NCBI GenBank assembly: GCA_018648805.1
Contig: JABGQM010000014.1
Span: forward strand, 1-64,000
Direction: 5' to 3'
DNA length: 64,000 nt
From: Verrucomicrobiota bacterium
GTDB lineage: Bacteria > Verrucomicrobiota > Kiritimatiellia > UBA8416 > JABMPJ01
Shown here: piece by piece, positions 1 through 64,000 of the stretch
How positions within the stretch are numbered: the first letter of the stretch is position 1
Layout of the letters: each line of letters opens with the position of its first letter
Position numbers and translations under genes: made by a program
Notes under the pieces: model-generated
Database searches by the model: none
The model's input: only the letters and a program-made list of their open reading frames with translations
What the model was told of the DNA's origin: nothing

Positions 1-131
1 GGAGCCTGATTGGTCTTTGTTCAGTTCAGCCTGGCCACCAACTCCCGAATCACTGTGAGAGAGTTCGTTCCGTGAACCACAACCGGGAGAACGGCTGTCT
101 CGTGATCATACGTGGGCTTCGGCGGATCGGG

Positions 132-2609
132 CTACTCCGCTGGCGTGGCGCGGATTCGTATGAATCCGTAGGGCTCGATATCCAGAGACCCTTGCCACTC
201 TTCGCGCTCACCCGCATCTCCCACGAAGGTGTTGAGGATGCCGTTGGTAATCCAGTCGTCGAAGAGGGTGACGGCCCATACGGGTTCGAGCAACACATCG
301 GTTACGCCCTTGGCTTTGTAGTACGTGAAGACAAACTTGTTTCCGGCGTCCGGTACGGGAACAGTCATCAGGTCGAGCATGTCGCAAGGATCCATGGCCG
401 CAAGGCCGCTGGCATATTTTAGTAGGTTGCCGGTTTCGTCACCGGCCGGCGTATTGCTGTAGCCGCTTTCGCCGGCAGGGATTTCCTGTGATGCAAGCCA
501 ACTGGAGTAACCGTCCCAGAACCCATTCGTGAAACAGGAAAGTTTTGGGTAGCCATTCATGTACCACGTATCCTTGGTGCCATTGGCGGTTTCGCCAGCA
601 AAATCCCATCCATTCGACGTGAATGTCGATTCGGTACGCATCTCGGCAGTACTCTTTCCTGAACCTCCGTAGCTGGTGGCGGTGCCAGATGTTTCAGTAT
701 CCCAAAACGAGCTGCTCACTACGCTGTTGGGTGAAGGTAGTGTTACGGCAGGCACCCCGGCGGGCGCGTTCGTTGTCCCGAAGAGCCCTCCCACGACCGC
801 CATGGCGCCGTCGGATGACGTCTGCATCGTGGAATAGCACTCGACGATGTCGCCGTGCTGCATACCGCATATGCCTCCGACTGCCTCAGCGTAGTTCCCC
901 AATCCTCTTGCAGAGCCCATGGTGTAGCAGTTGCTGATGACACTTGTGCTTGGTGTGCTGGCACCAAGGAGCTGGTTGGCGCCCGCGATGCCCCCGATCA
1001 GCCCCTTGCCAGCCACGTCGGCCGAGACAAAACATTCACTGACGGTTCCATTCCAATTGAGACCGCATATGCCACCCACGTAGTATGAGTTGGTACCGCC
1101 CTGAACCGAGCCGGAGGCAAAGCACTGACGGACCACCATCCCAAGGTTATCGCCGGCCAGCATACCGAGGCCCTGTGAGTTCACCCCGCCCCGGATCGTG
1201 ACGTTGAGCAGCGCCAGATGTTCTACACAGCCGCCAGAGCCGGGGAAGCCCGACAGTGAGCCGAAAAGTCCGAGGCCGTAGTAGTTGGCTCCCCCAGTGT
1301 CGATGGTGAGATTACGGATGGTATGGCCGTTTCCGTCGAAAGAGCCCCTGAACGCCATACCTGAGTTGCTGGAGTCGTTGGGGTCACCGTCGGATGAAAT
1401 AACCGAGTTGGTGAAAACCATGCCGGCCAAGTCAATGTTGTTCACGAGAATGAAGTGCCTGTCGTAGTCACAGCGGGTCGCCGCCAGGGCGAAGAGGTCG
1501 TTGGTGTCAGCTATGCGGAACGGGTCGCCCTCTATGCCTGCTCCGCCACTGTATGTGTTGAGCTCTTGGTAGCTGGTGGTTAATGCCACGTCCTCCGCGG
1601 GCATTGTGAACAGTGCGAGGGCATTGGTTACACTGTCGAAATTGCTCGTGTACGCGGCAGGCTCAACGACCCAGCGATCGAACGGACGCTGCGGGCAGTC
1701 GAAGTCGCCGTATGCTTCGACTACGGCAAGGGCACCCTCCTCGTAACGGGCTTGTCCTGAACCGCCGTTGACTCTGAGAAAGTACGTGGGTGGAGGAAGC
1801 GTATCGAGAATGGCGACTGCCAGCGTGTCGTTGTTGGTCACGCCCCGGTAGACATGCCGCACGGAGATGTTGACCGACTCGTTGGTGTCGACGCGGATGG
1901 TAGTGAGCACGCCGACGGCGCTGATCTCTGCATATGGGCTGTCCTCACTCCATAGTGCCGCTGCGGCCACGTTCTGCGTGCTGGCGTCGCTGAATGTGGC
2001 GATGCAGGCATACGTGGCTTGCGATACCTCGGCAACCGACGTGGTGCCGCTGATGTGAATCGATGTCAGCTCTGGTTTGTAGTTTGCGGTCAGCGTGACG
2101 GCGTTATTGGGCATCGTGAAGGTCGTGTTACTTGATGTCGCCGAGGCGACTTCACCGATGTAGCCTATTGGGGCCGCAGTCCAGCGGTCGAAGAACCAGT
2201 CGACTGGCGGCGGGTCCGCCGCGATCTCGACCTCTACACGATCCCTGTAGTCGCCATCACCCGTGCCGTTCTCGACAGTCAACGTGTGCGGGATCAGGTC
2301 GCGGATCGATGCGCCCTGGCTCGCATAGTGAAGGCTGCCGCCGTAGAGATAGGCTGCTGAAACCGTCACTGCAACCTGTGAAGGGACGTCACTGGCCGTC
2401 AGCAACCCCGTGGCGTCAATGGACGCGTAGGCACTGTTCTCCGACCATGTGACATCGAGGGTCACGTTGCTGGTGCTCTGGTCGTTGAACGTGGCGGTGC
2501 AGGTATAGTTGACCTGGGTGAGCTCCCGGATCGTGAGCGGGCCGTCGACTTCCAGGCTAGCCACGCCCAGCAGATAGGTGGCGTTCAGTGTCACGTTCCC
2601 TGCCGGCAT
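132..2609 (-). CDS. GLUG/Big/InlB surface protein, C-terminal part (frame-disrupted)
   Basis: This is the downstream portion of the same gene, in the shifted frame. The in-frame ATG at 2609 (MPAGNVTLNATY) has no convincing ribosome site and lies inside an InlB-type domain, so it is probably not a real start. Domains in order are: the end of one InlB-B-like repeat; a bacterial Ig-like (Big_2) domain (LTQVNYTCTATFND...VTWSENSAYASIDATGLLT); a second InlB-B-like repeat ending FTMPNNAVTLTANY; a second Big_2 domain; a third InlB-B-like repeat; and a second GLUG block that opens GGAGIEGDPFRIADTNDL. The C-terminal ~110 residues resemble no sorting domain I recognise. If the frame is intact in the cell, the protein is a large exported multi-domain surface protein. 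If not, only the upstream half is secreted. Confidence 0.7.
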   Translation of the reverse strand: MPAGNVTLNATYLLGVASLEVDGPLTIRELTQVNYTCTATFNDQSTSNVTLDVTWSENSAYASIDATGLLTASDVPSQVAVTVSAAYLYGGSLHYASQGASIRDLIPHTLTVENGTGDGDYRDRVEVEIAADPPPVDWFFDRWTAAPIGYIGEVASATSSNTTFTMPNNAVTLTANYKPELTSIHISGTTSVAEVSQATYACIATFSDASTQNVAAAALWSEDSPYAEISAVGVLTTIRVDTNESVNISVRHVYRGVTNNDTLAVAILDTLPPPTYFLRVNGGSGQARYEEGALAVVEAYGDFDCPQRPFDRWVVEPAAYTSNFDSVTNALALFTMPAEDVALTTSYQELNTYSGGAGIEGDPFRIADTNDLFALAATRCDYDRHFILVNNIDLAGMVFTNSVISSDGDPNDSSNSGMAFRGSFDGNGHTIRNLTIDTGGANYYGLGLFGSLSGFPGSGGCVEHLALLNVTIRGGVNSQGLGMLAGDNLGMVVRQCFASGSVQGGTNSYYVGGICGLNWNGTVSECFVSADVAGKGLIGGIAGANQLLGASTPSTSVISNCYTMGSARGLGNYAEAVGGICGMQHGDIVECYSTMQTSSDGAMAVVGGLFGTTNAPAGVPAVTLPSPNSVVSSSFWDTETSGTATSYGGSGKSTAEMRTESTFTSNGWDFAGETANGTKDTWYMNGYPKLSCFTNGFWDGYSSWLASQEIPAGESGYSNTPAGDETGNLLKYASGLAAMDPCDMLDLMTVPVPDAGNKFVFTYYKAKGVTDVLLEPVWAVTLFDDWITNGILNTFVGDAGEREEWQGSLDIEPYGFIRIRATPAE

Positions 2610-4110
2610 GGTGAAGGTCGTGTTGGTTGAAGCCAGGTTGGCGACGAGGCTTGTGTATGCGGGGGGGGGTCACGGACCACACGTGGAAGACGTGGTTCGA
2701 GGGGACCAGGTCGGCCATGATCGGTATGGCCTGCCCGGGTTCATAGGCGCCGTCACCGGATCCGTTGTCAACGGTGAGCGCGTAGGTTGTGACAGCTCCC
2801 GCCCCATTCAACTCGGGATACCCATTCATGTACCAGATGTCCTCGGTGCCATTGGTGCTTTCGCCTGTGAAATCCCAGCCAGCGCCCGTGAACGTGGCTT
2901 TGCTCTGCATCTCTGCTGTCGTCTTACCCGTGCCCCCGGAGCTAAAGCTCTCTCCCGAGGTCTCAGTGTTCCAGAAGCTGCTACTGACCGTATCAATATT
3001 GTCCCCGCAGAATCCGCCGGACGCCGAACAGGTATTGCAGGATATGTTCCCGACCGAGTAGCTCTTGTTAATGGTTCCGAAGTTCGATCCGCAGAAGCCG
3101 CCCAAGTAGTAGGATGAGCTACCGGTATTGACATCTCCGGCGGCGTAGCAGTTATTGATCGTCACACCGCTCTGGGTTTGTCCACAGAACCCTCCGATAT
3201 AGGTACAGGACGTACCGCCTTGGATCGCACCGGCTGCACGGCAGCGGTCGACTGCCGCAACACATGAACTGTCAAAAAAGCCGATCAGTCCGCCGCTCAG
3301 GGTTGAGGCACTCCCGATCGTGACGAGGACAGTGGCCTGGCAGTCGCTGATGGAGCCATTGTAATGATAGTAGGAACCTATCAGGCCGCCGGCATACGCG
3401 GAATTGCTGCCTCCTGTCACTGTTCCGTTGGCGGCGCAGTGTGTGATGTTGCACATGCTGACGCTCCCCAGGAGCCCGCCGATGTAGCGCGAGGTATTGC
3501 CGCCTGAAAGTGTGACGACGGAGGAACACTTCTCGATCTCTGTCACGCTTACCTGCCCGCATAGCCCGCCCATGTAGTACACACTGTTCCCCGACGTCAT
3601 GGTTCCGCTGGTCAGGCAGTTGGTCAGAGTGCCTGACGCGGTGTACCCGGCAACAGCCCCGACGTAGTAGAGGTTCCCGTCGCCATCTCCTGCCGTAACG
3701 CACACATTCTCTACCTCTAGGTTACGCACGGTGGCTCCATTGACATAGCCGAACAGGCCGAGGAAGTGGTGGTCCTCGCCCCCTGTATCGATCGTGAGAT
3801 TACGGATCACATGGTTGTTGCCGTCGAGTCCTCCGGAGAACTGTGTGCCCTGAAACGTCGCATCCGTGTGGTTCGTGTCGGCCGCGATGACGGCCGTGCT
3901 GAAGGTTTCATTCGTGAGGTCGATATCCGCGGTAAGCACGAAGTGCTGGCCATAGTCAGTGGGAGTGGTACCCAAGAGCAATAGGTCTGCTTTGGTGGCG
4001 AGCTGGTAGGGATCGGGTTCCGTACCGGAGCCCCCGCTATAGGTGGCAGCCCTAATGGGGCCAGAAAACACGGAAACCGAGATCAGTAGCCATACCCAGA
4101 CGCGTGCCAT
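2557..4110 (-). CDS. GLUG-repeat surface protein, N-terminal part (frame-disrupted)
   Basis: This is the exported N-terminal half of a large repeat protein. I place the start at the ATG ending at 4110, because a GGAGGAG ribosome site lies just upstream; the frame also stays open upstream to 4143. The first residues (MARVWVWLLISVSVFSG) form a signal peptide ending near IRA. Then comes the usual GLUG-family entry (YSGGSGTEPDPYQLATKADL) and at least six GLUG-like repeats of the form GG(L/F)(C/I)G...(V/I)..C. An InlB-B-like domain starts with LTVDNGSGDGAYEPG. The frame is lost in a run of nine cytosines (minus strand, 2661-2669), after which about 35 unrelated residues follow. Removing one base joins it exactly to the next entry, giving one protein of about 1325 residues. 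A surface or adhesin-like role is inferred from the family. Confidence 0.8.
   Translation of the reverse strand: MARVWVWLLISVSVFSGPIRAATYSGGSGTEPDPYQLATKADLLLLGTTPTDYGQHFVLTADIDLTNETFSTAVIAADTNHTDATFQGTQFSGGLDGNNHVIRNLTIDTGGEDHHFLGLFGYVNGATVRNLEVENVCVTAGDGDGNLYYVGAVAGYTASGTLTNCLTSGTMTSGNSVYYMGGLCGQVSVTEIEKCSSVVTLSGGNTSRYIGGLLGSVSMCNITHCAANGTVTGGSNSAYAGGLIGSYYHYNGSISDCQATVLVTIGSASTLSGGLIGFFDSSCVAAVDRCRAAGAIQGGTSCTYIGGFCGQTQSGVTINNCYAAGDVNTGSSSYYLGGFCGSNFGTINKSYSVGNISCNTCSASGGFCGDNIDTVSSSFWNTETSGESFSSGGTGKTTAEMQSKATFTGAGWDFTGESTNGTEDIWYMNGYPELNGAGAVTTYALTVDNGSGDGAYEPGQAIPIMADLVPSNHVFHVWSVTPPRIHKPRRQPGFNQHDLHHAGRERDTERHLSAGRG
2661..2669. other. Homopolymer C9 (minus strand) causing a frameshift
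   Basis: Nine consecutive G on the plus strand (C on the coding strand) sit exactly where the two halves of the GLUG protein change frame. With eight C the coding strand reads V-T-P-P-A-Y-T-S and continues into the C-terminal half. With nine it reads V-T-P-P-R-I-H-K and soon stops. It could be a sequencing error, a true mutation or a slipped-strand phase-variation tract. Confidence 0.85.
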
Positions 4111-4563
4111 CGCAAGCTCTCCTCCTATGCAGAGTTTCTTCAATCCATGACACTCTTATTAGCACAGAATATTTTCGGGGCAAGCACAATGCAACGGCGC
4201 GTGACGGCGCATGCCGGTGGGGATCGAGTCTCGTCATCTGCCATCTGGCGAGTTTCAACGTGTCCTTTTGGAGCATTTGCGACAATGGCCGACACTGTGA
4301 GACCCTAGAACGCTTATTCCCTGCACTCGGGCGGTATGGCGGTCGGCAATGCTCCGACTAAACCAATGACAAAGCCGCCTGTTTGCCATTCTGGCCATCA
4401 TTTCGTAGCGTAGTGCGGGTGCTATACCGACGCTACGTCGTCTGTCCGGCCCTGGCTCCCACCGGCTCCCGAGGAAATAGGAAAAGCTCTGGAATTTCGG
4501 GAGTCGCATCTGGGTCGTGAAAAATGATAAGGTGATAGCCTGCTGTGAGGGGGATAGTGTCTT
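4111..4563. other. Divergent intergenic region with an inverted repeat
   Basis: This 453-bp spacer separates two divergently transcribed exported-protein genes and should hold both promoters. I see no convincing gene in it. A 7-bp inverted repeat (CGTAGCG at 4404-4410, CGCTACG at 4431-4437) with a 20-bp loop could be an operator or RNA hairpin, but 7 bp is weak evidence. The GGAGGAG ribosome site of the minus-strand gene lies at its left edge, and a GAGGGGGA site for the plus-strand gene lies at its right edge. Confidence 0.4.
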
Positions 4564-5937
4564 GTGAAGGCTGGGGCCGGAAATCGATCTGCGACTGCCG
4601 CCAGGGGGGTGGCGATCCTGTTTGGTCTCCTGTTCCTGGCATCTCCTGCCCGCGCAATTTCCCCGGACCGTTTTGAACCCAACGCCGTTGACGGTCCCAC
4701 CATATGGGGAGCCACTTCCTACCGCTTGGAGAACGGACTAACCCTACACAGCAGCACCGATGAGGACTATTTCAACGTATCTCTTGCACAGGGCCAGAGG
4801 GTCGGCATGCTTTTCGACCATTCACAAGGCGACCTGGACCTCCAACTGATCTGGCCTCAAGGCGCTGCTTCAATCGCACCCATGTGGAACATGGTGGTGG
4901 GGGAATCGTCCAGCACGACCGACAATGAAATGGTAGCCCTCGATAGCGCGCCCATGTCCGTCGCCATCCGTGTATACGGCAAGACGGGGACCGAAACACA
5001 CCCTGATTACGATCTCTTCATCGCTGGCCCGTTATCACAGCCCACAGTAGGTGGTGATCTCGACTACGGCGATCTTGATATAGGCAGCAACGTGGTCCGT
5101 ATGTTGACCATCCACAACAACGACAGTTTTGAGCCGCTGGAGATCCGGTACGTACAGCCGCCATACGGATTCACCGGGGGCTGGACCGGCAACATCCCCC
5201 CGGAAGCGACGCAGCAGGTGCCGATCACTTTCGCACCGACTCTACAGCACGAATACTCCGGCACAGTGCGGGTCAGGAGTTACAATACCGACCAAGTTGA
5301 GTATGCCATTTCAGGGCGTGGCGTACAGTCGACCATTCGCCTGTTGGGCGACCTGTCCTTTGGCGAAGTTGAAGTGGGCAGTAGATCCAACCGTACACTG
5401 ACAATCTGTAATGATGGCAACCAGGCTCTCGCCGTGGCGGGCGTAAGCACCCCGCCCCACTTCCAGTGCGATTGGTCCGGCAGTATTGCCGGCGGCAGTT
5501 CCAATGGTCTGGAGGTTGTCTTCAGCCCCATCGCCCAGCAGGCTTACACGGGTGCCGTGGTTGTGAGCAGCGATGCTGACATGGGCAACGGAACCACCAA
5601 CACGTATGGATCAGGAACGGTAACTACATCGCTCGATTCCGACGGCGATGGAGTATGCAATGCTCATGAGTTTATCGCGGGGACACTACCCGACGACATC
5701 ACGTCATTCTTTCACGTCGACTCCGTCGATCAAGTGTCGTCAAACACGTACGCCATTGAGTGGTTGGGTGTTGCGGGCCGGACATATCGGCTATATGAGT
5801 GTACCAACCTGACCGAAGGCTTCGTCCTGTCGCTTCCCGAAATCCCCTACAGCACACCGACCAACCGTCTGGTCATGCCCTTTGCGGGTGGCCCGATATT
5901 CATCAGACTCGGCGTCTACCTGAGCAACGACCTTTGA
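4564..5937 (+). CDS. Exported protein with PPC-like and two choice-of-anchor D-like domains
   Basis: This is a secreted protein of 457 residues starting at a GTG, with a GAGGGGGA ribosome site about 10 bases upstream. A signal peptide covers roughly residues 1-33 (hydrophobic VAILFGLLFLASPARA). Residues ~38-155 look like a pre-peptidase C-terminal (PPC) domain, with the motif DEDYFNVSLAQGQRV and a DLDLQLIWP strand. Two repeats with the ASPM-SPD-2-Hydin/choice-of-anchor D pattern follow. Each has D(L/I)(D/S)(F/I)G-(D/E)V(E)VGS...R.LTI.N and ends ...G.V.V.S. A calcium-binding DSDGDGVCNAHEF element (TSP3-like) and a short C-terminal strand region close the protein. No catalytic domain is visible. 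A structural or binding role at the cell surface is inferred. Confidence 0.75.
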   Translation: MKAGAGNRSATAARGVAILFGLLFLASPARAISPDRFEPNAVDGPTIWGATSYRLENGLTLHSSTDEDYFNVSLAQGQRVGMLFDHSQGDLDLQLIWPQGAASIAPMWNMVVGESSSTTDNEMVALDSAPMSVAIRVYGKTGTETHPDYDLFIAGPLSQPTVGGDLDYGDLDIGSNVVRMLTIHNNDSFEPLEIRYVQPPYGFTGGWTGNIPPEATQQVPITFAPTLQHEYSGTVRVRSYNTDQVEYAISGRGVQSTIRLLGDLSFGEVEVGSRSNRTLTICNDGNQALAVAGVSTPPHFQCDWSGSIAGGSSNGLEVVFSPIAQQAYTGAVVVSSDADMGNGTTNTYGSGTVTTSLDSDGDGVCNAHEFIAGTLPDDITSFFHVDSVDQVSSNTYAIEWLGVAGRTYRLYECTNLTEGFVLSLPEIPYSTPTNRLVMPFAGGPIFIRLGVYLSNDL

Positions 5938-6085
5938 TCGCCCCGGAGACCGGCGGTGTCCCGTCTCGTGTTTTGACGTGTGGCCGGTGCCAACGTATCG
6001 GAGCACGACCGACAGTGGGCCACTACATTCACCCCGTCCACTCGATTGCTAGCCTCTCGGTTTGCCCCTGGCTCCCCAGCATCCC

Positions 6086-6358
6086 TTAACGGGCGGCGAA
6101 ACCGTAAGGGTTCAGGCGCTGGTTCAATGATGCCTTCTCATGTTCGTACTGCTGAATCCGTTTCGGTCGTCTCACGAGAAGGTAGCTCAACGCACCGATG
6201 CAGTGCGTCAGGACGATGATCAGAATCCAGGTCAGCCTCTGGTTTCCTCCGGGCTTCTCTCGGGTCGCGCAGTCCACAATCATCCAGGTCCAAAGGATGG
6301 TTCCACCAACACCAAATACAAGAAAGACCAGAAACATGAACAGTGTAATATTATTCAT
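6086..6358 (-). CDS. PLDc_N-type small membrane protein (copy 1)
   Basis: This is a 90-residue membrane protein. Two hydrophobic helices (residues ~4-27 and ~42-62) flank the conserved signature W.W.(I/L)VDCATREK, and a basic (R)RPKRI motif follows the second helix. That pattern is typical of the phospholipase-D-nuclease N-terminal (PLDc_N) family found as stand-alone proteins; no nuclease or HKD motif is present. A close paralogue lies at 18121-18363, sharing WI(L)IIVLTH.IGAL.YLLVRRPKRI. The function of stand-alone members is not known to me. A GGAG ribosome site precedes the ATG. Confidence 0.75.
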   Translation of the reverse strand: MNNITLFMFLVFLVFGVGGTILWTWMIVDCATREKPGGNQRLTWILIIVLTHCIGALSYLLVRRPKRIQQYEHEKASLNQRLNPYGFAAR

Positions 6359-6595
6359 TCCTTCATTCTCCAGGCCACCGCCATCCTTGCTTGTTCTCGG
6401 TGATCGGCCACAGTCATACCACAGGACCGCAGGCCTATGTGTAACAGGCTTGTAACACCGGGGCGGCTAGCCGCGAAGATGGAGAATGCTGCCGAGGAGC
6501 GGCGCCACAGTAGAACGGATAGTAGGATTTCTGCCTTGGACAAGAGTGGGCGAGTTTCCGTACTGTGTGTGAACATACACGGGGGGAAGACACCA
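6359..6595. other. Intergenic spacer
   Basis: This 237-bp gap lies between a leftward and a rightward gene. It contains a perfect 12-bp palindrome (GCGGCTAGCCGC, 6463-6474) and two TGTAACA words. A GGGGGGAAG ribosome site at its right end serves the decayed gene that follows. No gene or RNA is recognised. Confidence 0.4.
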
Positions 6596-6976
6596 ATGAG
6601 AATGACTTCAGGCGCAGCGGTCATAGTGCTGCTGATCAGCGTGGCCGTAGCTTATAGTTCCATCCAGAATGTTGTCGCGGCATCACTTCCTGGACCCCAT
6701 CAAGGCCGCGATGTCAGCGCCAGTCCCGAACACGTTGCAGAGCTGGTACGGCAGCTTGGCTCCCCTAGGTTCGTCGAGCGTGAAGAGGCGTCTGAGAAGC
6801 TGAGCAAGCTGGGGGGGCTTGCCGTCTCGGGGCCGCGCTCAACAGCAGCACGCACCGATCCGGGTACGGCGGCTTGGATGCCTCGGACAACTTCACAGGT
6901 TTCCGCATTGTCATCTCGCCACGATCCAAGTGAATGCCAGCGTATCGCCGCCGTGCATTCGGGGCTGGTATCGTAA
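6596..6976 (+). pseudogene. Decayed fusion: HEAT-type leader joined to a sulfatase-modifying-factor-like tail
   Basis: An ATG at 6596 with a strong GGGGGGAAG site begins a signal-peptide-like leader (MRMTSGAAVIVLLISVAVAY). It continues into VAELVRQLGSPRFVEREEAS, the opening of PVC-type HEAT/PBS repeat proteins. After KLSKLGG at a run of seven G (6811-6817) the similarity ends. In the frame one base over, the sequence reads GGACRLGAALNSS...NFTGFRIVISPRSK and stops at 6931-6933. That is the C-terminal CR...GFR pattern of formylglycine-generating-enzyme (FGE-sulfatase) domains. I infer that two unrelated genes were joined by a deletion through G-rich sequence, leaving a non-functional remnant. 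The original frame runs on to 6976 with no recognisable content. Confidence 0.55.
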
Positions 6977-7261
6977 GCTGGTTGGCCTATGGTACCGCCT
7001 TGCCTGCATCCCCATGGCCATCGCCATCCGAGAGCCAGCCAGTTCCAGCGCCGTGACGGTACTGGCCCACGTGCGCGGCATCTGGCCCATGCGCATGCTT
7101 ATGTTCCCGCTCGGACTGCGCCGCAAAGGGTAGCACCCGCCTCGTAGTATCCCGACGCTCCCTGCCTCTGTGTCGTTTGGCTGTTCGAATGTTCGGCTGT
7201 TCATTCTCGACCACGCGCCTTATCCTGCCACACATGCAGCAACAGAAAGAGGAGCGATGCC
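6934..7261. other. Intergenic region, no gene recognised
   Basis: About 330 bp follow the decayed gene. Short open frames exist on both strands, but none has a good start, family resemblance or codon pattern like the neighbours. An AGAGGAG ribosome site for the PanB-like gene lies at the right end. The rest may be further remnant of the deleted genes. Confidence 0.4.
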
Positions 7262-8068
7262 ATGTCCATATCAACCGTAGCTGATCTTCTGGCGACCAAG
7301 GGCAAGCGTCAGCTGGTACTCACCACCGCTTTCGATGCGTGGACCGCCAAGGCGGCCGAAGAGTCCGGCATCGACATGATCCTGGCATGGGGCGAAACCC
7401 TGGAGCACAGCAAGTGGGTCATCGACTCTGTCCGGCAGGGCGCGCCGAACACATTGATTGGTTCCGGCCTACCTTCGATTGGTGCCTATTCCAGCGAAGC
7501 GGAAGCCTTGCGGTTGGCCGGAGAGCTGCGGGCCGCGGGCAATGATATTGTCTACTGCTCCGGTCTTGTTCCCGAGAAGTTTGCCGCCCTCTCCCGCCAG
7601 CACTACCCCTGTTGCGGCCATGTGGGGTATCTGCCCGTGAATGACACGTGGTATGGCGGCCCGAGAGCCGTCGGCAAGACCAGTGAGGAGGCGCTCGAGG
7701 TGTACGAAGCCACCATGGCGCTCGAGGAGGCCGGCTGCATCGCGGTCGAGATGGAGGTGGTCCCGGCCAAGGTCGCGGCACGGATCACCGAGCAGACCCG
7801 TATGCTCGTGTTCTCCATGGGCAGCGGGCCGGATTGTGACGGCCAGTTCATCTTTTCGAGCGATATTCTGGGAACCCATACCGGCCACTATCCACGCCAT
7901 TCCATCACGTATGCGTCCCTGTTCAAGACCGCTGTTGATGCGCTGAGCCGGTATCGTGAAGACGTCCTCAGTGGCGACTATCCCCGCGCCGCCCACACTA
8001 TCGATATGACGGATCAGGAATACGAGAAGTTTTCCGCGTCACTGGAAAGCCGCGCACAGGATGGGTAG
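7262..8068 (+). CDS. PanB-like (ketopantoate hydroxymethyltransferase superfamily) enzyme
   Basis: This 268-residue protein has the overall PanB/PEP-mutase-superfamily barrel. It starts LVLTTAFDAWTAKAAEESGI, like the PanB opening, and keeps the EMEVVPAKVAARITEQTR and SMGSGPDCDGQFI segments that match the PanB glutamate strand and the GAGP-x-CDGQ loop. The metal site differs from E. coli PanB. The VGDSL aspartate is replaced in AWGETL, and the DLPF aspartate is replaced in SGLPS. The usual binding Lys strand is not evident. It could be a divergent panB or, more likely, a relative with another alpha-keto acid or PEP-type substrate. An AGAGGAG site lies 5-6 bases before the ATG. It stands alone, without panC or panD. 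Confidence 0.7.
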   Translation: MSISTVADLLATKGKRQLVLTTAFDAWTAKAAEESGIDMILAWGETLEHSKWVIDSVRQGAPNTLIGSGLPSIGAYSSEAEALRLAGELRAAGNDIVYCSGLVPEKFAALSRQHYPCCGHVGYLPVNDTWYGGPRAVGKTSEEALEVYEATMALEEAGCIAVEMEVVPAKVAARITEQTRMLVFSMGSGPDCDGQFIFSSDILGTHTGHYPRHSITYASLFKTAVDALSRYREDVLSGDYPRAAHTIDMTDQEYEKFSASLESRAQDG

Positions 8069-8074
8069 TGCCAT

Positions 8075-10852
8075 TCACGGCTGACCCCGATCGCCTTTCT
8101 TTCGCAGCCTGGCTCGTCGGGCGACGGAGTCGCCGCCTTGGATAGGTGTTGCTGTGGGCGGGACAGGTGGTGGTGGGGCCTTCTTTTTCTCTGCAGGCGA
8201 GGCTAGCTTGCGGCGCAGTTTGCGCGATAGCGGGTCGGCGGCATGACGTATGGCGCTATGCTGAGAGCGACGGGCGGCGTCAGCCTGCCCCAGTGTATCC
8301 TCAGATTCGGCGCGCGGACCGACCTGTGGCTTGAGGTCGATCACATGATCCACACTCTGCATGGGATGCCGCGATCGCTCCAGCTTGCGAAGCAGTAGCT
8401 CGCGTGTTCTCCGATCGAGCGGCATACGGTTGGGTTCGGTCAGGCGTGGTTTATCGACGATGGAGGGCAGGAAGGACTGTCCGCGCTTTTGGCGGGAGGA
8501 GGTCAGTAGCTTGACCGATTCGGCGGCGCTGTCTCCTCTCAGTATAGCGTTAAGCACAACCACTGCGGCGCGTCTACTGTAGGGACCGCCGCCTTCGCCG
8601 AGCTCAATATTGCGCACGTGGTAGGGCGTAATGATGCGCGAGGTGCAGTTCGGGCATCCATCATCGCAGTCACAGGTCAGCAGATGCTCGAGGGCGGTTG
8701 CCAGAATCGTTTCCATGCGATCGAAGCACTGTTCAGAGTTGCCGATGCCGTGCAGGTAGAATTCAAACCAGAACATCGTGTGCCATTCCGCATTGCGGCA
8801 GCCCAGCGACCAGTCAAAGTCGTTCATGTCGCAGGTAAGGAAGAGGGGTAGGATGCGGCTGACACAGTAAAGAATGCCGCGCATTCCCGATTCCGGATTG
8901 AGGTCAACACGCCTGACCTGCTCGGGCAACTCGGGCGGCGCGGTGAGCCAGAAGGCCATGGCTTCGTAGGCGATAGAGGGCAGGCCGGTGGGGTGCTGGG
9001 AAATTCTATCCAGAGAATAGAACCGCACCTTTTCGTAGATGGGCGTATTGAGCACGGCGTAGACCTCGCCCAGGTGTGCCTGCCCCGTCCCCAGCGGACG
9101 CTGCTCAAGGATGTGATCGATATGGTCAACCGCTGTGCCGGTCACAGGATCGGTATAGTATGAGACGTCCACCTTCTTCACGGTGACAAGATTGCGCTCG
9201 GTGTCATGATCGACCATGGCGTAGGTGTCGCCGCGGTGAAAATAGATCGCGCCGTCATAGAAGAGACGCATGGCGCGGAACTTATCCATCCGGTCGATAA
9301 TGCGGCCGGTGTTCACATCCGTTATCACCGTGCTCTCGTCGCCGTACCCGCGCAGGCGGACCTCGGGCGCCGGCGCTTCCTTGGCGGCATGATACCAGGC
9401 GTCCTGATGATGGGTGATCTTCTTGTTTTCTTCGAGTACCTCCAGGATGAGTGGCGCGGCGTAGCCGAAGAGGGTGACGTCCTTCTGGGTGACGGGCAGT
9501 TCGGCGGACGCGCAGCGCATGTGACCCAAAACCACGAAGGGGTTGTCACGGTCGATGACGACGCGCTCGATGGGTCGATCAAACACATACTGGGGGTGCT
9601 GCATGATGTACTGGTTGATCGGTGTATCAATGCCCACCAGGATACAAAGCGAATCGGACTGCCCGCGTCCGGCACGCCCGGCTTGCTGCATGAAGGCGCT
9701 GAGCAGGCCGGGATAGCCCACAATGATACAGGCATCCAGCATGCCAATATCGATGCCCAGCTCGAGTGCACGCGTGGCGCTTACCCCAAGCAGCTTGCCC
9801 TGACGGAGGCCGTCCTCCATCTCGCGCCGCTCTTCGGCTGAGTAACCACCACGGTAGGGGATCACCTGATCGGCCAGTCCGGATCCACTGGCCTTGAGGC
9901 TATCGCGCACATAGCGGTAGATCATTTCGGCCGTATTGCGTGCCTTGCTGAAGCAGATGGTGGGGGTTCGTTGCATGACCAACTTCGTCATCAGCTCATG
10001 GGCTTCCACGTTGGCGCTACGTCGGCCGCGCCACTTCCGGGTCTTGATGCGGGGCGGATTCCAGAAGACGAACGTGCGCGAACCGGACGCGCTGGTATTG
10101 CTGTCGATCAGCCGGAAAGGCTTGCCGGTCAGCAGCTCGGCGACCTGATCCGGATTTCCCATAGTTGCCGAGCAGCAGACGTACTGCGGGTTGCCACCGT
10201 AGTGCTCGCAGAGCCGCCCTAAGCGGCGGAGCACGTTAGCCATGTTGGCGCCGAAGAAACCGGTGTAGGTGTGGACCTCATCGATGACGATGAATTTGAG
10301 CCCGCGCAGGAATCGCAGCCAGCGTCCATGACCCGGGATCATGTTGCTATGAATCATCTCTGGATTCGTGACCAGCAGGCGGGACGAATCACGCGCGGTG
10401 CGCCGATCGGCGGCGCTGGAATCGCCATCATATGGAATGGCCAGAAGAGAGCGAGGCTCCACAATGCCCGGTATGCTGAGGACGCCGTTGTTCCAGGCGA
10501 CGGCCTGATCGCGCGCCAGCGCCTTCGCCGGAAAGACCATCAGTGCCGTAGCCTCGGGATCATCGAGCATCGTCTGCAGAATAGGGAGCTGATAGCAGAG
10601 ACTCTTGCCGCTGGCGGTGCCTGAGGAGAGGATCACGTTCTCGCCCTTGAGCAGGGCTTCGACGGCCTCCGCCTGGTGCTGATATAGACGCGCTAGATTC
10701 AGCCCCTTCAGAAAAGCGTCGCAGCTCGGGTGCAGGCCGTCGGGGAGCTCTGCAAACACGGCCTCGCGCGGTGGCTGGGTATGGATGTGCGCGATCTGGT
10801 CCTTGTAGTCTGGATCTTTAGTCAGACCATCGAGAAACAGTTTTACGTCCAC
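8075..10852 (-). CDS. MrfA-type DEAH helicase, paralogue 1
   Basis: This is a superfamily 2 helicase of the MrfA/YprA type with a C-terminal DUF1998/MZB region. I choose a GTG start at 10852 (VDVKLFLDG), because AGAAAGGAG lies 6 bases upstream and overlaps the stop of the preceding gene; the open frame upstream (to 10912) is probably not translated. Visible motifs are GTASGKS (residues 78-84), DEVH (191-194), SAT (228-230) and the motif VI stretch QQAGRAGRG. A metal-binding cluster CDCDDGCPNC lies near residues 727-737. Beyond it is an extra ~190-residue basic, proline-rich tail (AEKKKAPPPPVPP) absent from the neighbouring paralogue. It is the last gene of a four-gene operon and is probably translationally coupled. 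A role in DNA repair is inferred from B. subtilis MrfA. Confidence 0.85.
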   Translation of the reverse strand: MDVKLFLDGLTKDPDYKDQIAHIHTQPPREAVFAELPDGLHPSCDAFLKGLNLARLYQHQAEAVEALLKGENVILSSGTASGKSLCYQLPILQTMLDDPEATALMVFPAKALARDQAVAWNNGVLSIPGIVEPRSLLAIPYDGDSSAADRRTARDSSRLLVTNPEMIHSNMIPGHGRWLRFLRGLKFIVIDEVHTYTGFFGANMANVLRRLGRLCEHYGGNPQYVCCSATMGNPDQVAELLTGKPFRLIDSNTSASGSRTFVFWNPPRIKTRKWRGRRSANVEAHELMTKLVMQRTPTICFSKARNTAEMIYRYVRDSLKASGSGLADQVIPYRGGYSAEERREMEDGLRQGKLLGVSATRALELGIDIGMLDACIIVGYPGLLSAFMQQAGRAGRGQSDSLCILVGIDTPINQYIMQHPQYVFDRPIERVVIDRDNPFVVLGHMRCASAELPVTQKDVTLFGYAAPLILEVLEENKKITHHQDAWYHAAKEAPAPEVRLRGYGDESTVITDVNTGRIIDRMDKFRAMRLFYDGAIYFHRGDTYAMVDHDTERNLVTVKKVDVSYYTDPVTGTAVDHIDHILEQRPLGTGQAHLGEVYAVLNTPIYEKVRFYSLDRISQHPTGLPSIAYEAMAFWLTAPPELPEQVRRVDLNPESGMRGILYCVSRILPLFLTCDMNDFDWSLGCRNAEWHTMFWFEFYLHGIGNSEQCFDRMETILATALEHLLTCDCDDGCPNCTSRIITPYHVRNIELGEGGGPYSRRAAVVVLNAILRGDSAAESVKLLTSSRQKRGQSFLPSIVDKPRLTEPNRMPLDRRTRELLLRKLERSRHPMQSVDHVIDLKPQVGPRAESEDTLGQADAARRSQHSAIRHAADPLSRKLRRKLASPAEKKKAPPPPVPPTATPIQGGDSVARRARLRKKGDRGQP

Positions 10853-10865
10853 GTGGCGCTCCTTT

Positions 10866-13196
10866 CTACAGGAGCGCATCCAGGAGAAAGATGGCGGCGG
10901 CCTTGTCGGCAATGCGCCCGCGTACGGACGAGTCGAGATCGGTCATGGCTGACGGCGACACAGCGGAGCCCACACAGGAGGGGCAGCCGTCAACACAGCC
11001 GCAGTCATGGATGACATCCGAAATGGTGGCCATGATGTTGTCAAACTGATCGAGGCAGCGTCGGGAGAAGCCCATGCCTCCGGGATACCGATCATGGAAG
11101 AAGAGGGCGCTTCTGTTCAGGTTCTTCTCGTCAACCACTACGCCCACGTCCTGCGTATCGCACATGACGAAAAGAGGGGCCACTTCGATAAGCACGTTGG
11201 CAATACCCATCAGGGCTTCACCCATCAGCATGCTGTTGTCGGTCATAGCCTTGGCGACATGCGGTGGTGGCGCATACCAGAAGGACACCGTCTCCAGGAT
11301 CTGGGGCGGCAGTTCGAGCTTCTCGAAGCCCAGGCTATCGCGCGAGTGGAACCGGATCTTCTTGAACATAGGTATGGAGGTGGTGACGGTGACATCACCA
11401 TAGGCCAGCAGGCCGCCCTTCCATTCTTCTTCCGCCTCCGTCTCGTCGATGCGAATCTCTGAGGTCTGAACCGACTGGGTGTAGTAGTCCAACTCCTGCT
11501 TCTTCACAAAAGCGATCTTCTGGTGCATGTCCAGCCGGTCCACAAAATAGGTTTCGGCACCATGCAGGTACACCGCGTGCGTGTGCAGTTGGGACATGGC
11601 ACTGATCTCATCCAGCGTCCCGATGACCCGCTGTCCTTTGGCCTGATCCTGAATGGTGTAGACGGGGCCGGCGATATTGCGCAGGTTGACCGTGGCGGCC
11701 GGGTATTCTGAGCTGGCCCAGTACCAGTTGCCATCGATGTTCTTGATGTTCTGATCCTCTTCGAGCACCTCGATGACGGGTTCGGCATACTCGCCGAACG
11801 CATCAACCTGATCCACCGGGATGGGCAGTTCGTGTGCCGCGCACTTGAGGTGCCCCACGATGATGTGAGGGTTGTTCGGGTCGACGACCGCGTTCTCGGG
11901 GTTCTGGTCGAACAGGTAGTTCGTATGGGCCATAAGGTACTGATCCATGGGTGAGTTTTGGGCCAGCAGAAACACAACCGACTCCTCTATGCCGCGTCCT
12001 GCGCGACCCGCCTGCTGCCACAGGCTGGCAATCGTGCCGGGGTAGCCAACAAGGATGCAGGCTTCAAGGCTCCCGATATCTATGCCCAGTTCCAGAGCAT
12101 TGGTGCTGGATACGCCCAGGATGTCCCGGCTGGCCAGCTTGCGCTCGATTTCACGTCGTTCTTCCGGCAGGTAGCCACCGCGATAGGCGTGGACCGACGC
12201 GGCCAGTTTTCGGGAGACGGGCAAGAGGCGTTCGCGGCAGCCCTTGAAGATCAGCTCTGACGCCAAGCGGGTACGCACGAAGGCAATGGTTTGAATGCCT
12301 TCCTTGACCAATGCGGTAAGCAGCGTAATGGCTTCACCGAGTGGGCTGCGCCGATCTCCGCCGATGCGCCAGTTGGATGCATTCCCGGTGGCCGCGCTCT
12401 TCAGCGGCGGCGGGTTCCACAGGACAAAGCGTTTCGGGCCGTGCGGTGCCCCGTCATTATCGATCAGATCCATTTTGACACCACAGACATCCTCCGCATG
12501 CTTCTGCGGGTTGGCTATGGTCGCGGACGAGCAGATGAACTGTGGTGATGACCCGTAATGACGGCAGATACGTTCAAGACGTCGCATCACATTGGCCAGG
12601 TGTGACCCAAACACGCCGCGATAGGCGTGGACCTCGTCGATGACCACGTAACGCAAGTTGGCGAAAAGTCGGTTCCAGCGTGCATGCTGGGGCAGCATGC
12701 CTTGATGCAGCATGTCGGGGTTCGTGAGGATGATGTTGCCACCATCACGGATCTTGCGCCGCAGATTCTGAGGGGTGTCACCATCATACGTGCCAGCCAG
12801 AAAGGAGATGCCGGAATCCGGCTTCTGGAAGAGGCCCAGGCCGCGCAGCTGGTCCTGAGCCAGTGCTTTGGTGGGGTAGATGAAGAGCATGGTGGCCTTA
12901 TCGTCCTCAAGCAAGGCCTCCATCACGGGCACGGTGTAACAGAGGGTTTTGCCACTGGCGGTGCCTGTGACGATCACAATGTTCTTCTTCTGGCGGACAT
13001 GCTCGATCGCCGTTGCCTGATGCGAGTATAGCTGCTCAATGCCCTGGCCGCTCAGCACGCCCTGCACGGCCGGATGTATGCCGCCCTCGACCTCCTGATA
13101 GCGCGCGTCTCTCGGCGGCAGCGCTTCAACATGGACCATCTGGTTGGAAAAGGATTTCGATCGTCGGGTCTGGGCAATAAATTCTTCGGCATTCAT
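10866..13196 (-). CDS. MrfA-type DEAH helicase, paralogue 2
   Basis: This 776-residue superfamily 2 helicase has the compact length usual for MrfA/YprA. Motifs seen are GTASGKT (78-84), DEVH (187-190), CSSATIANP, GYPGTIASLWQQAGRAGRG and a C-terminal four-cysteine cluster CGCVDGCPSC (residues 732-741), the metal-binding signature of the family. It is clearly homologous to the next gene along its full core, so the pair arose by duplication, but the two have diverged strongly. It starts 41 nt after the RNase H-fold gene, and its stop codon lies 13 nt before the next start, inside that gene's ribosome site. In B. subtilis MrfA works with the exonuclease MrfB in mitomycin-damage repair; the same pairing is inferred here. 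Confidence 0.85.
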   Translation of the reverse strand: MNAEEFIAQTRRSKSFSNQMVHVEALPPRDARYQEVEGGIHPAVQGVLSGQGIEQLYSHQATAIEHVRQKKNIVIVTGTASGKTLCYTVPVMEALLEDDKATMLFIYPTKALAQDQLRGLGLFQKPDSGISFLAGTYDGDTPQNLRRKIRDGGNIILTNPDMLHQGMLPQHARWNRLFANLRYVVIDEVHAYRGVFGSHLANVMRRLERICRHYGSSPQFICSSATIANPQKHAEDVCGVKMDLIDNDGAPHGPKRFVLWNPPPLKSAATGNASNWRIGGDRRSPLGEAITLLTALVKEGIQTIAFVRTRLASELIFKGCRERLLPVSRKLAASVHAYRGGYLPEERREIERKLASRDILGVSSTNALELGIDIGSLEACILVGYPGTIASLWQQAGRAGRGIEESVVFLLAQNSPMDQYLMAHTNYLFDQNPENAVVDPNNPHIIVGHLKCAAHELPIPVDQVDAFGEYAEPVIEVLEEDQNIKNIDGNWYWASSEYPAATVNLRNIAGPVYTIQDQAKGQRVIGTLDEISAMSQLHTHAVYLHGAETYFVDRLDMHQKIAFVKKQELDYYTQSVQTSEIRIDETEAEEEWKGGLLAYGDVTVTTSIPMFKKIRFHSRDSLGFEKLELPPQILETVSFWYAPPPHVAKAMTDNSMLMGEALMGIANVLIEVAPLFVMCDTQDVGVVVDEKNLNRSALFFHDRYPGGMGFSRRCLDQFDNIMATISDVIHDCGCVDGCPSCVGSAVSPSAMTDLDSSVRGRIADKAAAIFLLDALL

Positions 13197-13237
13197 GTGG
13201 CTGGGTCTTTCATAGTCTCAGATCCTTCGGTTTGCCT

Positions 13238-14200
13238 CTACTCGACCTCCATCGCCGGAAAGCGATTCATCAGGTCTGCCATGGTGAGCAGATCCAGCAA
13301 GTTATGTTTCAATACATCCACCATCTGCCAGGCGTCTGAGCTACGGACATAGTCGTGATAGGCGTCCGGTATCTCGCTTCCCGGAATATCACCGTGCCGT
13401 CGCCTCTTGCAGATAAATGTCTCAAGGGTCTGCAGTTTACAGTTGGGCAGCCTCTTTTTCCAGATACGTCTGCAGACATGCAGCATATCCAGATGATAGG
13501 GGTCAATCGTGAACGGGACACGTGTGGTGGCGGCCCGGGCGCGAATGTATGGAAAATCGAAGCTCTTGCCATTAAAAGTGATCAGCAGCTTCTTGGCGCT
13601 GCAGGCATCCAGAAAGAAGGCCACGACAGCGGCTTCCTCGGCATAGTTCCGGGCAAAGAACTGCTGGATCTCGAAGACGCTGCCATTCCATATCATGATG
13701 CCGATCAGAAACAGCGGCGAATTGCCCAGCCCGGTGCTTTCAACATCCATGAATATGATGTCTTGTGGTTCGATCCTCGTGGGCGTGCACACGGTATTCA
13801 CTCGCGCAAAGAGACCGGATGTGTCTGTGGCCAGCAGCGCTTTAAAGCGCGTGCTGATCGGCTGTACCGCTTCCAGGTCATCCGCGCGCGTGGTCACCAC
13901 AAATCCCTTGCCATGTGTGTGACGCATCTCCATGCCCTCAATCGACTCCTCGAGGATGACCGGCGGGCCAGTCCGACGTCGGGCTGGTGGGCGAGGGGAC
14001 TGGCGTGGAATGTCGCGGCGGTAGATGATTTCCTGTTCCGGCCCGGCGCTCGGGGGTCTCTGGTGCGACGGGGTCCTCTTGCCTCGCACCGCGCGTCTGA
14101 TTTCATCGCGCGAGATCGGTTTCGCATTCTGATCCGGCCCGTAACCGCGCGCGGCCAGCTGAGCCGCAAGATCGTTACGTGATTTCCTCTTCTCGGGCAT
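13238..14200 (-). CDS. YprB/MrfB-like RNase H-fold 3'-5' exonuclease
   Basis: This 320-residue protein has a low-complexity basic N-terminus (~residues 1-80) and a C-terminal RNase H-like YprB domain (PF13482 type). The DEDD-type acidic residues are visible: D152 and E154 in IIFMDVESTGLG, D215 in ITFNGKSFDFPYI, and H299/D303 in KHNLLDLLTM. The region YHLDMLHVCRRIWKKRLPNC is also typical. The ATG lies 2 nt after the stop of the upstream gene with no clear ribosome site of its own, so it is probably translated by coupling. MrfB (YprB) of B. subtilis is a metal-dependent exonuclease acting with MrfA. Here one such nuclease is encoded beside two MrfA-like helicases. Confidence 0.88.
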   Translation of the reverse strand: MPEKRKSRNDLAAQLAARGYGPDQNAKPISRDEIRRAVRGKRTPSHQRPPSAGPEQEIIYRRDIPRQSPRPPARRRTGPPVILEESIEGMEMRHTHGKGFVVTTRADDLEAVQPISTRFKALLATDTSGLFARVNTVCTPTRIEPQDIIFMDVESTGLGNSPLFLIGIMIWNGSVFEIQQFFARNYAEEAAVVAFFLDACSAKKLLITFNGKSFDFPYIRARAATTRVPFTIDPYHLDMLHVCRRIWKKRLPNCKLQTLETFICKRRRHGDIPGSEIPDAYHDYVRSSDAWQMVDVLKHNLLDLLTMADLMNRFPAMEVE

Positions 14201-14202
14201 GT

Positions 14203-15276
14203 TTAACGGGTCCGTTTCTGCTTCCGCAGTGCACCCAGCACTTTGATGACCCGTTTCCGGTTGACGATCTTGATGTCTATATCGGAGCGGGGGAGTTTCA
14301 GGTCGCCGTCTTCAATCGTGGCCAACAACCCGCGCAGAGCGAACCCCTTCTCAAGGTATGACTGGAGCACCTCTGACTGATGTGCATGGTCCATATAGCG
14401 GCAGAGCTGGTCGTAGGCTGCACGGGTCAGAACGCCCCGCTTCAGTTCAACCAGAATGAGATGCTTCCGCTTGTGGTCGAGGTAGGCCATATCGACGACA
14501 TGCCGTTGGGATTCATCATCATAGACATGAAGCTGTCTGGCCAGTAGCGACACCTTGTTTCGGAACAGCAGGCCGGGTGCCTCCTCAATCGCATCTTCAA
14601 GGTTCTTTTCCGTATCCACCGACTCGTAGTCGCCATTGAGCACCCGGTATATCTGGTCTGCCTTGCGTGCGCCCACACCTTTCATGCTCAGGAGTTCGTC
14701 CTTCGTGGCGTTGACGATGCTTGTGACACTGCCGAAATTCTGTAGGAGATCGCGGGCCATGACCATGCCGCAACCGGGCAGCATCTCGACCAGTCGTCTC
14801 TGCATATCGTCCAGAGAGACCGCCTTGCGTTTGGGGATAAGCGAGATTTCCGGAATGCCGATCTGCTCCTGCCTGGCCATCATGGTGATCAGTTCAAGCG
14901 TATCGTCCGCATCCGCGGTCGCCATGATGTTTATGCCGTAGAGCAGCATCATGGACGAGAGCGCGCCGCGCACGGCTTGCGGATCCATCATGCTGTACTC
15001 GTAGTTCACCTTGCCCTCGAGGATCAGGAGTGGCATCTGGAAATGTTCGCGCATGTAGATGGCGCTGGTGAAGAGGGTCTTTTCCATGATCCCCTTGAGA
15101 AATCCACCCCCCGTTCGGCGTTCGATGACCAGTCTTTTGCTCAGAACGTAGCGTTCCACATTGCCTTCGTCCTCCGTGATGGGGATGATCTGGATGCCGC
15201 GCTCGGCAAGTGCTTTAGCTATCTTACCGTTAGGCTTGGTGGTTGAGACTACCAGCATTGACAGGTCTATAGGCAT
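14203..15276 (-). CDS. ERCC4-like / helix-hairpin-helix / NucS-like nuclease fusion
   Basis: First gene of the repair-type operon, 357 residues from the ATG at 15276; the open frame runs upstream to 15396, so the start is uncertain. Residues ~8-150 resemble an ERCC4 (XPF) nuclease domain: YVLSKRLVIERRTGGGFLKG, then LILEG and a helix ending YGINIMATADADDTLEL. The XPF catalytic signature (GD...ERKxxxD) is degraded: GD is SK, ERK is ERR, and the last D is missing. Residues ~163-213 form a tandem helix-hairpin-helix (LPGCGMVMARDLL; MKGVGARKADQIY). Residues ~245-345 look like a NucS/DUF91-type PD-(D/E)xK domain with D262 (VVDMAY) and E277-L-K279 (LILVELKRG). The C-terminal domain is therefore the likely active nuclease and the front half a DNA-binding scaffold. 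Confidence 0.75.
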   Translation of the reverse strand: MPIDLSMLVVSTTKPNGKIAKALAERGIQIIPITEDEGNVERYVLSKRLVIERRTGGGFLKGIMEKTLFTSAIYMREHFQMPLLILEGKVNYEYSMMDPQAVRGALSSMMLLYGINIMATADADDTLELITMMARQEQIGIPEISLIPKRKAVSLDDMQRRLVEMLPGCGMVMARDLLQNFGSVTSIVNATKDELLSMKGVGARKADQIYRVLNGDYESVDTEKNLEDAIEEAPGLLFRNKVSLLARQLHVYDDESQRHVVDMAYLDHKRKHLILVELKRGVLTRAAYDQLCRYMDHAHQSEVLQSYLEKGFALRGLLATIEDGDLKLPRSDIDIKIVNRKRVIKVLGALRKQKRTR

Positions 15277-15427
15277 AACGCCTGAAATGTAGACCAACCG
15301 TCCCGCTCGCACAAGGCAACTCCTTGGCACGGCAGGCGGTGCAGAACCCGAGTACCCCCTTGTCACGCCATCCCCGCGGGTGATAGCGTAAGGCACCGCA
15401 AGGAAGAGTCAGAAGGAAGCGTGGCGC

Positions 15428-16252
15428 ATGTCGGAAGCAAACAACCGCAGGGATGAACTCAAGGCGCGCCTGAACGCCATCATCTTCGGTGCCGATACCC
15501 CTTTGGGACGCGCCTATGATATCGCGCTGCTCGCCGTCATCGGCGTCAGCGTGCTGATGGTGATGCTCGACAGTGTGGCCGCCCTGCACGCGGAGTATGG
15601 CCGCTTCTTCTACGCCATTGAATGGGGCTTCACGATCTTCTTCACGCTGGAGTACCTGATCCGGCTCTGGTGTGGAGAGAACGCCCGACGCTACGCGTTC
15701 AGCTTCTTCGGCATGGTAGACATTCTGGGGGTAATCCCCACCTACCTCGGCCTGCTGTTCCACGGCAGCCGCTTCCTTGTGGCTATCCGTTTTCTGCGCA
15801 TGTTGCGCGTGTTCCGCGTGATGAAGCTATCCTCTTATGAAGGTGAGCTGCGGGCCATGAGCGCCGCCCTGAAGCATAGCCGGCGTCGCATCCTCGTGTT
15901 CCTGTTCTTCGTACTGACCATGGTCGTGGTGCTGGGGGCGCTCATGTATGTCATCGAGGGCGAGGCCAACGGCTTCACCAGTATCCCCACCAGTATCTAC
16001 TGGGCTATCGTCACGCTCACCACCGTCGGCTATGGCGATATCTCCCCCGGCACCCCCCTGGGGCAGTCCATTGCCGCCGTTCTGATGATCCTCGGCTACA
16101 GCATCATCGTCATCCCGACTGGTATCGTATCGGTCGAGGCCGCTCGCGCTGCGCAGGACAGAGCCCCCGCCCCTTGTCCCGCCTGCCGCCGTCCCGGCCA
16201 TGAGACCGATGCCACCCACTGCAAGTTCTGCGGCGCGCGACTGAATACCTAA
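15428..16252 (+). CDS. Kv-type potassium channel with C-terminal zinc ribbon
   Basis: This is a six-helix voltage-gated-type potassium channel of 274 residues. S1 to S3 lie within residues ~30-110, and S4 carries regularly spaced arginines (RFLRMLRVFRVMK, ~121-133). S5, a pore helix and the selectivity filter TVGYGD (199-204) follow, then S6. After S6 there is a short linker and a four-cysteine zinc ribbon (C250, C253, C265, C268; CPAC...CKFC), which is unusual for a channel tail and might sense metal or redox state or aid assembly. It is transcribed divergently from the ERCC4-NucS gene and converges on ilvD. Confidence 0.9.
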   Translation: MSEANNRRDELKARLNAIIFGADTPLGRAYDIALLAVIGVSVLMVMLDSVAALHAEYGRFFYAIEWGFTIFFTLEYLIRLWCGENARRYAFSFFGMVDILGVIPTYLGLLFHGSRFLVAIRFLRMLRVFRVMKLSSYEGELRAMSAALKHSRRRILVFLFFVLTMVVVLGALMYVIEGEANGFTSIPTSIYWAIVTLTTVGYGDISPGTPLGQSIAAVLMILGYSIIVIPTGIVSVEAARAAQDRAPAPCPACRRPGHETDATHCKFCGARLNT

Positions 16253-16380
16253 CAGGATTCCGTCAACAGCAACCGGGGGAGTGCGGGAGGACAGGGCCTC
16301 CGCCCTTAGGGTGAGAGGGATAGGCAAGCAGACCGCCAGCGGTCACCCGGAATCCGAGCAACATCTATGCCTCGCCGCCC

Positions 16381-18096
16381 CTACAACTCCGCGTCGGTCA
16401 CGGCGCCCCGGGAGGCGGGGCCGACCTGGGCGGCGTACTTGGCGAGGACCCCACGGGTATAGCGCGGACGCGGCGGTTTCCACGCTTTGCGGCGTCGTTT
16501 CAGCTCAGCGGCCGACACGGCCAGGTCGAGGGTGCGCTTGACGGCGTCGATGCGGATTACATCGCCATTCTTGACCAGCGCCAGCGGACCGCCGGCGGCG
16601 GCTTCGGGTGTGATATGACCGACCACGAGGCCGTGACTCCCGCCCGAAAAGCGACCGTCTGTGATGAGGGCCACGTCCTTGCCTAACCCCCTGCCCATCA
16701 CAGCCGACGTCGGTGAGAGCATCTCGCGCATGCCGGGACCGCCGCGCGGACCTTCGTGGCGGATCACGATGACGTGACCCTTCCTGATCCGGCCGTCGAG
16801 GATCGCGGCGAGGGCTTTTTCCTCGGAGTTGTAGACGCGGGCCTTGCCTTCGAACGTGAGCCCTTCCTTGCCGGATATCTTGGCCACCGCGCCTTCGGGC
16901 GCCAGGTTGCCGTACAGGATCACGAGGTGCCCCTCGCGCTTGAGCGGATCGCTGAAGGGACGAATGATCTGCTGCTGCTTCGGGTAGGGCCGAACGTCCG
17001 CCAGGTTTTCGGAGAGCGTCTTGCCGGTAACGGTCAGGCAGCTGCCGTCCAGCAAGCCCTCATCCAGCATGGCCTTCATCAGGGGGACAGTGCCCCCGAT
17101 TTTGACCAGATCCGCCATGACATACGTGCCGCTGGGTTTGAGATCGGCCACCACGGGCGTTCGCTTGCCCACGCGGGTAAAATCATCCAGGGAGAGCTTG
17201 ACCTTCGCGGCATGCGCCATGGCCAGCAGGTGCAGCACCGCGTTGGTCGAACCGCCCAGGGCCGTGACCACGGCGATAGCGTTCAGAAAAGCCCGGCGCG
17301 TCATGATATCGCGTGGGGTGATGCCTTGTTCGATCAGGCCCAGCACCGCCGCGCCGGCATTGACGCAGTCCGTGGTCTTGCGGCGCGAAACGGCCGCCTG
17401 CGCCGAACTGTTGGGCAGACTCATTCCGAGCGCTTCAATGGCCGAGGCCATCGTGTTGGCGGTATACATCCCTCCGCACGATCCGGGTCCGGGGATGGCG
17501 CAGCACTCGATATCGTGAAGCTCCTTGTCGTCGACGTCACCGCGGGCATGCCGGCCGACCGCCTCGAACACGCTGACGATATCGACGTCCTTGCCCTTGT
17601 GTTTGCCGGGCAGAATCGTTCCGCCGTAGACAAAGACGGCGGGACGGTTCAGACGTGCAATGGCGATCATGCACCCGGGCATGTTCTTGTCACAACCGCC
17701 GATGGCCACGACGCCGTCCATGGCTTCACAGCCGACCACTGTTTCGATCGAGTCGGCGATAACCTCGCGCGATACGAGAGAGTACTTCATTCCCTCGGTA
17801 CCCATCGAAATGCCATCGGAGATCGTGATCGTGTTGAAAATGATCGCCTTGCCGCCGGCTTGGTCGACGCCCCGCGCCACGGCACGGGCCAACCTGTCGA
17901 TATGCATGTTGCACGGTGTGACCATGCTCCAGGTTGAGGCGATACCGATCTGCGACCGTGTCAGATCCTCGTCCGAGAACCCGACCGCATGCAGCATGGC
18001 GCGGCTGGCGGCGCGTTCTACCCCTTCGGTGACGGCCGAAGAATAGCGACGGTGATCACCGGCACTCCGTGGCTCCGCTGAACGCTTCGTGGCCAT
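16381..18096 (-). CDS. ilvD: Dihydroxy-acid dehydratase
   Basis: This is IlvD, which dehydrates 2,3-dihydroxy-isovalerate and 2,3-dihydroxy-3-methylvalerate in valine, leucine and isoleucine synthesis (also feeding pantothenate). At 571 residues it has family length. The iron-sulfur and active-site segments are visible: TPCNMH, GGCDKNMPGC and GPGSCGGMYTANTM. The C-terminal TDGRFSGGSHGL and GHITPEAAAGGPLA blocks are also present. A GAGGAG ribosome site lies 6 bases before the ATG. No other branched-chain amino-acid genes are nearby. Confidence 0.96.
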   Translation of the reverse strand: MATKRSAEPRSAGDHRRYSSAVTEGVERAASRAMLHAVGFSDEDLTRSQIGIASTWSMVTPCNMHIDRLARAVARGVDQAGGKAIIFNTITISDGISMGTEGMKYSLVSREVIADSIETVVGCEAMDGVVAIGGCDKNMPGCMIAIARLNRPAVFVYGGTILPGKHKGKDVDIVSVFEAVGRHARGDVDDKELHDIECCAIPGPGSCGGMYTANTMASAIEALGMSLPNSSAQAAVSRRKTTDCVNAGAAVLGLIEQGITPRDIMTRRAFLNAIAVVTALGGSTNAVLHLLAMAHAAKVKLSLDDFTRVGKRTPVVADLKPSGTYVMADLVKIGGTVPLMKAMLDEGLLDGSCLTVTGKTLSENLADVRPYPKQQQIIRPFSDPLKREGHLVILYGNLAPEGAVAKISGKEGLTFEGKARVYNSEEKALAAILDGRIRKGHVIVIRHEGPRGGPGMREMLSPTSAVMGRGLGKDVALITDGRFSGGSHGLVVGHITPEAAAGGPLALVKNGDVIRIDAVKRTLDLAVSAAELKRRRKAWKPPRPRYTRGVLAKYAAQVGPASRGAVTDAEL

Positions 18097-18120
18097 GTCT
18101 GACTCCTCACTCCTCCTGCG

Positions 18121-18363
18121 CTACGCCCCAAACTCCTCGATGCGCTTGGGCCTTCTGACGAGCAGGTAGATCAGTGCCCCGATCCAGTGGGTCAGCACGA
18201 TAATCAGAACCCACGTGAGCTTATCATTGCCCTCAGCCGGCTCCTTCGTCGCACAGTCGACAAGCATCCATATCCAGAAGATTGTTGCTGCGACACCTAC
18301 GGCCATGACTAAAAGGGGGAGCATCATCATCATTACAGCAATACCCGCAGCGGCAGTGTCCAT
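18121..18363 (-). CDS. PLDc_N-type small membrane protein (copy 2)
   Basis: This is a paralogue of the protein at 6086-6358. The reading frame is open to 18417, but I choose the ATG at 18363 (MDTAAAGIAV), preceded by an AGGA site, giving 80 residues. There are two transmembrane helices with FWIWMLVDCATKEP between them and a C-terminal VRRPKRIEEF. It lies 24 bp downstream of the ilvD start on the same strand, and its stop is 24 bp from that start, so the two could be cotranscribed. The function of stand-alone PLDc_N proteins is not known to me. Confidence 0.75.
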   Translation of the reverse strand: MDTAAAGIAVMMMMLPLLVMAVGVAATIFWIWMLVDCATKEPAEGNDKLTWVLIIVLTHWIGALIYLLVRRPKRIEEFGA

Positions 18364-18500
18364 AGCTTCATTCCTGTCGAATCTGTCAGGCGGTTGGCAA
18401 GAGACGACGGTCCCCATGCTTCATGCCTGCTTGCTCGCGACTATACGTAGGCGAGTTGCCAGCGTCGAGATGTTTGCGATCGAACATGTGCGGTCATCAC

Positions 18501-19847
18501 TCAGGCGGAGCGGAAGGAGTCCTGCGGATTTCGCACGAAGAAGGTGGCGACCAAGTTGAGCAGTGTGACCACCAGGCAGAGCAGACATCCGTTCGCATAA
18601 TTGCCTGTCAGTCCCTCAAGTTGACTGAAGAACCAGGGGCCGACCGCGCTGCCGAATACGATCAGACTCATAACGAAGCCGGATATGGCGCCGAGATGTT
18701 CGCGTCCGAAGAAGGTGGGCCAGGTAATGCTTAGTAGAATCGAGAAGACGGAAGCCGAGAGACCCCCACCAATGTAATAGGCCCAGAGAGGGAGGCCCGG
18801 CTTGAGGAAGGCAGCGCCAAGCATCATGAGGGCTAGCCCTACGAGCTGCAGCCGCAGAATGTGATGTAGACGTATCGAGTCGGCAAGCTTGCCGAGGAAG
18901 GGGCGCACAACCATGGAGATGATGCAGCCGGGAATGAAACTGGCGAAGGCGGCGTCCTTGGGCAGGCCCACAGAAGAAAAGATGTTCTCGATGTGAAAAC
19001 TCAGTCCTGTGACGAAGAGGGCTGACATCATCGCCGGTCCCACGAAGACCCAGAAGGCGAAGGTCCGGCGAGCTTCTGGCAGTGTGAACTGATGCGAAAT
19101 CGTGTGTCGATCTTTCTGGTCCTTCTTCACGGTGGTTGGCTTCGCGCCGTCAGGCACCAGTCCGCAAGACTCCGGGTTGTCCCTGTAGAACAGGATGGCG
19201 GCCGGGAGAAAGATGCCTATCGCGGCGAATCCGAGTAGTTGCCAGGCATGACGCCACCCGTAGGCATCGATAAGCAGAGAGAAGAAGTAGGGGGTGGCCG
19301 CGAATCCGGGTTGAGTCAGAAAGCCCATGATTCCTGAGGCGAGGCCTCGTTTGTAGTTGAACCATTTGGCCACCATATTGCGCGAGGTCATCGTAAGGAC
19401 GCCCTGTCCGGAAAAGCGCAGCGCGAAGAAACAGAGCGTCATGATTACGGCGGGAGCCACGCCCGGCGCGGCCCATGGGATCAGACGGGCGAGCAGGCCC
19501 GCCGCCACATCGCATTTGGCTAATAGGAGCAGCGTCAGCCCCATAATGAGTGCCGCTGTGGGCGCCACAAGGCGCGCGCCCATGCGGTCCAGTAGTTTCC
19601 CTATGGGGGTCAGCAGCAGCGCACTCATGATGGTGCCGACCATGTAGGCTGTGCTGATCGCGATATCCGACATGCCCAGTGCATCCCGAACAAGGTTCTT
19701 GAAGGCTGACACCCCGAGTGTCTGCCCCGGCATGCTGCTCAGAACGCCCATGCCGCCAAGGACGATGACCACCCATCCATAGAAGAACGGTGCCCGTCTC
19801 GGCGCGAAAGGTTTCTCTGAGAATCTATCTTCAAGACACGTGTGCAT
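18501..19847 (-). CDS. MFS transporter (OFA/MCT-like)
   Basis: This is a 448-residue, twelve-helix major facilitator. The N-terminus FFYGWVVIVLGGMGVLSSMPGQT resembles the oxalate/formate antiporter and monocarboxylate-transporter-like group. The loop after TM2 carries GKLLDRMGARLVAP, the family's motif A region, and the central loop is basic and hydrophilic (~residues 220-245). The substrate cannot be read from sequence; a monocarboxylate is a reasonable guess. There is no ribosome site close to the ATG at 19847, so the start is tentative. The gene is divergent from the aromatic-repeat lipoprotein. Confidence 0.85.
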   Translation of the reverse strand: MHTCLEDRFSEKPFAPRRAPFFYGWVVIVLGGMGVLSSMPGQTLGVSAFKNLVRDALGMSDIAISTAYMVGTIMSALLLTPIGKLLDRMGARLVAPTAALIMGLTLLLLAKCDVAAGLLARLIPWAAPGVAPAVIMTLCFFALRFSGQGVLTMTSRNMVAKWFNYKRGLASGIMGFLTQPGFAATPYFFSLLIDAYGWRHAWQLLGFAAIGIFLPAAILFYRDNPESCGLVPDGAKPTTVKKDQKDRHTISHQFTLPEARRTFAFWVFVGPAMMSALFVTGLSFHIENIFSSVGLPKDAAFASFIPGCIISMVVRPFLGKLADSIRLHHILRLQLVGLALMMLGAAFLKPGLPLWAYYIGGGLSASVFSILLSITWPTFFGREHLGAISGFVMSLIVFGSAVGPWFFSQLEGLTGNYANGCLLCLVVTLLNLVATFFVRNPQDSFRSA

Positions 19848-20017
19848 TATATCGAACCATCATTTGCGATAGTGCTGGATTGGCAATGAATCGAGAACCA
19901 TATACACGTTTGGCACACAGGCAAGCATAAGCATCAACCGATGTTGCCCGGCAATCATCTCTTGCGCCAGTGCGGCCTTCATCTTTATGATCAGCGCATG
20001 AAGAGAGCGGTGCGACT

Positions 20018-22918
20018 ATGAGAGAACGATCTGTAACCAGGGGCGTGGTGCTCGCCGTCGGGGTAGGGGGGCTGACGGCCCTCTTGCTCTCCGGCTGTGC
20101 GTCGACCAGCATGAAGGGCACCCCGCTCTATACGGGCGAGTATGAGACGCGTGAGGGACCCGTCGAAGAGCGGGTCAATATCTGGCCGCTGTTCTACTAC
20201 CGCAAGCCGGCGCTCTCGATTCTCTGGCCGCTGGTCGAGGTGACCGATGCCCACCTGGCCGTGCGCCCGATCTACTCAATGCATGGACGCGACCAGGAGA
20301 AGGCCGTTCACAACGTCTTGTGGCCTCTTGCGAGGTTCAACAATCAGACCGGCAACCACCGCATCTTTCCGGTCTTCTGGGGCAAGAATTACTGCACGGC
20401 CTTTCCCCTCTACTGGCACGTTCGCACTGCCGACAGCGTCTCCGATACACTCTTTCCGCTCTGGTCGCACTACCGCCGTGGTGGGGAACACAGTACCCAC
20501 GCCCTATGGCCGTTCCTGCATCGACGGAATCTGGATGGCTGTTCCGGCGGTCGGGTCTTCCCGCTCTATGGCCATTATCAACGTGGTGAGCGTGATCGCC
20601 GTTTTTTTGCCTGGCCCCTCGGACACCAGTGGTCCGATACGGGCAGCGAGAGCGGGGGCAGCATGCTGTTCCCCTTCTACTATCATAACCAGAAACCGAA
20701 CGCGTCGACCTTCCTGTCGCTGCCCTATTCGCGGGCCCGCAAGCCGGATGGCTCGGGATGGGACCTCGCGCCGCCATTTGTGTTCCGCTCGGACGACCCC
20801 AAGCGTTCGACCTTCCTGACACCGCTCTATATGAAAGGTGCGAATAAGCAGAAGGCGTCGGACTGGTCCCTGCTGTTTCCGCTCTACTACCGCAGCAACT
20901 CAGCCCAGGGAAGCCTGTTGGCCGGTCTCCCCGGGGCGCGCTGGAAAGAGGGCAACACATCGGGGTGGATGATCTTTCCTCTGCTGGCCGGCGGCGAGTC
21001 CACTCCCGAGCAGGGCCAATACTGGGGCCTCGGACCGCTCATGCATAAGGGATGGGATGCCGACTCATCATCCAGCCATATCTTCCCTTTCTACTATCGT
21101 ACCCGCACAGCGGACCGTTCCTTTCTGCTGTCGCTGCCGTGGAGCAGCGGGCGGTCCGCGGATGGCAGCTCATGGCAGATGGTGCCGCCACTGCTCTTCA
21201 GGGAGAAACGAGCGGACGGGACCTCCTATGTGACCGTGCTCTTCTACTGGAACAGCGAAACCAGGACCTTTGTCTCGCCGCTCTATGCACGCTTCAGCAG
21301 CGGGCAGGCTGACTATACGGCCGTGCCGCCTCTGCTCTCCTGGCATGTGCGGGATGAGAAGCGGAGCGATCTCTGGGGCGCCGGCGGACTGATGCACTTC
21401 AGCTGGGGGGAGCAGCCCGGCGCCCAGCACGTTTTGCCGCTTTTCTATCGCAATCCGCAGACCGGACTCTTTGTCTCGCTCCCCTTCGCCCAATGGCAGT
21501 CGGATTCCGGCCGCAAAACGGCGGTCGTCCCCCCCCTGCTGAGCTGGTTGTCGCGTGGCAGCGAGAAGAGCGACCTCTGGCTGGCGGGCCCCCTGGCGCA
21601 TTTTAGCTGGGGTGAGAAGGCTACGGCACAGCATGTATTCCCGCTCTTCTATCACAACCGTAAGAGCGGGACTGTCGTCTCGCCTCTGTGGGCGCGTTGG
21701 CATCCGAGCACCAACCGCACCACCACCGTTGTACCTCCACTTCTCAGTTGGAAGGAGACGCGGAAAGACCGTAGCGATCTCTGGATGGTGGGCCCACTGG
21801 CGCATTTCAGCTGGGGTGAGAAAGCCGCGGCACAGCATATCTTCCCGCTCTACTACTACAACCGCACGAGCGGCACCTTTGTTTCGCCCCTGTGGGCCTC
21901 CTGGCGCGAGGGCCGTCGCGATATCAAGGTCGTGCCGCCGCTCCTCTCGTGGCATACGGCCAAAGGGGACGAAGAATCGCTGACCGCCCTGCTGGGACTT
22001 TTCCGTCAGCAGTGGGGGGGCGACAAGCCGAAGCAGGGCCATCTCTTCCCGCTCTATAGCTACACGGGAGATAAGCGCCTCCTGACCCCTCTGTTCGGGT
22101 GGGACAAGGATCCCCGGAATGGGTACTACTATCCTCTCACACCACTCTATGGCCGGCGGCGCGGGGAGAACACCGGTTCATGGCTGTTCCCGCTCTACTC
22201 ACACAAGTACCATACCCAACGCGATGAGCACAGCGGCACGTTCCTGTGGGGGAACTACCGCGCCACAGCGGCACGGACCCGCTCGCAGCTGCCTGGCGTG
22301 TTTACCTATCGCAACGTCCACGAACCCGCGCCGGAGCTGCTGACAACCCGGCAGTATGCCACCTACGGCAAGGCCTTTGATGCGCTGCTCCTCTATAGCT
22401 ACCGCAATCAGCTGAAGGTTCGGCCGGATCGACCGGACCCCGATCAGCCGGATGTATCCCCACCGCCCCGCCTGACCGACTACCGCAAGAACCGGCTCTT
22501 CCCGCTGTGGAGTGCCTCGCACCGCACCGATAGAGTGAGTGGCGCGGTCGACTCCAAGCGGTCGCTCCTGTTGGCACTCTACGACCACATGCACGAGCGC
22601 TCAGCGGCCACAACCGATACCGATCAGGCGGCCGACGACTACACCCGTGCGCGCGTGCTCTGGCGCCTGTGGCACTATGAGCGCCTCAATGGTGATGTCA
22701 GTGTGGACATCTTCCCCGGGATCACCTACGACCGCAAAACCGACGGATTCAAAAAGGTCTCCTTCCTCTGGCGCCTCTTCCGCTATGAGAAGGGCCCCCA
22801 AGGCAAGAAACTCGACCTGCTCTTCATCCCGCTCATGCGCAAGAAAGCAGAGGGGGAGGCACTGAATGACCGCCTACCCAAACCGGGCGACCTCGAGTCT
22901 GACTCGGACCCGTGCTAG
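20018..22918 (+). CDS. Large lipoprotein of aromatic FPLYY/PLLSW repeats
   Basis: This 966-residue protein has a lipoprotein signal: a hydrophobic stretch, then LLLSGC with the lipidated cysteine at ~27. Nearly the whole mature chain consists of repeats built on short aromatic strands such as (I/V)FPLYY, VSPLWA.W, VVPPLLSW and GPLAHFSWGEK. In the centre the units are clean, with a period of about 68 residues (for example from VFPLFYHNRKSGT to IFPLYYYNRTSGT). Towards both ends the period shortens and the repeats degrade. Each unit would give several short beta strands, suggesting a propeller or solenoid in the periplasm or on the outer membrane. I recognise no named family and no catalytic motif. 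It is followed after 54 bp by rph on the same strand. Confidence 0.75.
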   Translation: MRERSVTRGVVLAVGVGGLTALLLSGCASTSMKGTPLYTGEYETREGPVEERVNIWPLFYYRKPALSILWPLVEVTDAHLAVRPIYSMHGRDQEKAVHNVLWPLARFNNQTGNHRIFPVFWGKNYCTAFPLYWHVRTADSVSDTLFPLWSHYRRGGEHSTHALWPFLHRRNLDGCSGGRVFPLYGHYQRGERDRRFFAWPLGHQWSDTGSESGGSMLFPFYYHNQKPNASTFLSLPYSRARKPDGSGWDLAPPFVFRSDDPKRSTFLTPLYMKGANKQKASDWSLLFPLYYRSNSAQGSLLAGLPGARWKEGNTSGWMIFPLLAGGESTPEQGQYWGLGPLMHKGWDADSSSSHIFPFYYRTRTADRSFLLSLPWSSGRSADGSSWQMVPPLLFREKRADGTSYVTVLFYWNSETRTFVSPLYARFSSGQADYTAVPPLLSWHVRDEKRSDLWGAGGLMHFSWGEQPGAQHVLPLFYRNPQTGLFVSLPFAQWQSDSGRKTAVVPPLLSWLSRGSEKSDLWLAGPLAHFSWGEKATAQHVFPLFYHNRKSGTVVSPLWARWHPSTNRTTTVVPPLLSWKETRKDRSDLWMVGPLAHFSWGEKAAAQHIFPLYYYNRTSGTFVSPLWASWREGRRDIKVVPPLLSWHTAKGDEESLTALLGLFRQQWGGDKPKQGHLFPLYSYTGDKRLLTPLFGWDKDPRNGYYYPLTPLYGRRRGENTGSWLFPLYSHKYHTQRDEHSGTFLWGNYRATAARTRSQLPGVFTYRNVHEPAPELLTTRQYATYGKAFDALLLYSYRNQLKVRPDRPDPDQPDVSPPPRLTDYRKNRLFPLWSASHRTDRVSGAVDSKRSLLLALYDHMHERSAATTDTDQAADDYTRARVLWRLWHYERLNGDVSVDIFPGITYDRKTDGFKKVSFLWRLFRYEKGPQGKKLDLLFIPLMRKKAEGEALNDRLPKPGDLESDSDPC

Positions 22919-22972
22919 TACATCCCTCTCCAATTGGCTATAGTACGCACAAATCACTAATGGAGAGCATCA

Positions 22973-23662
22973 ATGAGGGACGTATCATTTCAGCGCAACT
23001 ACGTAAAACATCCTGCGGGCTCATGCCTGGCGTCATTCGGTGACACCAAAGTCATCTGCACCGCGAGCGTGTCAAAAGACCTGCCACCCTTTCTGCGAAA
23101 TTCCGGCAAAGGCTGGATAACCGCAGAATACGCTATGTTGCCGGGCAGTACCGGTGGCGGCCGCAAACGGCGTGACGGAATAAAGAAGGACGGACGCAGC
23201 ACAGAGATTCAGAGACTGATCGGCCGCAGCCTCAGGGCCGCTGTGGATATGGAGAGACTTGGCGAAGTCAGTATCACGATTGACTGCGATGTGCTTCAGG
23301 CTGATGGCGGAACCAGAACAGCGGCCATAAGCGGCGGGTGGGTCGCCCTCTATGATGCGCTTCGTAAGGTGGCCGCCGACCAGGGCAAACCGGGACCGGA
23401 ATACTATCTCCTGGGCCAAGTGGCCGCTGTCAGCGCCGGCATTGTGGGTGGCGCCGTCATTTGCGATCTCGACTACGCGCATGATTCCACCGCAGAGGTG
23501 GACATGAATGTCATCATGCGCGATGGCTCTCTCGTGGAAGTCCAGGGCACAGGCGAACAAGGGGTCTTCTCCCGCACCGACCTTGACTCACTCCTGGATG
23601 CATCTGCAGAAGGCATCACAGTCATCATGGCCAAGCAGACGGAAGCACTGCAAGCTGACTGA
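22973..23662 (+). CDS. rph: Ribonuclease PH
   Basis: RNase PH trims the 3' ends of tRNA precursors with phosphate. The 229-residue sequence matches along its length: SFGDTKVICTASVS, WITAEYAMLPGSTGGRK-like segment, RLIGRSLRAAVD, ITIDCDVLQADGGTRTAAISG and GSLVEVQGTGEQGVFSR. The N-terminus is short. Most members start with an RxDGR...QLRP segment, but here an in-frame stop lies only 15 bases upstream and translation begins at MRDVSFQRNY. A GGAGAG site precedes the ATG. Downstream, on the same strand, come the DksA-, SUI1- and Gre-like genes. Confidence 0.93.
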   Translation: MRDVSFQRNYVKHPAGSCLASFGDTKVICTASVSKDLPPFLRNSGKGWITAEYAMLPGSTGGGRKRRDGIKKDGRSTEIQRLIGRSLRAAVDMERLGEVSITIDCDVLQADGGTRTAAISGGWVALYDALRKVAADQGKPGPEYYLLGQVAAVSAGIVGGAVICDLDYAHDSTAEVDMNVIMRDGSLVEVQGTGEQGVFSRTDLDSLLDASAEGITVIMAKQTEALQAD

Positions 23663-23729
23663 AGGAGCACGTCACGGCAGGACGTCTCGGCGAGGCGGAG
23701 TGAGGTGGCACAACTGAGGCCGTCTGAAG

Positions 23730-24074
23730 ATGGACACGATTTCACTTAAGAAGTATGAAGCGATGTTGGGCGAGCTGCTAGCCATGCTGGAGGCCGAGCT
23801 TGAGCAGTCGCGTGTGACGGCCGCACCCGTGGCCCTGGACGGCAGCATGGGGCGCATCTCCCGGGGCGACGCGATGCAGGTGCAGCAGGTGGCCCTTGAG
23901 GTGCGGCGTCGTCGCGAACAGCGTCTCGTGCGGACCCAGTCGGCCCTGCAACGCGTCGCGAAGGGAACCTACGGGCGCTGCGGGCGTTGTCAGAGCGCTA
24001 TTGGCGGCGAGCGGCTGGATGCATTTCCTGACGTGGTTCTCTGCGTTCGTTGCGCCTCAACACCAAAGCGGTAA
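23730..24074 (+). CDS. DksA/TraR-family zinc-finger protein
   Basis: This small (114 residues) DksA/TraR-family protein has a helical coiled-coil front half containing the tip sequence ALDGSMGRISRGDA, with acidic residues in the DxxDxA-like position. A C4 zinc finger follows (CGRC at ~85-88 and CVRC at ~106-109). It probably binds RNA polymerase through the secondary channel, as DksA does. It lies between rph and the SUI1-like gene on the same strand. Confidence 0.88.
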   Translation: MDTISLKKYEAMLGELLAMLEAELEQSRVTAAPVALDGSMGRISRGDAMQVQQVALEVRRRREQRLVRTQSALQRVAKGTYGRCGRCQSAIGGERLDAFPDVVLCVRCASTPKR

Positions 24075-24143
24075 GGACACGGTAGAACGGCACTGATCTC
24101 CAGGATGCCCTGGGATCCGCCCGCCGGGATGGGAAACAGAGAG

Positions 24144-24515
24144 ATGAACACAAATAGCAGCAGCCGCGCCGTTTGGAATTCGGACCAGGGACACGTGGGG
24201 GGCACCCCCAGCGGCAAGCGTTCGAAATCATCCAAGAAATCCCGGCGCGCCTTGCCGGATGCAGGCTTCCCGAAAGACGGCACCACCCGCGTGCGCCGCG
24301 AGACCGGCGGTCGGGGGGGCAAGACGGTCACCGTTCTTTACGGCGTCCCGGGGGGCGATGATGCCCGTATGCAGCTGATGAAGAAGCTCAAGAAGGTCTG
24401 TGGCTGCGGGGGGGCGTACAAAGAGGGGCGCATCGAGATTCAGGGGGACCATCGCGACAAAATCATGACGATCCTGAGCGACATGAACATCGTGGCCAAA
24501 GCCGCCGGGGGCTGA
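24144..24515 (+). CDS. SUI1/YciH-family translation factor homologue
   Basis: This is a 123-residue protein from the ATG at 24144, preceded by AGAGAG. The upstream open frame to 24105 is probably not used. After a basic, serine-rich N-terminal tail, the SUI1 domain starts with TRVRRETGGRGGKTVTVLYG and contains LMKKLKKVCGCGGAYKEGRIEIQGDHRDKI, the YciH/eIF1 signature with its GCGG turn. Bacterial YciH can act in translation initiation fidelity. The clustering with DksA- and Gre-like genes suggests a set of gene-expression regulators. Confidence 0.88.
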   Translation: MNTNSSSRAVWNSDQGHVGGTPSGKRSKSSKKSRRALPDAGFPKDGTTRVRRETGGRGGKTVTVLYGVPGGDDARMQLMKKLKKVCGCGGAYKEGRIEIQGDHRDKIMTILSDMNIVAKAAGG

Positions 24516-24550
24516 ACGCGCGACATCCGCTCGGCAGCCATAGGGACGAC

Positions 24551-25033
24551 ATGACCAAACAAGACATTCATCAGCGCTTCATCGACCAACTCACCCGGGA
24601 AGTGGAGACCATCACCGCCGCGGCCAAAAGCTCATTCGACACCGCCACCAATGCGGAGCATCAGGCCAAAAGCAAGTATGACACCTTCAGCCTCGAAACC
24701 TCCTATCTGGCCCGGGGTCAGGCCAAGCGTGTCGAGGAGTTGAACGACGCCCTCGAGCGCCTGCAGCAGCTTCCGCTCAAGGCGCTGGACGCGACCACCC
24801 CCATTCTGCTCAGTGCCCTCGTGCGCCTGAGAGCGGACGACGGCGAGACGCGCGCCCTGTTCCTCGGTTCGGCCGCCGGCGGAGAGATGATCAGCGTGGA
24901 TGGCGAGGAGATTATCATGGTCACCGCGCGCGCGCCGTTGGGGCAGGCCGTGCTGGGCAAGACCGTAGGGGACACCTTTGACATCAAGATGGGCATCGAC
25001 ACGCAAACCTTCACGGTGGTGTCGGTTGAATAG
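24551..25033 (+). CDS. GreA/GreB-like factor
   Basis: This 160-residue protein has an N-terminal coiled coil (residues ~1-75, with SKYDTFSLETSYLARGQAKRV) and a C-terminal FKBP-like Gre domain (~80-160). The latter contains VTARAPLGQAVLGKTVGDTF, the segment that marks the Gre/Rnk C-terminal domain. It may bind in the RNA polymerase secondary channel. Whether the coiled-coil tip has the acidic pair needed for transcript cleavage is not clear. It is the last gene of the rph-dksA-like run and converges on truA. Confidence 0.82.
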   Translation: MTKQDIHQRFIDQLTREVETITAAAKSSFDTATNAEHQAKSKYDTFSLETSYLARGQAKRVEELNDALERLQQLPLKALDATTPILLSALVRLRADDGETRALFLGSAAGGEMISVDGEEIIMVTARAPLGQAVLGKTVGDTFDIKMGIDTQTFTVVSVE

Positions 25034-25137
25034 ACCCGGGCCATGACGGGGAACACTCGAGCGCGGATTTTGCCGGAGCAAGCCCTAGAGCTCTGTGCCC
25101 ACGCGCCCCTCATTTCCGGAGAAGGGCAGGGGGTCGG

Positions 25138-25965
25138 TCAGGAATCGGAACCTTCAGGTGCCGCGGCAGCTTCCAGAAAGTGGTTGAACTCCTCTTCATC
25201 GTAGAAGGCCTTTTCACAAAAGAGCCCTGAGGCCGGGGCGGTGAAGCTGGACGTTGACTGGGTGGGATCAGAGAGATAGCTCTCCACCTGTTCGGGTGTC
25301 AGGTTGCCTTTGCCCACTTCTACCAGAATGCCGGCCATGCGCCGCACCATCTTCCAGAGGAAGTGTGAGCCGACGACCCGCAGGCGAATGATCTCATCAT
25401 CTTCATAGATGAACACACCGTTGACCAGTACCTTGGTTGATTTCTTCATCTCCGGCTTCTCGGCGAAGGCGGCAAAATCGTGCATTCCTACAAACACACC
25501 CGCGGCATCGGCCATGGCCTCGCTGTCCAGTGGTGCTTTGGGCCACCAGGAATAGGTTTTGTTGAAGACGGTTTTACGTGTTGATACCTGGTAAAGATAG
25601 CTGCGGCCAACACAGGTGTGACGGGCATGAAAGCGGGGATCGCAGGGCGACACATCCAGTATGACAATAGAGGCGGGAAGCAGAGTGTTGAAACGGTCGC
25701 GGATCTCAGCAGGCGTCAGGCGGCTGTCTGAGGTCTCCAGATGGGCCGTGTAGTTCAGCGCATGAACGCCTGCATCTGTGCGGCCGTGTCCCTGGATGTC
25801 CAATAGCTTGTCGCTGAATATCTCTGCGCCCACTTCGAGCAGGGTCCCTTGAATGGTCCGGGCGTTGGTCTGTTTCTGCCAGCCGCTGAAGCCCGCACCT
25901 GCATATTCGAGAGTGAGGCGAAAGCGTTTGCGTCTTGTAGATGTGGATGTAGAGGATGGTGCCAT
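25138..25965 (-). CDS. truA: tRNA pseudouridine synthase A
   Basis: TruA converts U38-U40 of the tRNA anticodon stem to pseudouridine. The 275-residue sequence carries LEYAGAGFSGWQKQ, the catalytic loop GHGRTDAGVHA with its aspartate, RFHARHTCVGRSYLYQV and GSHFLWKMVRRMAG. A GGAG site lies upstream of the ATG. The N-terminus is serine/threonine-rich and the C-terminus has a short acidic extension. It stands alone on the minus strand. Confidence 0.95.
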   Translation of the reverse strand: MAPSSTSTSTRRKRFRLTLEYAGAGFSGWQKQTNARTIQGTLLEVGAEIFSDKLLDIQGHGRTDAGVHALNYTAHLETSDSRLTPAEIRDRFNTLLPASIVILDVSPCDPRFHARHTCVGRSYLYQVSTRKTVFNKTYSWWPKAPLDSEAMADAAGVFVGMHDFAAFAEKPEMKKSTKVLVNGVFIYEDDEIIRLRVVGSHFLWKMVRRMAGILVEVGKGNLTPEQVESYLSDPTQSTSSFTAPASGLFCEKAFYDEEEFNHFLEAAAAPEGSDS

Positions 25966-26200
25966 GATTATGTCTCCGGAGCGAAATGTCGTGATTGAAC
26001 GCGCATGCTATCATAAAGGACGATCACTGTGCAGGAAATCGGGGACTCGGGTCCCGATTCGCCGTAGCAACTGTCTTGCGGCCAGACTGTTGGGGCATAT
26101 TACAGTCGGGCCGTGAAGCGGGCGTACGCTCTATGGCTTGCCCCCAGTTGACCGACGCTCCTGCTTGGATTGTTCAAGGCAATGGGCTAGAATGTAGCGC

Positions 26201-26639
26201 ATGATAAGCATACGCATGATCGTCATCTTCCTGTTCTGCGCGACGCTGGGTCTGAACGGCCGTGGCGGTGAACTGGTGCGGCTTGATGGGGCAGACTGGC
26301 CGCGGAGAGGGAAGCTTGGTCGAAATGGCCTCACGTTTATGGAGCACTATGATGGCTTATGGGATGCTAGTGACAGCAGTTCAAGATCGTCTGGCCCCGA
26401 AATACGGGTTCTGGAGCTATGGCGAAGCCTTGCGTACGATGCCAGGAAAATTCGGGGCGCGGCACTCCAAGCTCTATCAGATGTTGAAAATCGGCCATCA
26501 CGACGTCACACTCTCCCCGGAAGACATGCATCGCATCACCGTCTGGCTTGACTCCTGTTCGGTCTTCTATGGTGTCTATGAGAAAGAGGGCGGCGAAGCT
26601 CAGTTGCGTGGCGAGATAGTCCACCCGACCCTGGAATAG
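26201..26639 (+). pseudogene. Decayed gene: signal peptide plus HZS-alpha-like C-terminal fragment
   Basis: An ATG at 26201 opens a good signal peptide (MIVIFLFCATLGLNGRGG) followed by ELVRLDGADWPRRG, then loses recognisable content. In a different frame, from about 26370 to 26639, the sequence reads KYGFWSYGEALRTMPGKFGA, then LYQMLKIGHHDVTLSPEDMH and FYGVYE. This is the C-terminal segment of the hydrazine-synthase-alpha-like (HZS_alpha) domain found in large secreted PVC proteins. Front and back are thus in different frames with the middle missing, consistent with an internal deletion. The downstream frame (from 26262) has no ribosome site. I call it a pseudogene. Confidence 0.6.
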
Positions 26640-26666
26640 ACGCGGTTCTTCAAAGGAGGCAAAGTT

Positions 26667-27473
26667 ATGTCGGATCTCTTTCCGTGGCCTGATGAAAAGG
26701 TTGCAAAATACAGCGCTCACTACACAACCGACAGGATCACGGTTGACGGCAGGCTGGATGAGCCGTGTTGGCTTGCGGCCAAGCGCTCCCCGCGCTTTTC
26801 GGATCTGGTGAGCGGTCGTCGCAGCATCCACGATACACGTGCGGCTGTGCTGTGGAACGACGAGTACCTGTATGTAGGCTACTGGATCGAGGAACCGGAC
26901 GTCAGGGCCACCTATACTGAGCGTGACGCCTGCATCTATGAAGAGAACGATGTGGAGTTATTTATCGCCGGACAGGATGCCTACTACGAGTTTCAGATCA
27001 ACGCGCTGGGTACGATCTATGAGGTGCTGTTTATCTGGGAAGATGCCTACACGCGTGACGGCTACAGTGCGGCGCCGGAGTTTGACCGGAATGCAGACCT
27101 GGCTCGTGACTTTGGCGGTGTAGGCTTCACGCATCCGCGCGGCAACCGGATCGGGTTCTGGAACTGGGATCTGCCCGGTCTACAGTCGGCCGTGCATGTG
27201 GACGGAACCCTCAATGACGCATCGGACCGCGATCGGGGCTGGACCGTAGAACTGGCTCTGCCCTGGAAGAGTCTGCAGTGGTTGGCCAAAGCCGACGGGC
27301 GGGCGCTCCCTCCTCAGGAAGGGGATACCTGGGGTATGGATTTCAGTCGCTTCAACACCTATAAGGAAGCGCCGCCGGCCGATGATCATGGTGGCTGGGC
27401 CTGGAGTCCGCATGGGGTGTGGGACTCGCACGTGCCCGAGCTCTTCACGCGCGTCCAGTTCACCCGGGAATAA
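26667..27473 (+). CDS. CBM9-like carbohydrate-binding protein
   Basis: This 268-residue protein is almost entirely a carbohydrate-binding family 9-like domain. It opens DRITVDGRLDEPCW, then FSDL, AAVLWNDEYLYVGYWIEEPDVRATYTE, YEENDVELFI and YYEFQINALGTIYEV, all typical. It continues VELALPWKSL and ends GGWAWSPHGVWDSHVPELF, as in stand-alone members. No signal peptide is evident, so it may be cytoplasmic or exported by an unusual route. An AAAGGAGG ribosome site lies 7 bases before the ATG. Sugar binding is inferred; the ligand is unknown. Confidence 0.85.
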   Translation: MSDLFPWPDEKVAKYSAHYTTDRITVDGRLDEPCWLAAKRSPRFSDLVSGRRSIHDTRAAVLWNDEYLYVGYWIEEPDVRATYTERDACIYEENDVELFIAGQDAYYEFQINALGTIYEVLFIWEDAYTRDGYSAAPEFDRNADLARDFGGVGFTHPRGNRIGFWNWDLPGLQSAVHVDGTLNDASDRDRGWTVELALPWKSLQWLAKADGRALPPQEGDTWGMDFSRFNTYKEAPPADDHGGWAWSPHGVWDSHVPELFTRVQFTRE

Positions 27474-27484
27474 CGGGGCCGCTT

Positions 27485-27970
27485 CTACGTCAGCTTCTGG
27501 ATCAGTTCGGCATGCTGTGGGAAGCGCTGGTACACCTCATCCCGCGACGGCATCTCAAAGTCATCAAATTCAAAACCGGGTGCGACCGTACACCCCACCA
27601 GGCTATAGCCGTCGCCCATGACTTCGGCGCCGAAGAGGTCCCCCGCCGGCACCACCACGAGGGGCATGGCGCCCTCTGAGAGACCGACCCGCTGTGCGAT
27701 GTGCTGCCCGTCCGGCCTGATCCGGTGCAGCTGTAGCGGTTCCCCATCATAGAAATGCCAGACCTCATCCTGCCGGATGCTGTGTAGCCGTGACACCTCA
27801 CCCATGTTCAGAAGGAAGTAGATGGCCGTGGAAAACACACGCGCACCACCAAAACGCTCCGGCAAGGCATCCTGCACAACACGCTCATGGCTACGGTACA
27901 CCTCGTTGAACCATCCCCCTTCCGGGTGAGGCATCAATCCCAATCGCTCGATCCATTCGTTTGCTGTCAT
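27485..27970 (-). CDS. DUF985 cupin protein
   Basis: This 161-residue cupin of the DUF985 (Cupin_5) family begins with LGLMPHPEGGWFNEVYRS. It has STAIYFLL, the metal-site segment SRLHSIRQDEVWHFYDGEPLQLH, the second motif GYSLVGCTVAPGFEFDDFEM and the closing RDEVYQRFPQHAELI. The fold is a single beta barrel; the enzymatic function of the family is not established. It is convergent with the CBM9-like gene. Confidence 0.9.
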   Translation of the reverse strand: MTANEWIERLGLMPHPEGGWFNEVYRSHERVVQDALPERFGGARVFSTAIYFLLNMGEVSRLHSIRQDEVWHFYDGEPLQLHRIRPDGQHIAQRVGLSEGAMPLVVVPAGDLFGAEVMGDGYSLVGCTVAPGFEFDDFEMPSRDEVYQRFPQHAELIQKLT

Positions 27971-28225
27971 CTGGCGAACTATACCTTCGGACTCAGGTGA
28001 TCACAAGTATGCACGGGCATGCCAATGGGGAGCTGAAAGCGGCCTGCTAGCGGTGATGCGGGATGGGGATGCCGCGGCAATGGGATGAGCGGGTCGTTCA
28101 ACAGGCTCAACGGCAGACGGTGTCCATCCAAATGGTTGTTCCTGCACCCGTGATCCTGCTATCTTTCTTCTTGAGGAACCGACAGCGGCATGGGGCGTGA
28201 ATCAGCCGCTTAGCAATAGTGAGGT

Positions 28226-28714
28226 ATGGGTGTGTTGGATATCTTTGTAGATGCGGATGCCTGCCCTGTAAAGCAGGAGGTCTACCGCGTGGCTCGTCGA
28301 TGCGACCTCAAGGTGACGTTGGTTGCCAACGCATGGATGCGTATCCCCGATGATGACCGAATCTCGCTGACCGTCGTGGGTGCCGGGGCGGATGTGGCGG
28401 ATGACTGGATTGTGGATCATGTTCAGCCCGGCGATATTGTTGTGACCGCTGACATACCGCTGGCGGCGCGTTGCATTAAGAAGGATGCACGTGTTATCGG
28501 GCCGTCAGGAAAACCATTTTCGGAGGCGAGCATTGGTGACGCGGTGGCCCAGCGAGACCTGATGACCGAGCTTCGTGCGGCGGGAATTGTTACCGGCGGG
28601 CCGCCGCCCCTGCAACAGCGTGACCGATCCCTTTTCCTCAATCAACTGGACGTGCTCATTCAGGCCATACGCCGCAAACCCCCACCCCCTGCGCCTGAGG
28701 TAACGGATAGATGA
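28226..28714 (+). CDS. UPF0178/YaiI-YqxD family protein
   Basis: This 162-residue protein of the UPF0178 (DUF188) family shows IFVDADACPVKQEVYRVA, VANAWM, GADVADDWIVDHVQPGDIVVTADIPLA and the family's GxPFSEASIG segment. The family has a PIN-like or NYN-like fold, but no activity is firmly established. It overlaps the next gene by 4 bp (ATGA), so the two are translationally coupled. Confidence 0.92.
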   Translation: MGVLDIFVDADACPVKQEVYRVARRCDLKVTLVANAWMRIPDDDRISLTVVGAGADVADDWIVDHVQPGDIVVTADIPLAARCIKKDARVIGPSGKPFSEASIGDAVAQRDLMTELRAAGIVTGGPPPLQQRDRSLFLNQLDVLIQAIRRKPPPPAPEVTDR

Positions 28715-29397
28715 AACCTACCATACAGCTAGCTGAGACCCGGACGCCTGCGGGGCGGCGATTGGTCCTCGCTCAGCATGACCGAGACTTCAACCTGATG
28801 GATGAGGGCTACCCCCTCATGACCAGTCGGGAACATGAGTCCGAACTGGAACTGGCCCGCCTTGGCTGTGCCCACAGTGCGTCTCGACCAGCCCCCCGCG
28901 TTCTGATCGGTGGGTTGGGGATGGGGTACACGTTGCGCCAAACGCTGGACCTTTTTCCGCCGTCGGCCACGGTGGTGGTTGCTGAGTTGCTGCCTGATAT
29001 TGTCGAATGGAACCGTGTCTATCTGGGAGATCTCACCGATCATCCCATGCGGGACGAACGCGTTACGGTGAAGGTTTGCGATGTCGTGGACGTGGTGAGG
29101 AAGAATGCGCATCCGTTTGACGCCATTCTGATCGACATCGACAACGGACCGGAAGCGATCAGCGATTACCAGGACCATGCGCTCTACAGTACGGCGGGTA
29201 TCGGCATGTTGATGCGTGCACTGACCGCCGCAGGTTGCCTGGCCATCTGGTCGGCAGGGATCGATCGGCGATTCGAACGCCGCTTGCGGCGTGAGGGCCT
29301 GCACGTGAAGGCGTTTCAGGTACCGGCACACAAGGGCGCCAAGGCGCGCTCCAAATGTATCTGGGTTGCATCCCGAGATCCTAACTCTCTGCCCTGA
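28711..29397 (+). CDS. Spermidine-synthase-like methyltransferase-fold protein
   Basis: This 228-residue protein has a spermidine-synthase-like Rossmann fold. RVLIGGLGMGYTLRQTLDL is motif I, VVVAELLPDIVEWNR is the acidic strand, and FDAILIDIDNGPEA is motif IV, with D/N instead of the usual catalytic DSTDP. The full polyamine-binding N-terminal domain is missing. It starts inside the stop of the UPF0178 gene. Whether it uses decarboxylated SAM or SAM cannot be told. Confidence 0.8.
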   Translation: MKPTIQLAETRTPAGRRLVLAQHDRDFNLMDEGYPLMTSREHESELELARLGCAHSASRPAPRVLIGGLGMGYTLRQTLDLFPPSATVVVAELLPDIVEWNRVYLGDLTDHPMRDERVTVKVCDVVDVVRKNAHPFDAILIDIDNGPEAISDYQDHALYSTAGIGMLMRALTAAGCLAIWSAGIDRRFERRLRREGLHVKAFQVPAHKGAKARSKCIWVASRDPNSLP

Positions 29398-29413
29398 CCC
29401 CTGCCTCCTGCAT

Positions 29414-29447
29414 GCCCCGCCGTAGCCCGGAGGGCGAAGGAGGGCCC
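29414..29447 (-). repeat. Interspersed GC-rich repeat, partial copy
   Basis: Read on the minus strand, this stretch contains CCTTCGCCCTCCGGGCTACG, which resembles the plus-strand element at 44205-44263 (CTTCGCTCTGCGAGCTTCGG). Both lie in non-coding sequence next to a gene start. I recall similar short G+C-rich palindromic elements in PVC genomes. Confidence 0.4.
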
Positions 29448-29498
29448 CCTGACTCTATTGCCTTGATCTATGACGGCATTCGGTTGATCGTTAGGGGC

Positions 29499-30668
29499 AT
29501 GAGCACGCTTGAATCCACTCCCCTGGTCATCATCGGCGCCGGCGCTGCGGGCCTCATGGCCGCATGCCACGCCGGCGAACGAGGGGTTCCGGCCCTGTTG
29601 CTGGAGCGCAAACACCGCGCCGGAAGCAAGCTGCTCATGTGTGGCAACGGCCGCTGCAACCTATCCTCCTGTCTGCAACCTGATGCGATGCTGGCCGATT
29701 TCGGGGACCCCCTGGACGCGTTCCTGCGTCCCGCCATCAGAGCGTTCACCCCCGCTCAGCTTCAGCATTGGTTTGAGGCCAGCGGACTGCCCCTTATGCG
29801 TACGCGTGACGGCAAGGTGTTTCCGAGGTCCGAGCGCGCCGCCGATGTGGTCAAGTGCTTGAGTGACGTGCTGCGCCGGTTCAGCATGCCGATCTGCTAC
29901 AACGCGCCGGTTGAGAGCATCACAGCGGGTGCCACCGGTTTTACCGTTCAGACGCGCACGTTCCGGATAGAGGCCGAGCGGGTGCTGCTTGCCACGGGCG
30001 GTGTGAGCTATCCGAAGACCGGCAGCGTGGGCGATGGCCAACGCCTGGCCCGTGAGCTGGGGCACCGATTGCAGCCTTACCGTCCCGGCCTTGTGGGTAT
30101 TGACTGGAGTGGGTCGTGGCTCGCCGCTCACCAGGGGCAGCAATTCAAGAGCGCCCATGTTCGTATTCTGGATGGGGACCAGTGCATCGGGGAGACGACC
30201 GGCTTGCTGGAATGCGAACGCTGGGGTCTGGGCGGCGGGGCGATTTCGAATGCAACGCGACTGATCTCCCGACTCAATGCCCGGAACCCCGGCGTGGAGA
30301 TTACCTATGCACCCATGCAGGCCCCCCTGTCTATTCCTGCGTTGACGATGCGTCCGCTCAAGGAGGCGATGGTGACGGTGGGCGGCGTGGATCTGCGCGA
30401 TATCTCGCCTGCCACGATGGCCTCCACCGTGACGCCAGGACTTTATTTTGCGGGTGAAGTGATCGATGTGGATGGTCCCACCGGGGGCTACAATCTTACC
30501 GCCGCTTTTGCCACGGCCCGCCTCGCTGTCAGTACGATAGCCAAAGAAGGCCATTACACACCACCCGCCACAAAAGCCCGGCCCCAGGGCCGTCGGGGCA
30601 GCAAGCCGGATCGACGCCGCCGTCCCGCGCCGCGTCCAGACCGTCGGCGTCGCAAAAGCGCGAGGTGA
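29499..30668 (+). CDS. HI0933-family (BaiN/aminoacetone-oxidase-like) flavoprotein
   Basis: This is a two-dinucleotide-binding-domain flavoprotein of about 390 residues from the ATG at 29499, which has a TTAGGGG site; the open frame upstream lies in a repeat-containing leader. FAD-binding motifs are visible: VIIGAGAAGLMAACHAGERG near the start, the family signature SKLLMCGNGRCNLSS, VLLATGGVSYPKTGSVGDGQ and, near the C-terminus, LYFAGEVIDVDGPTGGYNLT. The last ~35 residues are strongly basic (RRRRPAPRPDRRRRK), which is unusual for the family. The substrate is unknown. Confidence 0.9.
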   Translation: MSTLESTPLVIIGAGAAGLMAACHAGERGVPALLLERKHRAGSKLLMCGNGRCNLSSCLQPDAMLADFGDPLDAFLRPAIRAFTPAQLQHWFEASGLPLMRTRDGKVFPRSERAADVVKCLSDVLRRFSMPICYNAPVESITAGATGFTVQTRTFRIEAERVLLATGGVSYPKTGSVGDGQRLARELGHRLQPYRPGLVGIDWSGSWLAAHQGQQFKSAHVRILDGDQCIGETTGLLECERWGLGGGAISNATRLISRLNARNPGVEITYAPMQAPLSIPALTMRPLKEAMVTVGGVDLRDISPATMASTVTPGLYFAGEVIDVDGPTGGYNLTAAFATARLAVSTIAKEGHYTPPATKARPQGRRGSKPDRRRRPAPRPDRRRRKSAR

Positions 30669-31795
30669 TTATCGTGACGAGGCTGACTGTCCCTGCATCT
30701 GCTCTGCTTTTCTGTCTGGGGTGCCTCATTGCGCCACCCGCTACACGAGCCGAGGAGATTGTCGTGCAGATTAGCGATCCGCCGGCAACAGGCGTCGTTC
30801 AAGTGGTCCTATTCGACTCGGCCAACGCATTCGGCGACCTTCGTGATCCGGTCAGGGAAGTTACCTTCCCGTTGGATGGCCGCGGAAGCTATCGCCTGGA
30901 GAACGTGCCCCCCGGCGAGTATGCGCTCCTCGTGTTTCATGACGAGAATGGGAACGGTCGGCTGGACCGGAACTTCATCGGGATTCCGAGGGAGCCCTTG
31001 GGCTTTTCGAATGGCTATCGCCCCAAGGGACCGCCCAGCTACAAGCGTGCCACCTTCTCGCTTCAGAGCGAGGCGTCACACCACGTTATGGTCGCGCTTT
31101 CAAGGCCACTGGGTCGCCGTGGCCGTCTGGGCGTTGGACTAGGCGTCATTGCGCGAAGCAGTCCCTACCGCGACTACAAGGGCGGCGTCTACCAGGCCAT
31201 CCCCGCCATCACCTATATCGGGGATCGCCTGCAGATCTACGGGCCGCGGATGCAAGCGGGTGTTGTGGGGAACGGAAAGCTCCGCCTGGCCGCCATCGGC
31301 GAGTATCGCATCGGCGTCTACGAGGAAGACGACAGCCCGGCCCTGACCGGTATGGGTGATGCCGAGAGCACACTGATGGCCGGTCTGTCGCTGCAGGCCG
31401 AGTTGCCGGGCGGCATCGACGTGTCGTTGAGCTACGTACACGATGTACTGGACAGGATCGGTGGTGGTGATGCGAGGATTGGGATCGCGAAATCGTTCCC
31501 GCAAGGCGTATTCAGGATCGCGCCACAGATCGGATTGAACTGGATGAGTTCAGAACATGCCAACAATGATTTTGGAGTGGCCGCAGACGAGGTGCTTCCC
31601 GACCGACCGTCCTATCAGCTGGACGCCGTGCTGAGCGGCGAGATAGGTGTGGGGGTATTCATCGATATCACCCGCGACTGGGTGGTGATTATCGATGCTG
31701 GCGTTGAGTTTCTTGATGCCGAGGTCACCCGGAGTCCGATCGTAAGCAAGGACTACGTCATGAAGGGCTTCGCCGCCGTCAGCTACATCTTCTGA
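30665..31795 (+). CDS. DUF2141-MipA/OmpV fusion outer-membrane protein
   Basis: This 376-residue exported protein starts at a GTG overlapping the stop of the flavoprotein gene. The signal peptide spans ~1-29 (LLFCLGCLIAPPATRA). Residues ~30-145 are a DUF2141 domain: VVLFDSANAF, YRLENVPPGEYALLVFHDENGNGRLD and YKRATFSL. Residues ~150-376 form a MipA/OmpV-like beta barrel: GVGLGVIARSSPYRDYKGG, the strand pattern AIPAITYIGDRLQIYGP, and a C-terminal aromatic GFAAVSYIF fit for outer-membrane insertion. MipA in E. coli scaffolds murein enzymes. The fused DUF2141 would sit in the periplasm or at the cell surface. Function is inferred. Confidence 0.85.
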   Translation: MIIVTRLTVPASALLFCLGCLIAPPATRAEEIVVQISDPPATGVVQVVLFDSANAFGDLRDPVREVTFPLDGRGSYRLENVPPGEYALLVFHDENGNGRLDRNFIGIPREPLGFSNGYRPKGPPSYKRATFSLQSEASHHVMVALSRPLGRRGRLGVGLGVIARSSPYRDYKGGVYQAIPAITYIGDRLQIYGPRMQAGVVGNGKLRLAAIGEYRIGVYEEDDSPALTGMGDAESTLMAGLSLQAELPGGIDVSLSYVHDVLDRIGGGDARIGIAKSFPQGVFRIAPQIGLNWMSSEHANNDFGVAADEVLPDRPSYQLDAVLSGEIGVGVFIDITRDWVVIIDAGVEFLDAEVTRSPIVSKDYVMKGFAAVSYIF

Positions 31796-32112
31796 AATGA
31801 TCCGTTCTGACGCGACTTTCCTTTCTTGTCCGCCTGTGGACTCCCCACACGTGCACCTGCACTTAAGCCCTATCTTAAACGGCACACTTACGCCACCCGC
31901 TTGGTCGGATCCCTAGTCAGGCGATTCCAGAAGTCGCAGAACTCCGTGCACACGACCCGAGCATGCCGACAGCTGTTGTTACGTAGACGTTACACAGGGG
32001 CGATGAGGGGTGTGGTTTAATGGTCGAAGAGATTGGTGTCGGCAGGCGTATAGAGAGTAGGGTGATGGAACGTGAATGGCGGGCGGCGGTAACGACAGTG
32101 GAGGTCAGGCAG
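31796..32112. other. Intergenic region before the A2M gene
   Basis: This 317-bp spacer should contain the promoter of the A2M gene, whose ribosome site is GGAGG at 32100-32104. An in-frame ATG at 32020 would extend the A2M protein, but it encodes 31 residues without signal character, so I treat that part as leader. No RNA gene or clear terminator is recognised. Confidence 0.4.
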
Positions 32113-35100
32113 ATGAAACGATTTTCTTATCTTGCAGGCAGAGCAGTGACGAAGCGCGGGCGATGCGCCGTGTTGGCGGTGATCGCGCTGGGGGTGCTGG
32201 TGGGATGGGCGGGCCCGTTGGATGCCGCACAGACGGGGGCGGATGAACGGCTGTATATGGAGGCATTGGGACAGTATCACGGCGAGGACTACGCCGGCGC
32301 GGCTGAGGTCGCCATGGAGGTCATCGAACGTCACGCCGATTCTGATTGGCACACCAAGGCACGTTTTCTGAGGGCCCGTGCCCTGGTAGCGCTCAAACGG
32401 TTCAAGGAAGCGGAGGCGATCTATGAGAAGGAAGCCGCCCGCCTGCTCGCGGGCACGCGCAAGCGTGAGATCGCGGGAGTGGTAGTGGCCTTTGCGGACC
32501 GCTTGGCCACACCGGCCGATCCGAAGGTGCTGGATGCCCCCCCGCCTGACTTCGGCAAAGCTTATAAGCTCTATGACAGAGTTCTGCAGATGGAGATCGG
32601 ACGCGAGCTGCGTGACGAGGTGATGTTCAAGAAGGCCCGCGCGATCCAGCAGGCTGGCAACGCACACCAGGTCATCGCCGATCTCGAGGCCTATCTGGGC
32701 CTGTTCGATCCCCGCTGGTCTGGCCCTGCCGGTGCGGGTAACGGGGCCGCCCGCCCCAAGACGAATCCACCCGCACCGGGAGCTCATATCGCGGAAGCGC
32801 GCTACTTCCTGGCCATGGCGCTGCGCGACAGCCGCCAACTCCCGCGCAGCCGCTGGGAGGCCCGCGATCTGCTGGCGCGGCTAACGGACGCACCGGCGCG
32901 GGACGACGCCCTGGCGGCCGACACGCGCTGGTTGCTGGTCACGGCCTTTGGGATGCCGCAGCCGCAAGCCAGTGAACTGGAACGCGCCGTGAAGGCAACG
33001 CGTGATTTTCTCAAGGCGCATCATGCCGATCCACGCGCGGTAAAGGCCGCCTACCTGGTTCCGCAGGCCTACGAGAATCACGGGCGCCCCGACCAGGCCA
33101 TCGCACAGTACCAGGCCTTTATCGACGGAGGCGCGTATGCCCTGCCGGACGGCGAAGCGGCTCACGAGCCGATCGAGCCCAAAGCGGCCCAATCAGCGAC
33201 CGAATATGAGGAGCAGTCGCGCCGGGAGGCGCTCTATAAAATTGGGCAGCTTCGCTTCGCGCAGCGCGGCTATGATGACGCCATCGCCGCCTGGCAGCGC
33301 TACGGGACCCGCTTCCCGAACGGTCCGCACTGGGCCGCGAGCCAACAGGGCATTCTGAATGCCGAGTTCCAGAAAGGCGTACAGGCCCTGGCCGACAAGG
33401 AGTATGCGACGGCCCGCACGCTGTTCGAGAGTTTCCTACGCGCCCACCCGCTCGACAGCCGGGCCCGCCAAATCCTCTTTACGTTTGGCCAGATCCACCA
33501 CGCACAGGCTGGGGAACTGGCCGATGCGAAAGGGGATCCGGCTGCGATCAAGGCGCACTACCAAGAGGCCATTGATGAATGGAGCCGCCTGATCAGCAAG
33601 TATCCCAACACAGAGGAATCTTCGCTGGCACTGTTCCGCAGCGGGTCGGTTCAGGAAGAGCACCTGGACGCACAGGCAAAGGCCCTGGCTACGTTCCGCC
33701 GCCTGACCTGGGGCTCCTACGCGGGCCAAGCCCAGCAACGTATCGCGGAGATGACCCGCAAAAACCTGAAGCTGAGTACCGAGCGTAGGTTCCGTACCAG
33801 CGAAATGCCCACGGTTCAACTCAAGACGCGCAACATCGAGAAGGTGACGGTGCGCACCTACCGGCTCAACGTGGAGGCCTACTTCCGTAAGATTCATGCT
33901 ACGCGTGGCGTGGAGGAGCTGGACGTCTCGTTGATCGAACCGGACCGCACCTGGGAGCTGGACATCGACGGCTATGCTAAGTACAAGCCGCTGACCAGCG
34001 AGATCGAGATTCCGTTCGAGAAAGACGCGCCGGGTGCCTACGTCGTCACCATCAGCGAGGAGGACTGGGAAGCCACGACGCTGGTGATCCGCTCGGATCT
34101 TGACTTGATCGTGAAGACCAGTCGCCGCCAGGCGCTGGTGTTCGTGCAGAATCGGCTCAAGCGAGGGCCGGCGAAGGATGTCAAGGTGCTGCTCAGCGAT
34201 GGCGAGGCCATCTTCGGCACGGGCACCACAGGCAAGGACGGGGTCTATACAGACACCTTCGACGTTTTGAAGGAACTGGGTGCAATCGGAGTGCTGGCCG
34301 TGGCGGACGGGCATGTGGCATCGCACAATCTCAACTTGGAAGGGCTGGGCTTCAGCAGCGGGCTGGCGCCGCGCGGCTACATCTATACCGCGCGACCGGT
34401 CTACCGCCCGGGCGAGCATGTGGCGGTGCGCGGCATCCTGCGCGATGTGATAAAGGGCAGCTACACGATTCCTACCGAGCCCTTCACCATCACGGTCACG
34501 GATGCCCAGGGCCGTATGATCCGGGAAGAAGAGCAGGCGCTCAGCGAGTTCGGTACCTTTGCCACAGAGTTCGACCTGGCGGAGGTCGCAGGTCTGGGTG
34601 CCTATACCGTCCGCGCCAGCCTGCAACGCAAGCATCAGGCCGCCCTGCAGTTCACGGGCACATTCGAGGTGCAGCGCTTCAAGCTGGAGAAGATCCGCCT
34701 CGCACTCGACCTCCCGCGCGATGTCTACTTCCGCGGGGAGACCGTCGCGGGCACCATCTCGGCTTCCTACTACTGGGGTGAGCCGGTGGCCAATGCGCCG
34801 CTGCGCTACCAGCTTCCGGACGGACGCTCGTACACGGTCGAAACAGATGCCAAGGGCGAGGTCGCCTTTGTCTTCGATACCACCGCTATGACGCCCGGTC
34901 AGGGGCTGGCCTTTACCGCCACGTTGACGGCCGAAAACGTGTCGACCAGCAAGCAGGCCTTCCTGGCGTTGCTCGGATTCACGGCCGAGGTTAAACCCAG
35001 CCAGCCGCTCATCGTCGCGGGCGAACCGGTCGACGTAGAGATCACCACCACCGCCGCCGACGGCACGCCGAGCGGGCGTGAACTCACGCTGTCTGTGCTG

Positions 35101-38100
35101 CGCCGGATTCCGCGCGCACAGGACCGGGTCCTGGACCTGATCCCGTGGCTGGCGCCACCCCAGGCCCCGCCCGCCGAAACGACTGTACAGGAGCACGCCG
35201 TGGTCACGGATGTCAAAACCGGGACCGCGCGCCTCGCGCTTGAGCTGCCCGACGGGGGCGACTACATCCTGCGGGTGTCCGGTCCGGACCGCCATGACCA
35301 GACGGTGACTGCCGACGCCACGCTCAAGGTGTCCGGCGACGACGATGCCACACGCCTGCGCTTCTTTGCCAAGACGGCCGAACTGAAGGTTGGGGCCCGG
35401 GCAACGGTCAAGCTGCATTCACGCATGGAACCGACCCTGACCTTGCTGACCTACGAGGGCGAGGAGATCCTGCGCTACGAGGTGGTGGATCTTGCGAAAG
35501 GGTACACGCCGGTCAGGTTCGAGGTTGGGCACGACCTTTTCCCAAACTTCCGGATCAGTGCGGCGACGATGGATGGGCGCGACCTGCGCACGGCGCGCAA
35601 GGATTTCACGGTGAAGCGTCAGTTGAACGTGACCGTTCGTCCGATCAAGCAGGCCTACCGGCCGGGCGAGCAGGCAGAGGTAGAGATCACCGTTACCGAT
35701 CAGTTGGGCCAGCCGGTCGAGGCGGAACTGAGCCTGGCGCTGGTGAACGAGGCCCTTTTCGCGGCCTATCCGGACCGGACGCCGCCGATCCTGGCCTTCT
35801 TCCAGGACGTCGCAAAACGCCATGCGGAGTTCCGCGTGGGCGCGACCTGTGCCTTCCGCTACGAGGCCGCGCCACGGAAGGTGATCAAGGAGGTCCTCGC
35901 CGAAGGCGAACGCCTGCAGCAACGCAGGCAAGACACCCGGAGACTGCAAGAACTACAGGTTCAACAATCGGCCCAGTTCGTCAATTTCGGGGGCGTGCAG
36001 GTTGCCAATGCGCCGATGATTGTGAATGGGTCGAGGGTCTTGAGTGGGCAGTTCAGTCTTGGCGGCGGGGTCGCGGGCTTGGACCGCAATCAGGCTCGGA
36101 ACAGTAGGGTCACGCTACAGCAAGACGTCGCGAACCAACAGCACGCCGGTTACTGGTCGCGGTCGGGCCTGAGCTCCGCCTCTGCGCCACGTCGTGAGGT
36201 CGCGGGTGAGGGGTTCTGGCTGCCGGGGGTCGTGACCGATGCGAAAGGGCAGGCCACAGTCGAGCTGGCGATGCCACAGACCACCACGGAATGGCGTCTG
36301 ACGGCGCGAGGATGTACGCCCGCCACGCTGGTGGGCCAAGGCCAGGCCCAGACCTTGACCCGCAAGGACTTCTTTGTGGAGATCAAAGCCCCGGCGGCGG
36401 TGCGCGAAGGCGACACGCTGCGCGTGCTGGCCAAGGTGCACAACCTGACCGACTACACGGGGCCCGTGGCAGTGACGCTTGATATCGGGGCGACCGGCCG
36501 CGACGGTAATCTGGCCCACCGCGAAGCCAACGTCACGCTCACGGATGCGGGTGGCGCCACGGTGGTGTTTGAGGGCGTAAAGGTACCGTTGGTGGACGGG
36601 TTGCAGTTGCAGGTCACGGCCCGGGCTGGTGGACGGAAGGACATGCAGGATGCCCTCGAACTGGCCGTGCCGGTGCGCCCATGGGGCATGGAGTATGCCG
36701 CCCACGCCGGTGGCGTGGCGCGGGGCGACGCGACGGCGCTGTTGCGCCTGCCCAAAGCTGAGTATACACGCCGCTGGCTCACGGTCACAGTGGCGCCGGC
36801 GCTGCAGCAGGCGGTGCTCGAAATGGCGCTGTCGCCGCAGCCGGTCCCGCTGCCGGGGCCGCGCATGGAGCCATCTGGACAGAGCCCGGGCAGTGAGCTG
36901 CTGGCGGCGGCAAGTGCGCTTGAGTATGGACGCCGGAGCAAGGCACCGGCGGAAACGACCCGGGCGTTGGTGGCCAAGTGCCGGCGCCTGACGGCCGGTC
37001 TGGTGGCGGCGCAGCGTTCCGACGGCGGATGGTCGTGGCACGGCGCCACGGGCAAGGTGTCGGACTGGCCGTCCTCATGCCGGACGTTTTGGGGACTCGT
37101 TGCCGCGCGTGAGGCGGGTATTGCGGTGCATCCGGATACGATCAAGAAAGCCACGACCTATCTGCAGAAACGCTTCCAGAGTCTCGGGGCGAATGATCAC
37201 GAGGGCAAGGCCGTGATCCTGCACGGACTGTCGGTCACCAAGGCCGCCGAGTTCGCCAGCCTGAATCGGCTCTACCGTGCCCGCAACGAACTGGGTACGA
37301 CGGCGTTGGCGTATACGGCTCTGGCATTTCTGAACCAGGGGCGCCCGGAGATCGCGACTGAGCTGGCGGCGCTATTGGAAGCGAAGACAGACACCACCGG
37401 GGCAGACGATCACAAGCGGGTCTACTGGAAGCACGCGGCCCGTCATCCCTACCTGCATGACGATGTGGAGACCACCGCCCTGAGCCTGCTCGTGCTGGCG
37501 CAGACCCGGCCTAAGGCCGCGGCGGGCGCCTCGGCGGCTGATTACCTGCTGGGTCGACGCGGCTGTTTCGGGTGGAATCCGGCCAAGGCCCGCGGCCCCG
37601 CCATTGCGGCGCTGGCGGCCTGGTTTGGCGAGGGCGACGACCGCCGCACAGATTACCGCGTGGCGGTCAGGGCCAACGACAAGGAGATCGGCACCATCGA
37701 CAGCACGCAGACGCAGCAGACGCGGCTGTTCGAGGTGCCGGATGCGGCCCTTGTGACCGCGGACAATCGCGTGACGTTCAGCATGCAGGGGCACGGCGCG
37801 TATGCCTATGCGGCCACCTTGCGCGGGTTCTCGCCCGAGCTCAAGAATCCCCGCACGATTACCCACCCGTACGTCCGGGCACGTCACTACTACCATGCCC
37901 AGCGTGAGTATCGCGGCCGTCCCATCGGGGTACGGAGCACCTCGCCGGTACGCCATCTCGAAAGCGGCCAGCGCGTTGACGTGTTGCTGGACGTGTACGA
38001 ACGGTCGTACACCGGCTACCTCGTTATCGAGGAGCCGCTGCCGGCCGGCACGATGCTGGTGGAGGGGTCGGTGAGTGGTGATTTTGCGCGCTACGAGGTG

Positions 38101-40005
38101 GGCGAGAACACCATCACGTTCACGTACCAGCCCAACCAGTACGCGCACGACATACGCTACGAGTTGGTCGGCTACGCGCCGGGTGACTACCGCACCTTGC
38201 CGACCGTGATGCGGGACGGGCTGCGCCCGCATCTCATGAACATAGGGCCGTCCGGCGCGCTGGCCGTCCTGGCTCCGGGCGAGGCGTCTGACGACCCCTA
38301 CCGGATGAACAAGGCTGAGCTCTACAAGCTGGGGCAACTGCACTTCAACGACGGGTTGTATGGTGAATCCCTGGGGTATCTGGCGGAGCTGTTCAAGCAG
38401 GATGACGACTACAACGAGCGTGAGCTCGCGCGGATGCTGCTCTGGATCTATACCGCCGACGAACACTATGAAGCCGCCCGAGTGGTTCAGATGTTTGAGA
38501 TCCTGCGGGAGCGCTACCCCGAGCTCGAGATCCCCTACGACCGCATCCTGGTGGTGGGCAAAGCCTATCGCGACATCGGGGAGTTCGAACGCGCCTGGCT
38601 CGTCTACCGCGCCACCATCAGTGCCAGCTTTGTCACGGATTCAAGTGTCAGTGCCGTGCTCGAAGACGAGGGTCGTTTCCTGGGCTCGATCGACTACCAG
38701 AAGCGTCTGTGGCGCGAATATCCGGACAGCGCCGAGGTGGTGGCCTCGCTCTTCGCCCTTTCGCAGGCTCTCTACAGCAAGGCGCCCGGGGCGGCCGATC
38801 TACCGGAAGAGGACGGTGTGAAGCCCGACCGCATCACCATGCTCACGGAGGTCACGGAGCTACTCTACCGGTTCCTCGCGCACTACCCGGACGATCCGCT
38901 CGCCGACGATGCGGCCTTCAGCTTGGCCAACGCCATGCTGGATCTCAAGAACTACCCGCTGGTGGTCGCACTGGGTGAGCGGTTCGAGGCCCGCTATACG
39001 GACAGTCCCCTGGCCAGCAGCTTCCGCTACCTGGTCGCTCTGGGCCACTTCTGGCAACGTCATTACGATAAGGCGCTGGACGCCGGGGTCCACGTGGCCG
39101 AAGGCACGAGCAAGGACAAGACGTTCGCACAGTACATCGTGGGACAGATCCACCACGCCCGCAACAATCCCGGCCAGGCGATTGAGTGGTATGAGAAGGT
39201 GCAGGACAACTACCCGGATGCCGCACAGGCCATCGCGTACTTCAGGGAGAAGGACATCTCCATGGACGAGGTCAAGATCTTCACCCCCGGTGAGAAGGTG
39301 TTCTGCGATCTTAGTTACCGCAACATCAAGGAGGCCTACCTCCAGGTCTACCGGGTGGATCTCATGAAGCTGTATCTTCAGGAGAAGAACCTGAGCAACA
39401 TCACCCGCATCCAGCTCGCCGGCATCAGCCCCGGGCATGAGGTGACCGTCGCCTTGGGTGACGGTGAGGATTACGCCGATAAGACGAAGCAGCTTCCGCT
39501 TGCGCTCACCGAAGAAGGCGCCTACCTCATCATCTGTCGTGGCGATGATCTCTTCACGAGCGGCCTGGTCCTGGTGACCCCCCTTACGATGGAAGTGCAG
39601 GAGGACAGCGGCAGCGGACGCGTGCGGGTCAACGTCCGCGACACGGTGGATGACGTGTATTGCCCCGAGGTCCACGTCAAGGCCATCGGCGCCGCCAACA
39701 CCGAATTCAAGGATGGGGAGACGGATCTGCGTGGCATCTTCATTGCCGACGCCATCCGCGGTGAGGCCACCGTTATTGCGCGCGATGCCGGCTCGCGCTA
39801 CGCCTTTTATCGGGGCGACACCTGGCTGGGCGCGCCCAAGGAACAGCCCAACCAGCCCTCGCCGCAGCCCGCGCAGCTCGAATCGATGGATTACCAGAAG
39901 AACCTGCGCATATCCAACGACATGATCCAGTCATTCAACATCCACCAGTTCGACCAGATGCGTCGCAGCGGAAAGAAGGGCGTGCAGGTAAAGGCCGCGT
40001 TTTAA
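32113..40005 (+). CDS. Giant TPR / alpha-2-macroglobulin-family protein without thioester
   Basis: This 2630-residue exported protein starts at the ATG at 32113 (MKRFSYLAG), 8 bases after GGAGG; its signal peptide ends near GPLDAAQ. Residues ~45-550 are TPR-like helices. About 560-750 form a first macroglobulin-type domain pair. MG2/A2M_N begins near 760 (RPVYRPGEHVAVRGILRD), and the A2M core with EGFWLPGVVTDAKGQA and TTTEWRLTARG is near 1360. A thioester-domain toroid spans ~1585-1835 (LVAAQRSDGGWSWHG). The CxEQ thioester is absent: EPSGQSPGSELLAAASAL stands in its place, with no Cys. A receptor-like beta region follows, then a second TPR block (~2060-2385) and a second macroglobulin-like pair (~2385-2580). 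Periplasmic protease trapping or matrix scaffolding is inferred. No pbpC-like gene adjoins it. Confidence 0.85.
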   Translation: MKRFSYLAGRAVTKRGRCAVLAVIALGVLVGWAGPLDAAQTGADERLYMEALGQYHGEDYAGAAEVAMEVIERHADSDWHTKARFLRARALVALKRFKEAEAIYEKEAARLLAGTRKREIAGVVVAFADRLATPADPKVLDAPPPDFGKAYKLYDRVLQMEIGRELRDEVMFKKARAIQQAGNAHQVIADLEAYLGLFDPRWSGPAGAGNGAARPKTNPPAPGAHIAEARYFLAMALRDSRQLPRSRWEARDLLARLTDAPARDDALAADTRWLLVTAFGMPQPQASELERAVKATRDFLKAHHADPRAVKAAYLVPQAYENHGRPDQAIAQYQAFIDGGAYALPDGEAAHEPIEPKAAQSATEYEEQSRREALYKIGQLRFAQRGYDDAIAAWQRYGTRFPNGPHWAASQQGILNAEFQKGVQALADKEYATARTLFESFLRAHPLDSRARQILFTFGQIHHAQAGELADAKGDPAAIKAHYQEAIDEWSRLISKYPNTEESSLALFRSGSVQEEHLDAQAKALATFRRLTWGSYAGQAQQRIAEMTRKNLKLSTERRFRTSEMPTVQLKTRNIEKVTVRTYRLNVEAYFRKIHATRGVEELDVSLIEPDRTWELDIDGYAKYKPLTSEIEIPFEKDAPGAYVVTISEEDWEATTLVIRSDLDLIVKTSRRQALVFVQNRLKRGPAKDVKVLLSDGEAIFGTGTTGKDGVYTDTFDVLKELGAIGVLAVADGHVASHNLNLEGLGFSSGLAPRGYIYTARPVYRPGEHVAVRGILRDVIKGSYTIPTEPFTITVTDAQGRMIREEEQALSEFGTFATEFDLAEVAGLGAYTVRASLQRKHQAALQFTGTFEVQRFKLEKIRLALDLPRDVYFRGETVAGTISASYYWGEPVANAPLRYQLPDGRSYTVETDAKGEVAFVFDTTAMTPGQGLAFTATLTAENVSTSKQAFLALLGFTAEVKPSQPLIVAGEPVDVEITTTAADGTPSGRELTLSVLRRIPRAQDRVLDLIPWLAPPQAPPAETTVQEHAVVTDVKTGTARLALELPDGGDYILRVSGPDRHDQTVTADATLKVSGDDDATRLRFFAKTAELKVGARATVKLHSRMEPTLTLLTYEGEEILRYEVVDLAKGYTPVRFEVGHDLFPNFRISAATMDGRDLRTARKDFTVKRQLNVTVRPIKQAYRPGEQAEVEITVTDQLGQPVEAELSLALVNEALFAAYPDRTPPILAFFQDVAKRHAEFRVGATCAFRYEAAPRKVIKEVLAEGERLQQRRQDTRRLQELQVQQSAQFVNFGGVQVANAPMIVNGSRVLSGQFSLGGGVAGLDRNQARNSRVTLQQDVANQQHAGYWSRSGLSSASAPRREVAGEGFWLPGVVTDAKGQATVELAMPQTTTEWRLTARGCTPATLVGQGQAQTLTRKDFFVEIKAPAAVREGDTLRVLAKVHNLTDYTGPVAVTLDIGATGRDGNLAHREANVTLTDAGGATVVFEGVKVPLVDGLQLQVTARAGGRKDMQDALELAVPVRPWGMEYAAHAGGVARGDATALLRLPKAEYTRRWLTVTVAPALQQAVLEMALSPQPVPLPGPRMEPSGQSPGSELLAAASALEYGRRSKAPAETTRALVAKCRRLTAGLVAAQRSDGGWSWHGATGKVSDWPSSCRTFWGLVAAREAGIAVHPDTIKKATTYLQKRFQSLGANDHEGKAVILHGLSVTKAAEFASLNRLYRARNELGTTALAYTALAFLNQGRPEIATELAALLEAKTDTTGADDHKRVYWKHAARHPYLHDDVETTALSLLVLAQTRPKAAAGASAADYLLGRRGCFGWNPAKARGPAIAALAAWFGEGDDRRTDYRVAVRANDKEIGTIDSTQTQQTRLFEVPDAALVTADNRVTFSMQGHGAYAYAATLRGFSPELKNPRTITHPYVRARHYYHAQREYRGRPIGVRSTSPVRHLESGQRVDVLLDVYERSYTGYLVIEEPLPAGTMLVEGSVSGDFARYEVGENTITFTYQPNQYAHDIRYELVGYAPGDYRTLPTVMRDGLRPHLMNIGPSGALAVLAPGEASDDPYRMNKAELYKLGQLHFNDGLYGESLGYLAELFKQDDDYNERELARMLLWIYTADEHYEAARVVQMFEILRERYPELEIPYDRILVVGKAYRDIGEFERAWLVYRATISASFVTDSSVSAVLEDEGRFLGSIDYQKRLWREYPDSAEVVASLFALSQALYSKAPGAADLPEEDGVKPDRITMLTEVTELLYRFLAHYPDDPLADDAAFSLANAMLDLKNYPLVVALGERFEARYTDSPLASSFRYLVALGHFWQRHYDKALDAGVHVAEGTSKDKTFAQYIVGQIHHARNNPGQAIEWYEKVQDNYPDAAQAIAYFREKDISMDEVKIFTPGEKVFCDLSYRNIKEAYLQVYRVDLMKLYLQEKNLSNITRIQLAGISPGHEVTVALGDGEDYADKTKQLPLALTEEGAYLIICRGDDLFTSGLVLVTPLTMEVQEDSGSGRVRVNVRDTVDDVYCPEVHVKAIGAANTEFKDGETDLRGIFIADAIRGEATVIARDAGSRYAFYRGDTWLGAPKEQPNQPSPQPAQLESMDYQKNLRISNDMIQSFNIHQFDQMRRSGKKGVQVKAAF

Positions 40006-40012
40006 CCCCGAT

Positions 40013-40041
40013 CCGCCTCGTGACCTATGCAGGTTAGGCGG
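40013..40041. terminator. Hairpin between convergent genes
   Basis: An imperfect inverted repeat joins CCGCCT (40013-40018) to AGGCGG (40036-40041), with an inner ACCT/AGGT pair and a 4-nt loop. It lies in the gap between the convergent A2M and GATase genes and overlaps the GATase stop. There is no T tract, so its role as a terminator is tentative. Confidence 0.35.
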
Positions 40042-40720
40042 TGAGGTAGGTCAGGAGGGCGGCCATCAGCTCGTTGATGGCGCTGTATCGCTCGGGCACG
40101 TCGCGCAGAATCTCTGCCTTGGACTGCACATAGGGCGCCGGCACCAGTTCGTCGCCACAGTGGGCTACAATTGCGGCGGCCGCAGTGGGGGTTGTCTCGA
40201 GGTGAAACTGCAATCCGATCGCTGACCGACCGATCTGGAAAGCCTGGTTCAAGCACCCCTCACTGCTCGCCAGCCGAACCGCCCCCGCGGGCAGATCAAA
40301 CGTCTCGCCATGCCAGTGGAATACCTCGAACTCAGATGGAAATGTAAAACCGGTTGCGTGGGTCGCCGCGCTGCCCTGTACCGGAAACCAGCCGATCTCT
40401 TTGACCGCATTCGGATAGACCCGTGCCCCCAGCGCGCTGGCGATGAGCTGTGCCCCGAGGCAGACCCCGAGGACCGGCAGGCCCGCTTCAATCGCGCGGC
40501 GAATAAACGTCTTCTCCGCCACAAGCCAGGGAGTGACGTCCTCGTCGTTGACGCTCATAGGACCGCCCATCACGATCAGCAGATGGAGTGCGCCCAGTTC
40601 GGGCAGCGGCTCGCCCTCGCACAGGCGTGTACAGGTGACCTCATAGCCGGCGCACGTCAGCCAGGGCTCCATGCTCCCCAGCCCCTCGAACGGAACGTGC
40701 TGTATGTAGTGTGCTCGCAT
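40034..40720 (-). CDS. Class I glutamine amidotransferase (GMP-synthase-like)
   Basis: This class I GATase of about 228 residues starts at the ATG at 40720 (MRAHYIQHVPFEG); the frame upstream to 40828 has no family similarity. The nucleophile elbow GVCLGAQLIASALG holds the catalytic cysteine. The His-x-Glu pair is in GLQFHLETT, and VMGGPMSVNDEDVTPWL is typical of stand-alone GMP-synthase-like domains (YfeJ/PF00117 group). It probably hydrolyses a gamma-glutamyl amide; the partner is unknown. Confidence 0.9.
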   Translation of the reverse strand: MRAHYIQHVPFEGLGSMEPWLTCAGYEVTCTRLCEGEPLPELGALHLLIVMGGPMSVNDEDVTPWLVAEKTFIRRAIEAGLPVLGVCLGAQLIASALGARVYPNAVKEIGWFPVQGSAATHATGFTFPSEFEVFHWHGETFDLPAGAVRLASSEGCLNQAFQIGRSAIGLQFHLETTPTAAAAIVAHCGDELVPAPYVQSKAEILRDVPERYSAINELMAALLTYLTA

Positions 40721-40931
40721 GCTATTGGTGCCTAGATACCCCAGCGGGCATCTGCTATCTTCATCAGTCGAGCACCCGAATAGGGGCAACGGCTGGCCCA
40801 TCATCACATGGCGAACACGTGGGGTCAAGGGGTCAGCCCGGGACTCATATTCGCCGTGACTTCAGGGAGGAGAGTCTCATAGACTCCGTTCTACTGTTCG
40901 TTGCGTTGCGGGGTATGCAAGAGGTCGCACA

Positions 40932-41657
40932 ATGAAATCGTGGATGCTGTTTCCGTTTATTTTGATTTTCGGTTGGATGATGGGTGGCTGGCTACCCAAG
41001 GCTGAGTTGCGCACGGTGCGCGAGGATCTCAAGGTGGCGCAACGGGCGCTCTCGGCGCGCGCTCCACGCCGGGCCGGGTTCACGGGTGTCACGCAGATGC
41101 TGGGTATCCCTAAATCTTCACCCACGCCTGACCGCGTCGATGTGCCGGAGCAGGACGAACCCGAGACCCCTGTTCCCGATGCATCGGTTGCGGGTTCAGA
41201 CCAGCCTGCGCCCGAGATCGCGGCATCAAAAACCAACAATGCATCGCGCGGTCGGTCGATGAAGCATGGCATCCAAGAAGCCATGGAGGTGTGGGAAGCG
41301 CGCTGCGACATCGCGCGCTCCACGTTTGTGGCCAACGTGGCCCTGGCTCCCGAGCAGGCGACCCGATTCGACGTGTTGGTTGCCGCCATGAATATTCGAT
41401 TGGCCCACTCGATCGAGCAGTTTGCCCAGCAGGTGAAGAGCGGGGAGGCCGTGAGTGAGGAGCAGACCGTGAAACTGATGCGGGATCTCACCACCAGCGT
41501 AGCGTCAACATACGATGAACTCGACGGGTCGATGCCCCCCAACTGGCGGGCGGATGCCGGTAAGAAATTCAGCGTCACGGACTTTATTGATCCCTCCGTA
41601 GCGCTGCCCCTGGTAGATGTTGAAGACGAACTGGGCGAAGGGATGATCAAACACTAG
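40932..41657 (+). CDS. Membrane-anchored protein of ABC exporter operon
   Basis: This 241-residue protein has one N-terminal transmembrane helix (MLFPFILIFGWMMGGWL), a proline-rich linker (~60-110) and a helical C-terminal domain of about 115 residues. I recognise no family. Its stop is 2 nt before the ABC-2 permease start, so it belongs to that operon and is probably an accessory subunit. Confidence 0.65.
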   Translation: MKSWMLFPFILIFGWMMGGWLPKAELRTVREDLKVAQRALSARAPRRAGFTGVTQMLGIPKSSPTPDRVDVPEQDEPETPVPDASVAGSDQPAPEIAASKTNNASRGRSMKHGIQEAMEVWEARCDIARSTFVANVALAPEQATRFDVLVAAMNIRLAHSIEQFAQQVKSGEAVSEEQTVKLMRDLTTSVASTYDELDGSMPPNWRADAGKKFSVTDFIDPSVALPLVDVEDELGEGMIKH

Positions 41658-41659
41658 GT

Positions 41660-42565
41660 ATGAAGACCTTTCTTCGCCACGTCTGGGTTGTCTTGCGCTA
41701 CGAGCTGGCCGATGCGGTTCGCAGTCGGCGGGTGGTGATTCTGCTGCTGCTCTACCTCGCGGGTGCGATGTTGACCTGCAACGGTTTCATTTCGGCCATG
41801 CATAAGCTCGAGACCCAGCTTGCCGATACGCTTGCCCTGCCGGCCTCATCTTCGGCCGGGGCCGTCACGGATGCTCTGTGGCGATCCAAGACGTTTCGCC
41901 GCATGGTCATTGGCCTGGTGGGCAACAAGGAGATCGCGCTCGAGATTCTGTCGGTACCTCCGATCGCCGTGATTTACGGTTGGCTCGCGTTTACATTCAC
42001 GCCGGTACTCGTGATGCTCTCTGCGGCCGGGCGCATCGCCGAGGAAGTGAGCAGTGGTTCGGTGCGTTATGTCCTGACGCGCACCTCCCGCCCGGCTTGG
42101 TGTCTGGGCAAGTTTATGGGGCAGGCGTGCGAGGTGTTGCTGGCTCTGATGCTGAGTGCGATCGGCACCTGGTGTCTGGCGCGTTTCCGTATGGCATCGG
42201 CGGGTGATCTCGAAACCGCGCGCTGGATGGTGCTCTATGGCTGGAAAGCATGGATTTACTCACTCGCCTTCATAGGGCTGGCACTGGGCATCTCGCAGAG
42301 TGTCCGGTCGCCGTATCACGCCATGGGTCTGGGCCTGGTGGTCCTCATTGTTATGGGTGTTCTCTCGGTCATGGCCAGGCATTTTGCTGGGGAGGGATGG
42401 CGGCAGCTCTGGCAGATTGCGGACTTCATATTCCCCATCAACCAGAAGATGAACCTGTGGCGACTTCAGCCTGCCTATGTCCTTAACGGCAGTCTTTACC
42501 TGGTGGCGTTGGGGATGGCCTATCTCTTTGCGGGATACGCGGTATTTTCGAAACGGGGGGGCTAG
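41660..42565 (+). CDS. ABC-2-type permease
   Basis: This 301-residue membrane protein has about six transmembrane helices. It opens VVLRYELADAVRSRRVVILLLLYLAG, like ABC-2 exporters of the NatB/CcmB type, and has a large first extracytoplasmic region (~35-100). The EEVSSGSVRYVLTRTSRPAW segment resembles the coupling region of these permeases. It overlaps the ATPase gene by 1 bp. Export of an unknown substrate is inferred. Confidence 0.85.
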   Translation: MKTFLRHVWVVLRYELADAVRSRRVVILLLLYLAGAMLTCNGFISAMHKLETQLADTLALPASSSAGAVTDALWRSKTFRRMVIGLVGNKEIALEILSVPPIAVIYGWLAFTFTPVLVMLSAAGRIAEEVSSGSVRYVLTRTSRPAWCLGKFMGQACEVLLALMLSAIGTWCLARFRMASAGDLETARWMVLYGWKAWIYSLAFIGLALGISQSVRSPYHAMGLGLVVLIVMGVLSVMARHFAGEGWRQLWQIADFIFPINQKMNLWRLQPAYVLNGSLYLVALGMAYLFAGYAVFSKRGG

Positions 42566-43512
42566 TGTCCTGCCCCGTAGATAAGCCTGTATTGGACGCG
42601 GCACTCAACATGTCGGGTGTGGTGAAGCGTTTCGGGCGCCGTACGGCCCTCGACGGGCTGAGCCTGACCGTTCCGGCTGGCAGTGCGTTCGGGCTTGTGG
42701 GGAGCAACGGTGCCGGCAAGACCACCGCCATGTCGGTTGTGGCGGGCATTATGCAGAGCAACGAGGGATCCATCGACCTGCTGGACGAAGGTCCGTTCGA
42801 CGCCCGTGTCCACAGCGGTCGCGTCTCCCTGATGCCCCAGGATGCGGAACTGCCTCTGCATGCCCGCATCTGTGACTTGATGGGTTTCTATGCACGCCTG
42901 CAGGGCATTCCGGGTCGGGAGATTGCCGAACGTGTTGAGGAAGTGCTCCGCTGGGTTCACCTGTCTGATCGTGCCCGATCTAAGATCCGTGCGCTCTCCC
43001 ACGGCATGCGCCGGCGGCTGGTGATTGCGCAGGCATTTCTTGGCTCCCCCGAACTGGCCCTGCTCGATGAACCTCTGAGTGGCCTGGATCCCAAGGAGGT
43101 CGTCAGTATGCGTGAGCTGCTCAAGCGTCGTCCCCGCCGCCAGACGCTCATCATCAGCTCGCACAACCTGCATGAGATCGAGCGGATATGTGATCATGTG
43201 GCCTTTATTGAAGAGGGTCGCGTGGTGCATCAGGGTCTCACGGATGCCGTAACCGGCCGCTCCCATGCGATGCACTACCGGCTGGTCTCCGACCCGCTTC
43301 CACTGGATGCGCTGGCGGATGCCCTGCCTGACGCCGACTTCGAATGGCGCCAGAACGACAGCACGTTGGTCTGCAACTATCCCCACACCACCCACAACGC
43401 GGAACAGGTTAACGCTCGTGTCCTGCGCGTGCTCATCGATCAAGGCATAGGGGTCAGCGAGGTCCGCCGCGGCGATGAGCTGGAAGCCGCGTACCTGAAC
43501 CACAGTGCCTAG
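42565..43512 (+). CDS. ABC transporter ATPase
   Basis: This 315-residue ABC ATPase begins at a GTG overlapping the permease stop. Walker A is GSNGAGKTT, Q-loop MPQDAEL, signature LSHGMRRRL (a modified LSGGQ), Walker B LALLDEPLSG and the H-loop ISSHNLHE. The C-terminal ~80 residues form an accessory domain. With the permease and the anchored protein upstream it makes a three-gene exporter. Confidence 0.93.
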   Translation: MSCPVDKPVLDAALNMSGVVKRFGRRTALDGLSLTVPAGSAFGLVGSNGAGKTTAMSVVAGIMQSNEGSIDLLDEGPFDARVHSGRVSLMPQDAELPLHARICDLMGFYARLQGIPGREIAERVEEVLRWVHLSDRARSKIRALSHGMRRRLVIAQAFLGSPELALLDEPLSGLDPKEVVSMRELLKRRPRRQTLIISSHNLHEIERICDHVAFIEEGRVVHQGLTDAVTGRSHAMHYRLVSDPLPLDALADALPDADFEWRQNDSTLVCNYPHTTHNAEQVNARVLRVLIDQGIGVSEVRRGDELEAAYLNHSA

Positions 43513-43555
43513 TCGAAGGGGGCGAATGGAGCGCGTGCGATAAGGGGTGGCGCGT

Positions 43556-44110
43556 CTAGGACTCCGCCAGCCACGTCACGAGGGTCGAAAGATCTTTGCG
43601 GGGACGTTGGGGGGGAGGGGCATCGGGGTTCTCGGGCCAGCCGAGGGTTATGACGGCGGCGGGATGAACGTCGGAGGGCCAGCCCACGAGCCTCCTGATT
43701 CGGGCGGGCTTGACCCAGCCGATCCAGCAGGTGCCGAGGCCTAACTCCTCGGCCTGCAGCACAAGGTGCTCGCCGGCGATACCGATATCGATCCAGGGAT
43801 AGTCAACTTTCGAGATCGCTACGGCGGCACGATGCACGAGGAGTGACTTTTTCATTCCGAGCACAATCAGTACGGGTGCGTGATTGGCCCACGGCATGGA
43901 AAGTCCAGGCCTGAAGCCCTGCTCGATGATGGTGCGTTTGCGCTCCACATCTGTCACCACGGCAAACCGCCAGGGCTGCTGGTTACAGGCTGACGGCGCC
44001 AGACGCGCGGCATCCAGCACCTGTTCAATGTGCCCGCGGGGCACGGGGGCGCTCGTGTAGGCCCTGCAGCTCCGCCGCCGTGCAATGATCTTAGCTACGC
44101 TCATCCTCAT
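43556..44110 (-). CDS. Nitroreductase-family protein
   Basis: This FMN-dependent nitroreductase-family protein has about 184 residues from the ATG at 44110 (MRMSVAKIIARRRSCRAY); 44104 is an alternative, and longer frames are unlikely. It has RRSCRAYTSAPVPRG, the FMN segment DAARLAPSACNQQPWRF and GLGTCWIGWV near the C-terminus. The upstream region carries a GC-rich repeat and a purine-rich tract. Confidence 0.88.
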   Translation of the reverse strand: MRMSVAKIIARRRSCRAYTSAPVPRGHIEQVLDAARLAPSACNQQPWRFAVVTDVERKRTIIEQGFRPGLSMPWANHAPVLIVLGMKKSLLVHRAAVAISKVDYPWIDIGIAGEHLVLQAEELGLGTCWIGWVKPARIRRLVGWPSDVHPAAVITLGWPENPDAPPPQRPRKDLSTLVTWLAES

Positions 44111-44204
44111 CCTTCCCTCAACAGCTGTCATGTGTTGTAGGTGAGGGGGGGTAAGGGCGCAAGGAAATTGGGGAAGAGGAGATCGGTGGTCCCTCCGTCG
44201 CCCT

Positions 44205-44263
44205 TCCCCCTTCGCTCTGCGAGCTTCGGGGGACAAGTCGGGCTATGGAGGGCAAGCGGAGGT
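44205..44263 (+). repeat. Interspersed GC-rich palindromic element
   Basis: This element is built on CTTCGCTCTGCGAGCTTCGG, GGACAAGTCGGGCTATGG and AGGGCAAGCGGAGG. A shorter relative lies on the minus strand at 29414-29447. The two related copies in non-coding sequence suggest a dispersed repeat family. Confidence 0.45.
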
Positions 44264-44280
44264 CAGTGGGAGAGATCAAC

Positions 44281-44303
44281 GAGTAAGAGTAGGAGTAAGA
44301 GTA
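44281..44303 (+). repeat. GAGTAA-type microsatellite
   Basis: Near-perfect tandem GAGTAA/GAGTAG units occur in a purine-only stretch upstream of the FHA kinase gene. It may be a replication-slippage product. Confidence 0.7.
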
Positions 44304-44390
44304 CGTGGGAGGAAAGGAAAGAACAGCTTGCTGGAGGGGGTGGTGATGACTAAGGTGAGAGCGATGGACTAAACGAATGGCGGGGCGAGG

Positions 44391-45989
44391 ATGGCTGTTC
44401 TCACATGGGAGACCAGTACAGGCCGTCAAAGGCTTGAACTTGGCGATGTGGCGGTGCTCGGGCGTGTGGCGGAGTGTGACGTCGTACTTCCTGCCCCCGA
44501 AGTATCCCGCCAGCATGCCCGTATCCGCCGCGATGCGGCGCGCTGGCTGTTTGAGGATGAGGGCAGCCACAATGGCTCATACATCAACGGCACCCTCAGC
44601 ACCGCCACGACCGCACTCGCGGACGGCGATATCATCCACGTGGGCGCATTCCGGCTGACCTTCAACACGGGGGCCACCTCCCCGTTGCCGTCGCCCCCGC
44701 TGGCGGGCAACGGTGATCAGGCAGCATCACTCAGCGCCCTGGCCTCTTTGGACCTCTCACGCCTGCACGCCCCCATGGCGGCGGGGAACAGCGTCGACAT
44801 TTCACGACGCCTCCAGGCCACCTATGAAATCGCCCGCGCCACCACGGGAACCTTCGATGAGTCGGAAATGCTTGAGCAGGTTCTTGCGGTCCTCTTTGAT
44901 ATCTTTGAAGCCGCCGATCGCGGCATGATCCTCCTCGGTGATGGGGGTGCCGATGAGATCCGCCGCGGAGCAGTCAAACAGCGGACCGGTGACGACCGCG
45001 ATGCCATCGAGCTGTCCGACACCGCGCTGGAGCGGGCGTTCAAGAACCGCGAAGCTCTGCTCTGCCGCGACACCGGCGACGACGGCCACTTCTCGGCGGC
45101 ACAGAGCATTGTTGATCTCGGGATCCGCTCCATCATGATCGCCCCACTCGTCTATCGAGACCAGGTCTACGGGGCTATCTATCTGGATGCGATCCGGCGA
45201 GCCGCGGGGTTCAGCTCGGCTGATCTGAAACTTCTCGGGATCGCCGCGGCCGATGTGGCCGCCGCACTGGCCCATGCCGAATTGCACCGTCACGTGGTCC
45301 AGAACGAACGGATGGCCGCCATGGGCGAGACGGCCACAGGCCTGTCGCACTGCATCAAGAACATCCTGCAGGGCGTCAAAACCGGCTCCTACGTGGTGGA
45401 CCAGGGATTGGAGATGCAGGATCTCGGCATGATCGACACCGGTTGGCAGGTGATCAAACGGAAGAACGACTTCATGGAGAAGCTGGTCTGGGATCTTCTG
45501 ACCCTCTCCAAGCCGCGCGAGGCAGAGTTCGCCCCTACCGACCTCAATGCCCTCTGCGAGGAGATGTGCGATGTGGGGGCACACGATGAATCTGGCAACG
45601 ATGTCAGTGTCATCTTTAAGGCGGATCCGGATCTGCCTGCTGTGATGCTGGACGCCAAGGGGTTTCGCCGTTGCCTGCTCAACCTGGTGACCAATGCGAT
45701 GGATGCCTGCTCGAAGGCGGGCGGTGAGGTCAGAGTGGAAACAGACGGGGGCACCGGGGATGACCCGATCTGCGTCACGATCCACGACAACGGCTGCGGT
45801 ATGTCGGACGCCACACAAGCCAAGCTATTCACCATGTTTTTCAGCACCAAGGGAGCCAAAGGCACGGGGCTCGGCCTGCCGGTCACCAAGAAGATCATTG
45901 AGGAGCATGGCGGCCAGCTCGACGTTAGCTCAATCGAAGGCCGCGGCACCACCTTCACCATCTCGCTCCCCATCGAGCACAAGGCGTAG
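44391..45989 (+). CDS. FHA-GAF sensor histidine kinase
   Basis: This 532-residue cytoplasmic signalling protein starts at 44391. An FHA domain (residues ~18-85) has GRVAECDVVLPAPEVSRQHA and GSHNGSYING, the phosphothreonine-binding loops. A GAF domain spans ~135-300. The dimerisation/phosphoacceptor helix holds His320 in TGLSHCIKNILQGV, and the HATPase domain has NLVTNAMDAC, DNGCGMS and GTGLGLPV. No transmembrane helix or receiver domain is seen, and no response regulator gene adjoins. FHA suggests crosstalk with Ser/Thr kinase signalling. Confidence 0.93.
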   Translation: MAVLTWETSTGRQRLELGDVAVLGRVAECDVVLPAPEVSRQHARIRRDAARWLFEDEGSHNGSYINGTLSTATTALADGDIIHVGAFRLTFNTGATSPLPSPPLAGNGDQAASLSALASLDLSRLHAPMAAGNSVDISRRLQATYEIARATTGTFDESEMLEQVLAVLFDIFEAADRGMILLGDGGADEIRRGAVKQRTGDDRDAIELSDTALERAFKNREALLCRDTGDDGHFSAAQSIVDLGIRSIMIAPLVYRDQVYGAIYLDAIRRAAGFSSADLKLLGIAAADVAAALAHAELHRHVVQNERMAAMGETATGLSHCIKNILQGVKTGSYVVDQGLEMQDLGMIDTGWQVIKRKNDFMEKLVWDLLTLSKPREAEFAPTDLNALCEEMCDVGAHDESGNDVSVIFKADPDLPAVMLDAKGFRRCLLNLVTNAMDACSKAGGEVRVETDGGTGDDPICVTIHDNGCGMSDATQAKLFTMFFSTKGAKGTGLGLPVTKKIIEEHGGQLDVSSIEGRGTTFTISLPIEHKA

Positions 45990-46100
45990 CCCGGCGCGGC
46001 GGCTGTATGAATGGGGCCATTCTCTCTCGCCACGCTGCCACCGCCCTGCTATCTTCGAACGATCGACCTGTCGGGGAAACAGTGCAGAGAGGAGCATGCG

Positions 46101-46448
46101 ATGATTGTTGTGAATACCGAGACGATTCCAGGCCACACCATCACGATGGTTAAGGGCATGGTGCAGGGCAACACGGTCCGGGCCAAGCACGCCGGACGAG
46201 ATATTGCGGCCGGGTTCAAAAACCTGGTCGGCGGTGAACTGAAAGGGTACACCGAACTGTTGACCGACTCCCGTCGTGAAGCCTTGGAGCGTATGCTCGC
46301 CCAGGCTGAGCAGCTCGGGGCTGATGCCGTCGTCAATGTCCGCTTTTCAACCAGTGCTGTCACGGCCGGTGCGGCAGAACTCTACGCCTACGGCACGGCC
46401 GTCAACGTGCAGGCTGACGTGGCGCCGCCCGAGATCCCCACCACCTGA
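46101..46448 (+). CDS. YbjQ-family protein
   Basis: This 115-residue YbjQ/UPF0145 (putative heavy-metal-binding) protein has TETIPGHTITMVKGMVQGNTV, the GGELKGYTELLTDSRREALERM helix and ADAVVNVRFSTS. An AGAGAGGAG site lies before the ATG at 46101. Members form pentameric rings; function is unknown. A membrane-anchored relative follows 12 bp downstream. Confidence 0.92.
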   Translation: MIVVNTETIPGHTITMVKGMVQGNTVRAKHAGRDIAAGFKNLVGGELKGYTELLTDSRREALERMLAQAEQLGADAVVNVRFSTSAVTAGAAELYAYGTAVNVQADVAPPEIPTT

Positions 46449-46460
46449 GGGAGCACGGCT

Positions 46461-46940
46461 ATGCATGAATTGATCGGTCTATTCATACAACTCGGGATTG
46501 TGGGCGGAATGGTCTTGCTCGGCCTTCTGGCCGGGCGCTATACCGAACGCAAACACCTGTGTTCGCTTGAGCGTCGCGAAGCCGACCTGCAGGGCATGAT
46601 CGTCTCGAATCTGAAATGCTTCCCCGGCGGAGCCCAATCCACCCCTGTCCCCGCATTGATCGTGGGTGAGGCCTCGATTGCGAGCGACTACCTGAAGACC
46701 CTACTGGCCGCTCTGCGCAATCTGGTCGGAGGCGAGGTGCGCTCGTTTGAATCGCTCCAGATGCGGGCGCGGCGCGAGGCCACGCTGCGCGTTATGGAGC
46801 AGGCCCATGCGCAGGGATTCAATGCCATCGGCAACTTGCGCCTCGAGACCGCCGACATTGCGGGCAACATAACGACCAATCAGAAACGCAAGATGGTCGT
46901 GGTCAGCGTGATCGCCAGCGCCACGGCGTATGCGCTCTGA
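46461..46940 (+). CDS. Membrane-anchored YbjQ-like protein
   Basis: This 159-residue protein has one N-terminal transmembrane helix (LGIVGGMVLLGLLAG), a basic linker (YTERKHLCSLERREADL) and a YbjQ-like domain with GGEVRSFESLQMRARREATLRVM and FNAIGNLRLETADI. It overlaps the PrsW-type gene by 1 bp. It would tether the ring-forming domain to the inner membrane. Confidence 0.85.
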   Translation: MHELIGLFIQLGIVGGMVLLGLLAGRYTERKHLCSLERREADLQGMIVSNLKCFPGGAQSTPVPALIVGEASIASDYLKTLLAALRNLVGGEVRSFESLQMRARREATLRVMEQAHAQGFNAIGNLRLETADIAGNITTNQKRKMVVVSVIASATAYAL

Positions 46941-47710
46941 TGGCGGGAGCCGGTATGTCGAAAGAGGCGGATTCGGTATTCGACGAACCGCAGTTCCGCG
47001 GTGGCGGCTATACCCCCGATCCGTCTGATCCAGCGACAGGTGCCGGGACCCCCCATGCGGATGCTCCGCTGCCGGTTGGGCAGGGCGCCTGGGATGAACC
47101 CGCCCTCAGCCCCGCTCTGGCCGGGGAACGCCCCGCCCACGTGCAGACCTATGCGCAGTGGCTCGCCGCCGGCCGCGCACGCCTCAGTGCGACCACCACG
47201 TGGGGTATCACGCTGGCGCTGGCACTCGGATCGGGCGCCTGGGCTATTGTAGGAGCCATTCTCAGCCAGGTGCAGGGCAACTCGGCCGGCGGCCTGCTGC
47301 TCATGATCCTTTTCGGGCCCGCCGCCGAAGAGATGCTCAAAATCTCGGCGGCGCTGATCACCATCGAGAAGTGGCCCTACGCTTTTCGCTCGCCTGTGCA
47401 GATCGTGGTCTGCTGTCTGGCTGCGGCCCTCGGCTTTGCGGCCATCGAGAACCTGATCTACCTGCATGTCTATATACCCGATCCCTCGCCGGGCATGATC
47501 GCCTGGCGCTGGACCATCTGCGTCATGATCCACGTCGCCGGCTCCTGCATCGCCTCCGTCGGCCTCATCAAAATCTGGCGCCACACCATGGCCCATGGCT
47601 CCGCGCCGCGTGTTTCCCTCGGCAGCCCGTTCTTCATGGCGGCCATCGCCCTGCACGGCACGTATAACCTGGGTGCCATCCTGCTCAACCCCTACCTCGC
47701 CCGACTCTAA
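46940..47710 (+). CDS. PrsW-type intramembrane protease
   Basis: This 256-residue membrane protein has a soluble proline-rich N-terminus (~1-85) followed by about six helices. The PrsW signatures are FGPAAEEMLK, GFAAIENLIY and IALHGTYN, with the paired glutamates and the histidine in membrane segments. PrsW-type proteins cleave anti-sigma factors in Bacillus. Here the coupled YbjQ genes suggest a local partnership; the substrate is unknown. Confidence 0.85.
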   Translation: MAGAGMSKEADSVFDEPQFRGGGYTPDPSDPATGAGTPHADAPLPVGQGAWDEPALSPALAGERPAHVQTYAQWLAAGRARLSATTTWGITLALALGSGAWAIVGAILSQVQGNSAGGLLLMILFGPAAEEMLKISAALITIEKWPYAFRSPVQIVVCCLAAALGFAAIENLIYLHVYIPDPSPGMIAWRWTICVMIHVAGSCIASVGLIKIWRHTMAHGSAPRVSLGSPFFMAAIALHGTYNLGAILLNPYLARL

Positions 47711-47764
47711 CCTGTTTGGAGTTCAGAGTTTACACGGTGGCGGTCACAGGGTAGGGTTCCGTGC

Positions 47765-49852
47765 ATGGCTCGTTGGTCGCGAATTGCTCCTTATATTCCC
47801 TTTGCGATTGTGCTGGTTGGCGTGTTGGCATACCTCAACACGTTCACGAATCCCTTTATCTTTGACGATGCCCGCATCATCACCGACAACAGGGGTATCG
47901 ACCGGCTCTTTCCGATCTTCTTCAGCACGCGCTGGCTGGTCGATTTCACCTTCAGGCTCAACTACGCCATGGCGGGATTCAGTGTACCGGACTATCACGC
48001 GTTCAACCTGGGGGTGCATCTTGCGACGGCATTGCTCCTCTTCGGGGTGATCCGCCGCACGCTCGCCCTGCCGCGCCTGCGCGAACGGTGGGGGGCGCCC
48101 GCCGTCTGGATCGCCGGCGCCGTGGCGATGCTCTTCGTGGTTCACCCGCTTCAGACCGCCAGCGTGACCTATATCTGCCAGCGCTATGAAGCCATGATGG
48201 CCATGCTGTTTCTGGCCACGCTTTACAGCACGATACGCGCTTTGACGGCCTCGCGCAGGGGATGGCGTGTCGGTTGGGCGATGGCGGCTGTGGGCTGCTG
48301 TTTGCTGGGAATGGGAACCAAGGAGGTTATGCTCACGGCGCCGCTGGTGGTGCTGCTCTACGACTGGATCTTTGTGGGGCGCTCCCTGCCCGGCACGGGA
48401 CGCCTGCGCGTGGGGCTGCATGTTGGCCTTTTCCTGACCCTTGGTGTGCTGGTCGCGATGGAGCTTCGCATGCTGGATCTGATGGCGGCCGGCGGGCAGA
48501 GCCTGACGAGCAACGCATCCCCCTGGATCTATCTGGCCACGCAGACCGAGGTGATCCTGCACTACCTGCGCCTGAGTGTCTGGCCGACCGGACAATGCCT
48601 CGACTATGCCTGGCCGATGGCGGCGGGGTGGGGCGCGGTCTGGCCCGCGGCACTGCTGATCGTGGGCGTGGGCCTGCTGTCGCTGTGGGGCCTGCTGCGC
48701 CGCACCGGCTGGGGGTTTCTGGGTGGATGCTTCTTTCTCGTACTAGGTCCCTCCTCCAGCCTGCTACCGGCCCCCGACGCGGCCTTCGAGCACCGCATGT
48801 ACCTGCCGTTGGCCGCCGTTCTGACCGCCATCGTTCTGACCGGCTATCGCCTCTTCCATACGCGCCTGCGCCCCGCCCGGCGCGCCCCGCTCATCTGGCT
48901 GGTGATCCTGATAGGGGTGACCGCCGCGCTGGCTACGGCGACACATCAGCGCAACCGGGCCTATGCCTCGCGCGAGACCATGTGGCGTGACGTTATGGCC
49001 AAGCAGCCCGGCAACTACCGTCAGCGTCTCGCGCTCTCGTATGCGCTTTTTGACCGCGGTGCCGACCGGGAGGCCGAAGAGGTGATCCGCAACCTGATTG
49101 CCGATACGAAGGATGGCTTCAACCGCAAGCAGTCGTCGCTGGTGACCGCCCGCGATCCCTTCTGGCACCACGCGGTGGCGCGCGGCCAGCTCGGTCGGAT
49201 GCTGCTGCGCCGCGGCGATGCCAGCGGTGCCGTGGAGCATATCGCCGTCACACTTCTGGCCCTACCCGAAGATGCCGTGGCACACCACAATATGGCGCTC
49301 GCACTTGGCGCCTTGCATCGTTACCGCGAATCCCTGCGCGCCGCGCGAAATGCGGTTGAATTCGATCCCCGGTATGGGAATGGGTACGGGACGTTGGCCT
49401 TTCTGTTGGCCCGTCGCGGTGCCTATACCGAGGCGGCGACGAACTATCGCAAGGCCATCGCCCTGAGCTCGCCCTCCCATAGCGCCCTCCGCCTGGAGCT
49501 GGCCTGGCTGCTGGCCACCACGCCTGAGGACGCCCTGCGCGATGGGGCCGAGGCCGAGAGGTTGGCCATGGAGGTATTCACCGCCACGGGCGAACGCAGT
49601 ATCCGGGCGCTTGATGCGCTGGCCGCCGCGCTGGCGGAGCAGGGGCAGTATGGCGATGCTCTGATTCGGATAGGACAGGCCCTCTCCCTGGTCGCTGAAA
49701 CGGGCTCTGCTGCGGCCTCCGCCGCACCGGTGTCTCCAAGCGGTCTGAGCGGCTGGGGCCCTGCCGCCGATAGGGCAACACTCGTGCGCCACCGTCGCCG
49801 CTACGCCACTCGCCAGCCGTTCAGGAGTGAGCCGGGGGGAGGTCGCGAATGA
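47765..49852 (+). CDS. TMTC-like GT-C membrane protein with C-terminal TPRs
   Basis: This 695-residue protein has about 9-11 transmembrane helices (residues ~10-400) and a TPR region (~410-650). The first loop has NPFIFDDARIITDN, the D-D motif of the TMTC/GT-C glycosyltransferase family, and VVHPLQTASVTYICQRYE is also typical. It overlaps the GT4 gene by 4 bp. A transferase acting on lipid-linked sugars outside the membrane is inferred. Confidence 0.82.
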   Translation: MARWSRIAPYIPFAIVLVGVLAYLNTFTNPFIFDDARIITDNRGIDRLFPIFFSTRWLVDFTFRLNYAMAGFSVPDYHAFNLGVHLATALLLFGVIRRTLALPRLRERWGAPAVWIAGAVAMLFVVHPLQTASVTYICQRYEAMMAMLFLATLYSTIRALTASRRGWRVGWAMAAVGCCLLGMGTKEVMLTAPLVVLLYDWIFVGRSLPGTGRLRVGLHVGLFLTLGVLVAMELRMLDLMAAGGQSLTSNASPWIYLATQTEVILHYLRLSVWPTGQCLDYAWPMAAGWGAVWPAALLIVGVGLLSLWGLLRRTGWGFLGGCFFLVLGPSSSLLPAPDAAFEHRMYLPLAAVLTAIVLTGYRLFHTRLRPARRAPLIWLVILIGVTAALATATHQRNRAYASRETMWRDVMAKQPGNYRQRLALSYALFDRGADREAEEVIRNLIADTKDGFNRKQSSLVTARDPFWHHAVARGQLGRMLLRRGDASGAVEHIAVTLLALPEDAVAHHNMALALGALHRYRESLRAARNAVEFDPRYGNGYGTLAFLLARRGAYTEAATNYRKAIALSSPSHSALRLELAWLLATTPEDALRDGAEAERLAMEVFTATGERSIRALDALAAALAEQGQYGDALIRIGQALSLVAETGSAAASAAPVSPSGLSGWGPAADRATLVRHRRRYATRQPFRSEPGGGRE

Positions 49853-50949
49853 AATGTGCGGTGTCACTCTTAAACTACCGTCCGGGTAGCGTCGGCGGAA
49901 TCGAAACCTACATCCGGAAACTGAGTGAGATCTATGCGGCGGACCCATCCGGCCACGAGATCACCTTCATCGCCGGAGCCCATGTGGCCGACCAGCTGCC
50001 TACTGGCGCGCGGCGACAGCTGGTTCCGCACGCGCCTCCCACGCTGATCGCCGGCCGCTGCATGGAAGCCTTCACTCCGCTGCGGGCAGCCCGCCTGGCC
50101 CGTCAGATCGATGCGGCCGGGTATGACGTGATCCTCTTTCCACAACAGTCCATCTTCCCCATCGGTATCCAGACGCCGGCCGTCCTCACCGTGGTGGATG
50201 TGCAGCACCTCCACCGCCCCGAGCACTACCCTCTCTTCGACACCTGCTTCCGGCGCACGATCTACCCGCGCAGCCTGGCCCGCGCACAGCGCATTATCGC
50301 CATTTCGCAGGTCACCCAGCGCGATCTTGTGGAGCTGTGCAACGTGGCGGCAGAGAAGATCGAGGTGGTGCACCTTGGATTCGATCGCACGCCGCCGCCC
50401 CCCGCGGACGAACGGCTGGTCGAACGGCCCTATCTCTACTACCCCGCCGCCACGTTCGCCCACAAGGGTCACGCTGACCTGCTCCGCTGCTTTGCCCGGC
50501 TCAAGGTGAGACACGCGCATGATATCACGCTGGTGTTCTCCGGCATGCAGACCGCCCTCTGGCGGCAGCTCAAGAAACAGATCGCAGCATTGGGTCTGCA
50601 GCGTGATGTAGCCCACCTTGGCTTCGTCGACTACGAGGACATTCCCTCGCTCTACCAACATGCCGAGGCCGTCGTCTTTCCTTCGCAGTTCGAGGGATTC
50701 GGCATGCCGGTGCTGGAGGCGGTACGTTACCGCAAGCCGATCTTCTGTTCAGACCTTCCGATCTTCGATGAGCTGGGGGTGCCGGCGGCCAACCGGATCG
50801 ATTTCACCGATCCGGATGCGCTGATCGGCATCATGCAGCGTCTACAGCCCACGGCCCTGCTGAAAGAGCCGATCAGCTGGGACGAGTGCGCGAAAAAAAC
50901 TCTGCAAGTCATGGCCAAAACGGTAGAGTCTGCGGGCAAGGGAATTTAA
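49849..50949 (+). CDS. Group 1 (GT4) glycosyltransferase
   Basis: This 366-residue GT-B glycosyltransferase shows GSVGGIETYIRKL near the N-terminus and the C-terminal sugar-nucleotide motif QFEGFGMPVLEA (E-x7-E). PYLYYPAATFAHKGH marks the start of the second Rossmann domain. The start overlaps the TMTC-like gene by 4 bp (ATGA). It would add one sugar in assembly of the surface glycan. Confidence 0.9.
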   Translation: MKCAVSLLNYRPGSVGGIETYIRKLSEIYAADPSGHEITFIAGAHVADQLPTGARRQLVPHAPPTLIAGRCMEAFTPLRAARLARQIDAAGYDVILFPQQSIFPIGIQTPAVLTVVDVQHLHRPEHYPLFDTCFRRTIYPRSLARAQRIIAISQVTQRDLVELCNVAAEKIEVVHLGFDRTPPPPADERLVERPYLYYPAATFAHKGHADLLRCFARLKVRHAHDITLVFSGMQTALWRQLKKQIAALGLQRDVAHLGFVDYEDIPSLYQHAEAVVFPSQFEGFGMPVLEAVRYRKPIFCSDLPIFDELGVPAANRIDFTDPDALIGIMQRLQPTALLKEPISWDECAKKTLQVMAKTVESAGKGI

Positions 50950-50950
50950 C

Positions 50951-50979
50951 CACGGATGACACGGATGGACACGGATGGG
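50951..50979 (+). repeat. Tandem ACGGATG repeat
   Basis: Three ACGGATG units at 50952, 50961 and 50971, 9-10 bp apart, span the gap after the GT4 gene and the start of the dehydratase gene. Similar tandem runs are common in PVC intergenic DNA. The first unit supplies the ATG at 50956. Confidence 0.6.
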
Positions 50980-52044
50980 ACAGACCAGGGCTTCTGGAAA
51001 GGAAGACGCATCTTCCTGACCGGCCACACGGGCTTTAAGGGATCGTGGCTGAGCATGATGCTCTCGCGCCTGGGGGCGGTGGTGTGCGGGTATTCTTTGG
51101 ATCCGCCCACGACGCCCAGCCTGTATGACGCCGCGACCGTGGGGACGCTGATCGACTCGGATGTGCGGGCCGATGTGGGCGATCTGGATGCGGTGCGCAG
51201 CGCTATGAATGCCTTCCAGCCCGAGCTGGTACTCCACCTGGCGGCCCAGTCGCTCGTGCGGCAGAGCTATGTCGATCCGATCGAGACCTACCGCACGAAT
51301 GTCATGGGCTCACTGCATGTGATGGAGGCCGTGCGCGGCTGCGCGTCGGTCAAGGCGATGATCAATGTGACGACCGATAAATGCTACGCGCAGGAGGGCC
51401 GCGGCGTGCCGTTCAAGGAAGCGGATCCCATGGGCGGGGCCGACCCCTACAGCAACTCGAAGGGGTGCAGTGAGCTGGTGACGGCCTGTTACCGCCGTTC
51501 GTTCATGCAACCCGAGGGCGGTGCCCTGCTGGCCTCAGCCCGCGCCGGCAACGTGATCGGTGGCGGCGACTGGGCGCGGGACCGGCTGTTGCCGGATTGC
51601 TATCGTGCTTTTGCGGAGGGCCACCCACTCACGATCCGTTACCCCGGGGCGGTGCGTCCCTGGCAGCACGTCCTCGAACCGCTGGCCGGCTACCTGCGGC
51701 TGGCCCGCCGACTGCTTGAGGGGAAGGCTGACTGTGCGACCGGCTGGAACTTTGGTCCGGCCGCGGCCGACGCGCTGACCGTTGGCGACGTTGCCACGAT
51801 GGCCTGCACGACATGGGGCGAGGGCGCTGCCTGGCACAGCGACGAACAGGACCACCCCCACGAGGAGGGCTGGCTGCAGCTCGACTCCAGTGCGGCCACC
51901 ACGCGGCTCAACTGGCAGCCCCGCCTGGATGCCGCTACGGCGGTGGCGTGGACGATCCAGTGGTACCGCGACTACCATCGCGATGGCGCGGCGCGCGCGC
52001 TCTGCCTTGATCAAATTGAGCGCTACGCTGAAGAGGGGAGCTGA
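50956..52044 (+). CDS. rfbG: CDP-glucose 4,6-dehydratase
   Basis: This 362-residue short-chain dehydrogenase converts CDP-glucose to CDP-4-keto-6-deoxyglucose. It has GRRIFLTGHTGFKGSWLS, LHLAAQSLVRQSY, VTTDKCY, DPYSNSKGCSEL with the Tyr-x3-Lys pair, and GNVIGGGDWARDRL and RPWQHVLEPL, all close to RfbG. The first ~12 residues come from the ACGGATG repeat, so the true start may be downstream. The matching cytidylyltransferase (rfbF) is not in this window. Confidence 0.92.
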   Translation: MTRMDTDGTDQGFWKGRRIFLTGHTGFKGSWLSMMLSRLGAVVCGYSLDPPTTPSLYDAATVGTLIDSDVRADVGDLDAVRSAMNAFQPELVLHLAAQSLVRQSYVDPIETYRTNVMGSLHVMEAVRGCASVKAMINVTTDKCYAQEGRGVPFKEADPMGGADPYSNSKGCSELVTACYRRSFMQPEGGALLASARAGNVIGGGDWARDRLLPDCYRAFAEGHPLTIRYPGAVRPWQHVLEPLAGYLRLARRLLEGKADCATGWNFGPAAADALTVGDVATMACTTWGEGAAWHSDEQDHPHEEGWLQLDSSAATTRLNWQPRLDAATAVAWTIQWYRDYHRDGAARALCLDQIERYAEEGS

Positions 52045-52048
52045 GCCG

Positions 52049-53290
52049 ATGCCTGTACCCGCGCCTCGCTGTCGGTTCTGCCAGACTCCGCTGCAGGAGA
52101 AGGTGATCGATCTCGGTGAACATCCACTCTCGAACGCCTATCTCACGCGTGAACAGCTGCACGCCGCGGAGCCGCGCTATCCGCTCTGTGTCTACCTCTG
52201 CACGGAGTGTCTGCTGATGCAGATCGAGGCGGTCGAAACGCGCGATCATATCTTCAACGACACCTACGCCTATTTTTCCAGCTTCTCGACCAGCTTTCTC
52301 GCGCATGCTCAGCGCTACGTCGAGGCGATGATCGAACGGTTCGACCTGACCCCGGAGGCGAGCCACATTGTTGAAGTCGCCAGCAATGACGGCTACCTGC
52401 TGCAGTACTTCCATCAACGTGGCTTCAACGTGCTGGGTATCGAGCCGACCGCCAGTACGGCCGACGCCGCGCGCGAGAAGGGGGTTGAAACCCTCGAGGA
52501 GTTCTTCGGCACAGGCCTGGCTCTCGCACTGGCCGGGGCAGGCCACCAGGCCGACCTCCTTCTGGGCAACAACGTGCTGGCACACGTGCCCGATATCAAC
52601 GACTTCATCGGTGGGCTCCAGGTGTACCTTAAGCCGGACGGCATCATCACGATGGAGTTTCCGCATCTGCTGCAGCTGATCGCGGGCGGCCAGTTTGATA
52701 CAATTTACCACGAGCACTTCTCCTACCTCTCGTTCTCAACTGTAGATACCCTATTCAAGATGCATGGTCTGCGGCTGTTTGATGTCGATGAACTCCCCAC
52801 GCATGGCGGATCCATCCGTATCTATGCCTGCCACGCCAACGCGTCCCGGCCGGTCGCTGACTCCGTGGAAGCCATGAAGCGCAAGGAGGCCGACTTCGGG
52901 CTGCTGGATGTCCCGGTCTATCGCGCGTTTGGCACGCGCGTCAAAACGGTGGCGCGTGAGCTGCAGACCTTCCTTGACGAGGCGGCCGCCGCCGGCAAGC
53001 AGGTCGCTGCCTACGGCGCGGCAGCCAAGGGCAACACCCTGCTCAACTACTGCGACATCTCGACCGAGGAGATCGCCTATGTGGTCGACCGCAACCCGCA
53101 CAAGCAGGGCCTCTACCTGCCCGGCAGCCACATTCCGATTCTGGCCCCGGCGCATGTGGCTGAGAGTCGGCCCGACTACCTTCTGATTCTGCCGTGGAAT
53201 CTGCGCGACGAGATCGCCGCGCAGATGGCCGGCATCCGTGAGTGGGGCGGTCAGTTTGTTGTGCCCATTCCGAGTGTGGAGGTGTTCTAA
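52049..53290 (+). CDS. NDP-sugar C-methyltransferase
   Basis: This 413-residue sugar C-methyltransferase of the NovU/TylCIII type starts at the ATG at 52049, after AGGGGAG and just past the dehydratase stop; a longer open frame to 51782 is an artefact of the neighbour. The N-terminal zinc site is CRFCQ (C8/C11) with CTEC (~50-53). The SAM motif is VEVASNDGYLLQYF, and IYHEHFSYLSF holds the catalytic Tyr/His region. The C-terminal domain (AAYGAAAKGNTLLNYC) is typical. It would methylate C-3 (or C-5) of the 4-keto sugar. Confidence 0.93.
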   Translation: MPVPAPRCRFCQTPLQEKVIDLGEHPLSNAYLTREQLHAAEPRYPLCVYLCTECLLMQIEAVETRDHIFNDTYAYFSSFSTSFLAHAQRYVEAMIERFDLTPEASHIVEVASNDGYLLQYFHQRGFNVLGIEPTASTADAAREKGVETLEEFFGTGLALALAGAGHQADLLLGNNVLAHVPDINDFIGGLQVYLKPDGIITMEFPHLLQLIAGGQFDTIYHEHFSYLSFSTVDTLFKMHGLRLFDVDELPTHGGSIRIYACHANASRPVADSVEAMKRKEADFGLLDVPVYRAFGTRVKTVARELQTFLDEAAAAGKQVAAYGAAAKGNTLLNYCDISTEEIAYVVDRNPHKQGLYLPGSHIPILAPAHVAESRPDYLLILPWNLRDEIAAQMAGIREWGGQFVVPIPSVEVF

Positions 53291-53345
53291 GGGTGGCGAG
53301 TGACGGGTGGCAAGTGGCGAAGGAATTCCTGTGGGGAACTCAACC

Positions 53346-53900
53346 ATGAAGATTGAAGCAGCAGACCTGCCTGGGGTCATGCGCATCGGACTGGAACCGA
53401 GCGTGGATGAGCGCGGCTACTTTGCGCGCACGTTCGACCGTGATGCGCTGGCGGCCGCCGGGCTCACGACGGACTATCCCGAGCACAGTATTTCATTCAA
53501 TCGCGCCGCGGGAACTCTGCGCGGCATGCATTGGCAGGTCGCACCGCACGGCGAAAGCAAGATCGTACGCTGCACACGCGGACGCGTCTACGATGTCGCG
53601 GTCGATATCCGGCCCGACTCCCCGACCTATCGCCGGTGGGTCGGCGAGGAACTCTCCGCCATAAACGGCGAGGCGCTCTATATCCCGCACGGCTTTGCAC
53701 ACGGGTTTCTCACGCTCGAGCCCGAGAGTGAGCTGCTCTACTACATCAGTCACCCCTATGTGCCGGAGGCGGTGCGCGGTTTTCGCTACGACGATGTCGA
53801 TGTCGAGATTGCCTGGCCCGCGCAGCCGGCGGTCATCTCCGCGCGCGATCTGGCGTTGCCCACACTGGACGCCGCGCCAGGCGCAGAGGAGGCGTCATGA
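53346..53900 (+). CDS. RmlC-like dTDP-4-dehydrorhamnose 3,5-epimerase
   Basis: This 184-residue cupin epimerase shows DERGYFARTFD, RGMHWQ with a catalytic His, IVRCTRGRVYDVAVDIR and IPHGFAHGFLTLE. The start is the ATG at 53346; the frame runs upstream without sense. It would epimerise at C-3/C-5 of the 4-keto sugar made by the dehydratase. It overlaps the aminotransferase gene by 4 bp. Confidence 0.9.
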   Translation: MKIEAADLPGVMRIGLEPSVDERGYFARTFDRDALAAAGLTTDYPEHSISFNRAAGTLRGMHWQVAPHGESKIVRCTRGRVYDVAVDIRPDSPTYRRWVGEELSAINGEALYIPHGFAHGFLTLEPESELLYYISHPYVPEAVRGFRYDDVDVEIAWPAQPAVISARDLALPTLDAAPGAEEAS

Positions 53901-55045
53901 CCCCCGCCGCCCCCACGTCCCCACGACGTACCGTCCTGGCCGCCAAGCCCTCGGTCACGCAGCGCGAGATCGACTACGTGACCGATGCGGTCACCAACGG
54001 ATGGGGCACCGCCTGCTACGACTATCTCAACCGGTTTAGCGACGCCTTGCGTGCGTTCTTTGGTGTCCCGCATGTCTGGCCGACCTCGAGCTGTCACGGC
54101 GCGCTTCACATCGCGCTCAAGGCACTCGGCATCGGACCCGGCGACGAGGTGATCGTGCCCGATCTGACCTGGACCGGCAGCGTGTTTCCGGTGAGCTGGC
54201 TGGGGGCAACCCCGGTCTGTGTCGATAGCCTCGCCACGTCATGGTGCATTGATCCGGAGGCCATCGCGGCCGCGATCACCCCGCAGACGCGCGCGATCAT
54301 CGTGGTGCATCTGTATGGCAACTTGTGCGACATGGATGCCATCATGGCCATCGGCCGTCAGCACAACATCCCGGTGATCGAGGATGCGGCCGAGGCGGTG
54401 GGGTCGGAGTATCACGACCGCCCGGCGGGTGCCATCGCTGACATGGGGGTCTTCTCCATGCACGGCACCAAGACCCTCACGACGGGGGAGGGCGGCGTCC
54501 TGCTGTGCAACCGTGAGGCGTATGTCGAGGCGATCAACACGATCGAGAGCCAGGGCCGCAAACCCGGCAAGCACATCATGTTCTGGGTCGACGAGATCGG
54601 GCTCAAGTACAAGATGTCCAATATCCAGGCGGCCCTCGGGCTGGGTCAGGTCGAGCGGGCGGCCGAATTGATCGACGCCAAGCGACGCGTCTTCGACTGG
54701 TACCGGTCGGTGTTGATGGAGTGGCCCGACATCGCGCTCAATCCGGAGCCGTCTGGCTGCCGCAACAGCTACTGGCAGCCGACCGTGATGTTTGGTGCGA
54801 GCTGGGCGATGAACGAAGCGCGCCGCAATGCCCTTGTGACGGCGGTCAATGCCGCGGGGGTCAATATCCGGCCGGTCTTCTACCCCGTCAGCAAGCTGCC
54901 GATGTATGACGCCTGTCCGCACAACCGCGTGGCCTACGATCTGCATGGGCGCGGTATCAACCTGCCCAGCTACTTTGATATGACCCGGGATGATGCGGAC
55001 TATGTGCTGCAGATTCTGCACGGGAAGCTCACGTCAGCCGAGTGA
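53897..55045 (+). CDS. DegT/DnrJ/EryC1 aminotransferase
   Basis: This 382-residue PLP-dependent sugar aminotransferase has the lysine in HGTKTLTTGEGGVL. A histidine there, as in ColD/RfbH 3-dehydrases, would argue against an aminotransferase, but the lysine is present. PTSSCHGALHIALKALGI and EDAAEAVGS are also typical. It would place an amino group at C-4 (or C-3) of the deoxysugar. It is the last complete plus-strand gene of the left block. Confidence 0.92.
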   Translation: MTPAAPTSPRRTVLAAKPSVTQREIDYVTDAVTNGWGTACYDYLNRFSDALRAFFGVPHVWPTSSCHGALHIALKALGIGPGDEVIVPDLTWTGSVFPVSWLGATPVCVDSLATSWCIDPEAIAAAITPQTRAIIVVHLYGNLCDMDAIMAIGRQHNIPVIEDAAEAVGSEYHDRPAGAIADMGVFSMHGTKTLTTGEGGVLLCNREAYVEAINTIESQGRKPGKHIMFWVDEIGLKYKMSNIQAALGLGQVERAAELIDAKRRVFDWYRSVLMEWPDIALNPEPSGCRNSYWQPTVMFGASWAMNEARRNALVTAVNAAGVNIRPVFYPVSKLPMYDACPHNRVAYDLHGRGINLPSYFDMTRDDADYVLQILHGKLTSAE

Positions 55046-55055
55046 AGAGGGTGTG

Positions 55056-55115
55056 ATGACGGAGAGCCCACAAGGTGGCCGGGCCGCCTTTGTCACGGGG
55101 TGCAGGAGAGAAACG
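55056..55115 (+). pseudogene. Truncated 5' end of a short-chain dehydrogenase-like gene
   Basis: An ATG eleven bases past the aminotransferase stop, with an AGAGGG site, begins MTESPQGGRAAFVTGC. RAAFVTG is the first strand and turn of a Rossmann dehydrogenase. The frame then continues in sequence complementary to the end of the LuxC-like gene and loses sense. I infer it is the 5' stump of a gene cut off where the right-hand minus-strand block was joined. Confidence 0.45.
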
Positions 55116-55124
55116 TTACCGGCG

Positions 55125-56339
55125 TTACGACACCGTGCACGCCCGCGAGAGCATCCTGATCAAATCATGACCGTCCCAGACGAGAGAGAAGTCCATGGTG
55201 CTCCCAATGGGAACCATCCGGTCGATTCCGCATGGCTTCTCCTGATTGAAAAACGCTTCCAGATCCTGCTTTGACAGACCATAGTAAGCGAGTGTTTGGT
55301 ACTTCCTGTTGATGATCTTGGACAGTGCTGCAATATCAGCTGCGTGGTATTCAGAAAAGTACCCGGCTTTGCATCGGAACGCGTCGATATCAGGAGGCAA
55401 ATCGGCCACGTGGACCCTCCAAATCAGATTGTCTTCAGCCTTAACCCGCTCAATGTCCTTCAGCCGTATCGCCTGTTTGCAGAAACCCACCAGCTTGTCC
55501 ATGGCCAAGACGGGGGGCAAGCGGTACCTCTCCTTTACAAGACGATGTAGCGCCTTCCAAAACACCGACTGCGCTTTACTGACATTCGCCTCCTCTCCAA
55601 TCCATACCACCAAATGTGGAGACGTACAGGCGTTCTGGTCCGATAGATAGGTGTCGTTGTAGAACCCAGTCGCAATTCGTTCCGGCGCGTCCTCATGAAC
55701 GAACGCATCCGCGTTGATCACACATATCGAGTATCTATCAGCGAAGGCTATATCAAACGATCTCGGTGGCAACACGCTCTCCCGGACACGTTTGATCGTC
55801 TCGTCCCCGCCCCATATGACTCGCACATCACACAGTGACGAGAAGTAATGCGTCGCTTGGCTTTGCCGGTCGTAGCGAACGATGATAATCCGCTCTGATA
55901 TCAGGGGATGGTTGCCTCTTGCTGAAAGACTCCTGATGGCATCAACAATGATGCTCACTTGCTCAAATTCCTTTGTTGGGGCTCTGACAATATTAGCATT
56001 CCCGGACAGCAGCCCCACCAGCAATGAGTAGGCAAAATTCACAGGCACATTTGACGGCGCGATGTGAAACACCACACCTCTGCCAAGGCTCATTTCGCTG
56101 GCCTTACCGTATCCGTCCTTCAGTTGCAGCAGATTGGCTTTTCTGCAGTAGAAGGCCAACGACGCAACATCGGGAAAACGGCGCAAGCGGGGATGGTTGT
56201 TCAGCTCTCTGGATAGTGCATCAAGATAGGCGATCACTTCATCAGAGAACGGCGGCATCGTGGCCAATGCTCTGAAGCGTTCATCGCTCCATGCCTCCGT
56301 CACATTGAGAAACTCGATGTCCTTATAGTTCATCTGCAT
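55125..56339 (-). CDS. LuxC-family acyl-CoA/acyl-ACP reductase
   Basis: This 404-residue LuxC-type reductase makes fatty aldehyde from an activated acyl group using NADPH. It starts at 56339 (MQMNYKDIEF), inside the stop region of the LuxE-like gene. Visible features are VVFHIAPSNVPVNFAYSLLV (NADPH-side), WGGDETIKRVRESVLPPRSFD and the catalytic cysteine in SDQNACTSPHLVVW. The C-terminal MVPIGSTMDFSLVWDGHDLI is typical. It is the last gene of the minus-strand glycan block. Confidence 0.85.
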   Translation of the reverse strand: MQMNYKDIEFLNVTEAWSDERFRALATMPPFSDEVIAYLDALSRELNNHPRLRRFPDVASLAFYCRKANLLQLKDGYGKASEMSLGRGVVFHIAPSNVPVNFAYSLLVGLLSGNANIVRAPTKEFEQVSIIVDAIRSLSARGNHPLISERIIIVRYDRQSQATHYFSSLCDVRVIWGGDETIKRVRESVLPPRSFDIAFADRYSICVINADAFVHEDAPERIATGFYNDTYLSDQNACTSPHLVVWIGEEANVSKAQSVFWKALHRLVKERYRLPPVLAMDKLVGFCKQAIRLKDIERVKAEDNLIWRVHVADLPPDIDAFRCKAGYFSEYHAADIAALSKIINRKYQTLAYYGLSKQDLEAFFNQEKPCGIDRMVPIGSTMDFSLVWDGHDLIRMLSRACTVS

Positions 56340-57402
56340 AGGTGTCACTGCAGCCGCGTATTTCGGCGCCCTTAATCCGTCCAACAACCTTGAAGTATTT
56401 GCCCCGTCGCCCGCACGGACAGTCGTCTTCTCCCAATAGAACACCCTCATCTTCGGTCAGAAGTGAGTGTCCGGGATAGCTCTCGGGTAGTACCGAGAGT
56501 GTCTGTATCAGGCCTTGTTCACCAGGTGGCGCGATCGAAAAATCATGTGGGCGTCTGATGAAGATGTCAGAGAACACTGACGCATGCAGGTGTCCCTCTT
56601 CACACTCCATATATATGGATCCGGTCTGCTCCACCATTCCATAGTAATCGTGAATCGACCGGATGCCACATACCTGCTCACAGGTTCTCTTGAACTCACT
56701 CGACGTGACGGACTCTGACACCAGCTTCTTCCACCCGCCCCCATGAATCAGCACTGCATTGTTCAGATCCAACTGCAGTCCTCTTCTCTGCAGTTCCATA
56801 ATGAGATGCTGATAGACCATGAACGTGAACCCGAATAGAAACAGCCGTTCGCCTTGATGCTCCTTGATGAATCCCATGACGCGGTCTACATCCAGCTCCA
56901 TATTCTCATCCAAGGCATAGACCCGTTTCGTGCCAAACATGGAAAACCCGAGTATGCCGGCCCCTCTTGCAGAGAATAGATTCCTATCCTTTAGGACCGA
57001 TTCCGAATCAATGATGAGCATCGGCGATCGCGCGGTGCCCAGAAAAGTGGAGACAATCCTGGTCAGGGCCTTTGTTTGGTTCGCCGACGTGTTCCTGTCC
57101 AGAAATATCCGAGAGACCTCTTGGCCAGAGGTGCCGGAGGAGGTCATGGTCTTGACGATGCTGTCCTGCGGGGCGCTACGGAGATCGAACATCTTGAACA
57201 ACCGCACGGGCAGGAATGGCATAGCTTCACACGGATGGTGTGATTCTGGATCATAGCCCATGGCGTGGAGTATACGTCTATAGGGTTGGCAGTGTTCGTG
57301 GTGATACTGTGTGAGGTCATTCAGATAGCGACCCAATAGATCCGATTTGTCCTCCTTGTTCAGAGAATAGGGATCTATCGCAAATAGGGGGTGCAGGTCC
57401 AT
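56323..57402 (-). CDS. LuxE-family acyl-protein synthetase
   Basis: This 359-residue LuxE homologue activates a fatty acid with ATP and passes the acyl group to the reductase. The adenylation loop is TSSGTSGQ (88-94), followed by DYYGMVEQTGSIYMECEEGH. A Cys-Gly cluster DDCPCGRRGKYF and VVGRIKGAEIRG close the domain. It overlaps the AMP-ligase gene by 1 bp and the LuxC gene by 17 bp. Confidence 0.85.
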   Translation of the reverse strand: MDLHPLFAIDPYSLNKEDKSDLLGRYLNDLTQYHHEHCQPYRRILHAMGYDPESHHPCEAMPFLPVRLFKMFDLRSAPQDSIVKTMTSSGTSGQEVSRIFLDRNTSANQTKALTRIVSTFLGTARSPMLIIDSESVLKDRNLFSARGAGILGFSMFGTKRVYALDENMELDVDRVMGFIKEHQGERLFLFGFTFMVYQHLIMELQRRGLQLDLNNAVLIHGGGWKKLVSESVTSSEFKRTCEQVCGIRSIHDYYGMVEQTGSIYMECEEGHLHASVFSDIFIRRPHDFSIAPPGEQGLIQTLSVLPESYPGHSLLTEDEGVLLGEDDCPCGRRGKYFKVVGRIKGAEIRGCSDTYADEL

Positions 57403-58832
57403 TAGACGGCCAATGCTGTGTAGATGGTTTTGCCTGACGAACTCTTGGGAATGGCATCAATACACCTGACATCGAAAGCGCTCGGGTGGATTCCTGTTTT
57501 TTCCGCAACAAAGTGCCTTACCTCTTTCGTAAGGTCCTCGTTCGTGATGTAGATCAGCATCCTGTCGTCATTGCCCGTACAGGCACAGTCAGGTGTAATC
57601 CCCTTGAGCAACTGTTCCGTTGCATCCAAGTTGACCCGATTGCCAAACAGCTTGATGAAGCGCTTCTTTCTTCCGACGATGTAGTAGAATCCATCTTCAT
57701 CACAGGTGGCCAGATCACCGGTTACGAGAACCCCCTCGTTCTCATCTTCCTTGGTCAGATCATCGCCACAGACGGCATATCCCATCGATACGTTCTTCCC
57801 TCGGTAAACCAACTCACCGACCGTATCGCTCTTGTCAATCGTGTTCCCGTCTTCGTCAATAAGCGAGAACGCGCCTCCCTGTATAGCCACCCCCATGCTG
57901 CCGAGCTTGCCAATGGATTTCTCGTGTGGGAGGTAACTCATTCTGGCCGTTGCTTCTGTCTGTCCGTACATAACGAAGAATCGTTTGCCAGCCTTCCTGC
58001 AGAATTCGGCGACCTGACGATTCAGATCATCATTCAGTTTTCCTCCGGCCTGGGTGAGCGTTCTGAGATGTGGGAGGTCCATGTCAAAGAAATGCAGCTT
58101 CTTTAGTATCTCGAATGAATACGGAATACCGGACAGAGAGGTCGCCTTGTATTGTTTCAGGAAGGCCCAGAACTCCCTCTCCATGAGCGAGCGGTTGGTA
58201 AGCAGAATCGTTGCCCCCCTGATCAAATGGCTGTTGATGATGGAGAGACCGAATGTGTAGTTCATGGGCAGTGCTGTAATCGGGCGCTCACTGGAATCAA
58301 TCGACAAGTACTCAGCAATGGACTCGGCGTTTGCTCGAAGATTCTCATACGTCAGTCTCACCAGTTTGGGGCTGCCCGTACTCCCCGACGTCGTTAGAAG
58401 CAAGCCCAGGTCGGGGTGGAGTGGATAGCCTGTGTTGTCGGATAACCGAATCAGAGAGTAGCCGAGCATTTCAACTACGGAGTCACGGCTCTCCGCTGTA
58501 TGAATGTTGTCTTGCGGAACCCACAGGTACTGTGGCCGATACAGAGCCATTAGATTGTCAAGCAACTCCGGGTTCAGATGGTCGTTCAGCAATAGGGGGA
58601 CGGTGCCGTTCATCATACATGAGAGATAGCCCACCAGTGATCCCACTGAATTCTGGGCGAGGCAGAACACCAGCGCTCTTGGCTCCAATCGCTCTGCCAA
58701 CCTCTCAGTATACGCCAGCAATGCTCCGTAGCTATGCTGCTCACCGTTAGCCGACACAATGGCGATGTTGTCACTGAGCCTGGCTAGCGTGTCGTGACCA
58801 ATGAAGTTCTTAGTCTCTCTTGGTAAGGTCAT
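57402..58832 (-). CDS. AMP-dependent acyl ligase
   Basis: This 476-residue adenylate-forming enzyme starts at the ATG at 58832 (MTLPRETKNF) with a GGAAG site. Motifs seen are LLTTSGSTGSPK, YGQTEATARMSYL, TGDLATCDEDGFY and the C-terminal lysine region IPKSSSGKTIY. It resembles small acyl-ACP or fatty-acyl ligases in glycan and lipopeptide clusters. It probably loads a short acyl chain onto the cluster ACP. Confidence 0.85.
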   Translation of the reverse strand: MTLPRETKNFIGHDTLARLSDNIAIVSANGEQHSYGALLAYTERLAERLEPRALVFCLAQNSVGSLVGYLSCMMNGTVPLLLNDHLNPELLDNLMALYRPQYLWVPQDNIHTAESRDSVVEMLGYSLIRLSDNTGYPLHPDLGLLLTTSGSTGSPKLVRLTYENLRANAESIAEYLSIDSSERPITALPMNYTFGLSIINSHLIRGATILLTNRSLMEREFWAFLKQYKATSLSGIPYSFEILKKLHFFDMDLPHLRTLTQAGGKLNDDLNRQVAEFCRKAGKRFFVMYGQTEATARMSYLPHEKSIGKLGSMGVAIQGGAFSLIDEDGNTIDKSDTVGELVYRGKNVSMGYAVCGDDLTKEDENEGVLVTGDLATCDEDGFYYIVGRKKRFIKLFGNRVNLDATEQLLKGITPDCACTGNDDRMLIYITNEDLTKEVRHFVAEKTGIHPSAFDVRCIDAIPKSSSGKTIYTALAV

Positions 58833-58894
58833 GGCCTGCTTCCACAATGTATCCTGTTACTCTGCGGGCTATCTGTTTAACTGCGGGGGTGATG

Positions 58895-59929
58895 CTATTC
58901 AGCCACATCGCCCACCATAATCAGCGTATCGGCTTCAACGTCGTGGAGAAGGACTTTGCCTACCAGCTCGCCGACTCTGTCGGGGGAGAGCCCGGTGCCC
59001 GGTCGCTTGGCATCCATGTCAGCCGCCGTGAGCTCGGTGCCGGCTTCTAGATCTCTCACCGCCACAATGCTCCGCCTCATCTTCTCCCGCTGGGCCATTT
59101 CCGCAGGAAGCACAACCCTCTCACGGTCCCCCAGTGCTGTCTGTATGTTGTGGCAGTTCTGGACAAGCTGTGCCATTTCCTCCGGCTCCACCGCTATCTG
59201 ATTGTCCATGCCAATCTTCTGTCGATCGAGTGTGAAGTGCTTCTCAATTATGCACGCGCCAAGCGCCGTAGCCGCAGACGCCATCTCAATGCCTATCGAA
59301 TGGTCAGAGAAGCCGATGGGAATACCCGGGAACTCCTCACGCAGACCCAGGATGTTGTTCAGTCGGATCGTGGCTGTCGCCGGAGGATAGATAGCTATGC
59401 AGTGGAGCAGGCAGATGTTTTCGTTTCCTGCTCCTACGATGGTGTCAACGGCCTTCCGGATTTCCGTCAGTTCACCCATCCCTGTCGACAAGACAATAGG
59501 TGCGCCTGAACGAGCAATGTGCTCCAGGAACGGAGTGTTGGTCAGGTCCATTGACGCCACCTTGACAAACGGAGCGCCGCACACTTCCAGAAGGAAATCC
59601 ACTTCTCGGAGCGAATATGGGGTCGAAGAGAAGGCAATTCCACACTCCTTGCTGTACGTGGCCGCTTCAGAGAGCTCCGCTTCAGAAAAGGAAAATGCAT
59701 CAACCATGCGCTTCGCTATGGGATTACTATCGTAGTATGTTTTGGAGTATAGGGTCTCGGCGGACCAGGACTGAAACTTGATACAGTCACACCCGGCCTG
59801 CTGTGCTTGGGAGATCATGGCCTTCGCCGTCTCGATGTTTCCCGAGTGGCCGGCATTGACTTCCGCAACAACGTACGGGCTACCAAAGTCCTCTAGTCGT
59901 GTTGAATCACGTAGTTCCATAGTACTCAT
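58895..59929 (-). CDS. NeuB-family synthase (PEP-dependent)
   Basis: This 344-residue NeuB-family enzyme condenses PEP with an aldehyde-form amino sugar to give a nonulosonic acid. VVAEVNAGHSGNIETAKAMI and CDCIKFQSWSAETLY are the barrel start, KVASMDLTNTPFLEHIA, STGMGELTEI and FSDHSIGIEM follow, and EKHFTLDR marks the end of the barrel. The C-terminal ~70 residues are a SAF domain (RRSIVAVRDLEAGTELT). No neuA or neuC gene lies in the window. Confidence 0.9.
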   Translation of the reverse strand: MSTMELRDSTRLEDFGSPYVVAEVNAGHSGNIETAKAMISQAQQAGCDCIKFQSWSAETLYSKTYYDSNPIAKRMVDAFSFSEAELSEAATYSKECGIAFSSTPYSLREVDFLLEVCGAPFVKVASMDLTNTPFLEHIARSGAPIVLSTGMGELTEIRKAVDTIVGAGNENICLLHCIAIYPPATATIRLNNILGLREEFPGIPIGFSDHSIGIEMASAATALGACIIEKHFTLDRQKIGMDNQIAVEPEEMAQLVQNCHNIQTALGDRERVVLPAEMAQREKMRRSIVAVRDLEAGTELTAADMDAKRPGTGLSPDRVGELVGKVLLHDVEADTLIMVGDVAE

Positions 59930-59969
59930 ATAGTATCCTTGGCTGGCCGTCCGTCGCCCTTGACCATGC

Positions 59970-61760
59970 TCATTGATCTATCGGTTCGATTATCATCTCC
60001 GACAAAAAGAGGTCCCTATCCAAAAAAGGTGCCTGATCCTCAATCGGTCTTTGCACAATACGCTTTTCCGAATTGCGCGTGTGTGAGCTCCTGATGAAAT
60101 TCTGATCTTCAAGCCCCATGATTTCGCACAGCACGGGGCCATCCATATCCATGACCGCAGTGAGTCCACTACGCAGTTCTGCGCTGCTCTCTATCCTCTG
60201 GTACGAGAAGCCAAAACACTTGGCAACTTCAGAAAACTCGGGACAATCAACACCGTTACCCGCATCTGTCCCTATCGTTCGGGATCGAAACAGGTCCACC
60301 TGTCTTCTGCGGATTATGGCGTAGGCATTGTTGTTTATGACTATGATCTTCGCCGGAATACGGTGATACCGAATCGTCTGGAGTTCCTGCAGGTTCATCA
60401 TTATCGAGCCGTCTCCAATGACCGCAATAACGGGGCATCCACTTGCATAGTGCGCACCCACAACCCCCGGCAGTGCATATCCCATAGACCCCTGAGACGC
60501 GGGATGGATGCAGCGTTGTCGTCTCTTAAAGCCAATATTCGTGGGAAGTATGAGCTCCTCCAATCCCGAATCAGTGAGGACAACGGCATCTTCGGGCAAG
60601 GCTTCCGACAGGCTCTCCGCCACGCAGTATAGATCAACCTTCTTGGACAGCCTGTGCTGCTCCTCGCACCGTGGAAAGACCTGCTGCCAGTGCTGGCATT
60701 TAGCCAGCCATTCTTGACGGGGCTTCCCGGTGTCCTCCCTCATAAGAGCCGACAGGAGTTCTCTTACGTCAGCGACAACTAGCCGATCGATGCGGACGGT
60801 GCCCTTGGAGTGCTCAATGGGGTCGATGTCTACCACTATGACTTTCGCATCTCGTGCAAAGGCCTCACAAGCGGTCCCGCCAGTCGTCATGGACGACAAT
60901 CTACAGCCAAGTACGAGTAGCAGGTCTGAGTTCTGCACCGTGAAATTTCCGGCCCGGGTGCACCCCATGCTGCCTACGGACCCTATTGAAAGTTGATGGT
61001 CGGCACCATACGTGTCGGGCGCAGAGCTTGAATAGGCCACTGGGATGGGCTGCGCCTCCAGAAATGCAGCCAACTCCTGGACGCCCCCGGCGGATCGAAT
61101 GCCGCCTCCAATTAACACGGCTGGACGCGACGCCTCGCGAAGGGATTCTGCTATGTATTGAAGATCCTCAGGCAAAGGTGAGCCGGGCCGTTGATCATCC
61201 GCGGCCACGAAGTGTTCCAGTTCCTCCGGCTCTATCCGCATGTTCTGAATATCTAGAGGCACATCGATCCAGACGGGGCCTTTCCTTCCCGACTGTGCAA
61301 GGTAGAGCGCCTTTTCCATTTCGTATACGATCCGCTCTGGATCGGTGATCATCACGGCATACTTTGTGATCGGCTCCACTATGGAGACGATGTCAGCTTC
61401 CTGTTGCCCAAAGGTCCGCAGAGGTATTCCTGTATGGCGTGATGTTTCATGGAGCTTGTTCTGTCCGGAAACAAAGACACAGGGAACGCCGTCTTGCCAG
61501 GCGTTGAGCACCCCGGTGACAGCATTCGTTGATGCACAACCGGTTGACACAAGGCACGCGCCGACTCTCTCGGTGTACTGTGCGTAGGCAACAGCGGCAT
61601 AGGCAGCGGACTGCTCATGATGTAGGCAGATGCCCACGAGAGATTTGTGCGCGGCAACGGCGTCTGACAGAAACAGAGCCCCTCGACCGGTCACCATGAA
61701 CACATGCTCGGCCCCTGCGGACCAGAGTGTCGCCACAATGTAATCAGCCACTCGCATCAT
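59970..61760 (-). CDS. ThDP-dependent enzyme (acetolactate-synthase-like)
   Basis: This 596-residue thiamine diphosphate enzyme of the IlvB type has the conserved glutamate E49 in HHEQSAAY. The ThDP motif is GDGSIMMNLQEL...NNN, with QGSMGYALPG. It may decarboxylate a 2-keto acid and transfer the resulting acyl anion to an aldehyde or ketone. Its start overlaps the FabZ-like gene by 4 bp (ATGA). It is not near ilvN or ilvC, and a glycan role (compare YerE in yersiniose synthesis) is likely. Confidence 0.87.
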   Translation of the reverse strand: MMRVADYIVATLWSAGAEHVFMVTGRGALFLSDAVAAHKSLVGICLHHEQSAAYAAVAYAQYTERVGACLVSTGCASTNAVTGVLNAWQDGVPCVFVSGQNKLHETSRHTGIPLRTFGQQEADIVSIVEPITKYAVMITDPERIVYEMEKALYLAQSGRKGPVWIDVPLDIQNMRIEPEELEHFVAADDQRPGSPLPEDLQYIAESLREASRPAVLIGGGIRSAGGVQELAAFLEAQPIPVAYSSSAPDTYGADHQLSIGSVGSMGCTRAGNFTVQNSDLLLVLGCRLSSMTTGGTACEAFARDAKVIVVDIDPIEHSKGTVRIDRLVVADVRELLSALMREDTGKPRQEWLAKCQHWQQVFPRCEEQHRLSKKVDLYCVAESLSEALPEDAVVLTDSGLEELILPTNIGFKRRQRCIHPASQGSMGYALPGVVGAHYASGCPVIAVIGDGSIMMNLQELQTIRYHRIPAKIIVINNNAYAIIRRRQVDLFRSRTIGTDAGNGVDCPEFSEVAKCFGFSYQRIESSAELRSGLTAVMDMDGPVLCEIMGLEDQNFIRSSHTRNSEKRIVQRPIEDQAPFLDRDLFLSEMIIEPIDQ

Positions 61761-62245
61761 AAATGTTTACCCGCCGGCGTAAACTGGTTCAGTACATCCG
61801 GGACCGCAATGAACAGCTCGGCACTGCAAGCCATCTCCCCGTTGACATAGCCTACAGACGTGCCCCGCGCCAGCCCCCGCCGATAGGATTTCAACGTCGC
61901 CTGTATGTCCAGTCTGTCGCCAGGTATGATCTTCTTCTTGAATCGGGCGTTCTCGATGGACACGAACCCCGTCTTCTTTCCTTTGTTGCCCGGCAATGTT
62001 AGGAACGTCATCAAAAAGAGCTGGGTAAGCGCCTCAACTTGAATGAAGCCAGGCACGTTGGGTTCATCTTCAAAATGAGCGGGGAAATACCATTCATTGA
62101 ACGTAAAATTCTTAAAGCCTTTGGCACTTTCTCCCGGAATCGCTTCTTCGACATAGTCAATGAACAGAACCGGGTAGCGATTCTGTTGGTATTGCTGAAT
62201 GTCATACGCACTAAGATCTCTCAGAACTTTTGCTTCCGTGTCCAT
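61757..62245 (-). CDS. FabZ-like 3-hydroxyacyl-ACP dehydratase
   Basis: This 162-residue hotdog-fold dehydratase from the ATG at 62245 has a GGGGGAG site. FPAHFEDEPNVPGFIQVEALTQ carries the catalytic His57 and Glu71 of FabZ/FabA. It would dehydrate a 3-hydroxyacyl chain on the neighbouring ACP. It overlaps the ThDP gene by 4 bp. Confidence 0.87.
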   Translation of the reverse strand: MDTEAKVLRDLSAYDIQQYQQNRYPVLFIDYVEEAIPGESAKGFKNFTFNEWYFPAHFEDEPNVPGFIQVEALTQLFLMTFLTLPGNKGKKTGFVSIENARFKKKIIPGDRLDIQATLKSYRRGLARGTSVGYVNGEMACSAELFIAVPDVLNQFTPAGKHL

Positions 62246-62275
62246 CTCCCCCCCTCTCATCTCATGGGTTTGGGA

Positions 62276-62515
62276 TTACGCTACTGTAATATCGTATTTG
62301 TTCAGAAGCTCCTTGCCCTTCTCGTACGAACTGAAATCAACAATATCGTCCGTTGACATCATAACATCAAACGTTTCCTCCAATGCGGCTATCAGCCCCA
62401 TATGCCCAACGGAATCCCAGGCAGGCGTGCCCTGATAGACCAACCCCTTGAGGTCTTCCTGCTGGATGGAAAAACTGGTCGTGAACGTATCGTCGTACTT
62501 CTCAAGATCTGTCAC
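62276..62515 (-). CDS. Acyl carrier protein
   Basis: This 79-residue ACP starts at a GTG (62515) with AGGAGG 6 bases upstream; a nearer ATG is out of frame. The phosphopantetheine serine is S35 in WDSVGHMGLIAALEETFD. It is the carrier for the block's FabZ, ligase and reductase activities. Confidence 0.88.
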   Translation of the reverse strand: MTDLEKYDDTFTTSFSIQQEDLKGLVYQGTPAWDSVGHMGLIAALEETFDVMMSTDDIVDFSSYEKGKELLNKYDITVA

Positions 62516-62566
62516 TCATGTCCTCCTGTTGTAGTCATGCCACGTCATAGCTGACAGGCATGGCTG

Positions 62567-62592
62567 CCCAACGAATACGCAGGTTCGTTGGG
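62567..62592. terminator. 9-bp inverted repeat hairpin
   Basis: CCCAACGAA (62567-62575) pairs perfectly with TTCGTTGGG (62584-62592) around an 8-nt loop, in the gap between the CmcI-like and ACP genes. There is no T tract, so it could be a weak terminator, an mRNA-processing hairpin or an operator. Confidence 0.4.
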
Positions 62593-62609
62593 ATGGTCAC
62601 TGGCCCGCA

Positions 62610-63389
62610 CTATTGAAGCCTCTTCAAATACCCGTCCGGGGCAACGGTTATCAAGAGTTTGTCTTGTATGTTCTTATCGATCTCGAATTCGGGATGTGTC
62701 TTCAGGTATTCCCATACCGCTGTCTTGGGATTGTTGCCTTTGCCCCACGGCCGGTCTGAGGAGAGGTGATCCGGCGCGTCCTCAATGATGGTGTCAAAAA
62801 CTACACAATAGCTACCAGGACTGGCCAACGGGGCATAAGCTTCTAACTCGGCCAGTACATGGTCGTGGGTGTGTTTGGAATCCAGGTAGACCAGGATGCG
62901 TTGGTAGCCAGAGGCGATGGAGCGCACCTGGTCGATCACGGCGGGTTCGATGGAAGAGCCCTGTATCATCTGGATCCGGGAGAACATCGGATGGCTTTCG
63001 ATCGCGGCACGGTTGTGTGAGCGGATATCGATGTCGATACCCACCACCTTGCGGCGGGAAACGCGGGGGTCGATCCGGCGCCCCGCATCAATGGCCTCGG
63101 TCATATCCAGGAGTGCCAGCATGGAGGCGCTCAACATCAAGGATCCCCCGTGAGCGATGCCCGTCTCTATGATTAGATCGGGCTTGATCACCCAGATTAG
63201 TTCCTGCATCGCAACGATGTCTTGTGGAAATTGAATAATGGGGCGACCCAGCACCTGGAAATTGTAGGTATAGCCATGGCTCGCAGATGCGATGTTCCAT
63301 CTCAGCGATTGCGCCTGCAACGGCTTGTCTGCAGATTGAGCGGCAATGTTCTGCTGCACTTCATTCTCAAATTCGCGTATTTTATCCAC
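62610..63389 (-). CDS. CmcI/cephalosporin hydroxylase-like methyltransferase
   Basis: This 259-residue protein of the CmcI (cephalosporin hydroxylase/rhamnosyl O-methyltransferase) family starts at a GTG (63389) after AAGGAG. It has IIETGIAHGGSLMLSASML, VVGIDIDIRSHNR, YLDSKHTHDHVLAELEAYAPL and VFDTIIED. Members methylate hydroxyl groups on surface sugars. It is separated from the ACP gene by a 94-bp gap with a hairpin. Confidence 0.88.
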   Translation of the reverse strand: MDKIREFENEVQQNIAAQSADKPLQAQSLRWNIASASHGYTYNFQVLGRPIIQFPQDIVAMQELIWVIKPDLIIETGIAHGGSLMLSASMLALLDMTEAIDAGRRIDPRVSRRKVVGIDIDIRSHNRAAIESHPMFSRIQMIQGSSIEPAVIDQVRSIASGYQRILVYLDSKHTHDHVLAELEAYAPLASPGSYCVVFDTIIEDAPDHLSSDRPWGKGNNPKTAVWEYLKTHPEFEIDKNIQDKLLITVAPDGYLKRLQ

Positions 63390-63436
63390 CCATCAACTCC
63401 TTACCTGCATAGAAATCACCCGGCGACTCCCTATGG

Positions 63437-63985
63437 CTATGCCAACGGGGTGCCGCGTCTTATGACCACCTTCTGATAGTAACGATCGTCAGGACTCTGT
63501 TCTCCGGCCTTGCCAATAATCCATGTGATGTCGTCGCCGTCAACCTGTTTCTGCAAGGGCAGCCTGTCCGTGCTCACGAACCCGACATCTCGGTTTAACT
63601 TCAGTCCCATTGCGTTGTCCGCAAAGATGTACCCATACACCTCATTAACCTGCATGGCATCAAACAACCATTTGACCAAGGCAAGAACCGCATACTTCAT
63701 CAACATAGGGTGTCCGGCTCGTTCTCCCCGCAGAAGATTGTCTGCCAGCACTGAATCGCCACTCAAGTCTCTAAAGCCGTAATGCCCAATCAGGAGGTCG
63801 CCAGAGTAAATCAAGAACAGCAATCGGTTCGATTCTGAGAAGGCAATCGTTTTCAGCCAGTGCCGGGTTCGCTCAGGGGTGGCTACGAATTGTGTCAGGA
63901 AGCACTCTCGGTAACGGTTTCTCCAGTCGGTCAACTTCTCAGCAATGTCGCTGTCCTGAATATGCTTCTTGGTAAGAGGGCGCAT
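63437..63985 (-). CDS. GNAT-family N-acetyltransferase
   Basis: This 182-residue RimJ/RimL-type acetyltransferase has LLFLIYSGDLLIGHYGFRDL, and EVYGYIFADNAMGLKLNRDVGF matches the acetyl-CoA site. The ATG at 63985 is near the window edge and the frame stays open to the edge, so it could be longer. It probably acetylates an amino sugar of the glycan. Confidence 0.82.
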   Translation of the reverse strand: MRPLTKKHIQDSDIAEKLTDWRNRYRECFLTQFVATPERTRHWLKTIAFSESNRLLFLIYSGDLLIGHYGFRDLSGDSVLADNLLRGERAGHPMLMKYAVLALVKWLFDAMQVNEVYGYIFADNAMGLKLNRDVGFVSTDRLPLQKQVDGDDITWIIGKAGEQSPDDRYYQKVVIRRGTPLA

Positions 63986-64000
63986 CGTGCCAATACGGGT

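Follow-up and report, generated by a model that had tools for sequence, protein, structure and literature searches.

An XPF-like protein with a decayed ERCC4 site and a NucS-like nuclease domain, encoded in an operon with MrfAB homologues

The stretch of Verrucomicrobiota DNA analysed here (64,000 nucleotides; hereafter, the window) carries at 14203-15276, on the minus strand, a gene for a 357 aa protein in which an XPF-type ERCC4 domain without its catalytic residues precedes a second, apparently unrelated nuclease domain, and the question is what such a protein does and in which pathway. The answer that we favor, with reasonable but by no means full confidence, is a structure-directed repair endonuclease, most likely working for MrfAB, that combines a dead ERCC4-(HhH)2 scaffold with a cutting NucS-like domain. 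The gene runs from an ATG at 15276 to a TAA at 14205-14203, and its start is backed by an N-terminus common to the orthologues in a 15-row alignment.

Domain architecture

Three domains follow one another in the single chain, all encoded on the minus strand: ERCC4 (about residues 9-138; 14863-15252), a tandem helix-hairpin-helix (HhH; about residues 160-216; 14629-14799), and a PD-(D/E)xK nuclease domain with NucS as its nearest relative (residues 217-357; 14206-14628). Pfam ERCC4 matched residues 18-133 at 50.3 bits (cut-off 24, E 3.1e-13) and HHH_5 matched residues 163-211 at 35.2 bits (cut-off 27, E 1.7e-8); the NCBIfam models for the Hef nuclease C-terminus (1.4e-46) and archaeal Xpf (8e-25) were also hit, both far below their whole-protein cut-offs. 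With the single sequence as the query, the top relative in the PDB was Aeropyrum pernix XPF (6e-21, residues 17-217), with FANCM and FAAP24 likewise matched, and a 15-sequence profile reached XPF at 1e-35 and FANCM at 2e-11. The original prediction had called the N-terminal half ERCC4-like and proposed profile searches as the check, and the Pfam and PDB XPF matches are significant.

An AlphaFold model from 15 sequences (mean pLDDT 91, pTM 0.54), which superseded one from 7 sequences (pLDDT 69), supports the predicted ERCC4 and HhH folds. In Foldseek, the ERCC4 part aligned with the Hef nuclease domain 1j24 (TM 0.85 by target, 2.2 A) and the HhH part with the Hef HhH structure 1x2i (TM 0.96 by target, 0.9 A, 38% identity). 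The individual domains of this single-chain prediction can be relied upon; at a pTM of 0.54, their relative placing cannot. By domain homology the window protein belongs to the XPF/ERCC4 superfamily, the ERCC4 and HhH assignments being clear, and both ends of the fusion fall into superfamilies that are already known. ERCC4 followed by tandem HhH is also the order of the archaeal XPF/Hef C-terminus, but the window protein lacks the catalytic D/D/K/D, has the extra C-terminal PD-(D/E)xK domain, and has no helicase domain in the chain.

Operon and proposed role

The gene, which we refer to as the pseudo-XPF gene, is the first of four in a co-directional operon on the minus strand. Behind it, with successive gaps of 2, 41, and 13 nt, lie genes for a MrfB-like DEDD 3'-5' exonuclease (13238-14200; Pfam RNase_H_2 8e-36, PDB 8un9 MrfB 3.3e-19), a MrfA/YprA-like helicase, MrfA1 (10866-13196; PDB 6znp YprA 1.8e-194, with the MZB zinc domain and WHD_HRQ1 in Pfam), and a second MrfA-like helicase, MrfA2 (8075-10852; PDB 6znp 4.4e-158), which has a GTG start with AAGGAG upstream. 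An MZB-domain MrfA and a DEDD MrfB are encoded together, which meets our test for a MrfAB operon. This operon is the most informative part of the locus and was absent from the original prediction. In B. subtilis, MrfAB, a repair system for mitomycin damage, acts independently of UvrABC, with MrfA as the helicase and MrfB as the 3'-5' exonuclease, and its other partners are stated to be unknown (PMC11194089). Homologues of both B. subtilis genes (YprA/YprB) are present together in this operon of the window, which differs in adding the pseudo-XPF/NucS-like protein and in having two MrfA helicases. No pseudo-XPF/NucS-like component of MrfAB is reported in PMC11194089 or PMC12458937, and the main text of a 2025 survey of the YprA family mentions neither ERCC4, XPF, nor NucS. 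Our literature search covered few subscription papers; within it, we found no incising nuclease described for MrfAB and no description of an ERCC4-NucS fusion or of its link to MrfAB, the latter being weak evidence of absence. Two further genes of the window may be recorded here. The divergent neighbor at 15428-16252, whose upstream region is common with that of the operon, resembles, with its TVGYGD filter, a voltage-gated potassium channel, and the 966 aa product of 20018-22918, with many degenerate LFPLxYxxR..SPLxA repeats and a lipoprotein-like N-terminus, remains unidentified.

The Armatimonadota genome G1150 has its pseudo-XPF gene between MrfA2 and MrfA1. Carriers G413 and G411 have MrfB-MrfA2-MrfA1 clusters without pseudo-XPF, whose gene sits on a separate contig, and in carriers other than the window and G1150 the gene mostly does not adjoin mrfA or mrfB. 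The MrfA1 gene beside pseudo-XPF in G1150 (L086:5859-8560) seems to be frame-shifted near its N-terminus, either through an assembly error or because the gene is disrupted. An MZB helicase was found in 14/14 carrier genomes tested; the controls gave 123/151 genomes of Armatimonadota and 17/115 of the window's own phylum, several of the latter lying on very long frames and probably representing other MZB proteins. Given how widespread MrfA is in Armatimonadota, its joint presence with the pseudo-XPF gene carries weight chiefly in the window's phylum. MrfB was strongly found in 5/6 carriers tested. The tandem MrfA/YprA pair with MrfB (8075-13196) resembles pairs in G413, G411, and G915-G917, which suggests that a two-helicase variant of MrfAB exists; within Armatimonadota, about 5/10 carriers have the second helicase, as against 24/291 genomes overall (p 5e-4, kinship uncorrected; counts classified by hand at an identity of at least 43%).

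What follows on mechanism is inference, covering dimerisation, nuclease activity, substrate, pathway role, and the order of steps; there are no biochemical data, and the model is of a single chain. XPF and NucS each dimerise, so a homodimer is probable, and with its ERCC4 and HhH parts it would grip DNA that is branched, unwound, or adducted, leaving D262, E277, and K279, with a divalent metal, to nick or cut the DNA so held. The pseudo-XPF protein would incise, the MrfA helicases would unwind, and MrfB would trim from the 3' end. An exonuclease of course requires a DNA end, and the incision step is the most economical place for the pseudo-XPF protein. A dead ERCC4 domain serving as a DNA platform has a precedent in FANCM, whose pseudonuclease domain binds dsDNA (PMC12263834). 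More specifically, and only tentatively, the protein could be the damage-incision endonuclease of the MrfAB pathway, with the dead ERCC4 domain as a DNA clamp and a transplanted NucS-like cutter, partly analogous to eukaryotic crosslink repair by XPF and Hrq1. In any event, it gives the UvrABC-independent MrfAB excision pathway, whose partner is unknown, a concrete candidate that can be tested.

It is conceivable, if unlikely, that the nuclease is real and the operon a chance or loose grouping, the protein acting instead in mismatch repair or in general flap or fork processing like NucS/EndoMS. The nuclease domain is indeed nearest to NucS, the gene is unlinked to mrfAB in most carriers, no canonical NucS exceeds the Pfam cut-off in the carriers, and one Poribacterium has an endonuclease III-like HhH-GPD gene (L038:5463-6119) about 2 kb downstream of its orthologue. 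However, mismatch recognition by NucS depends on an N-terminal domain of its own that this protein lacks, and a chance grouping has to contend with the operon junction of only 2 nt to mrfB, with the independent case of G1150, where the gene is flanked by two mrfA genes, and with the rarity of MrfA in the window's phylum.

The C-terminal nuclease domain

The residues D262, E277, K279, Q290, and Y294 are invariant in 15/15 sequences of the alignment, the window protein included. The first three form the putative catalytic D262 ... E277-x-K279 (14440-14493, minus strand), with L278 between E277 and K279 in the window protein. The equivalent residues of P. abyssi NucS are D160, E174, K176, Q187, and Y191 (PMC7343888), so that the spacing of D-E-K-Q-Y is 15-2-11-4 here and 14-2-11-4 there. 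In the preceding helix, E223 and E227 are also invariant, and the alignment is ambiguous as to which of them corresponds to NucS E127. NucS/EndoMS thus resembles the window protein in having a C-terminal PD-(D/E)xK domain with D-ExK-Q-Y at nearly equal spacing, whereas its N-terminal mismatch-binding domain is missing from the window protein, which has ERCC4-HhH in that place.

Database matches to NucS are weak. NCBIfam NucS (NF003270) matches 15/15 members, at best with 1.4e-8 and for the window protein with 5.6e-5 (22.3 bits, where the whole-protein cut-off is 216), and the closest solved relative found by a C-terminal profile in the PDB is NucS 2vld (E 0.0018). Pfam NucS_C matches 13/15 members only at E values of up to 0.1 (best 1.5e-4), and whole-genome scans of 14 carrier genomes returned no NucS_C match over the Pfam cut-off. 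Pfam YhcG_C scores about equal to NucS_C, each matching most members weakly. Because NucS_C is below its cut-off and YhcG_C matches too, we call the domain NucS-like: as judged from sequence, it is a PD-(D/E)xK domain with NucS as its nearest relative, not a strict NucS member. The original prediction of a NucS-type nuclease accordingly stands for its residues (D262, E277, L278, and K279 are as described) and rests, for the family assignment, on weak matches below the NucS_C cut-off.

In the predicted structure, D262 is in strand 258-267 and E277 and K279 are in the next strand, 272-279. D and E-x-K are therefore conserved and on adjacent beta strands, as our test for a PD-(D/E)xK nuclease required, and the clustering of metal-binding residues on two consecutive strands, which had been named as a check that could refute the prediction, is met. 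That the domain cuts DNA is inferred from homology and conservation, without an assay. Alternatively, the C-terminal domain might be merely DNA-binding or structural, and the whole protein a non-catalytic DNA-remodelling cofactor of MrfA, as FAAP24 is to FANCM, for branch migration; FANCM-FAAP24 shows that ERCC4-HhH pairs can be non-catalytic. We consider this doubtful, as D262, E277, K279, Q290, and Y294 are retained without exception in 15 proteins with identities down to 37%, which is typical of an active site.

Loss of the ERCC4 active site

In the homologue alignment, the ERCC4 motif GDx..ERKxxxD corresponds to (E41)R42 ... E52-R53-R54 ... G58 of the window protein (15103-15153, minus strand). 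GD is replaced by E41-R42, K by R54, and the last D by G58, with E52 and R53 retained, and S11 stands in place of the catalytic Asp further upstream (in VDxRE). With S11, R42, E52-R53-R54, and G58, the window protein fails the test for an active XPF/ERCC4 member (D...GD...ERKxxxD). The replacements of GD, K, and the last D had been predicted from the one sequence; they are correct residue by residue, and 14 further orthologues have similar losses. In the fused clade, D11 is present in 0/14, D42 in 0/14 (with arginine in 13), K54 in 1/14, and D58 in 1/14. In contrast, stand-alone homologues have D42, K54, and D58 in 48/48 and D11 in 43/43, a further five being gapped at that position. Position 66 is K in 14/14 fused proteins and G in 45/48 stand-alone proteins; R42 and K66 would suit DNA binding instead of metal binding, but this is an inference, with no binding data.

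Could the ERCC4 domain still cleave through E52-R53 with rearranged metal binding? The fused proteins retain E52 in 12/14 and R53 in 14/14, and one of them, L077, has a D-R-K-x-x-x-D version of the motif. Nevertheless, D11, D42, and D58 are each gone in 13-14/14, and the change of D42 to arginine in 13/14 is a reversal of charge, making residual cleavage very improbable. L077 (L077:1492-2574) is the deepest fused orthologue; the GD aspartate is already arginine in it, and it is a possible intermediate of active-site decay. Because it still has D-R-K-x-x-x-D, the site probably decayed stepwise, after loss of the GD aspartate, although this too is inferred from sequence comparison alone. With its motif half lost, it could serve for studying the sequence in which the residues disappeared.

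Taken with the invariant C-terminal site, the clade-wide loss of the ERCC4 site fits the earlier suggestion of a pseudonuclease scaffold plus a separate nuclease within one chain, for which aligning the active sites of homologues had been the proposed check; that nuclease is, as stated, without an assay. The case is stronger than in the original prediction because the site swap is now documented across the clade and because the operon suggests a pathway. The active site would appear to have moved within a repair nuclease: a fold that recognizes DNA structure was kept, its own chemistry dropped, and another nuclease attached in cis. In eukaryotes the pairing is instead between an active and an inactive subunit of the XPF family. 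ERCC1, EME1, FANCM, and FAAP24 likewise retain ERCC4-HhH as a dead scaffold or DNA-binding unit, but the partner of these inactive subunits supplies an active ERCC4 site or none, whereas the window protein has an unrelated nuclease in cis.

Relatives, distribution, and origin

Fourteen full-length or near-full-length orthologues were found, in Armatimonadota, Poribacteria, and Planctomycetota, with identities to the window protein down to 37%. A genome collection gave six full-length relatives from these three phyla (53-64% identity over the best segment), and Armatimonadota genomes gave eight more, some below 40% identity and one (G1133) split over two contigs. The fused family is rare. Among 392 Planctomycetota genomes sampled, the seed was the only full-length example, accompanied by one match to the C-terminal half; Poribacteria had it in 2/85 genomes, both already known, and Armatimonadota in 10/291. 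In the window's phylum, no other fused gene turned up among about 400 genomes, where stand-alone ERCC4-HhH proteins, mostly of ~230 aa with intact catalytic motifs, were found instead. The stand-alone bacterial proteins (also on Pseudomonas plasmids) are homologous in ERCC4-HhH, but they have an intact site in the 48 examined, no C-terminal nuclease, and a separate branch in the tree.

In a maximum-likelihood tree of the ERCC4-HhH part, the 15 fused proteins form one clade (100/100) apart from the 48 stand-alone proteins. The deepest fused lineages come from Armatimonadota genomes, as does the nearest stand-alone protein, L081 (93/75), whose placement is not firm. The grouping of the window protein with one from Phycisphaerae (98/93) makes it probable, as an inference from the tree, that the window gene was acquired by horizontal transfer. 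For IlvD (16381-18096), beside the operon, the window's own genus and order provide matches at 76-78%, from which the contig appears to be correctly binned. That the fusion is an assembly or binning artifact of a metagenome-assembled genome, as the lack of a second fused gene in those ~400 genomes might hint, is refuted by 14 independent orthologues in other assemblies from three other phyla, and misbinning is countered by the IlvD matches.

Three other candidate origins or affiliations were rejected. For a phage origin, phage records gave no match, and searches of IMG/VR with the single protein and two alignments gave none that was confirmed; for a defense system, PADLOC gave only weak PD-(D/E)xK matches here, and the PDB matches of the helicases are to MrfA/YprA; and for plasmid carriage, the only matches were partial ones to ERCC4-HhH proteins, with query coverage always below 80%. 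XPF-like ERCC4-HhH proteins that lack the NucS-like part do occur on plasmids (157, of which 136 are from Pseudomonas), and the best-scoring among the matches listed are on large plasmids.
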